In this document: piece by piece, positions 1 through 64,000 of the stretch
How positions within the stretch are numbered: the first letter of the stretch is position 1
Layout of the letters: each line of letters starts with the position of its first letter
Translations under genes and position numbers: made by a program
The notes under the pieces: model-generated
Seen by the model: only the letters and a program-made list of their open reading frames with translations
Database searches by the model: none
Told to the model about the DNA's origin: nothing
NCBI GenBank assembly: GCA_029243485.1
Contig: JAQWRY010000052.1
Span: 186,001 to 250,000 of the forward strand
DNA length: 64,000 nt
Direction: 5' to 3'
From: Candidatus Binatia bacterium
Lineage (GTDB): Bacteria > Desulfobacterota > Binatia > UBA12015

Positions 1-456
1 GAGTTCACGATGCTCGGCTATTGGAGGATGCCCGAGGCAACCGAGGCCGCGTTCGCCGGCGGCTTCCTGCACACAGGCGACCAAGCCGTGCGCGACGAGG
101 ACGGTTTCCTCTTCATCGTCGGGCGGATCAAGGAGATGATCAAAAGCGGCGGCGAAAGCATCTTTCCGGCCGAACTCGAGAAGCTGATGCACGAACATTC
201 CGACATCCACGAGTGCGCCGTCCTCGGGGTCCCCGACGCCCACTGGGGCGAGTCGGTCCTGGCGGTGATCGTGAGAACCCCCGGCGCGAGCCTCGATGAA
301 GCCACCGTCGTCCAGTGGGTGAAGGATCGGGTCGCGAGCTACAAGAAGCCACGCCACGTCCGCTTCATCGACGAGCTCCCGCGAACCGCCTCGACGCAGC
401 AGGTCCAGAAGACTCTGCTTCGCGAACGCTTCACGGCGGGCTGGCAGCGGTCCTAA
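1..456 (+). CDS. Acyl-CoA synthetase / AMP-binding enzyme, C-terminal part (5' truncated)
   Basis: The frame is open from base 1, so the gene starts before the window. The visible 151 residues are the end of the large domain and the mobile C-terminal domain of an ANL-superfamily acyl-CoA ligase. They show the TGD hinge region, a DEDGFLFIVGR stretch, the K-x-G-G-E-S-I-F-P-x-E-x-E motif, and the terminal PRTAS...VQK..LRERF motif. These enzymes activate a carboxylate with ATP and load it onto CoA. One oddity is that the usual S-G-K before VQK (the A10 lysine used for adenylation) reads S-T-Q-Q here. The next gene starts 9 bases after the stop, and the downstream run ends in LuxE and LuxC-type genes, so this ligase may feed acyl groups into that pathway. 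Family is sure; substrate unknown. Confidence 0.88.
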   Translation, partial: EFTMLGYWRMPEATEAAFAGGFLHTGDQAVRDEDGFLFIVGRIKEMIKSGGESIFPAELEKLMHEHSDIHECAVLGVPDAHWGESVLAVIVRTPGASLDEATVVQWVKDRVASYKKPRHVRFIDELPRTASTQQVQKTLLRERFTAGWQRS

Positions 457-465
457 GGGAATCTC

Positions 466-1836
466 TTGGCCCTGAAACTCCATCCCGCGCGCCCTCGACG
501 ACGCAACATCCTGCGCATGTCCATCCCGGTGGTGGCGCTGCCCATGCTCGGGCTACTCGTCCTCATTCAGGCGGCATCGCTGCGCAGTCCGCTCTCCGAG
601 ATCGAAGCACCGCTCGCGATTGCCGTCCGCTACCCGACGCGTGGGCTGGCGGAATCCGCCCCCACGACGGCGAGCGCCGCGGCGACGGCCGTCGCGAGCG
701 TTGGACCCAAAATTCTGGGTACGACGGAGTTCCGATTGCGCTCGCTCGGCGTCGTGGTCGGCTGTGCCGCCCTCGGCCTCCTCGTCTGGCTCGGGGAACG
801 CCTCTTCTCGACACGAGCCGGTGTCATCGCCGCCCTCATCCTGATGGCGAGCCAAGCGGGTCGCTCTCTTCTCGGTACCGAGTTCGGCGTAGAGCCATTC
901 TATCTGCTGGCGATGTTGATGAGCCTCGGTGCGATTCGAAACCTCTCGTTCGACAAGCGAAGCCTCCTTCGTGCGGGGATCGCTGGTGGCACCGCCATCG
1001 CGCTCGTCGGACCGAGCGCGGTGTGGATTCCCCTGATGGCCCTCGTGTGGCTGCAACGACTCCACGGGCTCACGCTGCGAAGCTTCTGCATCGCGATCGG
1101 AACGACCGCCGCGGCGACCACCGTCGTCGCGTTCCTCTCCTCGCTCGCACTCGGTACGGCCCCGCTCCCAATCCCGAGCGCCCTCCCGCCGGCCCGCGAT
1201 TCCCTGCTGGGCTTTCTGTTGGACACTCCCCAGCTCATCCCGATCGTGCCACTGGTCCTTCTCGGGTTTTGGAACATTCCGCAGCGCTGGCAACGACAGG
1301 GCTCGCCCCGCTTCCTCGCGACCTGGGTGATTCTCGCCGGTGCGGTGATGCTGGCGTTCGGGGCCTTCGCGCCGCTCTGGGTCGCAATCGCCATGGCCCT
1401 CGGGGTCGCGTCGAGTTGGGCGATGGCGCGCGCTCCGCGGGCTCATCTCGCGGCCGCCGCCGCCACGTGCATGGCTCTGGGGATCTCGCTCGGTTCTTTC
1501 GCCTCCGCCACGCCCGAGTTCGACATGGACCGGTGGGCGGTTCGTGAGACCGGGAAGTTCCTTCGACGCAACCTCGCCGCCGACGCGACGATCGCTGCGC
1601 CCGACACGGCGCGCGGACGTCTCTCCTACTACGCAACCCGCGCCATCGCGCCGCTCAGCACCGATTCCGCAGAGCTCGACGGCATCGACTACGTCGTTCT
1701 GGACCGGCGCGTCATCGACGGGGCCGCCCCGAGTCCCGGGGTCCTGCCGGCCAGGGAGCTCACGATCCACGGGCATCGTCTGCAGGTGGTCGCCGAATTC
1801 GGATCCTGGCTGCTCGCCCGGGTCGATCCGGCTTGA
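466..1836 (+). CDS. Polytopic membrane protein, glycosyltransferase-39-like
   Basis: This 456-residue protein has about nine or ten hydrophobic segments between residues 15 and 345 and a soluble C-terminal part of about 110 residues. The layout matches ArnT/PMT-type (GT39/GT83) enzymes, which move a sugar from a polyprenyl phosphate donor on the outer face of the inner membrane. The first loop carries an acidic S-E-I-E patch where the family normally has its catalytic acidic pair, but the overall match is weak. The first start is a TTG 9 bases after the upstream stop; an ATG at residue 18 (base 517) would remove the basic N-terminus. It sits inside the co-directional run leading to luxE/luxC-like genes. 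It could instead be a non-catalytic multi-spanning protein. Confidence 0.6.
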   Translation: MALKLHPARPRRRNILRMSIPVVALPMLGLLVLIQAASLRSPLSEIEAPLAIAVRYPTRGLAESAPTTASAAATAVASVGPKILGTTEFRLRSLGVVVGCAALGLLVWLGERLFSTRAGVIAALILMASQAGRSLLGTEFGVEPFYLLAMLMSLGAIRNLSFDKRSLLRAGIAGGTAIALVGPSAVWIPLMALVWLQRLHGLTLRSFCIAIGTTAAATTVVAFLSSLALGTAPLPIPSALPPARDSLLGFLLDTPQLIPIVPLVLLGFWNIPQRWQRQGSPRFLATWVILAGAVMLAFGAFAPLWVAIAMALGVASSWAMARAPRAHLAAAAATCMALGISLGSFASATPEFDMDRWAVRETGKFLRRNLAADATIAAPDTARGRLSYYATRAIAPLSTDSAELDGIDYVVLDRRVIDGAAPSPGVLPARELTIHGHRLQVVAEFGSWLLARVDPA

Positions 1837-1871
1837 TTGGCGAAGCGCTCCGGATCCCCTACACAGGGAGT

Positions 1872-2453
1872 ATGGCGAACCCCGACCCTCCGCAGGAGAA
1901 CGCTCCTGCGGAAGCTCCCGAGGAGAACAAGCCCGCGGTCGAGAACCGCTGGTGGGTCGACAGCGGCACCAAGAAGGAAGCCCGCGGTGGTGCCGCCCGG
2001 CAGAGCGCCGAACCCGACGGGACGGGGCCCATCATCGGCCAACTATTCTTCGACGTCGGAATCGGATTCGATCAGGACAAGGCCCAAAAGCAGCTTACCG
2101 ACTCGAATCTGAACCTCATCAAAGAGGCCAACCCCAGCGAGGGCACTTGGGCCTACATGTGCATGATCGAGGACAAGTCGCCGCCGGAACGGCTCGCCAA
2201 GGTGAAGCGCATGCTCCGGCTCCCGAAGTGGGCACGCGGGGTTCTCGTCGATGCCGGCACATCGATCCGCGCGATCGCCACCGGCGAGCCCGTCGGCGAA
2301 CGGATCATCGAGCTCTCGATCGGCAGCCAGTCCTCATTCGACGCCTGGGCGGGCGGCGAATGGGTCCGAGAGAAGGTCTTTCGGAGCCGAGAACGAGCGC
2401 TCCGCGAGGGTTCGGGGCTGATCGTCCGGTACTTGAAGAACCGAGATCGCTAA
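1872..2453 (+). CDS. Hypothetical soluble protein
   Basis: I do not recognise this 193-residue protein. The ATG at 1872 follows a CAGGGAGT ribosome site, which favours it over a TTG at 1833 that overlaps the previous stop. The first 45 residues are rich in Pro, Glu, Asn and Ala and look disordered. The rest looks like a compact mixed alpha/beta domain with many charged residues, containing stretches such as GTWAYMCMIEDKSPPER and WARGVLVDAG. No signal peptide, membrane segment or cysteine cluster is visible. It lies 35 bases after the membrane protein and 38 bases before the TPR gene, in the same direction, so co-expression with the acyl-reduction genes is likely. No function can be assigned. 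Confidence 0.7.
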   Translation: MANPDPPQENAPAEAPEENKPAVENRWWVDSGTKKEARGGAARQSAEPDGTGPIIGQLFFDVGIGFDQDKAQKQLTDSNLNLIKEANPSEGTWAYMCMIEDKSPPERLAKVKRMLRLPKWARGVLVDAGTSIRAIATGEPVGERIIELSIGSQSSFDAWAGGEWVREKVFRSRERALREGSGLIVRYLKNRDR

Positions 2454-2491
2454 CCCTTGCCTGCACCCGCCCGCGCGGGTACCTCCACAGC

Positions 2492-2833
2492 ATGGCGGGC
2501 AAGGAAGAGTTCTACGACGAAGGCCTCGATCTCGCGTTCGACGAGGACTATCCGGGAGCCATCGAGAAGTACAAAGCGGCTCTCGAAGTCGATCCCGGCT
2601 ACACCGACGCTCTCCATGCCCTCGCGATGGCGCACGCGGAAACGGGGAACCTCGACGAGGCGATCGAGGCTGGCAAACGCCTCTGCGACATCGCGCCCGA
2701 CGACATCCTCGCGCACACCAGCCTGTCCACCTTCTACATGAACAAGGACATGATCCCCGAGGCCGAAGCCGAGTCCGCCAAGGCCCGGATGCTCGACTGG
2801 AAGCGCCAATTGAAGGAAGGCGGCGACTCGTGA
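2492..2833 (+). CDS. Small TPR-repeat protein
   Basis: This 113-residue protein consists almost entirely of two to three tetratricopeptide repeats. The pattern of small and aromatic residues is clear: A-F-D-E-D-Y-P-G-A-I-E-K-Y near residue 15, then a second helix pair A-L-A-M-A-H-A-E-T-G-N-L-D-E-A-I-E-A near 44, and a third around 79. TPR units mediate protein-protein contacts. The ATG at 2492 sits just after a GC-rich stretch with no strong ribosome site. The gene overlaps the next one by four bases (GTGA), so the two are probably translationally coupled and may act together. Its place in the luxE/luxC-like run suggests a scaffold or accessory role, which is inference only. Confidence 0.8.
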   Translation: MAGKEEFYDEGLDLAFDEDYPGAIEKYKAALEVDPGYTDALHALAMAHAETGNLDEAIEAGKRLCDIAPDDILAHTSLSTFYMNKDMIPEAEAESAKARMLDWKRQLKEGGDS

Positions 2834-3102
2834 GCGAGGAGCGCGCCGACGAGTACTACGTCGAGCGGCTTCTCTCGCGCGTGAAGCTCGTCGTCGCCAC
2901 CGATGACGACATCCCCATCGAAACGAAGCTCGAAACGCAGCCCATGCTGAAGGAGTTCATCCAGACGTTGAGCTACCCGCCCGACCAGCAGGACCAGGGC
3001 CGCGCGATCGGACAACATCAGTTTCTACTCGATGCGCTCGACGACTACCCAAACTGCACCGCTCTCCTCACCGCCCTGCGGAACTTCGTTCCGTACCTCT
3101 AG
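2830..3102 (+). CDS. Small hypothetical protein coupled to the TPR gene
   Basis: This 90-residue acidic protein is not recognised. It starts at a GTG that overlaps the TPR stop codon in GTGA and ends 8 bases before the luxE-like gene. No signal peptide or membrane segment is visible. It contains no D-S-L phosphopantetheine site, so it is not an acyl carrier protein, which would have been the attractive guess next to acyl-activating genes. The tight coupling upstream and downstream argues that it is a real gene of the run and not a chance frame. It may be a small subunit or adaptor for one of its neighbours. Confidence 0.65.
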   Translation: MSEERADEYYVERLLSRVKLVVATDDDIPIETKLETQPMLKEFIQTLSYPPDQQDQGRAIGQHQFLLDALDDYPNCTALLTALRNFVPYL

Positions 3103-3110
3103 AGGGGTCG

Positions 3111-4229
3111 ATGGCATCAGCCAGCGAACTCGAACGGGTCACGACGAGCGTTCTGGGGTTCATCGACCGCCACGCACGCGCGACCCTCTATCCGGACGCC
3201 ACACTCGACGCCGAGTTCGATCGGGTCGCGCTCGACGTCTTCGAGTTCCAGTACGCGAACTCGCCGGTCTACCGCGCGTTCTGCGATCGACGAGACCGAA
3301 GCCCGGGCCGGGTGCAATCCTGGCGAGAGATCCCCTCGGTTCCGACGTCGGCCTTCAAGTCTCTGGACCTCCACTGTGCCCCGCCGGAGAAGACCTTTCT
3401 CACCAGCGGCACGACGCAAGGACCGGACACACGCGGTCGTCACCACGTTCCGCGCCTCGAACTATACCGACGCTCCGCCCTTCCCCACTTCCGTCGGATG
3501 GTCCTGCCCGACGAAGTGCGCCCCCGACTCGTCGGGCTGGTCGGCGGGCCCGACATCCTGCCGGACTCGTCTCTCAGCCACATGGTCGAGTGGATTCGTC
3601 AGGACGTGTGCGACGGGGACGGCGAGTACCTGATCGACGGCGACACCTTCGACCCGGCGCGCGCGGCCGCGCGTCTCGAAGAGATCTCGAGCGACGGACG
3701 GCCATTGTGCCTGATCGGCGTACGGGTCGCCTTCACGTCCCTTCTCGAACACTGCGCGGCCACCCACCCGATCGAACTCCCAGCGAACTCCCGCATCGTC
3801 GATACCGGCGGCCCGAAAGGCGGACGCGCCCTCTCCGACGCCGGCTTCCTCGCCGCCTGCTGGCACCGACTCGGCGTCTCTGGGTACTACTGCGTGAACG
3901 AGTACGGAATGACGGAGCTCTGCTCGCAGTACTACGACGACGTCCTGGCGGAGCGCTTCGCGGGAACGAATCGAAAACGACGCAAGGTCGGACCGGCTTG
4001 GCTACGCACGCGCGTCGTCGACCCGGTGAGCCTCGAGACGCTCCCCGATGGCGAGACTGGGCTCCTCTGCCACGTGGACCTCGCGAACGCATTGTCGGTG
4101 CTCGCGGTGCAGACCGAGGATCTCGGCGTCCTCGAGGGAAGGCGGTTCGTTCTTCGAGGTCGTGCACCCGGAGCGGAGCCGCGCGGCTGCGCGCTCGCGC
4201 TGGCCGACCTTCTCAAGGGAAGCCCGTGA
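3111..4229 (+). CDS. LuxE-type acyl-protein synthetase
   Basis: This 372-residue protein matches the LuxE acyl-protein synthetase family in length and layout. LuxE activates a fatty acid with ATP and carries it on a cysteine before handing it to the LuxC reductase. The nucleotide-binding signature TSGTTQGPD lies near residue 102, an E-Y-G-M-T-E-L motif near 265, and a conserved GAEPRGC segment ends at Cys360, the position expected for the acyl-carrying cysteine. The gene overlaps the luxC-like fusion by four bases (GTGA), a strong sign of a shared complex. No luxA, luxB or luxD is present, so light production is not suggested. The likely job is to supply acyl groups to the reductase-aminotransferase. 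Confidence 0.9.
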   Translation: MASASELERVTTSVLGFIDRHARATLYPDATLDAEFDRVALDVFEFQYANSPVYRAFCDRRDRSPGRVQSWREIPSVPTSAFKSLDLHCAPPEKTFLTSGTTQGPDTRGRHHVPRLELYRRSALPHFRRMVLPDEVRPRLVGLVGGPDILPDSSLSHMVEWIRQDVCDGDGEYLIDGDTFDPARAAARLEEISSDGRPLCLIGVRVAFTSLLEHCAATHPIELPANSRIVDTGGPKGGRALSDAGFLAACWHRLGVSGYYCVNEYGMTELCSQYYDDVLAERFAGTNRKRRKVGPAWLRTRVVDPVSLETLPDGETGLLCHVDLANALSVLAVQTEDLGVLEGRRFVLRGRAPGAEPRGCALALADLLKGSP

Positions 4230-6667
4230 GCGACGCGATCACGCTGACCGATGCAGAGATCCCGAGCCTCCTGGACCGACTCGTCGCGGCCGGTCGCACG
4301 GCCGCGGCTCTGCCCCGGGAAGAGCGAGTCTCAATCCTCGGGCGCGTCGCCGCGGGCTGGCTAGCCGATCGACCCGCCCTCCAGGAAACCGCAGACGCGA
4401 TCTCCGCGGAGACCGGCTACGCGCCAGCCATGGTCGTGACGTGCCTCGAACGAACCCTCGAGGCATGGAGCACCCGGCCACTCCGTGCGCTTCTCGACCA
4501 GACCCTCGCATCACCCGCGTCGATCGCGACCGCGCCGGAGCTGGTGGTCGCCGTCCTCGCTCAAAACACGCCCGGCCTCGCGATCGCACCGACCTTCTCG
4601 GCGCTCGCGCTCGGATCCGCGATTCTCCTGAAGAGCTCACACGGCGAAGAAACCTTCGCACCGCGGCTAGCCGAGCGGATCCGCGCCGTCGACGCGACTC
4701 TCGGCGCCGCCTGCGAGGCTCACACCTGGCGCGGCGGCACCTCTCTGGAAAAGACCTTGTTCCCGCGAGCATCACGCGTCGTCGTGTACGGCCCGCGCGA
4801 CGCCGTGGAGCGCGCACGCTCTCTCGCTCCAGAGACGGTCCTCTCGTGCGGACCACGCGTGAGTGTCGCGGTCGTCGCCCAGGTGAGCGACATCGATGCA
4901 CTCGCGGTCGCGCTCGCGCGAGATGTCGCTTTCCTCGACCAACGTGGCTGCCTCTCGCCACAGGCGGTGCTGGTCGCGGAGGAACTCGACCGCACCGCGC
5001 TCGGGCACGCCCTCGCGCGCGAGCTCTCGGCGCTCGAGAAAACATGGCCGCGACGGAAGCTCTCCGAGGCCGACGCGGCTTCATTCCGCCGCGCCGTCGA
5101 ACAAGCCGAAGCCCGTGCTCTCGGAGGCGCGGACATCGAACTGCTCGGAGGTGTCGGCGAACCCTGGGCGGTCGTGGTCGACCCACAACCGTCGATCGAG
5201 GCATCACCGCTCGACCGCTTCGTTCGCCTCCACCCGTTCTCGGGTTCGGAGGGTCTCGCGACCGCGCTGGCACCCCTGCGCGGTCTTCTCGATTGCGTCG
5301 GACTCACAGACGGCGGACGCCCGCTCGACGACATCTGTCGCTCCGCGGGCGCCGGGCGGATTTGCCCGATCGGCAAGATGCAGGATCCGCCTGCAGATTG
5401 GCATTCGGGGGGCCGCCCGCCGTTACACGACTACCTCACGTGGAGCGCACGACCCACGACCGATGCGCACGGATCGCTCGGCACCAAACGACGCGGCCGC
5501 TTTCTTCGCCATGTTGCGCAGACGTCGGACAGCCCTCGCGGGATCGACGTGGAGCGCGCACGGGGATCGTGGGTTCATTCGCGCGACGGCCGCCGCCATC
5601 TCGACTTGCTCGCCGGAATCGGCGTCGCCTCGATCGGGCACGGGCATCCTCGCGTCGCAGCGGCGGTCGCAGAGCAGAGCGCCCGGTACACACACGTCAT
5701 GGTGTACGGCGAAGACATCCTCGCGCCCCAGGTCGACCTGGCTGAGCGTCTCGCCGCGATGCTACCGCCGTCGCTGTCGACGACGTACTTCACCAACAGC
5801 GGCGCGGAAGCGATCGAGGGTGCGATGAAGCTGGTCCGAAAGGCGACCGGCCGCAAAGAGATCCTCGCGTTCGAGGGCGCGTACCACGGCGACACCACCG
5901 GAGCGATGGCGCTCGGCGGCAACCCCTTTTACCGCGAACCCTTCGAGCCGTTAGTCGGCCCCGTCGAACATCTTCCCTGGAACGACGACCGAGCGCTCTC
6001 ACGAATCGACGAGCGCACGGCCGCGGTCTTCACCGAACCGGTCCAGGCCGAAGGCGGCGTACGGATCCCGTCGCCGGAATTCCTCCCCGCCCTTGCCCGC
6101 CGATGCCGGGAGGTCGGAGCGCTTCTGGTCTTCGACGAAGTGGTGACCGGCCTGGGTCGCACCGGCACGTGGTTCGGGTTCGAGCACTGGGCCGGCAGCG
6201 CACCGGACGTGATGGTCTTGGCCAAGTCTCTGGGCGGAGGACTGCCGCTCGGCGCCTTCGTCTCGTCGCCCGAGTTGCATCGCGCCCTCTCCGAGGACCC
6301 GCCACTGGGCCATGTAACGACGTTCGGCGGCAACCCCGTGTGCTGCGCCGCCGCGCTCGCATCCCTTGACGTGCTCACCGAGGAGCGCCTTCCTGAGCGA
6401 GCCGGCACGGTAGGTTTGTACTTCAAGGACCGGCTGTCCGAACTCGTGGGCCACGGCGTCCAAGAGGTGCGGGGGATCGGGCTCCTGATCGGACTCGAGT
6501 TCGAGACCCCCAACGGGACGATGGCCTTCGCGGACGGCTGTCGCGAGAACGGCGTCCTCCTCGGATGGACGCTGCACCACGACTGCGTCATCCGACTCGC
6601 ACCACCGCTCACGATCTCCGAAGACGAGATCGATCACGCCCTTAGCGTGATGAAGCGGGTACTCTAG
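4226..6667 (+). CDS. LuxC-type acyl reductase fused to class III PLP aminotransferase
   Basis: One uninterrupted 813-residue frame carries two enzymes. Residues 1-408 are a LuxC-type fatty acyl reductase with an aldehyde-dehydrogenase fold. The nucleophilic Cys242 lies in L-D-Q-R-G-C-L-S-P-Q, and the family ending GRICPIGKMQ...WHSGGRP spans residues 377-398. Residues 422-813 are a class III aminotransferase with a TNSGAEA phosphate loop at 523-529, a FDE motif at 636-638, and the PLP lysine Lys667 in A-K-S-L-G-G-G. The GTG start overlaps the luxE-like stop. Predicted chemistry is acyl-enzyme to fatty aldehyde with NADPH, then direct amination to a primary amine. PigE (prodiginine) and TamH (tambjamine) have this order of activities. 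The stop overlaps that of the opposing sulfatase in the tetranucleotide CTAG. Confidence 0.9.
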   Translation: MSDAITLTDAEIPSLLDRLVAAGRTAAALPREERVSILGRVAAGWLADRPALQETADAISAETGYAPAMVVTCLERTLEAWSTRPLRALLDQTLASPASIATAPELVVAVLAQNTPGLAIAPTFSALALGSAILLKSSHGEETFAPRLAERIRAVDATLGAACEAHTWRGGTSLEKTLFPRASRVVVYGPRDAVERARSLAPETVLSCGPRVSVAVVAQVSDIDALAVALARDVAFLDQRGCLSPQAVLVAEELDRTALGHALARELSALEKTWPRRKLSEADAASFRRAVEQAEARALGGADIELLGGVGEPWAVVVDPQPSIEASPLDRFVRLHPFSGSEGLATALAPLRGLLDCVGLTDGGRPLDDICRSAGAGRICPIGKMQDPPADWHSGGRPPLHDYLTWSARPTTDAHGSLGTKRRGRFLRHVAQTSDSPRGIDVERARGSWVHSRDGRRHLDLLAGIGVASIGHGHPRVAAAVAEQSARYTHVMVYGEDILAPQVDLAERLAAMLPPSLSTTYFTNSGAEAIEGAMKLVRKATGRKEILAFEGAYHGDTTGAMALGGNPFYREPFEPLVGPVEHLPWNDDRALSRIDERTAAVFTEPVQAEGGVRIPSPEFLPALARRCREVGALLVFDEVVTGLGRTGTWFGFEHWAGSAPDVMVLAKSLGGGLPLGAFVSSPELHRALSEDPPLGHVTTFGGNPVCCAAALASLDVLTEERLPERAGTVGLYFKDRLSELVGHGVQEVRGIGLLIGLEFETPNGTMAFADGCRENGVLLGWTLHHDCVIRLAPPLTISEDEIDHALSVMKRVL

Positions 6668-8562
6668 TTCGTCGCCTTGAAGTGATCGACGTCATGCCTC
6701 GTGATCTCGGTCACGGTCGCGCCCAGGCATTGCGCCATGTCGCTGCCGCGGACCTGGACGGTTGCCGACGTCGAGCCCTGAAGAGCTCCGGTGACTCCGT
6801 CGGGAAGCCCGAAGCCGCGCCCGATGATCTTCAACTTTGACTTCTCAGCGTCGCCGCCCTTTAGCTGCATCTTTAAGACGCCGCTCGAGGCGCCGAGCTT
6901 GTCCTTGAACTTGTATCCCTTGCCGTCCGGCGCATCGTTGCCGACCGGTTTCCAGCAATCCTTTCCCGAACACAAATCGCCGGATCGAACCACGCGCATC
7001 TCACCGACGATCACGTCGGCGTCGTCATAAACGCACACCGAGTAGCCGGTGCCGTCCACTGAGACTGGATTCCCGAAATCGGTCTGAACCTGAGCCGGAC
7101 CCTTGGCCAGCTTGATGGTGGCCTTGTCGCCGAGGCCACCGCCCTCGCGCCACTCGAACTTCGCCTTCAGATATCCGACGGTACAGCTCACGTCGGTACG
7201 TGAGGGACACGCCCCATCGCCGGCAGTCTCGACCGCTGTCATCTGTTGAAGGAGCGCATCGTAGGCCGCCTGCTGCTCCTCTGTCATCCCGGCGTACGGA
7301 AGGAGGTTCGCATCCTCGAACGGATTCGCGGTGAGATCAAAGAACTCTTCGTACACGTCGTTCCGCCAGATGAGCTTGTACTGTCCGTCCCGAATGGCCC
7401 GCTCGTGATCTGTGTAAACGATCCCGGCGCCATTCGGCGTGAACTGCTCGGCGTAGGCGTACGGGCGTGCTGACTGGGTGGGCAGCGTTGCATCCGAGAG
7501 GTACGGCACCATGCTGATCGAGTCTTCCGCCTCGGAAACCACGCCCCCGATCTCAGCGATTGTCGCGAAGATGTCCGTCGATTGAACGAAAGCGAGGCTC
7601 TCGGTCCCCGCAACCGCCACGTGCGGGCTCTTGATGATGAGCGGCACGTTGGTGCCACCATCGTACACGGTGCCCTTACCGTGCGACGAGAGGAACGGCG
7701 GGCGCGTCACGCCGGTCGGTGTTCCGTTGTCGCCGATGAAGATGATCGTCGTGTCCGCCAGGATGCTGGCGGGAATCGAGTCGAGAACGTCGCCGATCTC
7801 TCGATCCATGGCCTCGATCATCGCCTCGTATTTCACGTGGCTGCTCGAGCCGGTCGTCACGGCTGTCGTCAGAGGTTGGGTCGGTACGTGAAACGGCGAG
7901 TGGGGTGCGTTGAACGCGAGGTAGACGATCCAGGGAGCCTCGCCGAACTCGGCAATCTTCGCGATCGCTTCGGCCGAGTTGTCGTCCGTCGCGTAGACCA
8001 GATGATTCGGGATCACCGTATCGCTCCCGCCCGCCGAGTTGATGGTCTTCTGCCAGTCTTCGTAATCGCTGATGTTCCCGTTCAACGCGCCGGCGAAGTA
8101 GTCGAACCCGGAGTCGATCGGATGATCAACATCACCGCCCGGTCCGACGTGCCATTTGCCGATCGCCGCGCTGCTGTGGGTCCCCGCGAGGATCTCCGGC
8201 AGAGTCGTCTCGGCGAGATCGAGCACCGCGCCTCCCGGCGTACCGACGCCCGTGCGCATCGCGTGTCGCCCGGTCAGAATCTGTGCACGCGACGGCGCAC
8301 ACAGCGGGTTCGTGTAAGCGTGGCGAAACAGGATTCCCTCGCTCGCGAGCGTATCGAGCCGCGGCGTCGGGCCGTGGTCCGCCCCCTCGCCGACGTGCCC
8401 GTAGGCGAGGTCGTCCGAATAGACGGCAAGGCTGTCCACACCGAGATCGTCTGCGATGATCAAGAGGAAGTTGTCGCGTGCATCGACAGACGGTGCGGCG
8501 CCCATGAAGCCGAGGACGATGAGGCAGAATGCTCGAAAATGGCGGAGAAAACGTAGGTTCAT
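6664..8562 (-). CDS. Secreted arylsulfatase-type sulfatase with C-terminal accessory domain
   Basis: This 632-residue protein begins with a signal peptide (residues 1-28: basic start, hydrophobic core, PSVDA cleavage region). The sulfatase fold follows, with metal-binding Asp38-Asp39 and the formylglycine motif C88-A-P-S-R, so it needs a formylglycine-generating enzyme encoded elsewhere. A GKWH motif lies near residue 135, and IGDNGTPTG supplies another metal-site segment. After about residue 450 comes an extra domain of some 180 residues with several cysteines, probably disulphide-bonded and perhaps for substrate or surface binding. I chose the ATG at 8562 over a TTG 13 codons upstream because the signal peptide starts there. 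The gene reads visibly less GC-rich than its neighbours. Substrate unknown. Confidence 0.88.
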   Translation of the reverse strand: MNLRFLRHFRAFCLIVLGFMGAAPSVDARDNFLLIIADDLGVDSLAVYSDDLAYGHVGEGADHGPTPRLDTLASEGILFRHAYTNPLCAPSRAQILTGRHAMRTGVGTPGGAVLDLAETTLPEILAGTHSSAAIGKWHVGPGGDVDHPIDSGFDYFAGALNGNISDYEDWQKTINSAGGSDTVIPNHLVYATDDNSAEAIAKIAEFGEAPWIVYLAFNAPHSPFHVPTQPLTTAVTTGSSSHVKYEAMIEAMDREIGDVLDSIPASILADTTIIFIGDNGTPTGVTRPPFLSSHGKGTVYDGGTNVPLIIKSPHVAVAGTESLAFVQSTDIFATIAEIGGVVSEAEDSISMVPYLSDATLPTQSARPYAYAEQFTPNGAGIVYTDHERAIRDGQYKLIWRNDVYEEFFDLTANPFEDANLLPYAGMTEEQQAAYDALLQQMTAVETAGDGACPSRTDVSCTVGYLKAKFEWREGGGLGDKATIKLAKGPAQVQTDFGNPVSVDGTGYSVCVYDDADVIVGEMRVVRSGDLCSGKDCWKPVGNDAPDGKGYKFKDKLGASSGVLKMQLKGGDAEKSKLKIIGRGFGLPDGVTGALQGSTSATVQVRGSDMAQCLGATVTEITRHDVDHFKATN

Positions 8563-8658
8563 CAAGCGAGAACCATAGAGACAATGTGAACTTGGCGTCA
8601 ACGAAACATCTCGGGGGACTCATTGCCGGGGGCCGGGGCGCGTGTTTGGGTCGAACCG

Positions 8659-9414
8659 ATGAGCACCCCACGTTTCCAGAATCGTACCGCCCTCGTCACC
8701 GGAGCCGGCTCCGGGCTGGGGCGAGCCACCGCAGCCAGGCTCGCGGGAGAGGGCGCGCAGGTCGCCTGCCTCGACCTCTCCGCAGAGACGGCCGAGAAAA
8801 CGGCCGAGGACATCCGGAGCGCCGGACACACGGCGCGTAGCTACGCCGTCGACGTCTCGGACCCCGGCTCGGTCTCGGCCGCCGTCGAATCCGCTGCGGG
8901 CGACCTGGGACGCCCGCAGGTCCTGGTCAATTGCGCCGGCATCGGTGGCTTCGGTCATAGCCATGAACTCGCGTTCGACGAATGGCAGCGCATTATCGCG
9001 GTGAACCTCACGGGCACGTTCCTCATGTGTCAGTCGGCGCTGCCCCACATGCTCGACGGCGGCGGCGCCATCGTGAACATCGCCTCGAACGCGGGAGTCC
9101 ACGGCATCGCCTATAGCGCCGCCTACTGCGCCTCGAAGGGCGGCGTCGTGCAACTCACCCGCGCGCTCTGCGAGGAATACGTGTCGCGAGGGATCCGCGT
9201 GAATGCGATCGCGCCCGGCGGAATCGATACGCCGATGCAGAAGGGCTTCCGCATGCCCGAAGGCGCGGATCTCTCTCGATTCGCAAAGATTCGGTCGGCA
9301 CTCGGGAACAGCCAGCCCGAAGAGATCGCGGGACTGATCGCCTTCGTCGCGTCCGACGAGGGGCGCTACGTCGCAGGCGCCGTGCTCTCCATGGACGGCG
9401 GGATCACCGCGTAG
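8659..9414 (+). CDS. Short-chain dehydrogenase/reductase (FabG-like)
   Basis: This 251-residue classical SDR shows the NAD(P)-binding TGAGSGLG motif near residue 12, the NCAG motif near 88, the catalytic serine in NIASNAG, and the catalytic YCASK tyrosine-lysine pair near residue 154. The family ending is present (GRYVAGAVLSMDGG). Such enzymes reduce or oxidise ketones and alcohols in fatty acid, sterol or secondary pathways; the substrate cannot be read from the sequence. An Asp at the end of the second strand (CLDLS) favours NAD over NADP. The ATG at 8659 is preferred over a TTG 12 codons earlier. It is transcribed divergently from the sulfatase. Confidence 0.9.
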   Translation: MSTPRFQNRTALVTGAGSGLGRATAARLAGEGAQVACLDLSAETAEKTAEDIRSAGHTARSYAVDVSDPGSVSAAVESAAGDLGRPQVLVNCAGIGGFGHSHELAFDEWQRIIAVNLTGTFLMCQSALPHMLDGGGAIVNIASNAGVHGIAYSAAYCASKGGVVQLTRALCEEYVSRGIRVNAIAPGGIDTPMQKGFRMPEGADLSRFAKIRSALGNSQPEEIAGLIAFVASDEGRYVAGAVLSMDGGITA

Positions 9415-9430
9415 CGGCCTCGAGCCGTCG

Positions 9431-9805
9431 TCAGGCCCAGTAGCCGGCGACCCAGACACCGCCCGACCCCCTCGTGTTCCAGAGCCCGGGGACCCACTCC
9501 CGCTTGCCGGCCGGAGGGAGCGCCCAGGCTCCGGAGACCCACCTATAGCGACCGCGCGTCCAGGTGTAATGGCCGCCGCGCCAGAGGTAAGCCCCACCGG
9601 GTCGCGCCGGGCGCGCAACGACCACTGCGGGTCGCACCGGAGGTGGCTTCACCGCGACCACCCAGACCGTCGCCGGGCGTGCGGCCCGCGAAGGGTAGCC
9701 GACGGGCGCCGGGCGAACGACGACGCCGCGCGGCGTCGGGCGGATGGCGCACCCGGCGGCGACGGAAAGAAAGGCAATCGCGAGAATCAGGGATCGTGTC
9801 TTCAT
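9431..9805 (-). CDS. Small lipoprotein with aromatic/glycine repeats
   Basis: This 124-residue protein begins with a lipoprotein signal peptide ending in the lipobox V-A-A-G-C at about residue 20. The mature part is Pro/Val/Arg-rich, followed by repeated W-x-x-G-x-Y/W units (YLWRGGHYTWTRGRY, then WVPGLW and WVAGYW). This resembles the YXWX/WXXGXW repeat lipoproteins found across proteobacteria, whose function is not established. The ATG at 9805 is chosen because the lipobox begins there, although the frame is open further upstream. It converges with the SDR gene (16 bases between stops) and is divergent from the ProA-like gene. Outer-membrane anchoring is likely. Confidence 0.75.
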   Translation of the reverse strand: MKTRSLILAIAFLSVAAGCAIRPTPRGVVVRPAPVGYPSRAARPATVWVVAVKPPPVRPAVVVARPARPGGAYLWRGGHYTWTRGRYRWVSGAWALPPAGKREWVPGLWNTRGSGGVWVAGYWA

Positions 9806-10020
9806 GTCCACTCCGGGCGGCGTCCTCAACCTCTCCAGGAAATCCGGTGCGCGGGCGCGGGCCGTCGTAGGTGAAACCCCAATGGATTGGATTCCCGTCG
9901 CTCCCTCTCGGAAAAAGTCGCCGGGCGCAGCCCCGACCGCGTCTGGCCTTCCCACGGTCGTGGCGGGAGCCGACGGCGGCCCGCCTTGACTCCCCAAGCC
10001 CGGTTCGCTCCCCTTTGCTC

Positions 10021-11529
10021 ATGTCCGGTTGGTCCCAACTCACAGAGATTCGTCCCGGAATGACTCTCGTCCTGGGTGGCGATCAGGTCGTCGAGATCCC
10101 ACGAGAGATCGCGGATAAGTTCGCAGCGGGCGACGCGATCCTACCGATCGTTTCGACCGGCGAGATCCTGCACGTTCCGGCGGCGGAGCGCCGCATCGCA
10201 AAAGAAACCGTGGATCGTGCATCGGCGGCGTTCTCGAAAATGGGCGCCGTCACGGACGAACAGATCTCGAAGTTCTTCGAGGAGTTCGCCGCGCGACTCG
10301 ACGACGACGCGATCTGGTCCGAGATCCAGAAGGTGAACGGCGGGGACGTCGCCGCCGCCCGCAACCGCGGTCGATCGACGACTCGTCTCGTCGCCGACGA
10401 GAAACTGCGCCGTGGAATGATCGAGGGCCTGCGCGGCTGGATCGGCGCCACATCCCGGCGCGGTACGGTCGTCGAGACGATCGAACACGACGGCTGGCGG
10501 GTCGATCTGGTCGGCGCCGAACTCGGCATCGTCGCGTTCGTCTTCGAGGGACGCCCGAATGTGCTCGCCGACGCGACCGGCGTTCTACGCGGCGGCAACG
10601 CCGTGGTCTTCCGGATTGGCCGGGATGCGCTCGGCACCGCACGAGCGATCATGAAGCTCGCACTCGATCCCGCGCTCGACGCCGCCGGGCTTCCCGAGGG
10701 CGCCGTCTGTCTCATCGACAGCCCCGCGCACGCGGCGGGCTGGGCCCTCTTCTCCGACGCTCGCATCTCCCTCGCCGTCGCACGCGGCTCCGGTTCGGCC
10801 GTCGCCACGCTCGGCGGGCTCGCCCGTCAGGCCGGCATTGCGGCGAGCCTCCACGGAACCGGCGGCGCGTGGATCGTCGCCAGCCCGAACGGCGACGAAG
10901 CAGCGTTCCAGGCCGCCGTGCTCAACTCGATGGACCGGAAGGTCTGCAACACCCTGAACGTGTGCTGCATCCCGCGCGAGCGAGCGGCGGACCTCGTTCC
11001 TCTACTCCTTCAAAGTCTGGCCGCGGCCGGAGAGAATCGCGGACAAGCCTACAAGCTCCACGTGGCGGACGGCGACCAGTCGTACGTTCCCGCCCACCTC
11101 TTCAAGACGCAGATCGCGGTGCGCCGCGCCGAAGGCGACGTAAACGAGCCCCAAGCCGAGCTCCTCCCGGAAGCGGATCTCGGCGTCGAGTGGGAGTGGG
11201 AAGAAACGCCGGAGGTCTCCCTCAAGATCGTGGACGGCATCGACCACGCCGTCGCGCTGTTCAACCGCTACAGCCCCCAGTTCATCGCGAGCCTCGTGAG
11301 CCGAGACACGAAGGAACACGAGGCCTTCTACGGCGCCGTCAACGCACCCTTCGTGGGAAACGGCTTCACGCGCTGGGTCGACGGCCAGTACGCCCTCGAA
11401 CGCCCGGAACTCGGTCTCTCCAGCTGGCAGAACGGTCGGTTGTTCGGCCGAGGTGGGGTCCTATCGGGCGACAGCGTCTACACGGTGCGCGGCCGGGTCA
11501 CACAATCCGACCCCGACGTCGGTCGGTAG
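10021..11529 (+). CDS. ProA-like glutamate-5-semialdehyde dehydrogenase family protein
   Basis: This 502-residue aldehyde-dehydrogenase-superfamily protein is closest to ProA (gamma-glutamyl phosphate reductase). Supporting segments are FEGRPNVLADATGVLRGGNAVVFR near residue 180, the nucleophile region MDRKVCNTLNVCC near 308, and the ending NGRLFGRGG. It is about 85 residues longer than ordinary ProA, with an N-terminal extension and an acidic insertion around ADLGVEWEWEETPEV. No proB lies nearby. The ATG at 10021 has little ribosome-site signal; an ATG at 10060 is the alternative. A TTGACT at 9986-9991 could be part of a promoter. It may be the proline-pathway enzyme or a divergent relative acting on another acyl phosphate. 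Confidence 0.72.
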   Translation: MSGWSQLTEIRPGMTLVLGGDQVVEIPREIADKFAAGDAILPIVSTGEILHVPAAERRIAKETVDRASAAFSKMGAVTDEQISKFFEEFAARLDDDAIWSEIQKVNGGDVAAARNRGRSTTRLVADEKLRRGMIEGLRGWIGATSRRGTVVETIEHDGWRVDLVGAELGIVAFVFEGRPNVLADATGVLRGGNAVVFRIGRDALGTARAIMKLALDPALDAAGLPEGAVCLIDSPAHAAGWALFSDARISLAVARGSGSAVATLGGLARQAGIAASLHGTGGAWIVASPNGDEAAFQAAVLNSMDRKVCNTLNVCCIPRERAADLVPLLLQSLAAAGENRGQAYKLHVADGDQSYVPAHLFKTQIAVRRAEGDVNEPQAELLPEADLGVEWEWEETPEVSLKIVDGIDHAVALFNRYSPQFIASLVSRDTKEHEAFYGAVNAPFVGNGFTRWVDGQYALERPELGLSSWQNGRLFGRGGVLSGDSVYTVRGRVTQSDPDVGR

Positions 11530-11578
11530 AACGACGGCGTCGGCGAGATTCGCTGGATCCTGCCGATCGGACCTTCTG

Positions 11579-11950
11579 TCAGTCGATCAGGTCGACGCGA
11601 CCGGTCTTGAGGTCGTAGACCGCGCTCACGACTTTCACGCTGCCGTCTTTGACGGCCTTCGAGATGATCGGCTGCACTTCGGCAAGAATCCACTTCGCGT
11701 TCGTCAGCTGCAGCTCGTACACGACGTAGTACCGACCGTCGGAGCCCCGCACCGAAGCGGTTTCGCCTCCGAGCACCGATCCGATGATGGGCGTAAAGGC
11801 CTCCCCGGTTGCCGCCGCTTGCGCTCCGACCCTGTCGGGCGGCAGAGCGAGGCCGAAGCCCGCCATGAAAACTGACCCAATACCAAGAGCCCCCTCATCG
11901 CACCTCGTCACCCGTCCGGAACGTCGTGAACCACACGAACAACCCAACAT
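11579..11950 (-). CDS. Chimeric short protein with a carbonic-anhydrase-like C-terminus, possibly a remnant
   Basis: This 123-residue frame has a poor signal-like N-terminus (basic start, then a GALGIGSVFMAGFG core) followed by two parts that look unrelated. The segment with ASVRGSDGRYYVVYELQLTN resembles the opening of some secreted peptidase-like proteins. The segment after it ends in V-K-V-V-S-A-V-Y-D-L-K-T-G-R-V-D-L, which closely matches the final strand of beta-class carbonic anhydrases. None of the carbonic-anhydrase zinc ligands is present, so catalysis is excluded. The start is uncertain: ATG 11950, GTG 11911 and ATG 11866 are all possible. It may be a fusion left by a deletion or a small domain in its own right. 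It converges with the ProA-like gene. Confidence 0.45.
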   Translation of the reverse strand: MLGCSCGSRRSGRVTRCDEGALGIGSVFMAGFGLALPPDRVGAQAAATGEAFTPIIGSVLGGETASVRGSDGRYYVVYELQLTNAKWILAEVQPIISKAVKDGSVKVVSAVYDLKTGRVDLID

Positions 11951-11985
11951 CGGCGCCAAGGAGAGCCTTCTTAACCGATGGAGAG

Positions 11986-13120
11986 CTACTCGGCTTCGCC
12001 GTCTACCGTCTCGCCTGCGCGACGCAGCAGCTCGGCCTCGATGAACTTGTCGAGATCGCCGTCGAGGACCGCATCCGTGTTCCCGACCTCGATCCCGGTC
12101 CGGTGGTCCTTCACCATTCGGTACGGCTGCAGCACGTAGGATCGAATCTGACTGCCGAAGTCGATGCCGCGCTTCGCGCCGGTCAGCTCGTCCTTCTGCT
12201 CGCGCTTCTTCTGCAGCTCCAACTCGTACAGGCGGGAACGCAGGATCTTCATCGCCATCGCGCGGTTCTTGTGCTGCGAACGCTCGTTCTGGCAGGCGAC
12301 GATGATTCCGGTCGGGATGTGCGTGAACCGAACGGCCGAGTCGGTCTTGTTGACGTGCTGCCCACCGGCGCCGGACGAGCGGTACGTATCGACCCGGAGA
12401 TCGTCGTCGTTGATCTCGATCTCGATGTTCTCATCGATCTCGGGAGTGACGAGCACCGAGGCAAACGACGTGTGTCGCCGGGCCTGACCGTCAAACGGCG
12501 AGATACGCACCAGCCGATGAATGCCGGCCTCAGCACTGAAGTAGCCGTAAGCGAACTCGCCATCGATCGCCACGGTGCTGCTCTTGATGCCCGCCCCCTC
12601 TCCGGGCGTGTGCTCGATGACCTGTGTCTTGAACCCCCGACGCTCGGCCCAACGCAGAAGCATGCGGAGAAGCATCTCCGCCCAATCCTGAGCCTCGAGC
12701 CCCCCCGCACCCGGATTGACCGTGATGATGGCCCCCGAAGCGTCGTGCTCGCCGCCCAGCATCCGCTGGAACTCGAGGTCATGGATGCGGGACTCTACGT
12801 CGGCGAGCCGCATCTCGGCTTCCCCGAGTGCTTCCGCGGCCTCCGCCTCGTCGCCCTCGGACGCCATATCGAGAAAGACCGAAACCTCGTCGATCCCTTC
12901 CGTAATCTCCCGGAAGGAGTCGAGGCGACCGTTGACGGTCGCACGCTCGCGCAGAACCTCCTGGGCGCGCTCTTGGTTCTCCCAGAGGTCCTCGCTGGCG
13001 GTCAGCGTGTCGAGTTCGGAGACGCGCTGCTCAAGAGCAGCGACGTCAAAGATACCTCCCGAGGGCGGCGGCGCGCTCCTCGAGCTTGGTCAAACGATCT
13101 CTTCCCTCGGTCAAAACCAT
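11986..13120 (-). CDS. prfB: Peptide chain release factor 2, expressed by programmed +1 frameshift
   Basis: Release factor 2 ends translation at UGA and UAA. The ATG at 13120 opens 24 codons that stop at an in-frame TGA (13048-13046). Skipping one base continues in the +1 frame from 13047 to 11986, giving a 377-residue protein (E. coli RF2 has 365). Numbered on the frameshifted product, the stop-codon-recognising SPF motif, which separates RF2 from RF1, is at residues 207-209 and the catalytic GGQ at 252-254, both at the expected places. A spurious single-frame reading would start at 12867 and lose domain 1. A GAGGGAACGAG ribosome site precedes the ATG. Regulation is autogenous: scarce RF2 raises frameshifting. 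Confidence 0.95.
13045..13060 (-). promoter_or_regulatory. prfB programmed frameshift element
   Basis: Read on the minus strand, the site is GGGAGG TAT CTT TGA C. An internal Shine-Dalgarno-like GGGAGG lies just upstream of the slippery CTT, which is followed by the weak stop TGA-C. This is the same arrangement as the E. coli RF2 autoregulatory shift site, and both the 0 frame upstream and the +1 frame downstream encode RF2 sequence. Confidence 0.95.
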
Positions 13121-13218
13121 CTCGTTCCCTCGTCCCGATGTGGAGCGCGACGTCGACGCGCCCGGCACAGCCAGTGTGTTAGCGGCCGCCCGCCGGTGGC
13201 TGCAAGCGGAACGCCTGA

Positions 13219-14379
13219 TCAGGTCGGATCCGCCGGAGGAGAGGCGTCCGCGTCCCAATCAAACCGATCGAAGAGGACGCTCAGCCGAGTCCGGATCTCG
13301 TCCGCCTCCAACCCGAACTCCTCGAGGCTGTACGTATGCCCCGACCGGTGCTTGTTCTCCCGCTTGCCCTGTGAATCCAGGTACGCGCGGTACTCGTCGC
13401 TCATCTCCATACCGAGGTCGCCGTAGAGCCGCTGGATCGCGGCCGACACATCCGTCGTCGCTTCCCGATAGTCGACGACCGCGCCCCTCGTTGCGGGGGA
13501 GTTCTCGAGGACCTCCAGCGGATGCATGTAGGTTTCAAAGGACTGGTTCGCGAGAAACCGCAGGCAACGCGCCGTCCGTTCGTCCTCCCAGCCCATGCGT
13601 CGCCACGAACTCTTCAGGAGCTTCAGCAGGCTCGGGATCGTCTCGTAGGGATTACGCATGGTCGTCACGATCCGCGCATCGGGAAACGTCTCGATGAGTG
13701 CCGCCACGCGGCCGGCGAACACGGGATTCTTGGAGAGGTGCACCTTGTCGCCGCCATTCAGATAGATCTGCCGACGGACACACTCCTTGTAGAATCCCAT
13801 CAGACGCCACCGCTTCTTCTCCGACCACTTGTCGACGGAGTAGAAATCGATGTCGCCCATGTAGGGCATCTTCGTGATCCAGAACCCCGAAGCGAGCGAG
13901 TAGTACAGGACGATGTCGTCCTCCTCCGCCTCGGTGAGGCCCATTTGGTGGACCTTGCGGACAGCCGCGTAGTGCTTGTCCTCCCACGCTCTCACCCGGC
14001 GCTCGAGCATCCCGCCGAGGAACTTGCGGTCGAACGCCGCCACGCCACGGATGACCTTCTTCTGAAGGAGAGACGGGAAATACATCTCGTACAGGAGAAA
14101 GACGCTGAAGCGGCCCTCGTCCGCGCTCAGCAAGCGATGGACGAGCGTCGTGCCGCTGCGAGCGTGCCCGACCACGAAGATCGGCTCTTTGATCTCCGTC
14201 TTCCAGAGCCCCGGAAAGAGGATGCCGTCGAGGAAGAAGCAAATTGCGTGGAACGTCGAGACCAGGGGCACCGCGATGAGCAGAATCGAGAGAAAGTAGA
14301 GCCGCACCCCGATCTGCTTCTCTCGTGAGGCGAGGCGGATCAGCTGGAACCAGTTCTCGAAACTGAAGTGAAAGATCAT
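13219..14379 (-). CDS. Sulfotransferase family protein with N-terminal hydrophobic segment
   Basis: This 386-residue protein carries both PAPS-binding signatures of sulfotransferases: the 5'-phosphosulfate loop in VVGHARSGTT near residue 75, and the 3'-phosphate motif IVTTMRNPYETIPS near 247. A hydrophobic stretch around residues 27-52 suggests a membrane anchor. The length and the internal LSKNPVF region match bacterial sulfotransferase-3-like proteins that sulfate lipids or glycans. The ATG at 14379 follows a GGAGACCGA ribosome site and is preferred to upstream starts. Its stop lies 98 bases from prfB on the same strand. A second sulfotransferase of a different subfamily is divergent from it, so the two may share a promoter region. 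Confidence 0.88.
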   Translation of the reverse strand: MIFHFSFENWFQLIRLASREKQIGVRLYFLSILLIAVPLVSTFHAICFFLDGILFPGLWKTEIKEPIFVVGHARSGTTLVHRLLSADEGRFSVFLLYEMYFPSLLQKKVIRGVAAFDRKFLGGMLERRVRAWEDKHYAAVRKVHQMGLTEAEEDDIVLYYSLASGFWITKMPYMGDIDFYSVDKWSEKKRWRLMGFYKECVRRQIYLNGGDKVHLSKNPVFAGRVAALIETFPDARIVTTMRNPYETIPSLLKLLKSSWRRMGWEDERTARCLRFLANQSFETYMHPLEVLENSPATRGAVVDYREATTDVSAAIQRLYGDLGMEMSDEYRAYLDSQGKRENKHRSGHTYSLEEFGLEADEIRTRLSVLFDRFDWDADASPPADPT

Positions 14380-14492
14380 TCGGTCTCCGACGACGACGCG
14401 GAATCGCACGGATCCTATACACGAACGCTCGACTACACCGCGAGCCACGAACGTTTGCTCCCGACCAGACTCACGGGTAGGTTTCGCCCGCC

Positions 14493-15176
14493 ATGGCCGA
14501 GTTGCTTCGAACGGGCGCCGTGTTCATCCACGTCCCAAAGTGCGGAGGCAACTGGGTGCGCGAGGCCCTCCGGGACCAGGGCCTCTGGCGGTGCCGGATC
14601 GGGTACAAGCACTCGACGCCCGAGCGCATCGCCGATGTCTGGCAGTTTCACCGTTGGCAGTTCATCAAGCACCTACCGACCCGTCCCGACGTCACGACGG
14701 GGAAGCTTCGACGCGCCTTCAAGTTCAGCTTCGTTCGCAATCCCGTCACCTGGTACGAGTCGTGGTGGAAGTTCATGGCCGGCGACTGGCACCCCTGGGA
14801 GGTCGGGCGCTGGCATCCCCAGCGACCGATCGACGACTGTGGCGACGACGACTTCAACCGCTTCGTCGAAAACGTCCTCCGCGAGCGCCCGGGCTACGTC
14901 AGCGAAATGTACCGCTGGTACGTCGACGGTTCGGACTTCGTCGGCCGCGCCGAGCGACTCGCCAAAGACCTTCAGGCGGCCCTGCGCGAGGCCGGCGCCG
15001 AAGTCGATCTGGACGCGCTTGGGCGGGTGCCCGCCGCCAACGTGAGTGAGCCGCGGTGCGGGCTGCCTACGTGGGAACCTGCCGTCCTCCAACGGCTGAT
15101 CGACTCCGAGGCCGAGGCGATTCGGAAGTTCGGTTACGAGGACGCGGTCGCCGCGCTCACAACCGCATCGTCGTAG
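14493..15176 (+). CDS. Sulfotransferase (carbohydrate sulfotransferase-like)
   Basis: This 227-residue protein has the compact sulfotransferase-2 layout: FIHVPKCGGNWVREAL near residue 11 is the 5'-phosphosulfate-binding loop, and FSFVRNPVTWYESWWKF near residue 78 contains the 3'-phosphate-binding arginine and serine region. The tryptophan-rich middle (residues 83-105) is typical of this group. No signal peptide is seen, so it should act on a cytoplasmic or membrane-associated acceptor. It is divergently transcribed from the previous sulfotransferase (113 bases between starts) and converges with a cysteine-rich secreted protein 8 bases after its stop. Confidence 0.85.
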   Translation: MAELLRTGAVFIHVPKCGGNWVREALRDQGLWRCRIGYKHSTPERIADVWQFHRWQFIKHLPTRPDVTTGKLRRAFKFSFVRNPVTWYESWWKFMAGDWHPWEVGRWHPQRPIDDCGDDDFNRFVENVLRERPGYVSEMYRWYVDGSDFVGRAERLAKDLQAALREAGAEVDLDALGRVPAANVSEPRCGLPTWEPAVLQRLIDSEAEAIRKFGYEDAVAALTTASS

Positions 15177-15184
15177 CCCTCGCC

Positions 15185-15670
15185 TTAGCCCTCGTCGTCG
15201 GACGAGGACGACGACGAATCGTCGTCGTCTGCCGCGGCCGGCTCCGCGCACATCGCCGCGAGGCGTCCGTGACGGGAGCAAAAGCACGCGCAGCTTCTCG
15301 GACTGTGACAGGGATCGACACCGATCTCGGTCTCCGCGCAGTCGCAACCCTCGGGAGCCTTCAACTTCGCCAGGGTATTCTTGTCGCGCTCGAGACACCG
15401 CGCGCATGGCTTGCAGGTTTCCCGGCACGGCTTTCCCAGAGCGCGCTGCGCGTTGTACCAGGGCTTCGTCGGGCTGTCCTTGGCCCCCGTCCAGCTGAGC
15501 TGTGTGCACATCCCACCACCGACCGGCCGGCAACACTCCGCACAACCTTCTTCGCTCGGCGCGGTACAGCCCGCATCCGCCGCAACCACCCCGGTCACCT
15601 CGGCCGGGCTCGCGGTCGGTGCGAGCAGAGCAAGAGAGAGAACGAGGGCTGCGGAGATTCGATTGCGCAT
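15185..15670 (-). CDS. Secreted cysteine-rich protein with acidic Asp/Ser tail
   Basis: This 161-residue protein starts with a clear signal peptide (M-R-N-R-I-S-A-A-L-V-L-S-L-A-L-L-A-P-T-A-S-P-A). The mature chain has 16 cysteines, an even number, arranged in clusters such as C-x2-C-C, C-x3-C-x2-C-x2-C and C-x-C-x-C. Stable disulphides or metal binding are therefore likely. It ends in an unusual low-complexity acidic tail of aspartates and serines (the last 14 residues contain six Asp, six Ser and one Glu). I do not recognise a family. The tail could bind calcium or a surface. Gene position gives no further clue, since neighbours on both sides run in the other direction. Confidence 0.75.
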   Translation of the reverse strand: MRNRISAALVLSLALLAPTASPAEVTGVVAADAGCTAPSEEGCAECCRPVGGGMCTQLSWTGAKDSPTKPWYNAQRALGKPCRETCKPCARCLERDKNTLAKLKAPEGCDCAETEIGVDPCHSPRSCACFCSRHGRLAAMCAEPAAADDDDSSSSSSDDEG

Positions 15671-15739
15671 GCGGCCATATCTCCTACACCCCGCCCCGAA
15701 GGCAAGCGCCACCTGGCCCATTTCGCTAGGGACGTTCCG

Positions 15740-16801
15740 ATGACGACGGAACCGAATGACGTGACGCTCCGGGGTGCGGTCGGCATCCTGGCGAACCCCC
15801 GCGCGGGTGGTGACGTCCGCCGACTCGCCGCGCGCGCATCCTCCTCGACTCTGGAGAGCAAACGAAACCAGGTCACTCGGGCCGCCGTCGGCGCGCGTGC
15901 CGCCGGCGTGAAGAAGGTCTTCATTGCGCGGGACCCGCTCCGAGTCGCCGTCGGCGCACTCGAGAACCTCTCGCTGGATCTCGAGGTGGAAGTCCTCGAC
16001 GTCGGTGCCCAGCACAATGCCGACGATACCCACCGCGCCGCCGTGGCGATGCGGGCCGCCGGTTGTGGTTCTCTCGTCGTCCTGGGCGGTGACGGCACGA
16101 ATCGCATCGTCGCGCGGGCCTGGCCCAAGGCCTGCGTGGTCCCGGTCTCGACCGGAACCAACAACGTGTTTCCTCGGATGGTCGAGGCGACGCTGGCCGG
16201 TGCTGCGGCCGGACTGGTTGCCGCCGGGCGCCTCGACGGTTCGGAAGTCTCGCGCCCGGCGAAGCAGGTTCGACTGCGACGGGCCGACGGTCGCGAGGAC
16301 ATCGCGCTGATCGACGCCGGCCTGTTCGTCGATGACATCATCGGCAACCTGATGCCCGTCGAGCCCGCGAAAATCCGAACGGTGATCCTCGCTCGATCGG
16401 AACCGGCGGCGGTCGGCTTGTCCCCGATCGGCGGCCTTCTAGAACCCGCGGGCGAGAACGACGATTTCGGGGTCGTCGTGACGTGCACCGCGCACGCAGG
16501 CGGCGGTCGCCCCCTCCTCGTCCCGATCTCGCCCGGCCTGTATCGCACAGTCCACGTCGCCGGTGTACGACGCGTCCCGCTCGGCGAACCGATCTCCGTG
16601 CGCGGCCCCGGCATCCTGGCCTTCGACGGAGACCGGGAGATCGAACTCGCCCCGGACGAAGAAGCCTTACTTCGCGTGGAGCGCGCGGGCCCCAACGTCA
16701 TCTCCGTGGAGAAGGCCCTCTCACTGGCCTCGCAGCGAGGCCTCTATCTCGACCGCGGGCCCTTCCACGATGGCCACGGCATCCTGCCGGAGTGCTGCTA
16801 G
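15740..16801 (+). CDS. AcoX-type ATP-NAD kinase-fold protein
   Basis: This 353-residue protein belongs to the NAD kinase/diacylglycerol kinase fold. The GGDGTNR nucleotide-binding motif lies near residue 115 and a V-S-T-G-T-N-N-V-F-P motif near 135. The closest named relative by pattern is AcoX, a protein of unclear function encoded with acetoin dehydrogenase. None of acoA, acoB or acoC is present here, so a role in acetoin breakdown is not supported. The ATG at 15740 is chosen over much longer upstream frames that overlap the opposing gene. The stop overlaps the stop of the next convergent gene within CTAG. Likely a kinase acting on a small metabolite. Confidence 0.75.
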   Translation: MTTEPNDVTLRGAVGILANPRAGGDVRRLAARASSSTLESKRNQVTRAAVGARAAGVKKVFIARDPLRVAVGALENLSLDLEVEVLDVGAQHNADDTHRAAVAMRAAGCGSLVVLGGDGTNRIVARAWPKACVVPVSTGTNNVFPRMVEATLAGAAAGLVAAGRLDGSEVSRPAKQVRLRRADGREDIALIDAGLFVDDIIGNLMPVEPAKIRTVILARSEPAAVGLSPIGGLLEPAGENDDFGVVVTCTAHAGGGRPLLVPISPGLYRTVHVAGVRRVPLGEPISVRGPGILAFDGDREIELAPDEEALLRVERAGPNVISVEKALSLASQRGLYLDRGPFHDGHGILPECC

Positions 16802-17439
16802 CCCGATCTCGAGCCGAACTGCTCCCCAGCGATCCAGATTGCGTTCACGGCGGATACCGAGCAGCCGGCGAGCACTAGGAACAGAATCGAGTCCAGGGCC
16901 GAGCCGACCGTCGCCATTCCCGTCAGGCCGACGAGCCCCGCGAGTCCGAGCACGAGCCGAACACCGATGAACACGCCGGCGAAGCCGGCCGAGCCCGCCG
17001 GCTCCCCCTTCTCTCGTAAACTCGCGCCCAGAAACGCGAACAGCGGCCCCCAGAAGAGTAGCCAGCCGGCCCAGTTCAAGAGCTGCGAGAACTGGTCCGC
17101 ACGCTCCAGCGCCGGCGGGAGAACGACCCGACCTTCACCGAGGCCATTCAACAGTACATCGATTAGGGTGGGATCCGAGAGGACCGGCACCGCCGCGCCC
17201 AGAAGCAGCAGCAGAGCGACAAGCTGCAGAAAGATCCCGCTGCTCACACAGAAACGGACTCGACGGGCGTCCGCTTTTAACTCGTCACACGGCGCTTCCT
17301 CCTCGAAGCGACGAAGCGATCGATAGAGATCGAAGCAGAAGTAGACGCCAAGGGTGAGAACCGTCAGGAGGACGACGCCTCCGACGGAACTCGTCCCGGC
17401 AACGCGCTCCCGCTCCGGTTCCTGAACGGAGGCGCTCAG
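16798..17439 (-). CDS. Multi-pass membrane protein (DUF4234-like N-terminus), probable CTG start
   Basis: From the first conventional start (GTG 17247) this would be a 149-residue protein with four hydrophobic segments. The same frame stays open upstream and encodes a further plausible membrane helix, GGVVLLTVLTLGVYFCFDLYRSL, followed by acidic residues. This is the T-L-G-I/V-Y type segment of DUF4234 proteins. No ATG, GTG or TTG occurs in that extension. A CTG at 17439, five bases after a GGGGGG run and one base after the ybeY stop, would give 213 residues. I therefore favour a CTG start; a one-base sequence error is the main alternative. It is downstream of ybeY in the same direction, and its stop overlaps the AcoX-like stop. 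Confidence 0.6.
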   Translation of the reverse strand: MSASVQEPERERVAGTSSVGGVVLLTVLTLGVYFCFDLYRSLRRFEEEAPCDELKADARRVRFCVSSGIFLQLVALLLLLGAAVPVLSDPTLIDVLLNGLGEGRVVLPPALERADQFSQLLNWAGWLLFWGPLFAFLGASLREKGEPAGSAGFAGVFIGVRLVLGLAGLVGLTGMATVGSALDSILFLVLAGCSVSAVNAIWIAGEQFGSRSG

Positions 17440-17440
17440 A

Positions 17441-17890
17441 TCATCCCCCCAACTCGATCGCCGCCAGAACCTCGCCTTGCCGTTTGAACATCCGGCGCTC
17501 TTCGGCGGGTGATCGTTCGTGATCGTATCCCAGGAGGTGCAGAATCCCGTGCACCAACAGCTCTCGAAGCTCGTGTTCGAGGGAGTGCCCTCGCTCGGCG
17601 GCCTGACGCTCGGCGGTGGGGACCGAGATCACGACATCGCCCAGAAGATCCGGGTCCCCCAGGTCGTCGCCCTCTCGCTGAGCAAAGGCGAGCACATCGG
17701 TCGGCCGATCCTTGCCCCGCCACGTGGCGTTCAACTCCTGCATCGCATCGTCGTCGACGAGTGCAATCGAAAGCTCGCTGGCCGCCTCGTCGAGGACGCG
17801 CAGACTCTCCTCCGCGGCCCGCTGTACGAGCGCGGATTGGCCCTCGAACCCCGGAGCGGCCGTGACGTCGACGCGCAGGTCGTCCGACAT
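17441..17890 (-). CDS. ybeY: Endoribonuclease YbeY (16S rRNA 3'-end maturation)
   Basis: This 149-residue protein carries the zinc-binding signature H-G-x-L-H-L-L-G-Y-D-H near residue 113, which defines the YbeY/UPF0054 family. The family motifs DRPTDVLAF near residue 61 and LGDVVIS near 83 are also present. YbeY is a single-strand-specific metallo-endoribonuclease that acts in 16S rRNA maturation and ribosome quality control. The gene lies 10 bases after the phoH-like gene on the same strand, a pairing (ybeZ-ybeY) conserved across bacteria. A run of six G bases just before its stop may serve as ribosome site for the following membrane gene. Confidence 0.95.
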   Translation of the reverse strand: MSDDLRVDVTAAPGFEGQSALVQRAAEESLRVLDEAASELSIALVDDDAMQELNATWRGKDRPTDVLAFAQREGDDLGDPDLLGDVVISVPTAERQAAERGHSLEHELRELLVHGILHLLGYDHERSPAEERRMFKRQGEVLAAIELGG

Positions 17891-17900
17891 ACAGCGCCCG

Positions 17901-18884
17901 TCAGAGGATACGGTCGTAGGCGGTGATGATCGCCTGGACCAGTCGGTGTCGAACCACGTCGCGCTCGGAGAACTGGCAGAACTGGATGCCCTTGACCTCC
18001 TTCAGGAGTTCGCGTGCTTCGATCAGCCCCGAGTCCCTCCCGGCCGGGAGATCGATCTGGGTGACGTCGCCGGTGATGACCGCCTGCGAGCCGAATCCCA
18101 AGCGGGTGAGGAACATCTTCATCTGCTCGCGGGTCGTGTTCTGCGCTTCATCGAGAATCACGAAGGCGTCGTTGAGGGTTCGCCCCCGCATGAAGGCGAG
18201 CGGTGCCACCTCAATCGTGCCGCGCTCCATGTAGCGCCGCGCCCGATCGACGTCGACCATGTCGTTCAGGGCGTCGTACAGCGGACGAAGATAGGGGTTC
18301 ACCTTCTCGGCGAGATCACCGGGCAGAAAGCCTAGTCGCTCACCGGCTTCGACGGCCGGCCGCGTGAGGACGATGCGCGCCACCTCGTTCCGCGACAAGG
18401 CAGCGACCGCCATCGCCATCGCGAGGTACGTCTTGCCCGTCCCTGCAGGACCAATGCCGAAGACGATGTCGTGCTTGCGCATCGCATCGATGTAGTACTT
18501 CTGGGCGATCGACTTGGGCGCGATGGTCCGCTTCTGCGCCGAGATGAAGATCGTGTCGAGGAAGATCTCGCGAAGGCGAGCGTTCCGATCGCCCGACAGG
18601 ATCCGGACGGCGTACTCGACGTCCGACGGGAACAGCGGGTAGCCCTGCTGGAGAAGCTCGACCAACTGCCGGACCACCCGCGCGGCGAGTTCGACCTGCA
18701 CGTCATCGCCACGAACTTCGATGCCCGACGGGTGCGACACGAGATCGGCGCCGGTCTCCGCCGCGATGATCTTGATGTGCTCGTCGTGGTTCCCCAGCAG
18801 CGTCGGGAGGAGGGCGGCGTCTCCGATCTCGACGATCTCTCCGGTCGGTGCTGTCTTCGATGCGGCGCGCTCGGGACTCTTCAT
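17901..18884 (-). CDS. ybeZ: PhoH-like ATPase (YbeZ)
   Basis: This 327-residue protein has the PhoH ATPase core: Walker A G-P-A-G-T-G-K-T near residue 145, Walker B VILDEAQNTT near 243, and the family segment LTRPAVEAGERLGFLPGDL near 171. The first 110 residues form the KH-like nucleic-acid-binding region found in YbeZ proteins. PhoH-like proteins couple ATP hydrolysis to RNA handling and act with YbeY. Its ATG overlaps the alaS stop in ATGA and ybeY follows at 10 bases, so alaS, ybeZ and ybeY probably form one operon. Confidence 0.93.
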   Translation of the reverse strand: MKSPERAASKTAPTGEIVEIGDAALLPTLLGNHDEHIKIIAAETGADLVSHPSGIEVRGDDVQVELAARVVRQLVELLQQGYPLFPSDVEYAVRILSGDRNARLREIFLDTIFISAQKRTIAPKSIAQKYYIDAMRKHDIVFGIGPAGTGKTYLAMAMAVAALSRNEVARIVLTRPAVEAGERLGFLPGDLAEKVNPYLRPLYDALNDMVDVDRARRYMERGTIEVAPLAFMRGRTLNDAFVILDEAQNTTREQMKMFLTRLGFGSQAVITGDVTQIDLPAGRDSGLIEARELLKEVKGIQFCQFSERDVVRHRLVQAIITAYDRIL

Positions 18885-21505
18885 GCGCCAATCAGTTCGA
18901 TCACGCGCTCGAGGGCCTTGTCGAGTCCCGACGGGTCCTTCCCACCTGCCTGAGCGAAATCGGGGCGACCGCCCCCGCCCCCGCCCACCATCGGCGCCAT
19001 CTCCTTGATCAGGGAGCCGGCGTTGAGCTTCTTGGTGAGATCTTTCGTGACGGTAGCCACCAGGAGAACCTTCTTCCCATCCGTGCCGCCCAAAACGACG
19101 ACGCCGGACTGCATCTTGTCGCGAATCTTGTCGGACAGTTCGCGCAGGACCTTCGCGTCGATCTGATCGACCCGACGGGCCAGCACCTTCACCCCACCGA
19201 CGTCCTGAACCCCGTCCAGAAGATCCTCAGACGCGCCGGAGACGAGCTTCGACTGCGTCTCCGCCAGCCGCTTCTCGAGATCCTTCTGCGAGGCCAGGAG
19301 CTTACCGAGGCGTTCGGCGATCTCCTCTTCCCCGCTCTTCAGAAGTCCGGCTATCTCGCGCAACTCCAACTCGCGTTGCCGCACGAGCGCCAGGGCGCCT
19401 TCGCCGGTGAGCGCCTCGATGCGGCGGACCCCCGCGCCCACGGCCGATTCCGCCCGAAGCTTGAAGAGCCCGATATCCCCGGTGCGGGAAACGTGGGTAC
19501 CGCCGCAGAGCTCCGTCGAGAAGTCGCCCATGCGCAGAACGCGCACGCGGTCACCATACTTGTCGCCGAAGAAGGCGAGCGCGCCCGCCGCGATCGCTTC
19601 GTCGTACGACATCTCGTCGGCGGTGACGTCCGCGTTGTCGCGGACGTGCTGATTGACCTCGTCCTCGATCGCCCGCATCTGGTCGTCGCTGAGACGCGCC
19701 TCGTGCGTGAAGTCGAATCGCAGCCGATCCGGAGTGACGAGGGACCCGGCCTGGTGCACCTGATCTCCGAGATGATTGCGGAGTGCCGCGTGCAGGATGT
19801 GAGTCGCGGAGTGATTCAGACGGGTGGCGCCGCGGTAGGCGGTGTCGATCGTGAGGGTCGCCGCCTGTCCGGTCCGGACCGCGCCGCTCGCCACTCGGCC
19901 TCGGTGAACGATCAGATCTCCGCGGGGCTTTTGGGTGTCCTCGATCTCGATCACGGAGCCATCGGAGAGTTCGATCCGACCGCGGTCTCCGGTCTGGCCG
20001 CCGGACTCCCCGTAGAAAGGCGTCTCTTCGGCGACGATCTCGACCGCGTCGCCCTCGCGCGCCTCGGCCTTCTCATCGCCCTCGACCGCGATTGCGACGA
20101 TCTTGGATTCGAGGGAGTCGACGCCGTCACCCGCGAAACGAGCGGCGATACCGGAGAAGCCGCCGCCCTTCGAGGAGCTGAAGCGTGCGCCCTCGCGGGC
20201 CCGGGCCCGCTGGCCTTCCATCGAGGACTGAAAACCGGCTTCGTCCACGGCGAGCCCCTTCTCTCGCAGAATGTCCTGCGTGAGATCGAGCGGGAACCCA
20301 TACGTGTCGTAGAGCTTGAACGCGACGTCTCCCGCGAGCGTCTTTTCGCCGCGCGAGCCGAGCTTGGCCACCTCGTCTTCGAGGAGGCCGAGTCCCTTCT
20401 CCAGAGTCTCGACGAAGCGTTCCTCCTCGCCGGTGATCGTCGCGCGGATGCGGGTGCTGGACTCCGCGAGTTCCGGATAGGCACCGCCGAGAATCTCGAT
20501 CGCCCGATCCGTCACCTTCCCGAGGAACGGCTCTTCGAGAGTGAGAACGCGCCCTTGTCGCGCCGCCCGCCGGAGCAACCGGCGAAGCACGTAACCACGC
20601 CCTTCGTTCGACGGCAGAATGCCATCGGCAATCATGACGGCGACTGCGCGCGCGTGGTCGGCAATGACGCGGAACGCGATGTCGTCGGGGCCCATCCCCC
20701 CACCGTACGGCTTGCCCGAGAGCTCTTCGGCAACTCCGATCAAAGGACGCAGCACGTCGGTGTCGTAGTTTCCATCGACGCCCTGCATGAGGGCGGTGAC
20801 GCGCTCGAAGCCCATCCCGGTATCGACGTGCTTCGCGGGTAGCTCACCGAGGCTCCCGTCGGCTGCTCGCTCGTTCTGGATGAAGACGAGGTTCCAGATC
20901 TCCATGTAGCGCGCACAGTCGGTGTTGACGCCGCAGACGTGGCCCGGCGGCTGATCGCACGTGCCCGGCCCTCGATCGACGTGGATTTCCGAGCACGGCC
21001 CGCAGGGACCGGTCTCGCCCATCTCCCAAAAGTTGTCCTTCGCTCCGAAGCGTAGGACCCGGTCCGGCGAGATGTCGGTGATCTTGGGCCACAGCGCTTC
21101 GGCCTCGCCGTCGGTCTCGTAGACGGTCGCGAACAGCTTGTCCTTGGGGAGACCCCAGACGCCGGTCAGCAGCTCCCAGGCCCACTCGATCGCCTCGGGC
21201 TTGTAGTAGTCGCCAAAGGACCAGTTTCCGAGCATCTCGAAGAACGTCTGGTGATAGACGTCGCGACCGACGTCATCGAGATCGTTGTGTTTGCCGGAGA
21301 TCCGAAGGCACTTCTGCGCATCAGCGACCCGCGGCGCGGCCGGCTTCTCGACGCCGAGGAAGACGTTCTTGAACGGAACCATCCCCGCGTTGATGAACAT
21401 GATCGACGGATCGTTCTCGGGGACGATACGCGCGCTCGGTACGATCTTGTGGTCTCGTTCGCGAAAGAAGTCCACGAAGCTCTGTCGGATCTCGGCGCCG
21501 GTCAT
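18881..21505 (-). CDS. alaS: Alanine--tRNA ligase
   Basis: This 874-residue protein has the standard length for AlaRS (about 875). The catalytic core starts MTGAEIRQSFVDFFRERDH; the editing domain has H-S-A-T-H-I-L-H near residue 570 and the zinc/editing motif C-G-G-T-H near residue 675; and a C-terminal C-Ala domain contains the V-V-G-G-G-G-G-G-R-P-D-x-A-Q-A-G-G motif. It charges tRNA-Ala and clears mischarged Ser/Gly. The ATG at 21505 is preferred; the frame runs 53 codons further upstream but that part is low-complexity. The 203 bases upstream, before the next gene's stop, hold its promoter; no T-box was recognisable. Confidence 0.97.
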   Translation of the reverse strand: MTGAEIRQSFVDFFRERDHKIVPSARIVPENDPSIMFINAGMVPFKNVFLGVEKPAAPRVADAQKCLRISGKHNDLDDVGRDVYHQTFFEMLGNWSFGDYYKPEAIEWAWELLTGVWGLPKDKLFATVYETDGEAEALWPKITDISPDRVLRFGAKDNFWEMGETGPCGPCSEIHVDRGPGTCDQPPGHVCGVNTDCARYMEIWNLVFIQNERAADGSLGELPAKHVDTGMGFERVTALMQGVDGNYDTDVLRPLIGVAEELSGKPYGGGMGPDDIAFRVIADHARAVAVMIADGILPSNEGRGYVLRRLLRRAARQGRVLTLEEPFLGKVTDRAIEILGGAYPELAESSTRIRATITGEEERFVETLEKGLGLLEDEVAKLGSRGEKTLAGDVAFKLYDTYGFPLDLTQDILREKGLAVDEAGFQSSMEGQRARAREGARFSSSKGGGFSGIAARFAGDGVDSLESKIVAIAVEGDEKAEAREGDAVEIVAEETPFYGESGGQTGDRGRIELSDGSVIEIEDTQKPRGDLIVHRGRVASGAVRTGQAATLTIDTAYRGATRLNHSATHILHAALRNHLGDQVHQAGSLVTPDRLRFDFTHEARLSDDQMRAIEDEVNQHVRDNADVTADEMSYDEAIAAGALAFFGDKYGDRVRVLRMGDFSTELCGGTHVSRTGDIGLFKLRAESAVGAGVRRIEALTGEGALALVRQRELELREIAGLLKSGEEEIAERLGKLLASQKDLEKRLAETQSKLVSGASEDLLDGVQDVGGVKVLARRVDQIDAKVLRELSDKIRDKMQSGVVVLGGTDGKKVLLVATVTKDLTKKLNAGSLIKEMAPMVGGGGGGRPDFAQAGGKDPSGLDKALERVIELIGA

Positions 21506-21708
21506 CGGAAAAACGCTAGCAGAGGCCCCAGATTGATTCGACGACCTCCCGCCCGGAGCAACCCAACGACCGGAGAATCGCCCGGGAGGGGACTCCGGCG
21601 GGCACGGGGACTTTTGCTGATCTCGGCCGGGCGCGGGAGGCACTACCGTGCCCCGATCGTGCACATCACCCCACGTCTCGACAGAGGGCCGGCCGAGCGG
21701 GGGAGCGC

Positions 21709-22722
21709 CTACTCGCGGAGGATGACGTCCAGGGCGAACCGGAGGCGCTTCAGGACCCGGCCGAGGGCGTTCTCGTGGATGTCCTTCCGAAGCCGTACGA
21801 GAACCTTGCGCTGCATGGAGTAACGCAGGGGCGCCTTGCGCTTACGCGGCGTGCCGCCCGCACCTTCGGCCTCGTCGAGCTGCATCATGATCTCTTCGCG
21901 CGGATACCCGAGCGTCTCCAGATCTGCCGGGTCGAGGGCGTCGACCAGATTTCGCACCAACGCCAGGGTCTCGGGATTCGCGGCGATCTCGCCCGCCCAG
22001 CTGCCGATCGAAGACGTGACCGGACGGTCGTGCTGGTGCACGCCGGTGGGATCCCCGAGCCCCTCGAAGCTCTCGCCGGACTCCTGGTAGTCGATCGCCG
22101 AGGAATCGAACGGAATGTCGAGGTACTCACAGATACCGCGAAAGCCCTTCTCCGGATCGGCCACGAATTCCTCGTATCGGACGTGCGCCAAGGCAACCGG
22201 CTTCTCACGCACCATCTTCGCCAGAGCCGGAACGTACCGCTCAAGGATCGGATTATGGCTGAGCGCCACCTCCCACTCGCCATCGAAGAAGGAATTCACG
22301 TACGACGTGAGAATCGCGAGCGGGTGCCGGGTGAGGATGACGTACTTCGCGTTGGGATAGAGCTTCGTCAGGAACGGAAGCACCAGCGCGTAGGCCGGCG
22401 TCTTGTCGAGGAAGTACCGCTTCTTCTCGCCGGCCGAATCGAGCATGCGGCCGTACATAGAGTCCGCATAGGCTCGAAGCGCCTCGAGGTAGTCGTCCTC
22501 GCCCTGCGGGAGGTCCTCCACGAATTCGTGGACCGCCTGCTGCACGTTGAAGGGGTCGTACGGCGCCTTTTGGACGCTGGCGTAGTAGCCCAGGTGCGCG
22601 AGAGGAGTGATCAGGTGCGGCTCCGCCCGGCCGTAAACGGCCGGATGCGCGGAGAGGATGCGCGCTAGAAGGGTCGTACCCGAGCGCGGCGCACCCAAAA
22701 GGAAGACGAGCCGTTCCTGCAT
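21709..22722 (-). CDS. Sulfotransferase family protein
   Basis: This 337-residue protein has the PAPS-binding loop at its very N-terminus (LVFLLGAPRSGTTLLARIL, residues 5-23) and the 3'-phosphate-binding motif VILTRHPLAILTSYVNSFF near residue 130. This subfamily includes bacterial homologues of tyrosylprotein and lipid sulfotransferases. The C-terminal 50 residues are strongly basic (RKRKAPLRYSMQRKVLVRLRKD) and may contact a membrane or an acidic acceptor. I chose the ATG at 22722 over a GTG at 22758 because the P-loop strand begins there. It follows the membrane sulfatase gene on the same strand at 85 bases, so addition and removal of sulfate may be linked. Confidence 0.87.
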   Translation of the reverse strand: MQERLVFLLGAPRSGTTLLARILSAHPAVYGRAEPHLITPLAHLGYYASVQKAPYDPFNVQQAVHEFVEDLPQGEDDYLEALRAYADSMYGRMLDSAGEKKRYFLDKTPAYALVLPFLTKLYPNAKYVILTRHPLAILTSYVNSFFDGEWEVALSHNPILERYVPALAKMVREKPVALAHVRYEEFVADPEKGFRGICEYLDIPFDSSAIDYQESGESFEGLGDPTGVHQHDRPVTSSIGSWAGEIAANPETLALVRNLVDALDPADLETLGYPREEIMMQLDEAEGAGGTPRKRKAPLRYSMQRKVLVRLRKDIHENALGRVLKRLRFALDVILRE

Positions 22723-22807
22723 CCCGACTCTTATAACGAACGGGCCGGGCTCATCCACGTACCCTTTTCCGCGGCCCGGTTTCGGGACCCCGGACGCCCC
22801 GGGCCCC

Positions 22808-24733
22808 TCATTGGACGTAGCCCAGGGCCCGTAGGGCAGCGCGAACCCCGGCGGCCCTCGAAATCGGCTTCAGAGCCCTGGGCGCGCCCGGCTCGGCCCG
22901 GTCGAACCTCGCCGCCAGGGACCGCCGAAGTCCGGCGTCCGCCGCCCGGTCACGCAGCTCGCCCGGATCCGATCGCCGGTCGTAGACCTCCTCCTTGCCA
23001 CTCGGCCAGCGAACGTAAGTGTGGCCACCGGTGCGGAGGGCGGCTCTCTCCTGCGCGAAGAGAAGGTTCTCACTCCGTACGGGCCACGACGCCCACGCGG
23101 CAGCGGTCCCGTCCGACACCACGTCAGCGAAACCCGTGCCCATCCCCGCCGGCACCTCGACGCGAAGCAGAGCGAGAAGGGTTGGTGCGAGCCGGTCCAG
23201 GCCAACGATCCGCTCGACCACGCGTCCTGCGTGCACCCCGGGTCCGCGCAGAACGAGAGGCACACGAAGCACCTCGTCGTAAAGCGTGTGGCCGTGTTCG
23301 ACGCCGCCGTGTTCCCAGAACTCCTCGCCGTGATCCGACGTGACGACGACGAGCGTCTGCTCCGAGAGCCCTCGCTCACCCAGCGCGTCCACGACCTCAC
23401 CCACTTCGCAGTCGGCGTCGCCAACCGCGCGATCGTACGCGGCTTCGAGTCGTTGCCGTCCGACGGCATCGGGACGAATCTCGCCGGCGCGCAGGCGCGC
23501 CATCGACGGCAACCTTCCATTCGTTTTCGACGGTGCCAACAGCTCGCCCCGAAAGCTCCGCGTCTCCCCGTCGTACGGCGCGTGCGGATCGAGATAGTGA
23601 AGCCACAGAAAGAACGGCTGCGACGCGTCGACCGACCGCAAGAACCGCACGGCGCGCGACGTGACCGTCGGGCCTCGGTCGACGATCCAGAAACGCGGCA
23701 GCGCCCGCGCCCAGAACCATCCGGCGATCGTCGGCTCGAGAAGAAGCCACGCTTCGGTCTCCAACGACACATTCTCGTACGTGTCGAAGCCCCGGCCGAG
23801 CCCGTACTCGATCGACAGGTACGGATTGGTGACGACGGCGCGCGTAGTGAACCCCTGTTCGCGCAGCGCCTCGGCGAGCACCGGGACGTCCGGACCAAGT
23901 GCACTTCGCGCGAGTGGGTCGACGCCCACGGATCTCCCGGCGCCATGGCCCCGCGCACTTCGGCCGGTGTGGACCGACGCGAGCGAGGGCAGGGTCCAGG
24001 GGGCAGCCGCGAACGCCTGCGTGAACCGGACGCCGCCTCGCGCGAGGTTCGTGGTCCGCGGCATGATCTCCGCGCTCAGGCGATCCGCCCGCAGCGTGTC
24101 GATTGTGAGAAGAACCAGGTTCGGGGGGCGATTCGGCGCCGCTCCGTGGGGATCAGCCGGCGCCCGCGCGAGGGCCACAGGACCGAGGAGGTCCCGAAGA
24201 AGCCCCGGGCCCTCGTACTCCACGAGCACGACCGACGCCGCCACCGCGAGAGCCTGGAGGGCCCAGGAGACCCTCGCCAGGCGCCGCCAGCTCAGGGGCG
24301 CGAGCCGGCCCAGCGCCGGCCGCAGGACTCCGGCTACCCAAAGAGCACTCGGGAGGATGAAGGCCATCAGTGCCCAAGCTCCGACCGAGGCGCGGGCACG
24401 GTGCCCCCCGTCGACCCACGCATCCAGGACGACGCCGCCGAGGCGCCACGCTAGGACTCCCGTCACGAGAGCGAGCAGCAGAGCCGTCGTCGCGCTCGCG
24501 CCATTCGCGACCGAATCGGACCGCCCTCGAAGTCCTCGCAGCAGGCCGATGAGAAACGCCGGCCCGGCGAGCGCGCCCGCCGCCAGCAGCATCGGTGCTG
24601 CCAGAGCCGGGGCCAAGGCCCGCTCCGGACCGATCTCTCGATTCGCCCACAGGCAGACGAGCACATCGACCAAGCCCACACACAGACTCGCGGCCGCCCA
24701 ACCCGTCCCGACTCCTCGCCATCCGCGCCACAT
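22808..24733 (-). CDS. Membrane-anchored sulfatase-like hydrolase lacking the formylglycine residue
   Basis: This 641-residue protein has about five N-terminal hydrophobic segments (residues 10-190) followed by an alkaline-phosphatase-superfamily domain. The metal-site stretch LLTIDTLRADRLS lies near residue 207, and S-D-H-G-E-E-F-W-E-H near 465 supplies further ligands. At the position where sulfatases have C/S-x-P-S-R, the sequence reads W-T-L-P-S-L, so threonine replaces the residue converted to formylglycine. That suggests a phosphoethanolamine-transferase-like or phosphodiesterase mechanism using Thr, as in LtaS/EptA-type enzymes. I chose the ATG at 24733 over a GTG six codons upstream. 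Likely role: modification of an envelope glycan or lipid on the outer face of the inner membrane. Confidence 0.8.
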   Translation of the reverse strand: MWRGWRGVGTGWAAASLCVGLVDVLVCLWANREIGPERALAPALAAPMLLAAGALAGPAFLIGLLRGLRGRSDSVANGASATTALLLALVTGVLAWRLGGVVLDAWVDGGHRARASVGAWALMAFILPSALWVAGVLRPALGRLAPLSWRRLARVSWALQALAVAASVVLVEYEGPGLLRDLLGPVALARAPADPHGAAPNRPPNLVLLTIDTLRADRLSAEIMPRTTNLARGGVRFTQAFAAAPWTLPSLASVHTGRSARGHGAGRSVGVDPLARSALGPDVPVLAEALREQGFTTRAVVTNPYLSIEYGLGRGFDTYENVSLETEAWLLLEPTIAGWFWARALPRFWIVDRGPTVTSRAVRFLRSVDASQPFFLWLHYLDPHAPYDGETRSFRGELLAPSKTNGRLPSMARLRAGEIRPDAVGRQRLEAAYDRAVGDADCEVGEVVDALGERGLSEQTLVVVTSDHGEEFWEHGGVEHGHTLYDEVLRVPLVLRGPGVHAGRVVERIVGLDRLAPTLLALLRVEVPAGMGTGFADVVSDGTAAAWASWPVRSENLLFAQERAALRTGGHTYVRWPSGKEEVYDRRSDPGELRDRAADAGLRRSLAARFDRAEPGAPRALKPISRAAGVRAALRALGYVQ

Positions 24734-24759
24734 GAGATGGCTGTGTTGCACGGATCATA

Positions 24760-24776
24760 CCGACGGAATCCGTCGG
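24760..24776. terminator. Short hairpin between flavoprotein and membrane sulfatase genes
   Basis: A perfect inverted repeat, CCGACGG-AAT-CCGTCGG, lies about 90 bases past the flavoprotein stop and just upstream of the sulfatase start. There is no T-run on either side, so it may be a weak terminator or a regulatory palindrome. A second palindrome, GGAACGTTCC, lies at 24831-24840. Confidence 0.35.
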
Positions 24777-24864
24777 GGATCCAACCTTCGACGACCGAAG
24801 AGAAACACTTTGTTCCAGAAGATGCGAAGCGGAACGTTCCACTCAGCGAAACGGAGCGTCGCTG

Positions 24865-26448
24865 CTATTTCTCCTCGTGGTACTCCTCTTCGGTGTTCAC
24901 TTCCCAGATGTTGTCCTTGGTCAGAACACCGTCGCGGATGTTCTCCACGGCAACCATCGCGGTGAGCATCGAGTGGTCCTGGTTGTTGTAGCGGTGCATC
25001 CCGTTGCGACCGACGAGGAAGAGATTCTCGATCGAGTCGAGGTACTCGCGCGCGGTGTCGAACTCCTCATACGTGCCGAAGTAGGCCGGGTAGGTCTTCG
25101 GCATTCGGATGATGACGCTGTCTTCGACGTCGCCGACGTTTACGATGTCGATCTTCTCGAGCTCGGCGGCGCCGAAGCGTGCCAGCTCTTCATCCGACAT
25201 GCTCCAAAGCTCGTCGCCCTCGTTGCAGAAATACTCGAGACCGACCCAGATCTTTCCCGGAGTCGCGACCATGTATGGGCTCCAGTTGTTGAAGATCTGA
25301 AGGCGGCCGACCTTCACGTCGCGCTCCTGGATGTAGATCCAGTTGTCGGGCACGAGCCCCTCGGGCATGCCGGGCCGCGCGTCACCCTTCACCTTGAGTT
25401 GCGACAGGAGCAGACCGACCGTCAAGAAGTCGCGATAGATGAGTCCCGACGCGACACGACGGGCCTCGGACGGAACGTCCGCTTCGAGGTTCTCCACGAG
25501 ATCGCGGACGGGCATCGTCGAGAACACGAAATCACCCTCGACGGTCTCGACCTCGCCGGTCTTCTCGTCGCGAAAATCGACCGCACGGATGCGGTTGCCA
25601 TCGCCGTAGAGACGAACAGCCTTCTTCTCGAAGGCGATCTCGGCGCCGCGCTCCTTCACGATCCGGGCGACTTCTTGCCACATTTGGCCGGGGCCGTGCT
25701 TCGGGTAGAGGAACCGCTCGATCAGGCTCGTCTCGGAGCCCTTCTGGCCAATCGACTGATCCCGAACGAGCAGACGCTTGAGCGCGTGGAGCACCACCGT
25801 CGTGACCGAGAGGCCCTTCACGCGCTGCGCGCCAAACTCCGGTTTGATCTGATCACACGGAACGCCCCAGACCTTCTCCGTGTAGTCCTTGAAAAACGTC
25901 CGGTAGAGGCGATCACCGAAACGATTGATGAAGAAGTCCTCGAGAGAGCGCTCTTCGCGGTCCGGGGTCACCTTCTTCCAAAGGTACGAGAGTCCGACGC
26001 GAAAGGTCTCGATGAGGCCGAGGTTCCGTACGGTGCTCGGGGTGAGGCTCACCGGATAGTCAAAAAAGCGGCGGTTGAAGAAAATGCGCGACACCCGTTC
26101 CCGAACGAGCATCACTTCATCGGTCGCTTCGGGGTCGGCTCCCTCTCCCACGTCCACATCACGCGACTTGTTCTGATACGTGATCCGCAGGCTGTCCTTC
26201 GTGCTGTCCGCGGCCTGAAGCGGTAGAATCTTCTGCCACCAATCCATGACGCGATCCGAGCGCGAGAAGAAGCGATGCCCGCCGATGTCGATCCGATTGC
26301 CCTTGTAGTTGACCGTGCGCGCAATCCCGCCCACATCGTCTGTGAGTTCGAACACCAGGGGCTGAACATCGGTCTGCTCGAGAAGCTCGTAGGCGGCCGT
26401 GAGGCCCGCCGGGCCGGCGCCGATGATGATGGCGGTACGTTTCTGCAT
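24865..26448 (-). CDS. FAD-dependent oxidoreductase (UDP-galactopyranose-mutase/amine-oxidase-like)
   Basis: This 527-residue flavoprotein starts with a dinucleotide-binding motif [13 protein letters not shown] and continues with an acidic strand end ([14 protein letters not shown]). The next stretch, [19 protein letters not shown] near residue 55, is typical of a group related to protoporphyrinogen oxidase and UDP-galactopyranose mutase that occurs in polysaccharide clusters. The C-terminal FAD contact [20 protein letters not shown] lies near residue 480. Possible reactions are sugar-nucleotide ring contraction or amine/desaturation chemistry; the exact one is not readable. The ATG at 26448 is preferred because it directly begins the FAD-binding strand. 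It follows a membrane glycosyltransferase gene at 56 bases in the same direction. Confidence 0.85.
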
Positions 26449-26504
26449 CAGAATATCCGGAGATCGTCGCCTTCGGGCGCGGGCATTGCAACGACCCCGG
26501 TCCC

Positions 26505-27656
26505 TCAGGGAGCGAGAAAGCGGGTCACATAAACGCCGTAGCCGACCATCAACACCGAATAGACTAGGAGCACGTCCAGAGCGATGCGCCAGCCTCGACC
26601 CGGCCGACCGAAGGCCGAGAACGCGACCGGCAGCAGCAACGGATAGGCATCCTGCATGTATCGGGCCCCGAACTGAGCGAACCCGGTCCCGAAGTACACG
26701 AGGTAGAACCCCTGCATCGCGACGGCCGTGACGAGGAAGGCAGGGACCCAGGGACGGCGAAGGGCCGGCAGGAACACGCCGAGGAAGAACGGGCTCAGCA
26801 CGAAGATCGACTGACCGCTCGCATCGAAGCGAAGGTACGGGAACTGCGGAAGTACGGTCGGCGTCGCATAGGTGTAGACCGGCAGGTTGTTCCAGAAGTA
26901 CTTGAGATCGAACTGCGGCCCCTTCAGCCCCCACTCCCGCCATCCCCCCGAGTACGGCGACATCAAGGGATCTCCCAGCGTCCACCACTGGTAGAGCAGC
27001 ACTACGGCCAAGGCCGGCACGGCCCCCGCGGTGAACCACAACCCGGACCGGAACGCGGTCTTGAGACGTTCTCCCGGTACCCCGAACTGCAAGAAGAGCA
27101 GACCGAACGTGAGCGATGCGAGCGCCACCGAGTATCGCGTCTGCATCGCAACCATGAAGAAGAATCCGGCGATGAGCAGATGCCGACGAACGAGCACGAA
27201 GAACAACGTCAGGAAGAGAAAGAAGTTCCCCTCGCTGTGCATCAAGCCCCAGACGTCTCCCCAAGAAGCCGAGTACAGCACCGGCGTCCCAATCGCGTAG
27301 GCGATCGCCGCGCGTCCCGCGAGCGCTTCGACCCCGGGCAACGTCCGCATCAGGCGAAACAGGAGCACCGCCGAGCCGAGGATGAACAACGTGTTCGCCA
27401 GGGGCTGGCCGAGTGACGTGACGAGGACGTACGGCACGAGCACGAAGCTCACCATCGGCGGATACGCGAGGTAGTCGCGGCCATCGTGGCGGAACATCTC
27501 CAGCCAACCGACGAAGTCCGGCAGGTGGGTTCGACCGCGCACCAATTCGCCCGCGAGACGCAGCGGACCATCGTAAACGTTCGCGCCCGGCGTCACCCAC
27601 AGCAGCACCGCCGCCAGCGACCCGAAGAGCAGCCCCAGACCGAGCCAACGACGCAT
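26505..27656 (-). CDS. Polytopic membrane glycosyltransferase-like protein
   Basis: This 383-residue protein has about nine or ten hydrophobic helices and a first periplasmic loop with N-V-Y-D-G-P near residue 27 and [11 protein letters not shown] near residue 55. Such acidic/aromatic loops are typical of GT-C-fold enzymes that use polyprenyl-phosphate sugars. The ATG at 27656 is chosen; its start lies one base from the stop of the heptosyltransferase-like gene, so the two are translationally coupled. Together with GT9, the flavoprotein and the sulfatase/sulfotransferase pair this looks like an envelope glycan assembly block. The acceptor is unknown. Confidence 0.72.
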
Positions 27657-27657
27657 G

Positions 27658-28680
27658 TCAGCCCAACTCTCGTCCCGCCGCGGCGACGACTTCGTCGACG
27701 GAGATCTGGTCCATGCCCTCCGGCTGATACAGGACCGTGTGCCCCTCGCCGTAGGGCGCATAGACCGCTGGGTCCTTCGGCCCGAACAGGGCAACGCAGG
27801 GGATGCCGCTCGCCGCGGCGAGATGCATCGGCCCCGTGTCGGCGGAGACGAAAAGCCGCGCCATACGAACGAGGGCTAGCAACTCCAGCAGGGATGTGGT
27901 GCGCGGTGCCGCGAACACGCGATCACTCCCGGCCGCGACGTCGCGAGCGAGCGATTCCTCCGCCGGCCCCCATGTGACGATCACCGGCTGCTCCAACTCC
28001 GACGCCACACGACGCGCAAACTCAGCAAAGCGCTCGGGCGGCCACCGCTTCGAGGCCCCACGGCCGCTGGTCCCAGGATGCAGCATCACGGCTTCGCCCG
28101 GAGCGATCCCGTTGTCGTGGAGATACGAGCGAATCGTGCAATCCGCCTCCTCCGTGTTCGGGAACACCCACTCCCGAGCGGCGTCCTCGATCCCCAGCGG
28201 ACCGAGGAGCGAGGCGAACTTATCCACGCGATGAGGACGATCGGACGGCGGAACGACACGATCGGTTGAAAACCAGTGGTTCAGCTCACGGTCGTAGCCG
28301 CGGGCGAACCCGATCCGATGGGGCGCGCCGGACAGCAGCGCGTGGACCCCACCCTTCACGTTCCCCTGGACGTCGATCGCGACCTGGTACCCGACACCGC
28401 GAATCTCCTTCGCGTACGCCGAGAGTTCCGAACGAAAGTCACCCCACGAGCCCGGCGAGCGGCGCAGTTCCCCCCAACGCCGACGCGGGAACACGTGCAC
28501 CCGATCGACCAGCGGGTGGTCCACCAAGAGATCCTGGGCTCGATCTTCCACCACGAACCCGATCGTCGCGTCCGGCCGGGCCCGGCGAAGGAGCGACAGC
28601 GTCGGCAGCGTGTTGATCACGTCGCCCACGGCGCTCAGGCGAATCAGCAGGAACCGGTCGGCCGACACACCGCTCGTCAT
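27658..28680 (-). CDS. GT9 heptosyltransferase-like glycosyltransferase
   Basis: This 340-residue protein matches the ADP-heptose:LPS heptosyltransferase family (GT9). It has the N-terminal ILLIRLSAVGDVINTLP-type segment (here FLLIRLSAVGDV near residue 9), a central HPGTSGRGASKRWP motif near residue 199, and the nucleotide-sugar-binding motif SADTGPMHLAAASGIPCVALFG near residue 280. Enzymes of this family add heptose to the inner core of lipopolysaccharide. Its presence supports a Gram-negative envelope. It follows lspA on the same strand after 73 bases and runs into the membrane GT gene. Confidence 0.9.
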   Translation of the reverse strand: MTSGVSADRFLLIRLSAVGDVINTLPTLSLLRRARPDATIGFVVEDRAQDLLVDHPLVDRVHVFPRRRWGELRRSPGSWGDFRSELSAYAKEIRGVGYQVAIDVQGNVKGGVHALLSGAPHRIGFARGYDRELNHWFSTDRVVPPSDRPHRVDKFASLLGPLGIEDAAREWVFPNTEEADCTIRSYLHDNGIAPGEAVMLHPGTSGRGASKRWPPERFAEFARRVASELEQPVIVTWGPAEESLARDVAAGSDRVFAAPRTTSLLELLALVRMARLFVSADTGPMHLAAASGIPCVALFGPKDPAVYAPYGEGHTVLYQPEGMDQISVDEVVAAAGRELG

Positions 28681-28753
28681 CGCTTAGCCCCGCGGCGGGA
28701 GCAAGCCCGCGCGCCGAATCCCTCGCCTCGCGCGGTCCTCGCCCGAGCGAGGA

Positions 28754-29278
28754 TCAATCTTTGGTGAAGACCGAGCTGAGCAGGAGGAGAACGACCCCAG
28801 TCGAGATGAAGGAGTCCGCGACGTTGAACGCCGGCCAGTGCCAGTCGCCGTAGTACACGTCCAGGAAGTCGATCACCGAGCCGTAGGTGACACGATCGAT
28901 CAGATTCCCCAGCGCCCCACCCAACACGAAGCCGCACGCGATCAGGACCACCTTCTGGGACGGCGGAGTCGAGTACACGAAATACAGGATCGCCAGAACC
29001 GCCACGACGGCCACGCTGGCAAAGAACGGCACCCTGTAGGTCTCGGACATGTCGGCGAACATGCTGAACGCAGCACCGGTATTGCGCACGTAGGTGAGAT
29101 TGAAAACCCCGTCGAGAATGGGAATCGACTGGTAGAGCTTCATATCCGCGTCGATCCAGATCTTGGTGATCTGATCGAAAACGACGATCACGAGCGCAAT
29201 GCTCGCGACCAGGATGTATTTCCCCACCCCCGACGCCTCGGCGACGGGAGTCTCTGCGGATTTCGCTGCGGTGGTCAT
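28754..29278 (-). CDS. lspA: Lipoprotein signal peptidase (signal peptidase II)
   Basis: This 174-residue membrane aspartyl protease cleaves prolipoprotein signal peptides. Four hydrophobic segments are visible. The family motifs are present: VRNTGAAFSM near residue 72, G-N-L-I-D-R near 125 and F-N-V-A-D-S near 147. The last two supply the two catalytic aspartates. The ATG at 29278 overlaps the ileS stop in ATGA, and the ileS-lspA pair is one of the most conserved gene orders in proteobacteria. Its substrates here include the lipoproteins at 9431, 56902 and 57667. Confidence 0.95.
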   Translation of the reverse strand: MTTAAKSAETPVAEASGVGKYILVASIALVIVVFDQITKIWIDADMKLYQSIPILDGVFNLTYVRNTGAAFSMFADMSETYRVPFFASVAVVAVLAILYFVYSTPPSQKVVLIACGFVLGGALGNLIDRVTYGSVIDFLDVYYGDWHWPAFNVADSFISTGVVLLLLSSVFTKD

Positions 29279-32097
29279 GCTTCTTCTTTGAACCCGGATT
29301 GTACCAGAACTTCGGCACAACGCGCGCACGTGCCCGGATACTCGGGCTCGGCGCCCAACTCCTCGAAGTACATCCAGCAGCGGTCGCACTTCTCGCCGGA
29401 CACGCGCGCGATGCCTACCCGAAGGCCCTCGAGCGTGCTCGCGGGGCATTCCATCCCGCCGAAAGAGACCCGCGACGCGATGAAGAACTCGGGGAGGAAC
29501 TCCTCCTCGGCGTGCAGCAGACGGCCCAGGTCCCCGTCAGCGTCCAGGTGGACGTGGGCCTCGAGCGAGTGGCCGATGCGGCCTTCTTTGCGCTCCTCCT
29601 CGATGGCCTTCGTGACCGCCGAGCGAACCTGAAGCATCGTATCGAAGCGTTGCGCCAAGGTTTCATCTGCCCAATCGACCTCGGGCGCCGGGAAGTCCAC
29701 CAGGAAGATGCTCTCGGGTTCTTCCGGCAGATGCGGCGTCGCCGCCCAGACGTCTTCGGCCAGGAACGAGAGGATGGGTGCGGAGAGCCCCGCGAGCGCG
29801 CGCACAATGTGCCACATCACGGTCTGCGACGCGCGGCGTCCCAGATCGTCGGTCCCGCCGCAGTAACAACGGTCCTTCACGACATCGAGGTAGAGCGCGC
29901 TGAGGTCGACGGCGCAGTAGTTGTTCAGGAGGTGATAGACCGAGTGGAACTCGTACGCGTCGTACGCCTCCTTGGCGCGGGTCTCGACGCGAGCGAGTCG
30001 GCCGAGGGCCCAGCGTTCCAGCTCCGGCATGTCGGCCGGGGCAACCACATGCTTCGAGGGATCGAAGTCGCCGAGATTGCCCAGGAGAAAGCGTGACGTG
30101 TTTCGCAGGCGCCGATAGGACTCGACCAACTGCGAGATGATCTCCTTCGACATGCGAACGTCGTTTCGGTAGTCCTCAGCCGCCGCCCAGAGCCGTAGAA
30201 CGTCGGCACCCAACTCCTTCAAGATCTGATCGGGCGCCATCGCGTTCCCGCCCGACTTCGACATCTTGTGGCCTTTGCCGTCCAAGATGAAGCCGTGGGT
30301 CAGGCACGCCTTGTAGGGCGCAGCACCCCGGTTCGCGACGGACGTCAGCAACGAAGTGTGGAACCAACCACGATGTTGGTCGGAGCCCTCGAGATACAAA
30401 TCGGCCGGTGACCGGAGACCCTCGCGGCGCTCGAGCACAGCCGCGTGGCTGACCCCCGAATCGAACCAGACGTCGAGGATGTCCTTCTCCTTGGTGAAGG
30501 AGTCACTTCCGCACTTGCACTTGTACCCGTCGGGCAGCAACTCAGCGGCCGGGCGAGCGAACCACGCGTTGGAGCCTTCCTTCTCGACGATCGCCGCGAC
30601 GTGTGCAGCCAGCGTGTCGTCGAAATGGACCTCGTCGCACTTCTCGCAGAAGAAAGCGGTGATCGGCACGCCCCAGACCCGCTGGCGGGAGATGCACCAA
30701 TCCGGACGCCCTTCGATCATGCCGTAGATGCGCTCCCGGCCCCAGGGCGGAACCCACTGGACGGCGTCGATCGCCTCGAGGGCGTTCTTGCGCAGATCGC
30801 CGACCTCCATCGAGACGAACCACTGCTCGGTCGCCCGGTAGATCAGAGCCTTCTTGCAGCGCCAGCAATGCGGGTAGCTGTGATCGAGGCTCGACTGGGC
30901 CACCAGCGTCCCCGCCTTCGCCAGCGTCTCGATGACGGCCGGATCGGCGTCGAAGACGCGCTGTCCGGCGAACTCCGGCACTTCGTCGGTGAAGCGTCCG
31001 TACCCGTCGACGGGGCAGTAGACGTCGAGACCGTACCGGGTTCCGACGATGTAATCCTCGTGACCGTGACCCGGCGCCGTGTGAACGATCCCCGTGCCGC
31101 TCTCGAGTGTGACGTGGTCACCCAGAACCACCGGGACCTGGCGATCGATCCACGGGTGATGGAGCGTCGCCCCTTCGAGTCGCGAGGCGGAAAGACGGAG
31201 ACGCTCACCACTCTCGGTGAGCCCCGCGGCCGCCAGGAATGCATCGGCCAGGCCTTCAGCCACCACCAGGATCTCGTCACCGACCCGCAGCCCGACGTAG
31301 TCGAAGTCCGGGTTGAGCGAGAGCGCCATGTTCGCGGGGAGAGTCCAGGGAGTAGTCGTCCAGGCGACGAGCGACACGCGCTTCGGATCGTGCGCGGCCA
31401 GAGCTTCGGCACCGGCATCGGCCGCCTCGGCAAGTCGCGCGACGTCGACGGCGGGGAAGCGGACGTAGATGCTGGACGAGCGCTTGTCCTCGTACTCGAC
31501 TTCGGCCTCGGCGAGCGCGGTCGCGCAGGACGAGCACCAGTACACCGGCTTCTTCTTGCGATACAGGGAGCCGCCCGTCGCCAGACGTCCGAGCTCGCGG
31601 ATCTCCTGCGCCTCGTAGTCGGGGGCGAGCGTGAGGTACGGATTGTCCCAGTCGCCGACGACCCCGAGCCGACGGACCTCCGTGCGCTGGATATCGACGA
31701 ACTTGCGCGCGAACTCGTCGCACAGCTTGCGGACATCCACTGTGGACATCTCGGCCTTCTTCTTGCGGCCGATCTTCTTCTCGACCTGCAGCTCGATCGG
31801 AAGTCCGTGGCAGTCCCACCCGGGGACGTAGGGCGTCCGGAATCCCGCGAGGTGCTTGTACTTGACGATGACGTCCTTCAAGACTCGGTTCAGGACGTGC
31901 CCCATGTGCATGTTGCCGTTCGCGTACGGGGGGCCATCGTGAAGGACGAAGACGGGCGCGTCCTTCCGTAGAGCGAGCATGCTCTCGTACAGATCGTCCG
32001 TCTCCCAACGGGCCAACTGCTCGGGCTCCCGCCGCGACGCATTCGCACGCATCGGAAAGCTCGTGCGTGGTAGGTTCAGCGACGCGCGGTATTCCAT
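29275..32097 (-). CDS. ileS: Isoleucine--tRNA ligase
   Basis: This 940-residue class I synthetase shows the HIGH motif as H-M-G-H in PPYANGNMHMGHVLN near residue 60, and the KMSKS motif in GHKMSKSGGN near residue 598. The CP1 editing domain has the TTPWTLPAN and G-T-G-I-V-H-T-A-P-G-H-G segments. At the C-terminus are two zinc-binding pairs (C-D-R-C and C-A-R-C near residues 900 and 922). Length agrees with bacterial IleRS of the proteobacterial type. It charges tRNA-Ile and edits valine. The upstream gap to the next gene is only 63 bases, too short for a T-box leader. Confidence 0.97.
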   Translation of the reverse strand: MEYRASLNLPRTSFPMRANASRREPEQLARWETDDLYESMLALRKDAPVFVLHDGPPYANGNMHMGHVLNRVLKDVIVKYKHLAGFRTPYVPGWDCHGLPIELQVEKKIGRKKKAEMSTVDVRKLCDEFARKFVDIQRTEVRRLGVVGDWDNPYLTLAPDYEAQEIRELGRLATGGSLYRKKKPVYWCSSCATALAEAEVEYEDKRSSSIYVRFPAVDVARLAEAADAGAEALAAHDPKRVSLVAWTTTPWTLPANMALSLNPDFDYVGLRVGDEILVVAEGLADAFLAAAGLTESGERLRLSASRLEGATLHHPWIDRQVPVVLGDHVTLESGTGIVHTAPGHGHEDYIVGTRYGLDVYCPVDGYGRFTDEVPEFAGQRVFDADPAVIETLAKAGTLVAQSSLDHSYPHCWRCKKALIYRATEQWFVSMEVGDLRKNALEAIDAVQWVPPWGRERIYGMIEGRPDWCISRQRVWGVPITAFFCEKCDEVHFDDTLAAHVAAIVEKEGSNAWFARPAAELLPDGYKCKCGSDSFTKEKDILDVWFDSGVSHAAVLERREGLRSPADLYLEGSDQHRGWFHTSLLTSVANRGAAPYKACLTHGFILDGKGHKMSKSGGNAMAPDQILKELGADVLRLWAAAEDYRNDVRMSKEIISQLVESYRRLRNTSRFLLGNLGDFDPSKHVVAPADMPELERWALGRLARVETRAKEAYDAYEFHSVYHLLNNYCAVDLSALYLDVVKDRCYCGGTDDLGRRASQTVMWHIVRALAGLSAPILSFLAEDVWAATPHLPEEPESIFLVDFPAPEVDWADETLAQRFDTMLQVRSAVTKAIEEERKEGRIGHSLEAHVHLDADGDLGRLLHAEEEFLPEFFIASRVSFGGMECPASTLEGLRVGIARVSGEKCDRCWMYFEELGAEPEYPGTCARCAEVLVQSGFKEEA

Positions 32098-32160
32098 CTT
32101 GCGCGGGTACCAACCGACAAACGCGGTTTCAAACCGACCCGATGGTACGACCGTGGAGCG

Positions 32161-32517
32161 TTAGGTGGAGCTGATCTCCACCGAGACGTTCCACTCGCCC
32201 CGCAGCCAGTCGAGCATGTCGGAGTGATTGAGGTTCTCGGGGTCGGAGAGAGCGGTCTCGAGGCCGAGCCCGAAAATCAAATCCCGGGCCTCCTGCCGCT
32301 CGATTCCCCTGAGGAAGGCCCGCAGCGCCTCTTCGTTGCCGAATTTCTCGTCCACGGCGTCGACCAGGGCCCGGTACTTCTCGGCCCCGAATTCCTCCAC
32401 GAGACCGCTGATCTCTTCCTGTTCTTCTTCGCTGATCGTGGCGTTCGACTCCGCAATGAACTCGATCAAGCCTACGAGCGCCAGTTGCTCGTCCTCATTC
32501 AGGTCTCGAATTTCCAC
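32161..32517 (-). CDS. Acidic TerB-like helical protein
   Basis: This 118-residue, strongly acidic, all-helical protein begins at a GTG at 32517, chosen because a near-perfect AGAGGAGG ribosome site lies just upstream; the frame itself extends further but without such a site. Sequence such as LNEDEQLALVGLIEFIAESNATISEEE and a conserved-looking EKYRALVDAVDEKF resemble TerB-like domains, which often serve in metal or stress-response complexes. That match is only approximate. It precedes ileS by 63 bases on the opposite side of a short gap and runs in the same direction. Confidence 0.65.
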   Translation of the reverse strand: MEIRDLNEDEQLALVGLIEFIAESNATISEEEQEEISGLVEEFGAEKYRALVDAVDEKFGNEEALRAFLRGIERQEARDLIFGLGLETALSDPENLNHSDMLDWLRGEWNVSVEISST

Positions 32518-32599
32518 GGGGCCTCCTCTGCAAAGTCCAGTTAGGTGCGGCCCGAGTGGCCGAGTCCGAGACGCTACACGACCGGCAGCGCTGATGCGA

Positions 32600-32908
32600 T
32601 TACCGGTCGGTAATCCGTCGCTTGCGACCACCCCGATGCTCGGCTCGGGCCGGCTCCCACTGGGAGGGGTCCAAGGACCACTTCCTGCGAAGCCCGAAAA
32701 AGTAGCAGCACTGCTCGTGATCGAGGTCGTTGTTGAAGGTGCGCTGCTGCCCGTCCTCGAAGAGCAAACGGACGAGGCACGTACCGCCCGGGACGATCGA
32801 CGTGCGCTCCTCGACCACCGCGCCCTCGCCCCACTCCTCGTGGCACATGTGCGTGACCCGGTCGCCGAGGCGAAGATAGATCCGTTTGTCTTTGGCCGTG
32901 TACTCCAT
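32600..32908 (-). CDS. Small protein with DUF3553/CarD-like fold
   Basis: This 102-residue basic protein contains L-G-D-R-V-T-H...E-E-W-G-E-G-A-V-V-E near residue 14, then a beta-rich stretch ending V-R-L-L-F-E-D-G-Q-Q-R-T-F. This pattern, a small SH3/Tudor-like barrel beginning with G-D-x-V-x-H-x-x-W-G-x-G, is typical of DUF3553 and CarD-like domains, which bind protein or nucleic-acid partners. The C-terminus is rich in Arg and Lys and has no visible fold. A Cys-Cys pair occurs near residue 67. Function unknown. Confidence 0.6.
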   Translation of the reverse strand: MEYTAKDKRIYLRLGDRVTHMCHEEWGEGAVVEERTSIVPGGTCLVRLLFEDGQQRTFNNDLDHEQCCYFFGLRRKWSLDPSQWEPARAEHRGGRKRRITDR

Positions 32909-32969
32909 CGCGGCTCCTGAGTTCCTAGTGCGTTTCCCCTGGGTATCGCGTTCCGAAGGCGGGGGGAAG

Positions 32970-33734
32970 CTACGCCCGCGACAAGGACTGCTGAACGCGC
33001 GCGCTCAGAGTTGCCAGCTCGACGGGCTTGCGCAAGATCACGCTCGTCTCCGGAGCCGGCCCGAGCGGGTCGTGGTAGCCACTCACGATGATCGCCGGGA
33101 GGTTCGGCACTAGGACGTGCGCTTCCCGAAGCAGCTCGAGCGCCTCCGTCCCGCTCTCGGAGCTGGTGACGCGGTAACCGGCGTCAAGCAGGATCTCCGC
33201 CATCACTTGTAGGACCTGCGGCTCATCATCGACGACCAGGATCTCCTCCCCGTTCACGGCCCCTGCGGGCCGCGGCGACGTTGCGGCGGTGTCTGCGGTC
33301 TCTTGTGCCGGCGCGGTGCCGTGGCCGGAGTCTTCCACCTGGAGGACCAACGCCGGCGCCTCGTCCGCCAGGGCCACTCGCACGCGGAGACTCCCACCCT
33401 GCGGCATGGCCCCCAAGCCGTTGGTGCAGAGGTTCATCACGACCTGCCCGAGCTGCGAACGGTTCCCTGGAACCCAAAGCTCCTCGCTCGGGAGATCTCG
33501 GGTCACGTGGAGGTCGGGTCCGGCGACCCGCTCCACGAGAGCCAACGTCTCGCGGACGACTCCGCAGAACTCCGCCCGCTCGTCACCGACGTCGCGGACA
33601 CGTGCAAACGTCAGGATCTGATCGACGAGATCGCTCGCGCGCGACGTCGCGGTATCAATTTCCCCGAGAAGACGTTCGAGGCCCTTATCGCCCGAGACCC
33701 GCCGCTGAACGAGCCGCGTATTGCCTAGGATCAC
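32970..33734 (-). pseudogene. Decayed hybrid sensor histidine kinase (HATPase and receiver both internally deleted)
   Basis: This 254-residue frame begins in the middle of a histidine-kinase dimerisation domain (ILGNTRLVQRR), so the phosphorylatable histidine is missing. The ATPase N-box region survives (QVVMNLCTNGLGAM, near residue 95) and so does the first D-box residue set (VEDSGHG). The G1, F and G2 boxes that should follow are gone, and the frame jumps to a receiver domain ILVVDDEP near residue 165. That receiver goes from E-A-L-E-L-L-R-E-A straight to L-P-A-I-I-V-S-G-Y, skipping the strand that carries the phospho-acceptor aspartate. Several in-frame deletions are the best explanation. 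It could still be a non-catalytic protein, but not a working kinase. Confidence 0.65.
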
Positions 33735-33819
33735 CCACAGGAATCAGGGAGGACAGTGCGTAGGCCAGTACGAGAACCAGCCCGCGAACCCAGCCGGTCG
33801 TCGTCCCGACCGATATCAT
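33685..33819 (-). other. Short frame with one membrane helix, perhaps the displaced N-terminus of the decayed kinase
   Basis: An ATG at 33819 with a CAGGAA site seven bases upstream opens 44 codons encoding WVRGLVLVLAYALSSLIPVG, a plausible membrane helix, ending at 33685. It overlaps the 5' end of the decayed kinase in another frame. It may be the sensor's former membrane segment cut off by a frameshift, or a chance frame. Confidence 0.3.
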
Positions 33820-33867
33820 CAGTTCCTGGATACTACAGGGTCCCGCCAGCGCAGGCGATTGGGGTTC

Positions 33868-34089
33868 TCAGACTTCGCTGCCGCCGTCTGGTGCGACCTC
33901 GATCCGTGCACCACGCACGATCACCGGCACGATCGGACGACCACCGGTCAGCTTCAAAAGCTCGTTCATCGCCTGCGGCGACTGGGTAAGATTCACTTCT
34001 TCCACGCGATCGTCGCTTCCGCGCAGGAGGTCGCGCTGACGATCACAGTGTACACAGCCGTCCTTCGTGTACAGCGTGACGCGCGCCAT
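33868..34089 (-). CDS. Small glutaredoxin-like thiol protein
   Basis: This 73-residue protein begins M-A-R-V-T-L-Y-T-K-D-G-C-V-H-C, a thioredoxin-fold first strand followed by the C-x-x-C redox motif (residues 12-15). A cis-proline region follows in G-G-R-P-I-V-P-V-I-V near residue 52. It matches the minimal glutaredoxin-like family. It could reduce disulphides or act as a small redox carrier. The ATG overlaps the TAA stop of the upstream gene (TAATG), so it belongs to the same transcription unit as the giant glycosyltransferases. The last ten residues are acidic. Confidence 0.82.
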   Translation of the reverse strand: MARVTLYTKDGCVHCDRQRDLLRGSDDRVEEVNLTQSPQAMNELLKLTGGRPIVPVIVRGARIEVAPDGGSEV

Positions 34090-34715
34090 TAGGCCCTCTC
34101 CGACCCCGCGGTGGCGCGATCGCGATCGAGCTCGTCCCGTTGTGCAGGACCGGGCCCCTTCGACGCCACGCCCGGTGTCGTCCGCCGGCCGACGCGGCGC
34201 AATCGACGCCACCAGCCGCGAATACGGATCCTTGTCGTCGACAGAAGCAGAAAAACGAACAGCAGCGGCGCGAGGAAGATCCCCATCCCCTGCGAGCCCA
34301 GACCAAAGTGGTTGGCCAGATCCCGAAGTCGGAACACGTTTAGCGGGAAGTGGTCGAGGCTGTCGTTGAAGACCATCCCGGCTCGGGCCCGGAGGACGAA
34401 CGGCATCGTCCGGAGCCCTTCGGATCCGCCCTGGCTGAGTTGGAGAACGACAAGGTCGAACGATTCCTTGCGCAGCTCCCGCACGAGATCCGCTCGCTCT
34501 GCGAAGCGCACGATCCGAACCCGATTCGCCTGGAGGGAACCCGCGAGTCCCTCATCTTCCTCGCGAAGAAGGACCTCGGTGTGTGCGTCGGGAAAGAGCT
34601 CCCGGAGCTCTTCGAGGACCCCCGCCACGAGGCGTGCGGGGCCCGTCTCGACGACGATAATCCGGGAGATCCGGTCGTACTGGAAGGGCCGGATGTAGGA
34701 GAGGAGATTAGGCAT
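34089..34715 (-). CDS. Unrecognised protein with one membrane helix, end of the glycosyltransferase operon
   Basis: This 208-residue protein has an N-terminal Rossmann-like half (IIVVETGPARLVAGVLEEL, then predicted alternating strands) and a single strong hydrophobic segment near residues 155-170, followed by a very basic tail. The first half loosely recalls the opening of GT9-type or nucleotide-binding proteins but lacks donor-binding motifs. The ATG at 34715 overlaps the last codons of the 1458-residue glycosyltransferase, and its stop overlaps the glutaredoxin-like start. Translational coupling to a giant glycosyltransferase suggests a membrane-associated accessory role in glycan assembly. 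Confidence 0.65.
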   Translation of the reverse strand: MPNLLSYIRPFQYDRISRIIVVETGPARLVAGVLEELRELFPDAHTEVLLREEDEGLAGSLQANRVRIVRFAERADLVRELRKESFDLVVLQLSQGGSEGLRTMPFVLRARAGMVFNDSLDHFPLNVFRLRDLANHFGLGSQGMGIFLAPLLFVFLLLSTTRIRIRGWWRRLRRVGRRTTPGVASKGPGPAQRDELDRDRATAGSERA

Positions 34716-37700
34716 CGGACGGCTCTCGCGGCCTCTCCCACCCATACGCATCGAACAACCGTCGCGCGATGACCGGCCAGTCGTAGTTCTCCTCGGCGAA
34801 CGTCCGAGCCGACTGCGCGAGTGCCTCGCGACGGCCGCGATCCTCGATCAAGCGCGCAACGGAGGAGGCGAACGCCGCGGGATCGTCCGCGATCTGGATC
34901 TCGCCCTCGCCCGCTCCGAGCCCCTCGGCGCCCACGGTCGTCGACACCACCGGGCAGCCGCTCGCCATGGCCTCGAGGATCTTGAGGCGCGTTCCCGAGC
35001 CGACGAGAATGGGGGCGACGAAAACCGTCGCGCGCCGGTAGTGGGACGCCGTCTCCGGAACCATGCCGGCGATCTCGATTCCCGCGTCGTGGTCGGCGAG
35101 CTCCCGGATGGAAGCCGGCGGATAGGCACCGACCACGCGGAAGATCGCGTTTGGAACCCTCTCGCGGATGCGCGGCAGGACCTCCTTCGCGAAATGCAGC
35201 ACGGCGGTGACGTTCGGCTCGTGGCGAAAGAACCCGACGAACAGGACCGTCGCCGGTTCGGCCTCCTGCGGCGCGAACCTGAATTCTCGACACGAAACAC
35301 CGTTCGGCACGACGGACAAAGGCTCCGGATCGACGAAGCGAGCGAGAGTCTCGCGATCGTTCTCGCTCATCGTGAGCACGCGGTCCGCCTGCTCGACCGA
35401 TTTCACTTCGTGGCGAAGCGTACGAAGGCCGTCGACCCAGAGCGCCGCCCGGCGCATGAGCGATCCTTCGTTCTCCCGCGCACGCTCGGCGGCGATGAAG
35501 CTCACATCGTGCTCGACCAGGACGCGAAGCATCCCCGGGCAAGGCGGAGGCAGGTAGTGTGCCATGTTCGTGTACTCGATCTGCACGACGTCGAAGGCGC
35601 GCTTCTCGAGCCAGATCTCGATCATCTCGAACATGCGCTCGGAAAAGAAGCCGTGCATCGCAAGCGGGAGAAGACGTTCCCCGGCGCTATGGAGATCGCG
35701 CGGCATCAGCACCACATCGCGGCAGAGCGCTTCCAACTCGGCCAGACTCTCCGGAGCCGACTCGGCCGGTGTATCGGTGAAGGAGATCAGCGTGACGTCA
35801 CACCGCTTCTTCATCTCGCGAATCAGATTGAGCATCCGAACGGCGCCACCGTGGACGGCCGGCGCCGGGCTGTATGGCGAGACGACCAAGACCTGCGGCC
35901 GCGCCTCCCCGTGCGTCTCGCCCGGATGGAACCGCGCGCGATACACGTGCCGGAAGCGCGAGACATTGAAGATGTCCTCGTCGCTGAGAACCCGCGGCAG
36001 GGCTCGCTCCCGCCGACGGGCGCGCATCACCACGGGGACCTGACGCGCGAGCCCCTTGAGCGTCGCGAGTGCGGACCACCCGCCCTGCTCCCGGCGTGCC
36101 TTCTCCGGCAGGATCAGAATCCCGAGGAGATGGGACGACAGCAGCTTCCACGAACTCACGTTCTTCCAGAGCAAAGCCGCGAGGTTCTTCAAAAAGAAGG
36201 AATGAATGACTCCTTCGCTCCAGAGACGCCGGGTCGTCCCGCGATGCTTGTGGTGCACCCGACTCTTCGGTGCGAGCAGCGACGGCCACCCGCGCTTCCA
36301 GGCGCGGTACCCGAGGTCGACGTCTTCGATGTAGACCGGCGAGTACACCGCCTCGTCGAACCCGCCGAGCGCAACGAAGCGATCGCGATCGTACGCCGAC
36401 GCGCCTCCACCCGCGAAGAACACCGGGTAGACCTTGTCCTCGTCGAACCGGTCGAGGTGGAACAAGCGAACGAGGCCGTTGCGCAGCTCCGCGTGCACCT
36501 TCCCGGTCTCCCAGCGGGGCCGGTTCGGGTCGATGAAGTCGATCTGACACGAGACCCCGAACACATTGGGCTCTTCGCCGAAGACATCGAGAAGCGGCTG
36601 CACGAAGTCCGGCTCGACGACCATGTCGTTGTTCAGGAAGAGGAGCGCCGGGTTCTTTGCCTGCAAGGCCCCCTTGTTCGTGGCGCCACCGTAGCCCTCG
36701 TTGCGATCGAGAGGGATCACGCGCAGGCCCGGGAACTCGGCGGCTCGTCCAGCGAGATACTCGACGGTGCCGTCCTCGCTGCCGTTGTCGACGACGAGAA
36801 TCTCATCATCCGGGTTGCCGTGCCGGCGGAGCGCCTCGACGAGCGGAGGGAGGCTCATGTCGAGCAACTCTCGGCCATTCCAGGTCGGGATCACGACCGA
36901 AACCGCGTCGCTCGGATCAACGCCGTTCGCGGCGGGCGCCAGGCCATCGCCGCGTCGGCGCACCGGAATCAGGTCTCCAAGCACGAGCGCGAGGCCGACC
37001 ACCACAGAGACGCCGGCCGCCACAGCCGTGAGCGGCAGGGTGAGCAGGGTCATGAACGAGCGCTTCACCACGCGAGCCACACGGACGACCGCGTTCTTCA
37101 TCTCGCGAGCGAGGCCACGGAAGTACTTCACGTCGTCGAGGACTTGCTCGGCCACCACACTTGCGGCCTCTCTTGCCGCCTCGGCTCGGTCGTTCTCCAA
37201 CCGCTCGGCCCGCATCTCGACCGCTTCGGCGCGCACGGCGAGACGCGCAAGTGATGCCCGAAGGCCGTCGACGTCCTCGACGGGAGGCCCCGCCTCGATC
37301 CAGGCTCGGTCGCCCAGACCGTCTTCGCGGGAGCCGACCGGAAGCGTCGTGTTGTGAAGAAAGAGAAACTCGTCGGCGTCGACGGGCATCTCCTCTTCCA
37401 CGCCCGCGATCAGGTAGCGCACGAGAAACGCGATCTTGTCGCCCTCCCCCGGAGCCACGCCCTCACCGGCGCAGCGCCACACGCAGATCCGGCCCCGCTG
37501 ACCCCATTCGCCCGGCGCATGCTCCAGCTGAAGGCGGATCTCGAACTCTCGGTCTCGCGAGCGCGCCATCGGTCGGAACTCGAAGCGCTGCCAGCCGTCG
37601 CGCGCGAGCTGGGCCGCCGGAACGACGACGCGCGCGAGAGGGGCCCCCGGTTCCGCGGGATCCGAGATCTCGAAGGCGAGCGTCGAACCGTCGAGCGGTG

Positions 37701-39084
37701 GATCGAACCAGACGAGAACATCGACCTGGCAGAGGCGATCGTATCGGGCGGTGAAGCGCTGCCTCGGCGTGTACGTCGGGCCGATCGCGTCCGAGAGTAC
37801 GCGAGCGCTGCTGGTGAACTCCTCAGCGACGAGGGCCTGCTCCTTTCGGGGGACGTCGTCACGGCTCGCGTCGGGGACGAGCCACGCGTCGCCGGCGCGA
37901 TCCGCCGCACGTCGCGGCGCCCGGCAGAACTCGACCAACGGCTCGACCACTCTCGACCAACGAAAGTCCCACCGCGCCTCGGCGAAACGCTCCGCCCGTC
38001 CGGCGTCCTCGGGTTCGCCCAGGACCTCGGCCAGAGCACTCGCGACCGCATCGACGTCATCGGGCGCCACGACGCGCCCCAAGCGCTTCTCGCCGACGAC
38101 GGTCGCGAGATCGTCGCCCTCGGTCACCACCATCGGTCGGCCGCACCACAGGTAGTCCAAGAGGCGGGTCCGGAACGCGAACTCCGATTCGACTCCGCGG
38201 CGATGCAGGCTCACCCCGACGTCGGAGTCGAGGATCCAACGATGGCGCTCCTCGTAGGGCACCCAATCGAGGAACGTCACCCCCTGGTCGAGAAGGCCAA
38301 GCTCGGCGGCGAGTGCACGCGCCTGCTGCGCCATCTCCATCTCACCGATTTCGGGGTTCGGATGGCGTCCGCCGAGAATCAGGGTCTTCACATCGGTGCG
38401 CGTCTCACGCAGTTTGGCCGTTGCCCGAATCAACGTGAGCGGGTCGACCCAGTTCCACATCCCGCCGGCCCACAAGACGACCGAGTCTTCTTTCCCGATT
38501 CCGGGAACGACCCCTTTGATGACCTGGGGATGACCCTTCTCCGGAACCGCGTCTGGCACCCCGAACGGGACGACGGCGAGCAGTCGCTCCAACACCGGAT
38601 CCGTCTCGTAGTTCGCCCGATTCACCCGCCCGGCCGCGGTGAGCATGCCGAGCCAGAAGCTCCGCTGCGCCTCACTCGCGCAGATGAAGAAGTCGCCGTT
38701 CTCCAGATGATGTTGCAACCAGCGGAGCGACAGCAGAGCTTTGCCGCCCGCCTTGTTGAAGTCTCCGCCGAACAGGTCGAGGTTCGACAACACGAAAGGG
38801 TCGTAGAGATCCACGACGAGAGGCTTCCCGACGGCCGTCATGAGCTCGGTGCGTCCGGAAACCACCACGACGTCTGCCCGCTCGATGAAACGGCGGAGTC
38901 CGTCGTCACCGTCGACGAGTGCGAGCTCGAGGCGCGTCTCGGGTTCGAGCGTGCTTCCGGCCGGAGCCGCAAGGGTGACTACATGCCCGGCGCGCGCGAG
39001 CGATCGCGCCATCTCGAGCGAGCGGATCGCCGAGCCGGCCATCCGTTCCCCGATGCGGTCCCAAGAGGAAATCAAGACCTTCAT
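34708..39084 (-). CDS. Giant multidomain glycosyltransferase (GT4 - beta-sandwich - coiled coil/TM - GT2 - GT4)
   Basis: This single 1458-residue frame holds three glycosyltransferase units. Residues 1-390 form a GT4-like GT-B unit (LWAGGMWNWVDPLTLI near 205, EFAFRTRLLDYLWCGRP near 301). A beta-sandwich accessory domain spans about 435-545. A charged coiled-coil region (605-650) and a hydrophobic segment (677-703) follow. Residues 728-960 are a GT2 unit with VVIPTWNGRELLD, VDNGSEDGT, and the NND and EDVDLGYRAWKRGW motifs. Residues 1063-1450 are a second GT4 (VGSGTRLKILEAMASGCPVV near 1375). It probably builds several linkages of a surface polysaccharide at the membrane. It overlaps the neighbouring 935-residue glycosyltransferase by four bases (ATGA). 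Confidence 0.9.
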   Translation of the reverse strand: MKVLISSWDRIGERMAGSAIRSLEMARSLARAGHVVTLAAPAGSTLEPETRLELALVDGDDGLRRFIERADVVVVSGRTELMTAVGKPLVVDLYDPFVLSNLDLFGGDFNKAGGKALLSLRWLQHHLENGDFFICASEAQRSFWLGMLTAAGRVNRANYETDPVLERLLAVVPFGVPDAVPEKGHPQVIKGVVPGIGKEDSVVLWAGGMWNWVDPLTLIRATAKLRETRTDVKTLILGGRHPNPEIGEMEMAQQARALAAELGLLDQGVTFLDWVPYEERHRWILDSDVGVSLHRRGVESEFAFRTRLLDYLWCGRPMVVTEGDDLATVVGEKRLGRVVAPDDVDAVASALAEVLGEPEDAGRAERFAEARWDFRWSRVVEPLVEFCRAPRRAADRAGDAWLVPDASRDDVPRKEQALVAEEFTSSARVLSDAIGPTYTPRQRFTARYDRLCQVDVLVWFDPPLDGSTLAFEISDPAEPGAPLARVVVPAAQLARDGWQRFEFRPMARSRDREFEIRLQLEHAPGEWGQRGRICVWRCAGEGVAPGEGDKIAFLVRYLIAGVEEEMPVDADEFLFLHNTTLPVGSREDGLGDRAWIEAGPPVEDVDGLRASLARLAVRAEAVEMRAERLENDRAEAAREAASVVAEQVLDDVKYFRGLAREMKNAVVRVARVVKRSFMTLLTLPLTAVAAGVSVVVGLALVLGDLIPVRRRGDGLAPAANGVDPSDAVSVVIPTWNGRELLDMSLPPLVEALRRHGNPDDEILVVDNGSEDGTVEYLAGRAAEFPGLRVIPLDRNEGYGGATNKGALQAKNPALLFLNNDMVVEPDFVQPLLDVFGEEPNVFGVSCQIDFIDPNRPRWETGKVHAELRNGLVRLFHLDRFDEDKVYPVFFAGGGASAYDRDRFVALGGFDEAVYSPVYIEDVDLGYRAWKRGWPSLLAPKSRVHHKHRGTTRRLWSEGVIHSFFLKNLAALLWKNVSSWKLLSSHLLGILILPEKARREQGGWSALATLKGLARQVPVVMRARRRERALPRVLSDEDIFNVSRFRHVYRARFHPGETHGEARPQVLVVSPYSPAPAVHGGAVRMLNLIREMKKRCDVTLISFTDTPAESAPESLAELEALCRDVVLMPRDLHSAGERLLPLAMHGFFSERMFEMIEIWLEKRAFDVVQIEYTNMAHYLPPPCPGMLRVLVEHDVSFIAAERARENEGSLMRRAALWVDGLRTLRHEVKSVEQADRVLTMSENDRETLARFVDPEPLSVVPNGVSCREFRFAPQEAEPATVLFVGFFRHEPNVTAVLHFAKEVLPRIRERVPNAIFRVVGAYPPASIRELADHDAGIEIAGMVPETASHYRRATVFVAPILVGSGTRLKILEAMASGCPVVSTTVGAEGLGAGEGEIQIADDPAAFASSVARLIEDRGRREALAQSARTFAEENYDWPVIARRLFDAYGWERPREPSDA

Positions 39085-41888
39085 GAGCCACTTCCGGCGG
39101 GCTCGGCGAAGGCACGGAACGAAAGAGCTCTACCCGACTGTTCCTGCCCGCCGATTGTGAGGCCACCCATCTCGGACGGAGCATGCCACAGGAGGATCTC
39201 GTTGCTCTCCTGCGCGCCCGGCGCGCTCGCACGAAACGTCACAGTGCGTCCGGCGGAGTCAGGCTGAGGTTCATCGAGCTCCAATCCGACGAAGCGACGA
39301 TCCACGAAGTGCTCGGCGGGATACGAGCGCTCCGCCAACGTCTTCCCGGCCTCGTCCTGCAGGGAAAAGTGAACATCGTGCGAATTCGTGCGCGCGTACG
39401 TGCCCACCCGCACGTCGACGCGCGTGAGACCGTCGCGTTCGCAGACGAATCCCTGCTCCACTTCGGCTCCGGGACGCAACGGACCACCGGACTCGGCCTC
39501 GAGTTGGTACTGATCGAAAAGCGACCGCCCCGGCTCGATAGCGACTTCCGAACCGTCTCCGGCCTCGAGAACGATCGGTTCGGGAAGCGGACGTTCCCCT
39601 CTCGAACCACGATCGAAGACTTCAGTGAGGATCCCCACGAGGTCGTCCACCTGCCCGTTCGCCCCATACCGACGCCGAACATCGCGTCGGGCGGAGTCAC
39701 CGAGGGACTGGCGGAGTGCGGGTTCCGACACGAGGCGGGCCAGCCCGTCCCGCCATTCGGTTTCGTCCTTGCAAAGCACCGCGACGCGCCCACCTCGGCT
39801 CCCCCGAACGAACGCCGGTGCATCACTCGCCAGCGTGGGTACACCCACCGCCGCGGCCTCGAGGAGCTTCACCTCGCTCTTGCCGAGGTTGAACGGTCGC
39901 GACGTATCCAGCGGCGCGAGGTTCACGTCGAGCGTGGCGAGCCGGGCCGGCAGTTCGTTCCACGGGACGAACGGCCACCGCTCGATCTGGCCCTCGAACG
40001 GTTCCAGGACGGTCGGCGTCGCGACGGGCCCGCCGAGAGCCAAGACCGTCTGCGGGAATCGCCCGAGCACATCCGCTAGTGCCGGGGCGACCATCGCGAG
40101 ATCCGCATCGTGCGTGTCCGTACCCGAGGCGTAACCGATCCTGACGGGCCCGTCGGCCGCGCCCCTTGCGACCGGCGAACGCAGCCCGAGCAGATGATCA
40201 GAGAGGCCGTTGGCTAGACAGTACGAGGGATGCCCGAGATCTCGTGCGCCGTCCGCGAGTTCCGGTGTGCTTCCAAGAAATCCGTCGGCCGCATCCAAGC
40301 ACCGAGCGTGCCCCTCCACGCTCTGCCGGTAGCCGTCGACGACCTGCGGATCCGGATGCTGCAGCGCCGGCGCGTCGGCCAGGTCGTCCGCGCGAAAAAC
40401 GAAGTCGTCACTCGAGAACAGCACCGGAACCGCGCGCGCCCTCGCTTCGCGAACGACGCGTGCGACGGTGGCGCTGAACGGCGCTCGATACAGTACGATC
40501 AGCTCGGCGGCTCGGGCCGCAGCGACCGCGCGAAGGTCCGAGTGATAGAGGACGTCCCCCTGCATTCCCGCGAGGGCCAGGCGTTCCAGCAAGTTCCACG
40601 CGCGATAGCGTAGCGGTGCGCCGTCCATCCCGGTGAGGAACAACACTCGGCGCCCAGCGAGACGTCGTCGCGCCGCCGAGGGGCGTGGCCCCCCGGCTTC
40701 GCGCACGACTTCGCGATAGAGCGCCTCACTCGCTTGCGCGTGCGCGCGAACCGAGACCGGCTCCAGCGACGTTCGCGAAGCCAACGCACGCACCTCTTCC
40801 CGATCGGCCGCAAGCCGCCGCAGGGCGCTCGCCAGCGCGCCGACGGAGTTGGACGGCACGACCAGGCCGTTCTGCCCGTCGGTCACCACCTCTTGCGGGC
40901 CACCGCAATCCGACGTCATCACGGGCCGACCCCGCGCGAGCGCCTCGCGCGTCACCAACGAGAACGACTCCCGCATGATGGACGGGACGACAACTACGTC
41001 GGCCGCCGAGAGGACGTCATCCAACTGGTCCGCCGAGAACGGCGGATGGCAGCGAAGCCGCGCGCCCAGAGCCGTCGACCACTTCTCCGCTTCACTGCCG
41101 TCCACAGAGTACGCGTCGAGAACGAAGTCCTCGTCGAGCGACGCCGCCGCGGTGAGCAATACGTCGAGTCCTTTCGCGCGATTCCCTGCCCCTCCGACGA
41201 ACACGAACCGGGTCGGGCCGGGTCCCGCCCCGGCCGCGCGCGCGACCGACGCCGGCATCGGCACTCCATTCTCGTGAACGACGACCCTCACACCCTCGAA
41301 CCCGTTCTCGATCAGGCTCTCGCGCAAAAACGCAGACGGCACGACGATGCGCGCGACGTCCGACAGAGCGGCCTCCAAGGTCGCACGGCGTGCCGTGAAG
41401 TCGATCTCCGAGATGCCCGAGCAGCTCTTCGGCCGCACGTGCTTCGGGCAGATCTCCCCCTCGGGCGACAACCGGAAGAGGCACGGACAAAGCCACCACC
41501 AGTCGTGCATCGTGACGACGACGGGCGCACCAGCGGCCCGCGCCGCGCCGATCACTCCGGCACCGAGCCCTTGCAGACTGTGCACGTGCACGACATCCGG
41601 GCGGGTTTCTGCAAGGAAGCCCGCGAAGGCCTCGGTAGCGACCGGGTTCCAGTATCCATCGCGGGCCCAAGGCAGAAGAGCGCCTCCCACGTTCACCCGA
41701 TACGTGTCGGCTGCATCGACGCGCCCACGGGCCACGGCGCCGAGCGGTTCGTCCGCGGTGGTCCGGCCACTGAAGACGGTACAGCCGTGTCCGAGGGCAA
41801 CGAGTTCGGCAGCGAGCCGTCGGCAGACGACCGTGGCTCCTCCCTGGAACTCGGGCAGGTACAGCGCGCTTACGAGCGCTGCTCTCAT
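39081..41888 (-). CDS. Tandem GT4 glycosyltransferase with C-terminal beta-sandwich
   Basis: This 935-residue protein has a GT4 unit at residues 1-395, opening with a donor/acceptor-facing YLPEFQGGATVVCRRLAAEL and containing RESFSLVTREALARGRPVMTSDCGG near 320. A second GT-B-like unit spans about 410-755, with FNLGKSEVKLLEAAAVGVPTLASD near 680. The C-terminal beta-sandwich (about 790-905) resembles the one inside the next gene: both carry a V-D-V strand followed by L-x-D/S-x-A/G-x-x-L-A and a final I-L/V-W strand. No signal peptide is visible. The gene starts 181 bases from the divergent NUDIX gene, so the operon promoter should lie there. Likely role: consecutive sugar additions in a surface glycan. 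Confidence 0.9.
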   Translation of the reverse strand: MRAALVSALYLPEFQGGATVVCRRLAAELVALGHGCTVFSGRTTADEPLGAVARGRVDAADTYRVNVGGALLPWARDGYWNPVATEAFAGFLAETRPDVVHVHSLQGLGAGVIGAARAAGAPVVVTMHDWWWLCPCLFRLSPEGEICPKHVRPKSCSGISEIDFTARRATLEAALSDVARIVVPSAFLRESLIENGFEGVRVVVHENGVPMPASVARAAGAGPGPTRFVFVGGAGNRAKGLDVLLTAAASLDEDFVLDAYSVDGSEAEKWSTALGARLRCHPPFSADQLDDVLSAADVVVVPSIMRESFSLVTREALARGRPVMTSDCGGPQEVVTDGQNGLVVPSNSVGALASALRRLAADREEVRALASRTSLEPVSVRAHAQASEALYREVVREAGGPRPSAARRRLAGRRVLFLTGMDGAPLRYRAWNLLERLALAGMQGDVLYHSDLRAVAAARAAELIVLYRAPFSATVARVVREARARAVPVLFSSDDFVFRADDLADAPALQHPDPQVVDGYRQSVEGHARCLDAADGFLGSTPELADGARDLGHPSYCLANGLSDHLLGLRSPVARGAADGPVRIGYASGTDTHDADLAMVAPALADVLGRFPQTVLALGGPVATPTVLEPFEGQIERWPFVPWNELPARLATLDVNLAPLDTSRPFNLGKSEVKLLEAAAVGVPTLASDAPAFVRGSRGGRVAVLCKDETEWRDGLARLVSEPALRQSLGDSARRDVRRRYGANGQVDDLVGILTEVFDRGSRGERPLPEPIVLEAGDGSEVAIEPGRSLFDQYQLEAESGGPLRPGAEVEQGFVCERDGLTRVDVRVGTYARTNSHDVHFSLQDEAGKTLAERSYPAEHFVDRRFVGLELDEPQPDSAGRTVTFRASAPGAQESNEILLWHAPSEMGGLTIGGQEQSGRALSFRAFAEPAGSGS

Positions 41889-42069
41889 ACGGCCAACCCC
41901 GACCCCACCCGACTCTCCACGACAACCGCCATTCTCATCTGCCCCCTAACAGAGGCCATGGGTCGCGTCCCTTTTCGCCGACGTCCCGGGTTCGGGGAGC
42001 TTTTCTGCCGCCTTAGGCATTTGCGTCCTCCCGGCAGGGGCTTAGTATGAACGGGCTCGGGGGAGGCTG
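41889..42069. promoter_or_regulatory. Divergent promoter region between glycosyltransferase operon and NUDIX-kinase operon
   Basis: These 181 bases separate two divergent starts and should hold promoters for both transcription units. The strand toward the NUDIX gene ends in a strong GGGGGAGG ribosome site. I did not see convincing -35/-10 boxes or an operator. Confidence 0.45.
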
Positions 42070-42639
42070 ATGTCGGGGGAGAGTACGGGGCTGTTGCCGT
42101 GGGTGCGCCTGGGGCTGTCGAAGGTGTATCGAACACGGGTCTTTGACGTGCTGCGTCAAAGAAGCCGTTCGCCCCGCACGGGGCGTGAACACGACTTCTT
42201 CGTCCTGGAAGCCTGCGACTGGGTGAACGTCATTCCCCTCACGAACGACGACGAGGTCGTCCTGATCCGCCAGTACCGACACGGGATCGAAGACTTCACC
42301 CTCGAGATTCCCGGCGGGATGATCGACCCGACCGACGCGTCCCCCCAGGTCGCCGCAGGTCGCGAGATGCTCGAAGAGACCGGGTTCGGCTCGGACGACA
42401 TCATCCCCCTCGGCTCCATCCATCCCAATCCGGCGATCCAGGCGAACCATTGTCACACCTTCCTCGCACGGGGCGCGGAGAAACGCGCCACCCCTTCGTT
42501 CGACGGCACCGAAGAGACCGAAGTAGTTCTCGAACCTCTCACCCGGATCCCGGAACTCATCCGCACCGGTTTGATCTCGCACGCCCTGGTCGTGGTCGCG
42601 TTCCACTGGCTCGAGCTGCGTGAGGAGGCACCTTCTTGA
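42070..42639 (+). CDS. NUDIX hydrolase (ADP-ribose pyrophosphatase-like)
   Basis: This 189-residue protein has the NUDIX box as G-G-M-I-D-P-T-D...REMLEETGFG around residues 80-104, with R-E-x-x-E-E-x-G intact. The preceding glycine-to-arginine spacing is one residue longer than standard and the first acidic residue is Asp not Glu. The upstream segment IRQYRHGIEDFTLEIPGGM is typical of ADP-ribose/ADP-sugar pyrophosphatases. These split nucleoside diphosphate derivatives. The stop overlaps the TTG start of the histidine kinase (TTGA), so the two are coupled; a NUDIX enzyme serving a sensor kinase is unusual. A strong ribosome site precedes the ATG at 42070. Confidence 0.9.
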   Translation: MSGESTGLLPWVRLGLSKVYRTRVFDVLRQRSRSPRTGREHDFFVLEACDWVNVIPLTNDDEVVLIRQYRHGIEDFTLEIPGGMIDPTDASPQVAAGREMLEETGFGSDDIIPLGSIHPNPAIQANHCHTFLARGAEKRATPSFDGTEETEVVLEPLTRIPELIRTGLISHALVVVAFHWLELREEAPS

Positions 42640-44258
42640 CCCTGGCCAACCTGTCCCCGGCGTTTTCCCCCACGAGCCTTCGCTCAAAATGGAACATCAT
42701 CGACGCGCTACCGATCCACATCGCGTCGATCGACGACCGCGGCATGATCCTCGAGACGAATCGATCCTGGAAAGAGTTCGGACATCCCGCTGTCGGCGAG
42801 ACGCTGCTCTCCGGGTGGGCGGGCGACGCCACCGAGCCGCTCGTCGGATCCACCCTGAACCTCGGAATCGGCGAGCTGCTCGCCGGCACGCGAGATCGAT
42901 TCGAAATCGAGTACCCGGTCCGGCGTTCCGACCAGACCGTGTGGCTGTCCCTATCCGCCTACCCGAGCCCGGGCGGCGCCGTCGTTTCCCAGACCGACAT
43001 CACCGAGCGGCGGCGAGACGACATGCGCCGCGCGCAAGAGAACGCGAGCGCTCAGATCGACAGCGCCCTCGCGCGGGCCGGCCAGGGTCTGATCACATCC
43101 CTCGACCTTCCGGAGACGCTCGACCGCTTGTGCCGCCTGACCGTCGAACTCCTCGATTGCGATGCGAGCCACACGATCTTCTGGCAGGAAGAAGACGAGT
43201 CCTACAGAGCCGCCGCGTCCCACGGCGACACCAAGGAGAACACGGAGGCCATCCGGAACATGCGCCTCCCCCGCACGGCCTTCGTCGGCGCCGTCGCACG
43301 CGGCGAGAACGTCGCCGTCTCTCAGGTCGACTTTCGCGAACATGCCGTCGCCCCGCTCGCCTTGTTGGCCAAGCGATTGGGGGTCTGTCAGCTCCTGCAG
43401 ATCTCGCTCCGCCACGGCGACAAGCGGATCGGATTTCAGACCGCGTGCCGCCGCAGCGACGAGCCCTTCACCGAGGTCGACGAGCGATTGGCCGCACGAC
43501 TCGGACAACTGGCGTCGCTCGCCATCGAGAACGCACGGCTCGTCGGCCAACTCGGCGAGGCGAGCCGACTCAAGAGCGAATTCGTCGCCACGGTCTCCCA
43601 CGAGCTGCGCACACCCATTCACGTCGTCCTCGGCTTCGCCGACCTCTTCCTCGACGGAGAGTTCGGCGAGCTCAGCGCCGATCAACACGACGGGATGAAT
43701 CGGATCCAATTCGGAGCACGATCCTTGCTCGAACTGAGTGAAGCCGCGCTCCAGCTCACCCGGCTGGACGACGGCCAGGTCCCGGTCCACCTCGAAGACA
43801 TCGATCTCGCGGAACTCGCCGACGAGGCGGAAAAGGAAGTTCGCGTGACGCAGCGCGATGCGGCCGTCGAGATCGAACGCCGAATCGCTCCCGACGTCGC
43901 GCGCGTCCATTCCGACCGCACCAAGCTCAAGTTGATTCTCAAGAGCCTCCTCAGCAACGGCCTCAAGTTCACCCCGGAAGGCGTGGTCTCGCTGAGCGCG
44001 AAGCGCCGGGGCACGGAGGTCGTCCTCGTCGTGAAAGACACCGGCGTCGGCATCGAGAGAGAAGCGCTCCCGACCATCTTCGAAGCGTTCCGCCAGGCCG
44101 ACGGATCGACCGCCCGTCGGTACGCCGGCGTCGGGCTCGGACTTCACATCGCCCGCCGCGCCACCGAACGACTCGGAGGCTCCGTCCACGCCCAGAGCAC
44201 CGAAGGCGAAGGCTCCCGCTTCGAAGTCGTGCTCCCCGCCGACCGGCCGCAAGCCTGA
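42636..44258 (+). CDS. PAS-GAF sensor histidine kinase
   Basis: This 540-residue protein has a PAS domain (about residues 18-125), a GAF domain (about 145-308), and a transmitter with the phospho-acceptor region SHELRTPIHVVLGFADLF near residue 325. The ATPase motifs follow: the N box (LLSNGLKFTPEG), D-T-G-V-G-I, F-R-Q-A-D-G-S and G-V-G-L-G-L. No membrane segment is seen, so it is a soluble sensor, possibly of redox state or a small ligand through PAS/GAF. The TTG start overlaps the NUDIX stop codon. No response regulator follows, so the partner is elsewhere. All catalytic boxes are present, in contrast to the decayed kinase at 32970-33734. Confidence 0.92.
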   Translation: MTLANLSPAFSPTSLRSKWNIIDALPIHIASIDDRGMILETNRSWKEFGHPAVGETLLSGWAGDATEPLVGSTLNLGIGELLAGTRDRFEIEYPVRRSDQTVWLSLSAYPSPGGAVVSQTDITERRRDDMRRAQENASAQIDSALARAGQGLITSLDLPETLDRLCRLTVELLDCDASHTIFWQEEDESYRAAASHGDTKENTEAIRNMRLPRTAFVGAVARGENVAVSQVDFREHAVAPLALLAKRLGVCQLLQISLRHGDKRIGFQTACRRSDEPFTEVDERLAARLGQLASLAIENARLVGQLGEASRLKSEFVATVSHELRTPIHVVLGFADLFLDGEFGELSADQHDGMNRIQFGARSLLELSEAALQLTRLDDGQVPVHLEDIDLAELADEAEKEVRVTQRDAAVEIERRIAPDVARVHSDRTKLKLILKSLLSNGLKFTPEGVVSLSAKRRGTEVVLVVKDTGVGIEREALPTIFEAFRQADGSTARRYAGVGLGLHIARRATERLGGSVHAQSTEGEGSRFEVVLPADRPQA

Positions 44259-44306
44259 CCTTCCGGTAGGTGGCGTTCCTCGAGGGGGAGGCTAGGGTTC
44301 GCAATC

Positions 44307-44963
44307 GTGGCCAAGGTCCAACGAAGCGCGGAAGAAGTGAAGGCGGCCGTTCTCCGAACCGCCAAAGAAATGTTGCGGACCGGGCTCGTCGAAGGGACCG
44401 CGGGGAATCTCTCCGCGCGCCTCCCCGACGGCAACGTCATCATGACGCCGTCGTCGCTCGACTACGAGGAGATGAAGCTCGAAGACCTCGTAGTCATCGA
44501 CCTCGACGGCAACGTGCTCGAAGGGGAACGATCCCCCACCACCGAGAAGGCCCTACACCTCGCTTGCCTTCGCGCCCACGACGACCTCGGCGGCGTCATC
44601 CATTCGCATGCGATGTTCGCGACGATGTTCGCCGTCACCCGGCAACCGATCCCGTGCGTCATCGAGGAGTTTGACGTCTTCGTCGGCGGCGAAGTCCCGG
44701 TCGCCGAGTACAAGATGACCGGCAGCGACGAGCTCGGCGACGAAGTCGCTCGCTGGGTCGAGGACCGTGGCGCCGTCTTGATGGCGAACCACGGCCTGCT
44801 CACCGTCGGCAAAGACATCGAGAATGCGATGAAGGTCGCGCACCTGGTCGAGCGAACGGCGCAGATCATTTGGGGATCCAGACTCCTGGGCGATCTCGTT
44901 CCGCTCCCAGATTCGACCCTGGAGCGCTTCGCACCGATCTACAAGCTGCTGCGCTCGAGCTAA
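44307..44963 (+). CDS. Class II aldolase/adducin family protein
   Basis: This 218-residue protein matches zinc-dependent class II aldolases such as L-fuculose-phosphate aldolase. The phosphate-binding G-T-A-G-N-L-S-A-R motif lies near residue 30, M-T-P-S-S near 46, a catalytic E in PTTEKALHLAC near 78, the zinc histidines H-S-H near 98, and a third in A-N-H-G-L-L near 160. The reaction is likely cleavage of a phosphorylated ketose or a related aldehyde-forming step. It starts at a GTG. It converges with the alarmone-hydrolase-like gene and their stop codons overlap within CTAA. Confidence 0.9.
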   Translation: MAKVQRSAEEVKAAVLRTAKEMLRTGLVEGTAGNLSARLPDGNVIMTPSSLDYEEMKLEDLVVIDLDGNVLEGERSPTTEKALHLACLRAHDDLGGVIHSHAMFATMFAVTRQPIPCVIEEFDVFVGGEVPVAEYKMTGSDELGDEVARWVEDRGAVLMANHGLLTVGKDIENAMKVAHLVERTAQIIWGSRLLGDLVPLPDSTLERFAPIYKLLRSS

Positions 44964-45568
44964 GCGCCCTCGACCAGGCTCTCGAAGTCGGCCAGCGCTG
45001 CTCGGAGACGACCGAACAGCGGGCCCTCCTTCCCATCGGCGAGAATACCGACGACGGTGCGGTAGAACCAGAGCTGCTTCTCCGGCCCAGCACTGAAGTG
45101 CTCCCACACTTCGTCTCCGAGCCGACGGTGATCCTCGACGAGCTCGCGCAGGTTGTGCAGCTTGTCACACGCCGCGAGCAGTCGAACCGACGGCTCCGCC
45201 GTCCGCAGATGCTCGATGTAGCGATCCTTCCGAACCTGCCACGGCTCCTTATTCGCCCCATCACTCGTGTCGACGAGACTGTCGGAGAGCGCCACCACCA
45301 GTGACGCGACGTGCGCGCCGAACCGCTTCTCGATCTCGACGCGCGTCGGCTCCCCGCCCTGATCTTCCACGGCGTCATGCAGGACGGCAGCGATCGCTTC
45401 GTCCTCGTCGGCGCCCGCGTCGAGGGCAAGACTCGCGACGCCCAGGAGATGCGCGATGTACGGCGTCTCCTTCGCCTTTCGCGTCTGCCGAATGTGCAGG
45501 CGGGCCGCGTAGGCGAGCGCTTCCGCGAAAGGCTCTCCGAGTCGGGGGTTGTCGGTCGTATCGCTCAC
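44960..45568 (-). CDS. Small alarmone hydrolase-like HD protein (MESH1/SpoT-hydrolase-like)
   Basis: This 202-residue protein is a stand-alone HD domain of the RelA/SpoT hydrolase type. It has A-x3-H-I-R-Q-T-R...P-Y-I-A-H near residues 22-40, His40, the His64-Asp65 pair, catalytic Glu68-Asp69 (L-H-D-A-V-E-D), and the final metal ligand Asp135 in A-C-D-K-L-H-N-L. These match the positions used by SpoT and MESH1 to hydrolyse (p)ppGpp. No synthetase domain, TGS or ACT is attached. The GTG start overlaps the stop of the alpha/beta hydrolase (GTGA), so translation is coupled. It could modulate the stringent response or hydrolyse another nucleotide such as NADPH. Confidence 0.85.
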   Translation of the reverse strand: MSDTTDNPRLGEPFAEALAYAARLHIRQTRKAKETPYIAHLLGVASLALDAGADEDEAIAAVLHDAVEDQGGEPTRVEIEKRFGAHVASLVVALSDSLVDTSDGANKEPWQVRKDRYIEHLRTAEPSVRLLAACDKLHNLRELVEDHRRLGDEVWEHFSAGPEKQLWFYRTVVGILADGKEGPLFGRLRAALADFESLVEGA

Positions 45569-46749
45569 GAGAAGCGTTCCCTCAGCCAGCTGACGACGAG
45601 CTCCATCGCCGGCTTTCGGTGTCCTTCCAGGTAGTGCAGCGCGCCTTCGAGCTCGTGGTACGTCACGTCGTCGCTTCCGGCTCGGTCGCGCACCTCGCGG
45701 GCCTGCCAGGTGCGGATCTCGGTGTCGGCCGTCGGATGGATGAGTAGCACCGGGCAGGTGACCTTGGGCATCGTGTCGGCGAGCTTCGCCGACGACGACA
45801 GACTCGACCATGTCGACAGCCAACCGTAAGGCGTCATGACGCGCGCCAAGCCGAACCGCCCGAAGTAGTTCGCTTCGAACGGGTCGGGGAAGGCGAACAG
45901 AGAGCCGAGAGGCCGGTCGTCCGGGTCGATCGTCGGATCGAGGTACACCGGGTTCGCGAGCGTCCGGTAGATCGTGAGGTACGGCGTGTGCAGACCACGG
46001 CGCCGTGCCTCCCGCCACTCGTCGCTGCCTTTGGGCAGGTCGCGGCCACCGCGACGCGCGGCGTCGGCCGCGGCGATCGCGTCGCGCGCGATGGTGTCGA
46101 TCCGCTCGATGCGGTCGCGCTGGGCCGCGCGATAGTTCTCGAGCCATCCGCGGTCGTACGTCGCCGGTTCCGGCCACGGCTTCCACCCGTTGCGCGGATC
46201 GTACATGTCGAGTTCGGGGACGACCGAGTGGGGATCGTCCTCATCGGCGACCGACGGATCGATCACCTGCCCCATGAACACGCCCTCGCCGGGGTGCGCG
46301 GCGACGCCTACCCACGCATCTCCGCAGCCGGTCTCTGCCTGAGCCAGCGCCATCAGCGAGCCGCCGCCGCTGTTGCCGAACAACACCACCTTCTCGGCGC
46401 CGCGCCGTCGCATCTCGGCCACGGCGGTCTCCACGTCGATCACGCACTTCTCGTGGAGGCAGTCCGCGTCGTTGTTCAGATACCGGGTCGAAAAACCCAG
46501 AACGGCAAACCCCGCCGCCGCGAGCAGAGGACAGGCGTAGTGCACGGTGAAGTCCCCGCGCGGGTGGGCCAGGAGGACAGCCGTCTTCGGCTGCTTCCCG
46601 GCCGGTGTCCACAACATCCCCCGGACGAGCATCCCGTCCGGCGTGAGGAGTCGGATCTCCTCCTGGACGAGATCGACATCCGGGGCATCCTCGGGCAAGG
46701 GCCAGTAGCTCATTCCCAGCGGCCGCCCGGTCTTCAGAAGCTCCGACAT
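45565..46749 (-). CDS. Alpha/beta hydrolase family protein
   Basis: This 394-residue protein has an alpha/beta-hydrolase core: the oxyanion-side strand V-L-L-A-H-P-R-G-D near residue 58, the nucleophile elbow G-N-S-G-G-G-S near 125, the acid strand V-L-L-I-H-P-T-A-D-T near 338, and the histidine region L-E-G-A-L-H-Y-L-E-G-H near 371. A long cap insertion lies between residues 150 and 310. The N-terminus recalls secreted or cytosolic carboxylesterases acting on bulky esters. No signal peptide is visible. The stop overlaps the GTG of the alarmone-hydrolase-like gene. The substrate is unknown. Confidence 0.85.
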   Translation of the reverse strand: MSELLKTGRPLGMSYWPLPEDAPDVDLVQEEIRLLTPDGMLVRGMLWTPAGKQPKTAVLLAHPRGDFTVHYACPLLAAAGFAVLGFSTRYLNNDADCLHEKCVIDVETAVAEMRRRGAEKVVLFGNSGGGSLMALAQAETGCGDAWVGVAAHPGEGVFMGQVIDPSVADEDDPHSVVPELDMYDPRNGWKPWPEPATYDRGWLENYRAAQRDRIERIDTIARDAIAAADAARRGGRDLPKGSDEWREARRRGLHTPYLTIYRTLANPVYLDPTIDPDDRPLGSLFAFPDPFEANYFGRFGLARVMTPYGWLSTWSSLSSSAKLADTMPKVTCPVLLIHPTADTEIRTWQAREVRDRAGSDDVTYHELEGALHYLEGHRKPAMELVVSWLRERFS

Positions 46750-46836
46750 GGCACTACCTTAGGACTCGCGCCGGTGTGTGCGCCAGAGCCCGCGAACCGG
46801 CTAGCGCCGATGAGATCTTCGGGGTTAGATGGCGGG

Positions 46837-47745
46837 ATGACCGAAACGCAGGACTCCCTTCGTGCAAGACGGCTTCTCGCGATCGGCGCTGCCGTGGGCC
46901 TGCTCCTCGCTGTCGCCGCCATCGTCCGTCCCGGACCTCGATTCGACGCCGACGTCCCGCCGGGAACCGCCGCGGTGATCGAGGGCGCGGTGATCGAAGA
47001 GGAAGCGTTCGAGCGGGCCGTCGGCCTCCTCGCCGCCGACAGCAAGAATCCAATCGGCGAAGCGGAGCGGACACACGTTCTGAACCGAATGATCGAAGAA
47101 GAGCTCCTCGTGCAGCGTGCGAGAGAACTCGGGGTCGACGAGCACGATCGCCGCGTCCGCTCACTGCTCGTGTCCTCCATGATCGACTCGATCGTCGCCG
47201 ATGCGCAGCCGGAGGAACCTTCGATGAGCGACGTCGAGGAATTCTTCGCCGAGAATGGCGGATACTTCGCACGCACGGGGCGGCTGCACGTGCGACCGCT
47301 TCGCTTCGCCAAACGAGACGGAGAAGAAGACGCGGACGTCCGTGCGCGCGCCACCGCCGCCGCAGAACGACTCCAGGCCGGCGACGACTCCGCGCAGGTC
47401 GAGACCGAGCTCGCGGATGCGTGGGTGGTCCCGGTTCCCAACGGCCTGCTCCCGGCAACGAAACTCCGGGAGTACCTCGGCCCCACGCCGACCAAGCGTG
47501 CGCTGACGCTCGACGTAGGCGGCGTGAGCGAGCCCGTGAAGGGCGGGCGCAGCTGGTACGTGCTTCGGATGATCGATCGCGATCCGGCCCGGACGCCTCC
47601 ACTCGACGAGGTCGAACCCCAAGTCCGGGCCGAGATGCTCCGCCGGGCCGGCGACAATGCGCTGCGTTCCTACCTCGACCAGCTCCGCGCCACCGCGGAC
47701 GTGCGCATCAAACCGGGAGTCACGGCACTGCCGGAGGCGCCATGA
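46837..47745 (+). CDS. Periplasmic parvulin-type peptidyl-prolyl isomerase
   Basis: This 302-residue protein has an N-terminal hydrophobic segment (residues 13-30) that could be an uncleaved anchor or signal, a SurA-like N-terminal helical domain, and a degenerate parvulin domain (roughly residues 140-260). The family pattern L-x-V-G-G-V-S-E-P-V...W-Y-V-L-R-M is recognisable near residue 225. Such proteins assist outer-membrane or periplasmic folding. I chose the ATG at 46837, which follows a short GGCGGG ribosome site, over an ATG nine codons upstream. It overlaps the HupE-like gene in ATGA, so the pair is probably one unit. Confidence 0.8.
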   Translation: MTETQDSLRARRLLAIGAAVGLLLAVAAIVRPGPRFDADVPPGTAAVIEGAVIEEEAFERAVGLLAADSKNPIGEAERTHVLNRMIEEELLVQRARELGVDEHDRRVRSLLVSSMIDSIVADAQPEEPSMSDVEEFFAENGGYFARTGRLHVRPLRFAKRDGEEDADVRARATAAAERLQAGDDSAQVETELADAWVVPVPNGLLPATKLREYLGPTPTKRALTLDVGGVSEPVKGGRSWYVLRMIDRDPARTPPLDEVEPQVRAEMLRRAGDNALRSYLDQLRATADVRIKPGVTALPEAP

Positions 47746-48941
47746 GGATCCGCTCGCGGCCAGCACTCCGGATCGCCTCGGTCCTCCTCGCGATCGCCGT
47801 CCTGCTGCCGGCACTGGCCGACGCGCACACGAAGAGCGCGTCCTACTCCCGCTTCCGGATGACGGACGGCGGCGCGCAGGTGCGGGTCCGGCTCCCCTTG
47901 TTGGAACTGACCCGCTTCCCCCCGGAACACGACTGGCCGAGCTACCTCACACAGCACCTACGGCTGTTTGCCGGCGATGAGATCTGCGCGCCGTCGAACG
48001 CCACACGCGTGGAGGCCACGGCACCCGGGTGGGCCGTGTTTCGGTGGGAGGCCACCTGTCCGAGTGAGGACTCCCGGCGAATCGAGAGCACGATTCTGGC
48101 CGACGTTCTCTCCTCGCACCTACACTTCGCGCGCGTGAGTGACCCGGAGGCCGGCGTCCTCGAGCGCGTGCTCGTGCCGGCCGCACCGACCTGGTCGCTC
48201 GCCCCCGGCGAGGAGGAATCCGTCGGCACGTCGTTCTCCGGCTACGTCGTTGTGGGAATCGAACACATCCTCGCCGGCTGGGATCACCTCGCGTTCGTCG
48301 CGGCGCTCCTCATTCTCTCGACATCTTTCCGCGAGGTCGCGACTCTCGTCACCTCGTTCACCATTGCCCACAGCATCACGCTCGCTCTGGCTGTGCTCGG
48401 CGTCGTGCGGCCGGAAGCCGCCGCCGTCGAGATCCTGATCGGCTTCTCTATCGCACTCGTCGCCGCCGAGAACGGCTGGCTGCTCGGCGGGAAGACACGT
48501 TCGATCCCGTACGCGGTAACCGGCGGCCTCCTGATCGCCGCCGTCCTCGCCATCGCGGGAAGCGGCGTGCTCTCGGCGCTCGCGTGGACCGGGCTAGCCG
48601 TGTTCTCCGCCTGCCATTTCGGCCTCCTTCAGACCTCCGCCGGCTCGGGCGGCCTGTTGCGGGCAATCGTCGCGTTCGCGTTCGGGCTCGTTCACGGGTT
48701 CGGGTTCGCCGGGATCTTGATGGAGATCGAGTTGCCGACGAGCCGTTTGGTTCCCGCCCTTCTTGGCTTCAACGTTGGCGTCGAGCTCGGACAGCTCGCA
48801 GTCGTGGTGCTCCTCTGGCCGGCGCTACGAGCGCTCGCTCGGCTCGGGGACGGCCGTTGGTACATCCGCGTCGCAGAGACCGGATCGGCGGCCATCCTCG
48901 GTCTCGGTTTGTACTGGGTCGTGATACGCAACTGGGGGTGA
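47742..48941 (+). CDS. HupE/UreJ family membrane protein
   Basis: This 399-residue protein has a signal peptide (residues 1-28, cleavage near A-L-A-D-A), an N-terminal extracytoplasmic domain of about 150 residues, and about seven membrane helices. The HupE/UreJ motifs are G-I-E-H-I-L-A-G-W-D-H-L-A-F near residue 170 and F-G-L-V-H-G-F-G-F near 315, with conserved histidines that could bind nickel or another metal. HupE proteins mediate nickel/cobalt uptake for hydrogenase or urease, but neither enzyme is encoded here. The gene overlaps the parvulin gene at its 5' end. A metal-transport or metal-sensing role is likely, not proven. Confidence 0.85.
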   Translation: MRIRSRPALRIASVLLAIAVLLPALADAHTKSASYSRFRMTDGGAQVRVRLPLLELTRFPPEHDWPSYLTQHLRLFAGDEICAPSNATRVEATAPGWAVFRWEATCPSEDSRRIESTILADVLSSHLHFARVSDPEAGVLERVLVPAAPTWSLAPGEEESVGTSFSGYVVVGIEHILAGWDHLAFVAALLILSTSFREVATLVTSFTIAHSITLALAVLGVVRPEAAAVEILIGFSIALVAAENGWLLGGKTRSIPYAVTGGLLIAAVLAIAGSGVLSALAWTGLAVFSACHFGLLQTSAGSGGLLRAIVAFAFGLVHGFGFAGILMEIELPTSRLVPALLGFNVGVELGQLAVVVLLWPALRALARLGDGRWYIRVAETGSAAILGLGLYWVVIRNWG

Positions 48942-48946
48942 AGTCC

Positions 48947-49825
48947 ATGCAGGTCCACCTCGTCGACGGAACGTACGAGCTCTTCCGACACTTCTTCGCC
49001 CTGCCCTCCCATCTCGATGCCGACGGAAACGAGATGGCCGCGGCCCGCGGTGTGGTGGGCTCGGTCGTCATGATGCTCGAGAACGGCGCTACCCACCTCG
49101 GCGTGGCGACCGATCACGTCGTGGAATCGTTCCGGAATGACATGTGGGAGGGCTACAAGACCGGCGAAGGCATGGAGCCCACGCTCCTGGAGCAGTTCCA
49201 TCCGCTCGAGAATCTCCTGGGCGCCCTCGGCATCGCCGTGTGGCCGATGGTGGAGTTCGAAGCGGACGACGGACTCGCGTCGGCCGCGGCGGTCGCGAGC
49301 GCCGATTCCCGCGTGAAGAAGGTCTTCATCTGCACGCCCGACAAGGATCTCGCGCAGTGCGTCGAAGGAAGCCGGGTCGTTCTGATGGATCGCCGCAAGA
49401 ACGTCATCAGTGACACGAAGGGCGTCGTCGAGAAGTTCGGCGTCCCCCCCGAATCGATCACGGACTACCTGGCTCTAGTCGGCGATACCGCCGACGGCTT
49501 TCCCGGCCTTCCCGGATGGGGCGCCAAATCGGCGGCCACCGTGCTGGCCCGCTACGGACATCTCGAAAACATCCCCGACGACGTCGAGACGTGGAAGGTC
49601 AAGCCCCGCAGCGCAGCGCGCCTCGCAGACGCGTTGGCCGAGGGGCGTGAAGACGCCATGTTGTTTAAGCAGCTCGCGACGCTTCGGACGGACGCGCCGG
49701 TCGGACGATCGGTGGACGACTGGCACTGGCAGGGTCCGAGCGAGCACTTCGCACCGATGTGCGAAAAGCTTGGCGCGATGAATCTCCTGAAACGCGCCGA
49801 GAGGATCGCGGCGAAGCAGGCGTAA
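48947..49825 (+). CDS. Stand-alone 5'-3' exonuclease (FEN/PolI 5'-nuclease family)
   Basis: This 292-residue protein is the 5'-nuclease domain without a polymerase. The metal-binding acidic residues are in V-D-G near residue 7, A-T-D near 46, E-A-D-D near 105 and T-P-D-K-D-L near 126. The DNA-binding helix-three-turn-helix is the V-G-D-T-A-D-G-F-P-G-L-P-G-W-G-A-K-S-A region near 178. It should remove RNA primers or flaps. The ATG at 48947 follows a GGGGGTG ribosome site; a GTG three codons upstream overlaps the HupE-like stop. Such stand-alone nucleases occur in bacteria that also have full PolI. Confidence 0.9.
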   Translation: MQVHLVDGTYELFRHFFALPSHLDADGNEMAAARGVVGSVVMMLENGATHLGVATDHVVESFRNDMWEGYKTGEGMEPTLLEQFHPLENLLGALGIAVWPMVEFEADDGLASAAAVASADSRVKKVFICTPDKDLAQCVEGSRVVLMDRRKNVISDTKGVVEKFGVPPESITDYLALVGDTADGFPGLPGWGAKSAATVLARYGHLENIPDDVETWKVKPRSAARLADALAEGREDAMLFKQLATLRTDAPVGRSVDDWHWQGPSEHFAPMCEKLGAMNLLKRAERIAAKQA

Positions 49826-49846
49826 CGAGAACGACACGAAAGTGCC

Positions 49847-49963
49847 GTGAAGGCGCTCCGGATCGTGAGCATCGGAGACGTTCTCCTCCTCTGGGCCGCC
49901 TATGCCATGCTGCGGGAGTTCGTCCCAGAGGTCCGCCGCCGGCGCGAGACTCCACGAATCTGA
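49847..49963 (+). other. Short frame with one hydrophobic segment
   Basis: A GTG at 49847 opens 38 codons including V-S-I-G-D-V-L-L-L-W-A-A-Y-A-M-L, a possible membrane helix, ending at 49963. It follows the exonuclease by 21 bases. There is no strong ribosome site and no homology evidence, so it may be chance. The rest of 49826-50069 holds no other frame that looks real. Confidence 0.25.
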
Positions 49964-50042
49964 ACTAGCTACACTGCATCGATCTGGTGCATGGCAAGCG
50001 CAGGTCGACGTCACTCGTCGAGACCTTACAGTCGTTGCACAG

Positions 50043-50056
50043 GCGAACCGGTTCGC
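50043..50056. promoter_or_regulatory. 14-bp perfect palindrome before the PadR gene
   Basis: GCGAACC-GGTTCGC is a perfect 14-base inverted repeat ending 13 bases before the PadR start codon. Its position and symmetry suit an autoregulatory operator for a dimeric winged-helix regulator. Confidence 0.5.
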
Positions 50057-50069
50057 GGTACCGGCCGTC

Positions 50070-50684
50070 ATGCTCCAGCACGCGATCCTCACGCTGCTGC
50101 AGGACGGCGCCGACCACGGCTACCGCCTGAAACAACGCCTTGACGGTCTGCTCGGACCGGTGTGGTGCGTAAACGTCGGGCAGGTCTATCAGGTGCTCGA
50201 CCGACTGCGCCGTCAGCGATGGGTCGAGGAGCTTCCTCCGGAGACGAACCAACGGGGCGGCCACGAGCGCTGGCCCGTTGCGATCACAGCGGAAGGCGAG
50301 GCCGAGCTCGCACGATGGCGAAGCGCAGAGGTTAGACCGACGAGGCCCCCCGGGCCCGCACGCAACCAAATCCTGGGGAGGCTCGCCGTCGGCGGGCGGG
50401 CCTGCCTGGAGGAGATCCTCGAGGGGGTCCTCGTCGAGCGCGCCGTCTACGCCCGCGAGCTCGATCTGGTCGCCGACCTCACTCGCGAATTCGAGGACGC
50501 GGACACGACCGTCGAGTCCGCGAAGTTTCTCGCTCTCGAGGCCTCGCGTCTGTCGATCCGCGCGCACATCGAATGGCTCGAGCTGTGCGCCGCACACCTC
50601 AACGCGGACGCGTACGATGCCCAAGCGCGAACAGGTCGTCCACGACGCCGTGCATCTCTGGAGAGAAGCGGTCCGGGTGGGTAG
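50070..50684 (+). CDS. PadR-family transcriptional regulator
   Basis: This 204-residue protein has the PadR winged-helix start: A-I-L-T-L-L-Q-D-G-A-D-H-G-Y-R-L-K-Q-R-L near residue 5, then V-N-V-G-Q-V-Y-Q-V-L-D-R-L-R-R-Q-R near 36 and a wing through E-R-W-P-V-A-I-T-A-E-G-E-A-E-L. The C-terminal helical region (residues 95-190) should dimerise. PadR proteins usually repress genes for stress, phenolic-acid or drug responses. The ATG at 50070 starts the fold directly, though the same frame is open upstream. The convergent neighbour is kup; the regulated genes are not clear, but the palindrome upstream suggests autoregulation. Confidence 0.9.
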   Translation: MLQHAILTLLQDGADHGYRLKQRLDGLLGPVWCVNVGQVYQVLDRLRRQRWVEELPPETNQRGGHERWPVAITAEGEAELARWRSAEVRPTRPPGPARNQILGRLAVGGRACLEEILEGVLVERAVYARELDLVADLTREFEDADTTVESAKFLALEASRLSIRAHIEWLELCAAHLNADAYDAQARTGRPRRRASLERSGPGG

Positions 50685-50709
50685 CCCCGGACCGGGGGGT
50701 ACACCCCCG
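50685..50709. terminator. GC-rich double inverted repeat between PadR and kup
   Basis: CCCCGG-A-CCGGGG at 50685-50697 overlaps GGGGGT-AC-ACCCCC at 50695-50708. Two mutually exclusive hairpins directly after the PadR stop and before the convergent kup stop could end transcription. There is no T-run, so confidence is modest. The remaining 200 bases up to kup hold no recognisable gene. Confidence 0.35.
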
Positions 50710-50908
50710 TGCCCGAGGTAAGTCGGGCCCACACTTGCTCGGAATCGGTCGCGCCGTCCGGATCGAGCGCGATGAGCTCTCGGCGGTAGAGGACATTCAA
50801 ATCGGGAACGTCCCGCTCGACCCGTAGGGAGCGCGCGAGCACGCGTCTGACGGGAACGGCCACGGGGAACACCTCGGCAGGCGCTGCGATTCTCCCAAGC
50901 CCAGGGCG

Positions 50909-52855
50909 TCAGAGTTCGAGCTGTGCGCCCAACTCGACGACGCGGTTCGGCGGGATACCGAAGTACGCCGTCGCGGACGGCGCGTTGCGCGACAGCACCG
51001 CGAACAAGTGCTTCCGCCAGGTGGCCATCGGAGACGTCCCGGTCGCGAGAAGCGTCTCACGCCCGAGAAAGAACGTGGTCTGGTCGACATCGAGCTTCAG
51101 ACCATGCTCCGCGCACAGCGCGACCACCAGATCGATCTTCGGGGCCTCCATAAATCCGAACCGAGCTTGGACGCGATAGAAGCCATGTTCGGATTCGTCG
51201 ACCTCGACCCGGTCCTCGTTCGGAACCTCGGGCCGGATCGCCGAGACGAACGACATGAGGACGACACGCTCGTGGAGCACCTTGTTGTGCTTGAAGTGAT
51301 GCAGCAGGACGCTCGGCACGCCGTCGAGCGCGGAGGTCATGACGACCGCCGTACCCGGCACGCGGTGGCACTGCGTCGCCTCGACGTCCCGCAAGAAGAG
51401 GTCCAGAGGGAGGCGGGTCCCTTGGAGGATCTGCCCCACCTCAGCGCGACCACGCTTCCACGTCGTCAGTGCCGTGAAAAGGACCGCGCCGACCGCCAGC
51501 GGGAACCAACCGCCTTCGAAGAATTTCACGAGGTTCGCGCCGAGGAACGTAAGATCGAAGAGCAAGAAGACCGCGATGGCGCTACCCGCACGAACACGTG
51601 ACCAGCCCCAGCGCTCTCGCGCGACGGCGTAGAACAGCAAGGTCGTGGTGGTCATCGTGCCCATGACCGCCATGCCATACGCGTCGGCCAACTCGCTCGA
51701 CTCCTGGAAGCCCAGAACAAGAAGGATGCAGAACACCATCAACGTGCGGTTCACGGCCGGGATGTAGATCTGTCCGTGTGCCGTCTTCGAGGTGTGGATG
51801 ATCGTGAAGCGCGGCGAGTAGCCCAACTGGACGGCCGCCTGGGTGAGCGAGAACGATCCCGAGATCAACGCCTGCGAGGCAATGATCGTCGCGACGGTCG
51901 CGAGCGCCACGAGGGGATAGAGTCCCCACTCCGGGGCGAGTTCGAAGAACGGATTCCGCACCGCAGCGCCGTGCTCGAGAAGAAGCACGCCCTGCCCGAA
52001 GTAGTTCAGCAGCAAACCGGGAAGGACCACGGTGTACCACGCGAGTCGGATCGGCCGCGGGCCGAAGTGGCCCATGTCAGCGTACAGGGCTTCGCCGCCG
52101 GTGATGACCAACACCACCGAGCCGAGCACGAGGAAGCCGACTTCGCCGGAGTTCGCGAGAAACGAAATCGCCCAGCTCGGATCGAGTGCGGCCAGGACGG
52201 AAACGTGGTCGGCGTGTTGGGCGAAGATCTGCGTTGCGCCGAGCACGCCGATCGTACCGAACCAGATCAACATCATCGGCCCGAAGACGGCGCCGATGCC
52301 CGCAGTCCCGCGGTACTGGACCGTGAACAGGCCGATCAGGATCCCGATCGTGATCGGGATGATGAACGGATCGAACGCATCCGTCGCGACGGAGAGGCCC
52401 TCCACCGCGGAGAGGACCGAGATCGCTGGCGTAATCACGCCTTCGCCGTAGAGCAGCGAGGCCGCGAATAGCCCCAGCAGCAACAGGACGTAGCGCGGAA
52501 GCGGCCCACTGCGATCGGTTCGGCTGGCCTGCGTCAGGGACAGGAGCGCGAGGATCCCGCCTTCGCCGTGGTTGTCCGCGCGCATGACGAACGTGAGGTA
52601 TTTGACGCTGATCACCATCACGAGCGACCAGAAGATCAGCGACAAGATGCCGAGCACGTTGGGCGCGGTGATCGCCAGGTCGTGCTCGCCGAGAAAACAC
52701 TCGCGCAGCGCGTAGAGCGGCGAGGTGCCGATGTCACCGTAGACGACACCCAGAGCCCCGAGCGCGAGCCAAGGCAGCGGGCCCTGGACCTCCTGGTCGG
52801 CCTGGTCGGACCCCTCGGAGGTTTTGCCCCACGCTTCGGCGCCCCCCTGCGTCAT
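50909..52855 (-). CDS. kup: Low-affinity potassium transporter Kup
   Basis: This 648-residue protein matches the Kup/HAK/KUP family. It opens with the family motif A-L-G-A-L-G-V-V-Y-G-D-I-G-T-S-P-L-Y-A-L near residue 31, has twelve hydrophobic segments, and a hydrophilic C-terminal domain of about 200 residues. The segment R-A-D-N-H-G-E-G-G-I-L-A-L near residue 92 is also characteristic. It imports K+ with protons at the inner membrane. Its ATG overlaps the mfd stop (ATGA), an unexpected operon partner. The gene converges with PadR. Confidence 0.95.
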   Translation of the reverse strand: MTQGGAEAWGKTSEGSDQADQEVQGPLPWLALGALGVVYGDIGTSPLYALRECFLGEHDLAITAPNVLGILSLIFWSLVMVISVKYLTFVMRADNHGEGGILALLSLTQASRTDRSGPLPRYVLLLLGLFAASLLYGEGVITPAISVLSAVEGLSVATDAFDPFIIPITIGILIGLFTVQYRGTAGIGAVFGPMMLIWFGTIGVLGATQIFAQHADHVSVLAALDPSWAISFLANSGEVGFLVLGSVVLVITGGEALYADMGHFGPRPIRLAWYTVVLPGLLLNYFGQGVLLLEHGAAVRNPFFELAPEWGLYPLVALATVATIIASQALISGSFSLTQAAVQLGYSPRFTIIHTSKTAHGQIYIPAVNRTLMVFCILLVLGFQESSELADAYGMAVMGTMTTTTLLFYAVARERWGWSRVRAGSAIAVFLLFDLTFLGANLVKFFEGGWFPLAVGAVLFTALTTWKRGRAEVGQILQGTRLPLDLFLRDVEATQCHRVPGTAVVMTSALDGVPSVLLHHFKHNKVLHERVVLMSFVSAIRPEVPNEDRVEVDESEHGFYRVQARFGFMEAPKIDLVVALCAEHGLKLDVDQTTFFLGRETLLATGTSPMATWRKHLFAVLSRNAPSATAYFGIPPNRVVELGAQLEL

Positions 52856-55800
52856 GGCGCGGTCTCACCCAACGGCCCAGCCGCGGGCTCGATGCGCCCC
52901 AGGCCCTCGAGCGTCGACAGAAGCTCCGACACCTCGCCGAGCAATTCGTCTCCCTGCGTCACCGACACGGTGAGGGTCCCGTCCGCCTGCAGCGTCCGCC
53001 CACTGCCACCGAGCGTGACGAAGTCCACGAGGCTCTCCGCCGGGATCTGCGAACTCTCGTGGAAGCGGACACCGATCCGCGCACCGCGGACTCTGGCCTC
53101 GAGGATACCGAGCATCTTCATTCGGCGGCGAAGCTCCATCACATCCAGAAGCGTGTCGACGATCGACGGGATCGGTCCATAGCGGTCTCGAAGCTCCTCC
53201 GCGAGGAGGACTCGGTCCTCCGCCCGCCGAAGCGCAGCCAGCCGTTTATACCACACGAGCCGCTGATTCACGTCGTTCACGTACGAATCGGGGATGTAGA
53301 CCGGGATCCCCAGATGCACCTCCGGCTCGATGTCCGTCTCGATGGGCTCGCCCCGGAGCTCGTGGACCGCCTCCTCCATCATCCGGGTGTAGAGCTCGAA
53401 GCCTACGGCTGTGACATGCCCGCTCTGCTTCTTCCCGAGGAGATTTCCGGCGCCGCGAATCTCCAGGTCGTGCGCGGCGATCTTGAAGCCGCCGCCCAAA
53501 TCGTCGAGCTCCTGGAGGACCTGCAACCGGAGGCGAGCATCCTTGCTGAGGATCTGCTCTCCGGGGATCAGCAGATAAGCGTAGGCACGCGCGGGAGACC
53601 GGCCGACTCGACCGCGAAGCTGATAGAGCTGGGCCAACCCGAACATGTCGGCGCGATTGATCAGGATCGTATTCGCGTTCGGGATGTCGAGGCCGGACTC
53701 GACGATCGCAGTGCAGCACAGGACGTCGAACTCGTGTTCGAGGAAGCCCATCATGACCTTCTCGAGCTGATGCTCCCGCATCTGGCCGTGACCGACGACG
53801 ATCTTCGCCTCGGGCACGAGCGCCCGCAGCTTCTCCGCCGTCCGCTCGATCGACTGCACGCGATTGTGCACGAAGAACGCCTGCCCGCCGCGGCGTAACT
53901 CGCGCAGGAGAGCCTCGCGGATGACGGCATCCTCGCTGCGCGTCACGTACGTACGGATTGCCTGGCGATCGAGAGGCGGCGTCTCGATGACCGAAAGGTC
54001 GCGGATGCCGGTAAGCGACAGCTCGAGCGTTCGCGGGATCGGTGTGGCCGAAAGCGTCAGGACGTCGACGAGTTTACGGATCTGCTTCACGCGCTCTTTG
54101 TCGCGCACCCCGAAGCGGTGCTCTTCGTCGACGACCAGCAGCCCGAGCCGCGCGAACTCCACGTCCGCCTGAAGGAGACGATGCGTGCCGACCACGATGT
54201 CGACACTGCCGGCCTTCAGACCCGCTAAGACGCCGAGATTCTCCTTGCGCGTCCGAAAGCTCGAGACCATCTCGATGTTCACCGGGTAACCCGCGAAGCG
54301 TTTCCGGATCGACTCGGTGTGCTGCTGCGCCAACACGGTCGTCGGAACGAGTATTGCGACCTGCTTCCCTTCCATGGCCACGACAAACGCGGCCCGCATC
54401 GCGACTTCGGTCTTCCCGTACCCCACGTCGCCGCACACCAGGCGATCCATGGGGCGCCCTTTGCCGAGATCCGCCAACACCTCGCGAATCGCGCGCCCCT
54501 GGTCGGGCGTCTCGTCGAACGGGAAGCGCGCCTCGAACTCCTGGTAGTACGGATCGTCCGACGAGAAGGCGTGGCTCTCATTCCGCTGGCGAACGGCGTA
54601 GAGATTGAGGAGTTCGTGGGCCATCGCCAGGATGGACTCTTTGGTCTTCTGTTTGACCTTCTCCCACGTGTTGCCGCCGAGCTTGTCGAGATCGGGATCC
54701 TTGCCGTCCCCGCCGACGTACTTCTGCACGAGGTTCACCCGATCGACTGGAAGATAGAGGCGATCGCCGCCGTGGTACTCGAGCAGCAGGAAGTCGCCCT
54801 CCTCCCCCGCCACGGTGAGATGGGTGAGGCCGTGGTAGCGACCGATGCCGTGGTCGAGGTGGACCACGCAGTCCTCCGGCTTCAGCTGCTCCAGGCTGCG
54901 CATCACCTCGTCGAGGGTGAGCGCGACCGCCTTCCGCCGCCGCGACCTGCGATGCTCGCCGAACAGGTTCAGCTCGGCCACGCAGACGAGACGATCTTCG
55001 GGGAGCCAGACCGAGCCGGAGAGCTCCCCTTCCACGATGAACGCCGCGGGCTCGTCCTGCTCGAGAACCGCGGTCGGCAAGTCGTCGCCGACGACGGGTA
55101 CCATCAGCTCCTGCGATTCGAGGACGTTGCGAAGCCGCTCGGCCTGCGATGCGGAGCCCACGACGAGCGCAACGCGATCGCCGGCATCCACCCAGCCGCG
55201 AATCTTGTCCGCCACCGCGGCGAACTGGCTCTTCTCGCGCAGCAGCCGCGTGTCACGGACTTCGAACGGAAGGCGGACGGCGACACCCTCAGTCCCGTCG
55301 GTCCCGTCGGGCACCCCAAGCGAATCGAGCTCGACGCACGGCCATGCGGCGACGAGTTCCGCGAGTTCGTCTCCGGGCAGGAACAGAGCTTCGGGGGGTG
55401 GATAGAGCCGGCGCTCCTCATCGGCGAGCCGGGCGTGTTCGAGGACGCTCTCCCAGGCTTCGTCCCTCGCGTGCACGAGTGCGAGTTCCTCGTCGCGCAC
55501 GAGAACCGTGTCCGCCGGCAGATACTCGAACATCGGCACCAGCGGCGCGAGATACGGCGCGAGTGCCTCGTAACCGGGAAAGGCGGTGCCCTCGGCCAGC
55601 GCGTCGAGCAGCGCGAGTCGCTCCCGACGCGGCATCTCGAGTTCACGCGCCCGCTCCTCGATGATGCGAAGACGGGCGGGATCCTGCCGCGCCGCAAGGG
55701 GGACTTCCGCGGCCGGCAGGATGAGCGCGTCCTCACACGCCTCGACCCGCCGCTGGGACCGCGCGTCGAACGTCCGAATCGAGTCCAGAGTATCGCCGAT

Positions 55801-56418
55801 CAACTCGAGGCGGTGCGGATCGGGCTGCCCGGTGACAAAGACGTCGACGAGTCCACCCCGCACGGCGAACTCCCCACGATCCTCGACGAGGGGGCGACGG
55901 CGATAACCCCAATCGGCGAGCCGCCCCGCGAGGTCCGCGAGGTCGACCTCCTCGCCTTCCACGAGGTACGTGACCGCACGATCGAGCGCGGCGGGTGGCA
56001 TCACCCTCTGGAGCACCGCCTCGGGCGTCGTCACGATGACCGGGTTGCGCGACCGGCGGAGGTGATAGAGCCCCTCGATTCTCTGCGCGATGGTCTCGGG
56101 GCTCGGTGACATCGGCGCGAAGGCCGCGGTGTCCCACGCCGGGAAGACGTGCACCCGCTTGCGCAGCAGGTCCGCGTCGTTCGCCTCTCCCAGGAAGAAC
56201 CGGAGATCCTGCGCGAGCAATTCGGCCTCTCCCACGTTCGCCGCGAACACCAGAAGGGGCCGGGACAGGAAGCGCGCTAGCTGCGCCACCAGGGCGGCGC
56301 GGGCCGGACCGCGGGCACCGGCGACCTTCACGCGCCTCTCGTCCGGGAGCCGAGCGGCGACGCGGGCGACCGCACCCTCGATCGAGCGCCTGCCGATCAT
56401 GTCCGAAGGGTCCGTCAT
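52852..56418 (-). CDS. mfd: Transcription-repair coupling factor Mfd
   Basis: This 1188-residue protein displaces stalled RNA polymerase at lesions and recruits UvrA. It has an N-terminal UvrB-like module (residues 20-370), the RNA-polymerase-interaction domain with HLDHGIGRYHGL near 500, the RecG-like helicase with Walker A G-D-V-G-Y-G-K-T-E-V-A near 640 and V-V-D-E-E-H-R-F-G-V near 740, the TRG region, and the C-terminal autoinhibitory domain. The ATG at 56418 is preferred; a frame 54 codons longer has an arginine/serine-rich shadow-like sequence. A divergent coiled-coil gene starts 43 bases away. It is coupled to kup at its 3' end. Confidence 0.96.
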   Translation of the reverse strand: MTDPSDMIGRRSIEGAVARVAARLPDERRVKVAGARGPARAALVAQLARFLSRPLLVFAANVGEAELLAQDLRFFLGEANDADLLRKRVHVFPAWDTAAFAPMSPSPETIAQRIEGLYHLRRSRNPVIVTTPEAVLQRVMPPAALDRAVTYLVEGEEVDLADLAGRLADWGYRRRPLVEDRGEFAVRGGLVDVFVTGQPDPHRLELIGDTLDSIRTFDARSQRRVEACEDALILPAAEVPLAARQDPARLRIIEERARELEMPRRERLALLDALAEGTAFPGYEALAPYLAPLVPMFEYLPADTVLVRDEELALVHARDEAWESVLEHARLADEERRLYPPPEALFLPGDELAELVAAWPCVELDSLGVPDGTDGTEGVAVRLPFEVRDTRLLREKSQFAAVADKIRGWVDAGDRVALVVGSASQAERLRNVLESQELMVPVVGDDLPTAVLEQDEPAAFIVEGELSGSVWLPEDRLVCVAELNLFGEHRRSRRRKAVALTLDEVMRSLEQLKPEDCVVHLDHGIGRYHGLTHLTVAGEEGDFLLLEYHGGDRLYLPVDRVNLVQKYVGGDGKDPDLDKLGGNTWEKVKQKTKESILAMAHELLNLYAVRQRNESHAFSSDDPYYQEFEARFPFDETPDQGRAIREVLADLGKGRPMDRLVCGDVGYGKTEVAMRAAFVVAMEGKQVAILVPTTVLAQQHTESIRKRFAGYPVNIEMVSSFRTRKENLGVLAGLKAGSVDIVVGTHRLLQADVEFARLGLLVVDEEHRFGVRDKERVKQIRKLVDVLTLSATPIPRTLELSLTGIRDLSVIETPPLDRQAIRTYVTRSEDAVIREALLRELRRGGQAFFVHNRVQSIERTAEKLRALVPEAKIVVGHGQMREHQLEKVMMGFLEHEFDVLCCTAIVESGLDIPNANTILINRADMFGLAQLYQLRGRVGRSPARAYAYLLIPGEQILSKDARLRLQVLQELDDLGGGFKIAAHDLEIRGAGNLLGKKQSGHVTAVGFELYTRMMEEAVHELRGEPIETDIEPEVHLGIPVYIPDSYVNDVNQRLVWYKRLAALRRAEDRVLLAEELRDRYGPIPSIVDTLLDVMELRRRMKMLGILEARVRGARIGVRFHESSQIPAESLVDFVTLGGSGRTLQADGTLTVSVTQGDELLGEVSELLSTLEGLGRIEPAAGPLGETAP

Positions 56419-56461
56419 CCGCTTGTCGCTGTAGCATCGCCGCTGATAATGCTCTTTTCCA

Positions 56462-56872
56462 GTGGCACCACGCGCCGAAACCCGGGATCTGCTCGCCGAG
56501 CGGATTCGCCGATTGGAGAAACGCATCGGAGAACTCGGTGATCGCATCGGGACGACCGGCGACCACCTCGAGCGCGCCACCGACCAGCTCGAAGCGCTGG
56601 TCGGCCTCGTCGGGCGCCTGGGTCGTGTCGTCGACGCGCAGGGGGACAGCCTCCAGGGCGAGGAAGATCAGCTCGAGCGCAAGGTCGGCATGATGGAAGG
56701 CCGCGTCCTCGACCTCGCGCAGGGGCTCCACTCGATCGCGTCCCGACTCGACGAGTTGGGCGCGGAACTCGACGGGGCCCAACGCCGCAAGAAGGCGGTG
56801 CGCAAGGTCGCCAAGACGACCAGCCGCGCGAAAACCCGAGCGAAGAAGAAGGTCCGCCCGAAGAAGGCCTGA
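56462..56872 (+). CDS. Coiled-coil protein with Lys/Arg-rich tail
   Basis: This 136-residue protein consists of a heptad-patterned coiled coil (residues 8-105; R-L-E-K-R-I-G-E-L-G-D-R-I-G and L-H-S-I-A-S-R-L-D-E-L repeats) and a strongly basic tail, K-K-A-V-R-K-V-A-K-T-T-S-R-A-K-T-R-A-K-K-K and onward. It begins at a GTG with no strong ribosome site. The tail resembles histone H1-type or DNA-binding tails. A DNA- or ribosome-associated role is possible. It is divergent from mfd and not part of a visible operon. Confidence 0.7.
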   Translation: MAPRAETRDLLAERIRRLEKRIGELGDRIGTTGDHLERATDQLEALVGLVGRLGRVVDAQGDSLQGEEDQLERKVGMMEGRVLDLAQGLHSIASRLDELGAELDGAQRRKKAVRKVAKTTSRAKTRAKKKVRPKKA

Positions 56873-56901
56873 AGCGCTGCCCCCGGTCGCTCACGACCGC
56901 A

Positions 56902-57582
56902 CTACTCGATGAGGCCGAACACCGGAAGCTCGATCGTCGACTGCCGCGCGCTACTCGTCTCGAGGATGACGGTGTCATCGAAGGGTCCTCGGCGACGCTG
57001 GGGGTTCAGGGAGAGGATTAGCCGGATCCCCGCCCCGGAGGCAGACCCCTGCTCCACCCGAAGTCGAAAGCGCCGGCTGTCCTTGCGAATCTTCTCGATT
57101 GCCACACCAGGTGCCGTCGCGATGTCGACCTCGATCTGCCGCGAAGCTCCGCGCGGCACGCGGCCGAAGAACACCCGGTCGGGTGAGACGTTCACATCCA
57201 CGCGGACGGTCCCGCGCAGCGTGAGCACGAGCTCGGGGCGTTCGGGATCGTTGGTCTCGATCGTCACCGTGCGCGCGCGCTTCCCGCCGGCACCCTTCGT
57301 GGCAAAGGCGACTTCGACCCAGCCCGCGTCGCCGGCCGCGACCGTGCCGCCCGGACTGACCGCGGAGGTACACGCGCATTCCTTGCGACCGGGAACGAGC
57401 GTGAGCGGCTTCCGGCCGCCGTTGCGAACCGGAAAGACGTGGCGGACCTCCTCGCCGATGGGCACGCTGCCGAAGTCGTAAACGGTCGACGTGAGCTCGG
57501 CGCGCGGCTCCGCGACGAGGGCCACGATGGGCGAGCGAGCCACGCACCCCGACGCCAACACGACCGCCAGCAACCACCGCAT
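56902..57582 (-). CDS. Lipoprotein with DUF1573 domain
   Basis: This 226-residue protein has a lipobox L-A-S-G-C at about residue 13. It then has a DUF1573 immunoglobulin-like domain with V-Y-D-F-G-S-V-P-I-G-E-E-V-R-H-V-F-P-V-R-N-G-G near residue 39 and the paired cysteines of K-E-C-A-C-T near 68, followed by a second, similar beta-rich domain (FFGRVPRGASRQIEVDI). These domains occur in secreted, often poorly characterised bacterial proteins. Outer-membrane or periplasmic anchoring is expected. It is divergent from the next lipoprotein gene, with an 84-base shared promoter region. Confidence 0.87.
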   Translation of the reverse strand: MRWLLAVVLASGCVARSPIVALVAEPRAELTSTVYDFGSVPIGEEVRHVFPVRNGGRKPLTLVPGRKECACTSAVSPGGTVAAGDAGWVEVAFATKGAGGKRARTVTIETNDPERPELVLTLRGTVRVDVNVSPDRVFFGRVPRGASRQIEVDIATAPGVAIEKIRKDSRRFRLRVEQGSASGAGIRLILSLNPQRRRGPFDDTVILETSSARQSTIELPVFGLIE

Positions 57583-57610
57583 CCCCCCCGACTACGCGCT
57601 ACCCGCCGTA

Positions 57611-57637
57611 AGTTGCAACTTGGCGCGATCTTGCAAC
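57611..57637. promoter_or_regulatory. Palindrome with a repeated half-site in a divergent lipoprotein promoter
   Basis: A 10-base palindrome AGTTGCAACT (57611-57620) is followed eleven bases later by a further TTGCAAC half-site (57631-57637). They sit between two divergent lipoprotein genes, where an operator controlling both could lie. Confidence 0.4.
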
Positions 57638-57666
57638 CGACGCCCGCGCAGAGCATCCTCTCGCTG

Positions 57667-58047
57667 ATGTTGGACGGTTCGATACGTTTGGGAGGAGCCC
57701 GGCATGCCGCGGCTCGGATTCGGTGGTCGATCGGGCTGGTCCTAGTCGGTCTGGCCGCGGCCGGCTGTGCCGCGACGACGAGCAAACCCGCCGGGGATGA
57801 GAACACCCGCTGCGTGGTTTCGATCGAGCCAATGATGAAAATGGTCACCTTCGCCCCGGCGAGCGGCCTGGACGGCGGCGTGACGTCGCTCTTCTTCAAG
57901 GAAATGCCGGCGGTCGCGCCCGGAGACCTGATCCGACTCGACAATAGCGCCGGACAGGGCGGTCCCTCGCTCGAGAAGCTCGAAGCGAGGTCCGAATCGT
58001 GCGCAGATGTCGCCCAAACAGCCGCCGATCACCACAAAGGCCACTGA
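57667..58047 (+). CDS. Small lipoprotein
   Basis: This 126-residue protein starts with an extended basic N-terminus, then a signal core ending in the lipobox A-A-A-G-C near residue 34. The mature part is about 90 residues, with two cysteines (Cys49 and Cys112), a beta-rich middle (MVTFAPASGLDGGVTSLFFKEM), and a His-rich end (H-H-K-G-H). No family is recognised. The ATG at 57667 is chosen because it precedes the lipobox by a usual distance; the frame is open upstream. It is divergent from the DUF1573 lipoprotein and followed by 184 bases before the aminopeptidase start. Confidence 0.7.
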   Translation: MLDGSIRLGGARHAAARIRWSIGLVLVGLAAAGCAATTSKPAGDENTRCVVSIEPMMKMVTFAPASGLDGGVTSLFFKEMPAVAPGDLIRLDNSAGQGGPSLEKLEARSESCADVAQTAADHHKGH

Positions 58048-58100
58048 CGAAATAACTTTCTGATTCCCGGTATTTCCGGCGGGATCAGAGGGAAATCCAT

Positions 58101-58113
58101 CCCACACTGTGGG
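58101..58113. promoter_or_regulatory. 13-base palindrome in the aminopeptidase leader
   Basis: CCCACA-C-TGTGGG is a perfect inverted repeat about 120 bases before the probable aminopeptidase start. A second weaker repeat, TCCCG...CGGGA, lies just upstream. They may form an RNA hairpin in the leader or a protein-binding site. Confidence 0.35.
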
Positions 58114-58231
58114 CGACTTTTCCGGTTTCGCCTTTTCTTCCCCCTCGGCCCCTCCAGCGGAGTTGACGCACCAACCCTTGCGCGACCGCCCTCCAGACGG
58201 CAAAAAGTCTGCCAGCAATTGGAGGAAGCAC

Positions 58232-61200
58232 TTGAGAGAATCCGGGAGAACCTCGGGGGGCTCTTCGAAGCCGAGCGGACACAAGGCCGGCAACAAGACG
58301 AAGGTCTCGAGCAAGAAGGCCGTGAAGACCGCCAAGAAGCCCGCCGCTAAAGCGAAAAAGGCGAGCACTGGAAAAAAGGCCACCCCCTCCACGACGCAGG
58401 GCGTCAAGAAAGCTCCCGTGGCCAAGAAGAAAACGACCGCCAAGACACCGGCAGCGAAGGCTGCGGCCGCCAAGAAGGTTGCCGCCAAGAAGGCCGCCCT
58501 CGCTCGTCGCGGAGGCGCCGGGCGCGCCCTCAAAGGTGGTCCCAAAACCACGGCCCCCGTCATCCGACGCGGCGACGGATCGTTCCGGCTCCCCGAAGAC
58601 GTTCGGCCCGAAGCGTATCACATCCACGTCGTGCCCGATCTCAACCGCGGCATCTTTCGCGGTGAGGAGATCATCGAGATTACCCTCGATCGCAGCCGGT
58701 CCGTCATCCAGGTCCATGCCGCCGACCTCGAACTCGACCGAGCCGAGATCACCCCGCGCGGGGAAGGCCAGACCAAGACCGCCGGCGCCCCGCGCAAACC
58801 GAGCTACGCAGCCTCGCACAGCCCGGTCGAGGCCACCGAGTTCACCGCGCACCCGTCGCGCGAGACCGTCGAGATCCGCTTTCCGCGCTCACTCCAGCCT
58901 GGCCGCTACACCCTGAGCATCGCCTACCACGGCGCCCTGCAGAAACGACTTCGCGGGCTCTACGCCGCACAGAGCGGCAATCGCCGCTACGCCTTCACGC
59001 AGTTCGAAGCCGCCGACGCCCGGCGCTGCTTCCCGTGCTTCGACGAGCCGGCGATGAAGGCTCGCTTCACGTTCTCAGTGACGGTCCGCTCCGGATTGAC
59101 CGTGGTCTCGAACAACCCCGTCCGACGCTCCGATCACAACACGAACGGGACGACGACCTGGCACTTCACTCAGACGCCGCCTCTCTCAACGTATCTGTGC
59201 GCGCTCGCCGTCGGCGAGCTCGAGAGCGAAGAGCAGCGGCATCTCGGCACCGTGCCTGTTCGAGTGTGGCACGTACCGGGCAAGGCCAACATGGCCACCT
59301 TCGCGCTCGAGACGGCCATCGCGTCGCTGCAGCGGCTCGAGCGCTACTTCAACATCCCGTACCCGTACGAAAAGCTCGACCTCGTAGCCGTCCCGGACTT
59401 CGAGGCGGGCGCCATGGAGAACGCCGGCGCGGTGTTCTTCCGCGAAACCTTGCTCCTCGTCGATCCGCACACCATCACCGTCGCCGAACAGAAACGCGTC
59501 GCCGAGGTGATCGCCCACGAGCTGGCCCACATGTGGTTCGGCAACCTGGTCACCATGCAGTGGTGGGACGATCTCTGGCTGAACGAGGCGTTCGCCACTT
59601 GGATGGCGTTCAAGATCATCGACGACTGGAAGCCCGAGTGGCGGATGTGGAACAACTTCGAGCCGCATCGGTCCGCCGCACTCGGCATGGACGCGCTCGC
59701 AAACACCCACCCGATCTACGCGGAAGTCGCGAACGCCGCGCAGGCGACCGAAAACTTCGACGCGATCACCTACGAAAAAGGTGCGTCCGTCGTGCGGATG
59801 CTCGAGAGCTACCTCGGCGAAGCGAGGTTCCGCAAAGGCGTGCGGCAGTACATCGCCAAGAACGCCGAATCGAACGCCGTCGCCGCGGATCTGTGGAAAG
59901 CACTCGAGAAGGCCTCGAACCAACCCGTCGAGAAGATCGCGGGCGCCTGGATCAAGCAGCCCGGCTTCCCGATCGTCACGTTCGCGCGGGACGAGGAGAA
60001 GACCACGCCCGAGCTCGCCGTGCGCCAGGAACGGTTCAAGGCGAGCCCGACCACGAAGGTGCCCGCCGGCGGCGCAACCAGCTGGCCGCTCCCGCTCGTG
60101 GTGAAAGTGCCGAAGCCGACGCGTGGCACCCGCATGGAGCGCGCCCTTGTCCAGAAGGCCCGCGACCGGATCACCGTCAAGGGAGACGCCGCGCCGGCGT
60201 GGTACTACGGCAACGCGGCGGAAGGCGGCTTCTACCGCCCCCTCCACGACGACGAGTGTCTCGCCAGCCTGACCGAGAACTTCCAGTCCCACCTCGAGCC
60301 CGTCGAGCGCATGGGCCTCGCAGGACATCAGTGGGCGATCGTTCGCGCCGGACGTGCGCCGCTTTCGAGCTTCCTCGCCCTCGTCGACGCGTGTCGCCAC
60401 GAGGGAGAGTACGAAGTTCTCGACACTCTCGTGGGTCCGCTCTCGTTCCTCGACGACCAGGTCGTCGACGCGGCGGGCCCGGACAGCCGCGAGCAGCTTC
60501 ACGCCTGGCTCGAGAGCGTCTTCGGACCGGCCCGAGCCGAACTCGGGTGGGACGCCGAACCCGACGAAGCACAAGCGCGCGCTCTGAGGCGTGCCTCGCT
60601 CTTCCGGCTCGTCGGCGTGCTCGCCGAAAACCGGGAAATCGCCGCCGAGGCGTCGACCCGGCTCGACGCCTACCTCGACGACGCCACCACGCTCGACCCC
60701 AACCTCGCGGACTCGTTCGTCAGCATCGCAGCCCGCGAAGGCGACTACGAACGATTCACCCGCATGCGCGGCGCGGTCGAGAACACCCGCACTCCGCAGG
60801 AACGGCGCCGCCTACAGCAGGCCTTGGGCGACTTCCGCCAGACCCGCTCGATGGAACAGGGCCTGGGAATCACGCTCACGCCGGAAGTGCCGACGCAGGA
60901 CGTCGGGTTTCTCCTCATCCGTTACCTGTCGAATCGCATCGCCCGTCCGCTCGCCTGGGCGTTCATCCAGAAGCACTGGGAAGCACTCGGCGGACGCCTA
61001 CCGCCCATGATGGCTTCACGGCTCATCGAGGCTACGGCCCTCCTCCAGTCGAAGGATCACCGCAAGGAAGTCGGCGCGTTCTTCAAGGAGCACCCCGTCG
61101 AGACCGCGGCGCGCGCACTCAAGCTCGCGCTCGAGCGGTTCGATGTGAACGAAGAATTCCGCAAGCGCGCGGCCGAAGAGCTGAAGGATTGGCTCGACCA

Positions 61201-61234
61201 AAAGGCCCCGCCTTCCGACGACAACGGACGCTGA
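58232..61234 (+). CDS. M1 family aminopeptidase (PepN-like) with histone-H1-like N-terminal tail
   Basis: This 1000-residue protein is an M1 zinc aminopeptidase. The substrate-binding G-A-M-E-N motif lies near residue 392, H-E-L-A-H (HExxH) near 430, and the third zinc ligand in N-E-A-F near 452. The C-terminal helical domain is complete. Unlike typical PepN, the first 110 residues are a low-complexity basic tail rich in Lys, Ala, Thr and Ser (A-K-K-P-A-A-K-A-K-K-A-S repeated patterns). I chose the TTG at 58232 because an exact GGAGG ribosome site precedes it by eight bases; a GTG at 58109 is the alternative, giving 1041 residues. No signal peptide is visible, so it is likely cytoplasmic, perhaps nucleic-acid-associated. 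Confidence 0.9.
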   Translation: MRESGRTSGGSSKPSGHKAGNKTKVSSKKAVKTAKKPAAKAKKASTGKKATPSTTQGVKKAPVAKKKTTAKTPAAKAAAAKKVAAKKAALARRGGAGRALKGGPKTTAPVIRRGDGSFRLPEDVRPEAYHIHVVPDLNRGIFRGEEIIEITLDRSRSVIQVHAADLELDRAEITPRGEGQTKTAGAPRKPSYAASHSPVEATEFTAHPSRETVEIRFPRSLQPGRYTLSIAYHGALQKRLRGLYAAQSGNRRYAFTQFEAADARRCFPCFDEPAMKARFTFSVTVRSGLTVVSNNPVRRSDHNTNGTTTWHFTQTPPLSTYLCALAVGELESEEQRHLGTVPVRVWHVPGKANMATFALETAIASLQRLERYFNIPYPYEKLDLVAVPDFEAGAMENAGAVFFRETLLLVDPHTITVAEQKRVAEVIAHELAHMWFGNLVTMQWWDDLWLNEAFATWMAFKIIDDWKPEWRMWNNFEPHRSAALGMDALANTHPIYAEVANAAQATENFDAITYEKGASVVRMLESYLGEARFRKGVRQYIAKNAESNAVAADLWKALEKASNQPVEKIAGAWIKQPGFPIVTFARDEEKTTPELAVRQERFKASPTTKVPAGGATSWPLPLVVKVPKPTRGTRMERALVQKARDRITVKGDAAPAWYYGNAAEGGFYRPLHDDECLASLTENFQSHLEPVERMGLAGHQWAIVRAGRAPLSSFLALVDACRHEGEYEVLDTLVGPLSFLDDQVVDAAGPDSREQLHAWLESVFGPARAELGWDAEPDEAQARALRRASLFRLVGVLAENREIAAEASTRLDAYLDDATTLDPNLADSFVSIAAREGDYERFTRMRGAVENTRTPQERRRLQQALGDFRQTRSMEQGLGITLTPEVPTQDVGFLLIRYLSNRIARPLAWAFIQKHWEALGGRLPPMMASRLIEATALLQSKDHRKEVGAFFKEHPVETAARALKLALERFDVNEEFRKRAAEELKDWLDQKAPPSDDNGR

Positions 61235-61244
61235 GCGACCCGAG

Positions 61245-62510
61245 TCAGGGCAGGCGCGCTTTCCACGTGTAGCGCGCGGCCGCACCCGGGGAATTCCGGC
61301 GAAGCGTCAGGCGCACTTCCCCCCCGGGGGAGACCGCGGCCGAGGCGGTATCCGTGATCGCGACCTGGAGGCACCCGCCGTCCTGCAGTTCGACCATGGC
61401 CGCGCCCGTTGAAGGGTCGACGGACGTGACGTGTCCGCACTTCCGCAGCTTCGCCGGCTCGAGTCCGTCTTTCGTTCCGCACGCCGAGCACTCAGCGGCT
61501 TGCGGGAACTGCACCGCATGGCACGCCGCGCACCGCGTGCCGTACAGCCGCGTGGTCTGTTGAAGCGACCGCTCGTCGGCAGGCTCGGCCCGGAAGGACT
61601 CGTCCCACACGAGCGGTCCGACCGACGCGTCGGTCGGCGACGATGGCGGCAACTGCCGGTCGAGGATCGCGCGTACCGCTGGGCGGCCGGCGCCGGCGCC
61701 GGCCATGGCCTCGAACAAAACGGCCTCCGCCCCCTCCCCGTTCGACGCGACCACGATTCGATCACCCTGCTCCGCCCGCTCGAGGGCAACGGCTAGCTGG
61801 AACAGCGCCTCGGGCGAACCGAGGGCACCGACCTCCGCAACGTGTGAAGAGACGAGGTGCGCGTTCGGGTCGATGCCCACCATCTCGGCCAACCGGACCG
61901 CACCTTCCTCTTCGGATCCTCCGAGCGCCAGTGCGGAGAGCTGGTCGGCGCCGACGCCGTACTCGTTGATGACACGCTCGACGACCTCCGCGAGGTCCCG
62001 CAACGACCGCGCAGCTTCGTCCTCGACCCGCTCCGCGGCTCCCTGGAACGTCACGTCTTCGGCGACTGCGGCCGTCGCGAGGAACCCGCAGAGGCTCGCC
62101 TTCGAATCGACGACGGCCGCGACCGCCCCGTCTCCGTGCCCACCCAGGCGGCAATCCGCCGCCACGACCAGAACCTTGCGGACCCCACCGTCGACCGCTC
62201 GAACGGCGCTGATCAGCGCGGAGAGGCCGGCACGCGGCGAGCCTCCGAAGTCCGCCGTCACGATGTCGCGAGGCAGATCGCACGCGGTCGCAATGGCACT
62301 CGCAAGCTGAGCCTCACGATATGGAGATGTAACCGAAGCGAAGAACAGGCCGCCGAAAGTGAGAGGCTCGACCTCTTCCAGACACCGATGAGCCGCCTCG
62401 ACGGCCATCGTGAATGCATCCTCGTCACCGTTCGCGGCGGCGACGGCCCTGTCGTCGCGCGCGATCTGGTGGCGCGGCAGGTACAGCCCAATCGAACTCA
62501 GCCCACTCAT
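61245..62510 (-). CDS. Thiolase-fold (HMG-CoA-synthase-like) protein fused to a Zn-ribbon/OB (DUF35) domain
   Basis: This 421-residue protein has an HMG-CoA-synthase/ketosynthase-III-like fold in residues 1-310 and a Zn-ribbon (Cys327, Cys330, Cys341, Cys344) followed by an OB-fold in the last 95 residues, the DUF35 layout. In the position of the nucleophile, D-F-G-G-S-P92-R-A-G has proline where active enzymes have cysteine. The active-site histidine region HVAEVGALGSPEA is present near residue 223. DUF35-thiolase pairs act in sterol, fatty-acid and isoprenoid metabolism, usually as separate subunits. Here the fusion may bind an acyl-CoA without condensing it, or act as the scaffold for a partner thiolase encoded elsewhere. 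Confidence 0.8.
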   Translation of the reverse strand: MSGLSSIGLYLPRHQIARDDRAVAAANGDEDAFTMAVEAAHRCLEEVEPLTFGGLFFASVTSPYREAQLASAIATACDLPRDIVTADFGGSPRAGLSALISAVRAVDGGVRKVLVVAADCRLGGHGDGAVAAVVDSKASLCGFLATAAVAEDVTFQGAAERVEDEAARSLRDLAEVVERVINEYGVGADQLSALALGGSEEEGAVRLAEMVGIDPNAHLVSSHVAEVGALGSPEALFQLAVALERAEQGDRIVVASNGEGAEAVLFEAMAGAGAGRPAVRAILDRQLPPSSPTDASVGPLVWDESFRAEPADERSLQQTTRLYGTRCAACHAVQFPQAAECSACGTKDGLEPAKLRKCGHVTSVDPSTGAAMVELQDGGCLQVAITDTASAAVSPGGEVRLTLRRNSPGAAARYTWKARLP

Positions 62511-62529
62511 CGGGCTTGGCTATAACAGG

Positions 62530-63321
62530 CTACCCGAGAGACAGCTTGATCCCGGTCCCGATGAGGATCAGTGCGAGCAGGATGCGCAGAGGGCTTGCAG
62601 GGACGTACTGCGAAAGTCGGCTCCCGACCCAGACACCCGGAACGGAGCCGATGAGAAGCGCGAATACGATCGCCCAGTCCGTGTGCCCCTGCGACCAATG
62701 CGCGAGGCCGGCCGCGCCGAGCAGGATTGTCGCGTGCACGATGTCCGTACCGATCAGCACGAGGATCGGGAGCTCCGACACGAGAAGCAGGATCGCCATC
62801 AGCATGGAACCGGATCCGACAGACGTGAGGCCGACGCCGAGACCGATCAATCCGCCACCGACGACGAGAATCGGTTCCTTGAACCTCTTCTGCACATGCC
62901 GGTTCCGAATGAGCCGAGAATCGCGGAGCTGCCCGTTGAAGAGCCCGTGCTCGAGAATGCTCACCACTCCGACGATCAGCAACATCACGCCCAGGACACG
63001 CGCGATCAGATCATCGATATTGATGCCCTGCGTGGTCAGCCACGGCATCAACACCATGACGCCGAACAACGACATCGGAACGGAACCGACGATCAACCAC
63101 CGAACGTACGGGAAGTTGACCTGGCCGCGGCGGATGTACGAGTACGAGCCGAAGATCTTCGTGATGGTCGCGTAGGCGAGATCCGTACCCACCGCGTGGG
63201 TGGGCTTGATGTCGAAGAGCAGAATCAGGAGTGGCGTCATGATGGCGCCACCGCCGACTCCGGTGAGCCCCACGAGAACACCGACGACGAATCCGCTCAG
63301 GCTCAGGCCAGGATCGAACAC
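62530..63321 (-). CDS. Sulfite exporter TauE/SafE family permease
   Basis: This 263-residue protein has about eight hydrophobic segments in two similar halves. The half-repeat motif G-V-L-V-G-L-T-G-V-G-G-G-A-I-M-T-P-L-L near residue 12 recurs as L-G-V-G-L-T-S-V-G-S-G-S-M-L-M-A near residue 160, as in TauE/SafE permeases. Members export sulfite, sulfoacetate or related organosulfur anions. The window also encodes three sulfotransferases and two sulfatase-like enzymes, which makes handling of sulfur oxyanions a plausible link. The start is a GTG at 63321. Only 19 bases separate its stop from the start of the thiolase-fold gene. Confidence 0.92.
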   Translation of the reverse strand: MFDPGLSLSGFVVGVLVGLTGVGGGAIMTPLLILLFDIKPTHAVGTDLAYATITKIFGSYSYIRRGQVNFPYVRWLIVGSVPMSLFGVMVLMPWLTTQGINIDDLIARVLGVMLLIVGVVSILEHGLFNGQLRDSRLIRNRHVQKRFKEPILVVGGGLIGLGVGLTSVGSGSMLMAILLLVSELPILVLIGTDIVHATILLGAAGLAHWSQGHTDWAIVFALLIGSVPGVWVGSRLSQYVPASPLRILLALILIGTGIKLSLG

Positions 63322-63833
63322 AGCGGGGCACAGTAACCAACCCGCGATGTTGAAGCCAGAAAACGCCGCATCACTCTCCCCACCCCACGAGACAGCCTTT
63401 TGCGTGCTCGCTCCGGGCGGGGATTCGCGAACCCCGGCCGCTCACGGCCCCAAGGTCGGGCTGGGGGGAACACCCACTGGACACAGGTTGTCCTGTCGGC
63501 GAGGATGACCGTTTCCCAGAGCGGCACTGGCGAGACCCCATGCACACTCCAAGCCGAGCGCGCCCCGAGGACGGACGCGCTGTGTCCCCCGGGCGACACC
63601 CGAATGCCGACCGGCGACAGGGCCTCATGCATACGCTATCGAGGCGTGCCTCAAAGACGCGGCATCGTGCATTTCTGCAAGAAAATGAGCTGCCTAAAGC
63701 CCAGCATTCTCCATCGAACGACGGCATCACCGTTGCATGGCTAAAGGATCGACGTACCCCGCCCCCTCCTCCCGGCTGTTCCCTGCACCCTCCTCTCCTG
63801 AGTCGAATCGTACACCCCCCAAGGAGACTCCCT
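63322..63833. other. 512-base stretch without a convincing gene
   Basis: No frame here has a ribosome site, conserved motif or believable composition. Visible elements are two small hairpins (ACAGG-TTGT-CCTGT near 63484-63497 and GAGGC-GT-GCCTC at 63641-63652). The last 180 bases are less GC-rich. It should contain the TauE/SafE promoter and the promoter and leader of the gene starting at 63834. I could not match any known riboswitch. Confidence 0.6.
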
Positions 63834-64000
63834 TTGAAGCTTCGCAGGAATATGAACCCGCGGCCGGTTGCCGCTCGAGCGATCAGCGCCTCGCAACAGC
63901 CCTCCTGGCTGCTCCACGCAGGAATCCTTCTGGCCGCCATGGTGGTCTGGCTGGCGTTCGCCGGGCCCGCACGAGGTGAGGGAACCACCGAGAGGGGCGC
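63834..64000 (+). CDS. Start of an exported protein, truncated by the window end
   Basis: A TTG at 63834, seven bases after an AAGGAG ribosome site, opens a frame that is still open at base 64000 (55 codons seen). An ATG at 63852 is the alternative start. The visible part has a basic N-terminus (R-R-N-M-N-P-R-P-V-A-A-R-A) followed by a hydrophobic core (A-G-I-L-L-A-A-M-V-V-W-L-A-F-A) and an A-x-G cleavage-like end, so it is an exported or membrane protein. Nothing more can be said. Confidence 0.65.
   Translation, partial: MKLRRNMNPRPVAARAISASQQPSWLLHAGILLAAMVVWLAFAGPARGEGTTERG

Follow-up and report, generated by a model that had tools for sequence, protein, structure and literature searches.

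A LuxE-type gene that overlaps a single reading frame joining a LuxC reductase to a class III aminotransferase raises the question of which reaction the three enzymes would carry out together. The locus lies in a 64,000-nucleotide stretch of DNA, referred to here as the window, from Candidatus Binatia bacterium (GCA_029243485.1, contig JAQWRY010000052.1, positions 186,001–250,000, forward strand). The original prediction was that LuxE and the fusion convert a fatty acid to an alkyl amine. We consider it rather probable that this gene pair specifies three enzymes acting in sequence from a carboxylic acid, probably a lipophilic one, to a primary amine. The order acid, aldehyde, amine fits the active sites and the co-occurrence of the genes, and the acid is probably a fatty one. 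Comparisons at the sequence level establish three enzyme families, intact catalytic residues, a GTGA overlap, class-wide co-occurrence and fusion in both directions.

The LuxE gene and the LuxC half of the fusion

The features of the locus, all on the plus strand, are:

3111..4229, +, LuxE-type acyl-protein synthetase, 372 amino acids (Pfam LuxE; 7xc6 LuxE chain; conserved Cys)
4226..4229, +, GTGA start/stop overlap of LuxE and the LuxC-aminotransferase fusion (read from the sequence)
4226..6667, +, LuxC-aminotransferase fusion, 813 amino acids, single open frame with GTG start (Pfam; family genomes)
4313..5437, +, LuxC acyl reductase domain, residues 30–404, with Cys242 (Pfam LuxC; 7xc6 LuxC)
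5540..6664, +, class III PLP aminotransferase domain, residues 439–813 (Pfam; residue counts)

The GTGA sequence and the Pfam matches confirm the 4-base overlap between LuxE and one 813-residue frame. The codons of the catalytic residues were verified at 4188–4190 (Cys360 of LuxE), 4949–4951 (Cys242) and 6224–6226 (Lys667), and conservation of all three across the loci of the class bears out the earlier claim that the active sites are intact. The nine neighbors annotated in the window, including a weakly PMT-like membrane protein, a TPR protein, a sulfatase and two proteins without a Pfam match, give no pointer to the product, and a viral-contig scan found no viral sequence. The recurrence of certain neighbors reflects conserved housekeeping synteny at the locus, with genes that, from their sequence, we take to be prfB, alaS and recA.

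The LuxE protein matches the Pfam LuxE family (PF04443) with 48.3 bits versus a cut-off of 24.9. This is the single match in the genome, and none of 14 control genomes contains a match over the cut-off. The NCBIfam model of luminescence LuxE yields 62 bits, far under its cut-off of 550. The only clear solved relative is the LuxE chain of complex 7xc6, a Cys of which aligns with Cys360. For residue counts across the class loci, LuxE and LuxC domain matches below 150 bits and aminotransferase matches below 300 bits were left out. Cys360 is conserved in 84 of 84 LuxE rows and is probably the acyl-cysteine; the Gly of the nucleotide loop (TSGTT, residues 98–102) is present in 80 of the 84, the remaining four being gaps. 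A search for the LuxD family matched nothing in the genome, and nothing in the search control either.

Residues 30–404 of the fusion match Pfam LuxC (PF05893) with 137–139 bits versus a cut-off of 21. The same family matches in 9 of the 14 control genomes, in 7 of them over its low cut-off, and at three further places of the Binatia genome with 21–33 bits, so weak LuxC matches mean little. The class LuxC profile aligns with the 7xc6 LuxC chain with a score of 138 bits, Cys242 is paired with a Cys of that chain, and the catalytic Cys occurs in 94 of 95 class rows, with one gap. The LuxC assignment rests on sequence, because the 50 Foldseek rows shown for the fusion are all of the aminotransferase fold. 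The predicted structure of the fusion has good domains (mean pLDDT 90) and a pTM of 0.58, and therefore supports no claim on channeling.

The aminotransferase half and the proposed reactions

Residues 439–813 match Pfam Aminotran_3 (PF00202) with 341 bits. The fold search with the predicted fusion model matched 1vef and others among its best 50 rows, and the nearest solved structures to this half include putrescine aminotransferase. No cut-off is reached among the best 25 NCBIfam models, the highest-scoring being acetylornithine transaminases with 357 and 340 bits (cut-offs 457 and 410). PLP-binding Lys667 and Asp637 at the pyridine site are each present in 101 of 102 class rows with one gap, Glu609 in 102 of 102 and Arg790 in 98 of 102, the latter two being identified by motif. 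Asp556, in the motif YHGDT (codon 5891–5893), is invariant in all 102. At the equivalent position the ArgD of the same genome carries Arg, as do 1vef and 7nn1, the two best solved relatives. By this comparison the substrate site is of a kind other than carboxylate-binding. The genome's own BioA likewise has Asp at this position, so the residue excludes little beyond a nearby carboxylate. ArgD, BioA and HemL are separate genes elsewhere in the genome.

In the proposed line, LuxE would activate a free acid with ATP and carry it, bound as a thioester, on Cys360. From there the acyl group would pass to Cys242 of the LuxC half and be reduced with NAD(P)H to an aldehyde, which the aminotransferase half would convert to a primary amine on PLP-Lys667, with glutamate as the likely donor. 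The acid would most likely be fatty or otherwise lipophilic, with no carboxylate near the aldehyde. We infer each reaction and its direction, the chain length, the channeling and the fate of the amine.

A hint of lipid, the only one, comes from the surroundings of the trio: in 5 of 15 loci of the genome family f2, a gene of one protein family lies closely 3′ of the aminotransferase, and the one member scanned is an SCP2-type lipid carrier by Pfam. Against the proposed line, loci L080 and L081 have, next after the aminotransferase, genes from a single cluster whose scanned member is a zinc alcohol dehydrogenase. No product-using gene was recognized beside the trio among 14 neighbor proteins scanned.

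The same chemistry could act on a short or polar acid, such as a hydroxy or amino acid, and yield a diamine or small amine; we regard this as the less likely version, with perhaps one chance in five. Asp556 could bind a substrate that is positively charged at one end, and putrescine aminotransferase is among the near structures. Flagellin-glycosylation clusters contain LuxE-LuxC pairs as well, so the pair need not act on long fatty acids. Against a short or polar acid stand the SCP2-type gene and two PF02784-type decarboxylase matches in the genome; PF02784 covers the ordinary polyamine enzymes and DAP decarboxylase alike, and the two matches may be either.

It is improbable that the aminotransferase belongs to amino-acid metabolism as an ArgD or LysJ paralogue fused to LuxC without a shared intermediate. 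Acetylornithine transaminases are indeed its best NCBIfam matches, but both scores fall under their cut-offs, a true ArgD with the key-site Arg is encoded elsewhere, and the aminotransferase co-occurs with LuxE and LuxC. ArgD identity itself was rejected on 340 versus 410 bits and on the replacement of the carboxylate-binding Arg by Asp in every class row.

Similarly low odds attach to a role in which the LuxE-LuxC aldehyde serves another purpose and is cleared or recovered by the aminotransferase, or in which the line runs toward amine breakdown. Aldehydes are toxic and transaminations reversible, and in Bacteroidota and kin close relatives of the aminotransferase lack LuxE neighbors, so this aminotransferase has roles outside the trio. 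LuxE is present in 5 of the 14 genomes of Bacteroidota and kin searched (one more genome is titled Nitrospirota). ATP-driven activation by LuxE would, however, point from acid to aldehyde, and breakdown would need none. The biosynthetic acid-to-amine line with a lipophilic substrate remains the preferred reading.

Fusion and co-occurrence across genomes

LuxE followed by the LuxC-aminotransferase fusion was found in 11 of the 14 genomes of the window's family; in two of the other three the fusion is split by contig ends, and one draft has LuxE only. All genomes are drafts, but independent assemblies share the frame and a single change on the tree suffices for the fused rows (support 65), so an assembly or gene-calling artefact is very unlikely, with a probability close to nil. 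The search for LuxE beside such fusions in other genomes thus succeeded within the window's family only. In Binatia genomes outside it LuxC and the aminotransferase are separate genes, an outcome that had been named beforehand as counting against the prediction; it does so only by half, since they are still partners, as neighbors or by co-occurrence.

Among 148 Binatia genomes, 99 contain all three genes, 8 contain one or two (107 contain any) and 41 contain none; by gene, the aminotransferase is present in 102, LuxC in 103 and LuxE in 105. Families f15 and f16 are without the trio. These genomes are mutually related, and the Fisher test of co-occurrence is descriptive only. In 82 of 102 fetched aminotransferase loci all three genes share a strand within the sequence retrieved. 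LuxC and the aminotransferase are fused in 11 of these loci and LuxE and LuxC in 5; the other 66 have three genes, and in 12 of the 66 two of the genes are ~0.5–5 kb apart. The aminotransferase stands apart in genomes G029, G050, G064 and G081, where LuxE and LuxC are still together. In a second phylum a separate trio in identical gene order was found in 5 of 20 fetched LuxE loci. Co-occurrence, conserved order and two alternative fusions support the assignment of LuxE, LuxC and the aminotransferase to a putative functional unit.

Three of the nine outgroup rows of the tree (L020, L023 and L027) were almost surely read from the wrong strand, minus-strand matches having been left unturned in those loci, and the outgroup placement was therefore not used; L301, read likewise, gave no family. 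Row B_L104, labelled Bacteroidota by mistake, is from Binatia. The wider scan for relatives used two aminotransferase peptides and the best 80 of at least 596 matches, and is no census.

Relation to known systems

Both LuxC and LuxE of luminous bacteria (7xc6) are related to the present proteins over most of their length, with aligned cysteines; that system has no aminotransferase, and its line ends at the aldehyde for luciferase. LysZ/LysY/LysJ and ArgB/C/D follow the same order of carboxylate activation, reduction to a semialdehyde and class III transamination, but employ a kinase, another reductase and a carboxylate-bearing substrate.

PigE of prodigiosin synthesis, like the fusion, is a single chain with a thioester reductase at its N-terminus and a class III aminotransferase at its C-terminus, and leads from thioester through aldehyde to amine. 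The published account relates the PigE reductase to acyl-ACP reductase and GluTR, and proposes channeling as well as ornithine or arginine as amino donor (PMC8341465). TamA and TamH of tambjamine synthesis (YP1) share with the trio acid activation, reduction and transamination. They differ in that activation is by an adenylation-ACP di-domain protein and, in TamH, the aminotransferase is N-terminal and the acyl-ACP-reductase-type domain C-terminal; TamA-TamH converts fatty acids to amines with L-Glu and accepts C7–C14 fatty aldehydes (PMC9594044).

The NCBIfam PigE model aligns with the fusion over the aminotransferase part only, with 280 bits versus a cut-off of 850, and the reductase half is LuxC; membership in the PigE/TamH group was rejected. 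PigE and TamH, originally cited as known joins of a reductase to an aminotransferase, are thus analogues, because their reductase is described as of the acyl-ACP reductase type and not LuxC. The best reading is that the trio is an independently assembled variant of PigE/TamH-type chemistry, outside that group. Among the matches listed in searches of the openly licensed literature on LuxC/LuxE with an aminotransferase or fatty amines, or on the pair outside luminescence, no LuxE-LuxC-aminotransferase line was found. From limited literature searching, we are aware of no report of a long-chain amine in this phylum.

It is a tentative and rather unlikely extension that a primary long-chain amine, or a lipid with such an amine as its head, is a near-core cell component of most Binatia and of some members of the second phylum, made through a dedicated LuxE-LuxC-aminotransferase line that arose independently of PigE/TamH. 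If the proposed line is correct, it would be a compact route from free acids to primary amines that operates without a carrier protein, and relatives of bacterial luminescence enzymes would, together with an aminotransferase, constitute a general acid-to-amine route across an uncultured phylum.

The LuxE gene and the LuxC-aminotransferase frame

The host of the window is a 6.5-Mb draft genome in 88 contigs, of the class Binatia (Candidatus Binatota at NCBI). The original prediction described a LuxE gene overlapping by four bases a single 813-residue frame that joins a LuxC reductase to a class III aminotransferase, and this architecture was confirmed by the sequence and by Pfam.

Features of the two genes
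3111–4229, plus strand: LuxE (Pfam LuxE, 48 bits)
4226–4229, plus strand: GTGA overlap of the LuxE end and the fusion start (sequence)
4226–6667, plus strand: LuxC-aminotransferase fusion, 813 residues, GTG start (open frame, Pfam)
Fusion residues 30–404: LuxC domain (Pfam LuxC, 137 bits)
Fusion residues 439–813: Aminotran_3 domain (Pfam, 341 bits)

Genes for a small TPR protein and a 90-residue protein lacking a Pfam match (2492–3102) adjoin LuxE and turn up next to it in several families, in many cases on the other strand. A minus-strand sulfatase gene (6664–8562) meets the fusion stop against stop on a shared CTAG (6664–6667). The same window contains a sulfotransferase-family gene (13219–14409, Pfam Sulfotransfer_3) and, by eye, further sulfotransferase-like genes at 14493–15176 and 21709–22722.

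Searched against solved proteins, the class LuxE profile matched only the LuxE of the LuxC-LuxE complex 7xc6, and the class LuxC profile gave two matches, 7xc6 LuxC (138 bits) and, at 29 bits, an aldehyde dehydrogenase. The catalytic cysteines of LuxE and LuxC align with cysteines of 7xc6, which we take to be the acylated ones. Pfam LuxE yielded a single match in the window's genome and exceeded the cut-off in none of 14 control genomes. Pfam LuxC matched in 9 of the 14 controls, and three further weak matches (21–33 bits) occur in the window's genome. Weak domain matches were removed before residues were counted. The three catalytic residues predicted to be intact proved near-universal in the class alignments: LuxE Cys360 in 84/84 rows, LuxC Cys242 in 94/95 (one gap) and aminotransferase Lys667 in 101/102 (one gap). 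Aminotransferase Glu609 is present in all 102 rows and Arg790 in 98, the others having one Ser and three gaps.

Distribution and locus layout in the class

LuxE followed by one LuxC-aminotransferase frame occurs in 11 of the 14 genomes of the window's family. Contig ends break the array in two more (G005 and G009), and the draft G003 has LuxE only. The 13 fused rows of a 192-row sequence tree require one change (support 65), and the tree appears compatible with a single origin of the fusion.

With thresholds of E ≤ 1e-90 for the aminotransferase and E ≤ 1e-30 for LuxE and LuxC, profile searches of 148 class genomes detected the aminotransferase in 102, LuxE in 105 and LuxC in 103. All three are present in 99 genomes and none in 41, f15 and f16 being examples of families that lack the line. 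The eight genomes missing one or two members (G003, G021, G025, G061, G065, G072, G073 and G079) are all drafts, split into 260 to 1200 contigs. Together the three genes form a strong pattern of joint presence, though not one of independent events, since the genomes are related.

The aminotransferase locus was fetched for all 102 genomes that bear it, the window included. The trio lies on one strand in 82 loci: 11 with LuxC and aminotransferase fused, 66 with three genes, and 5 with LuxE and LuxC in a single frame (G037, G047, G054, G055 and G056). Twelve of the 66 have a gap of ~0.5–5 kb between two members, sometimes with intervening genes. Another 14 loci hold LuxC and aminotransferase together (2 fused, 12 separate) with LuxE absent from the fetched stretch, and 11 of these 14 lie within ~160 bases of the contig end. 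The remaining six have the aminotransferase without LuxC in the fetched stretch; in two (G025 and G065) the contig extends under 1 kb upstream, and in four (G029, G050, G064 and G081) LuxE and LuxC adjoin each other away from the aminotransferase, forming one 830-residue open frame in G064.

Occurrence outside the class

A search from two aminotransferase peptides gave at least 596 matches, the best 80 of which comprise 4 Binatia, 1 titled Nitrospirota, and 75 others, nearly all titled Bacteroidota, Balneola or Rhodothermia kin. The aminotransferase gene was called in 74 of these 75 stretches. LuxE was found in none of the 75 within the fetched stretch, and two LuxC matches of 15–16 bits are attributed to chance or cross-matching. 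Pfam LuxE matched in 5 of 14 genomes of Bacteroidota and kin and in the Nitrospirota-titled genome. The close aminotransferase relative of Bacteroidota and kin (loci L097–L172) stands alone and mostly carries YHGST, as against YHGDT in the trio.

In the phylum of the Nitrospirota-titled genome, the LuxE profile matched 32 of 295 genomes, and LuxE loci were fetched from 20 of the 32. Five loci (L281, L282, L285, L287 and L288) hold LuxE, LuxC and aminotransferase in that order, and in genome G160 the latter two lie elsewhere, apparently on the same contig as LuxE. In the remaining 14 the fetched stretch contains LuxE but neither of the other two genes; one of these, L280, is broken by the contig end. 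A second LuxE-type group of ~400–500 residues (L290–L299) has neither partner in the fetched stretch, occurs twice in tandem in L290 and L292, and by eye lies mostly near proteins resembling cobalamin-binding radical SAM enzymes.

Predicted chemistry and relation to PigE and TamH

In the proposed line, LuxE would convert a free acid and ATP to an acyl-thioester, LuxC would reduce the thioester to an aldehyde, and the aminotransferase would convert the aldehyde to an amine. In related enzymes, an Arg is described as holding the carboxylate of the substrate, whether acetylornithine, ornithine or GABA (PMC4244111). All 102 trio aminotransferases have Asp556 at this site, opposite the Arg of 1vef and 7nn1 in alignments; within the window's genome, ArgD has Arg and BioA has Asp. 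The trio enzyme falls under every NCBIfam cut-off among the models listed. The genome encodes four other class III enzymes, ArgD (433 bits), BioA (503), HemL (531) and a PRK07480-like enzyme whose 446 bits lie below the model cut-off of 510. Given Asp556 in place of Arg and an enzyme distinct from ArgD, BioA and HemL, a substrate free of any carboxylate close to the aldehyde is expected, with glutamate as the likely amino donor.

The neighbours offer a thin hint of the substrate or product. In family f2, a gene of one sequence cluster lies 3′ of the aminotransferase on the same strand in 5 of 15 loci, with 14–26 bases between the two profile matches, including G029, where LuxE and LuxC are elsewhere. 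The one member scanned belongs to the SCP2 lipid-carrier family, and the cluster profile was built from four of the five counted members. Such a neighbour slightly favours a lipophilic substrate or product, and a gene of a zinc alcohol dehydrogenase sequence cluster, 3′ of the aminotransferase in two other loci, counts against it.

The main text of the Binatota genome paper contains no LuxC, LuxE or aminotransferase terms (PMC8262859), and the line was not recognised among the papers listed on LuxC or LuxE with aminotransferases, with fatty amines or outside luminescence. Deletion of a Riemerella LuxE homologue, outside luminescence, is described as slowing growth (PMC4772473). TamA-TamH converts fatty acids to amines with L-Glu as donor (PMC9594044), PigE converts a thioester to an amine (PMC8341465), and both reductases are described as being of the acyl-ACP-reductase type (PMC9594044, PMC8341465). 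The same chemistry seems to be reached with other parts, because the reductase here is LuxC and the activator LuxE, and as judged from sequence the LuxE-LuxC-aminotransferase line is a predicted functional analogue of PigE and TamH and, by reductase descent, not a member of their group.
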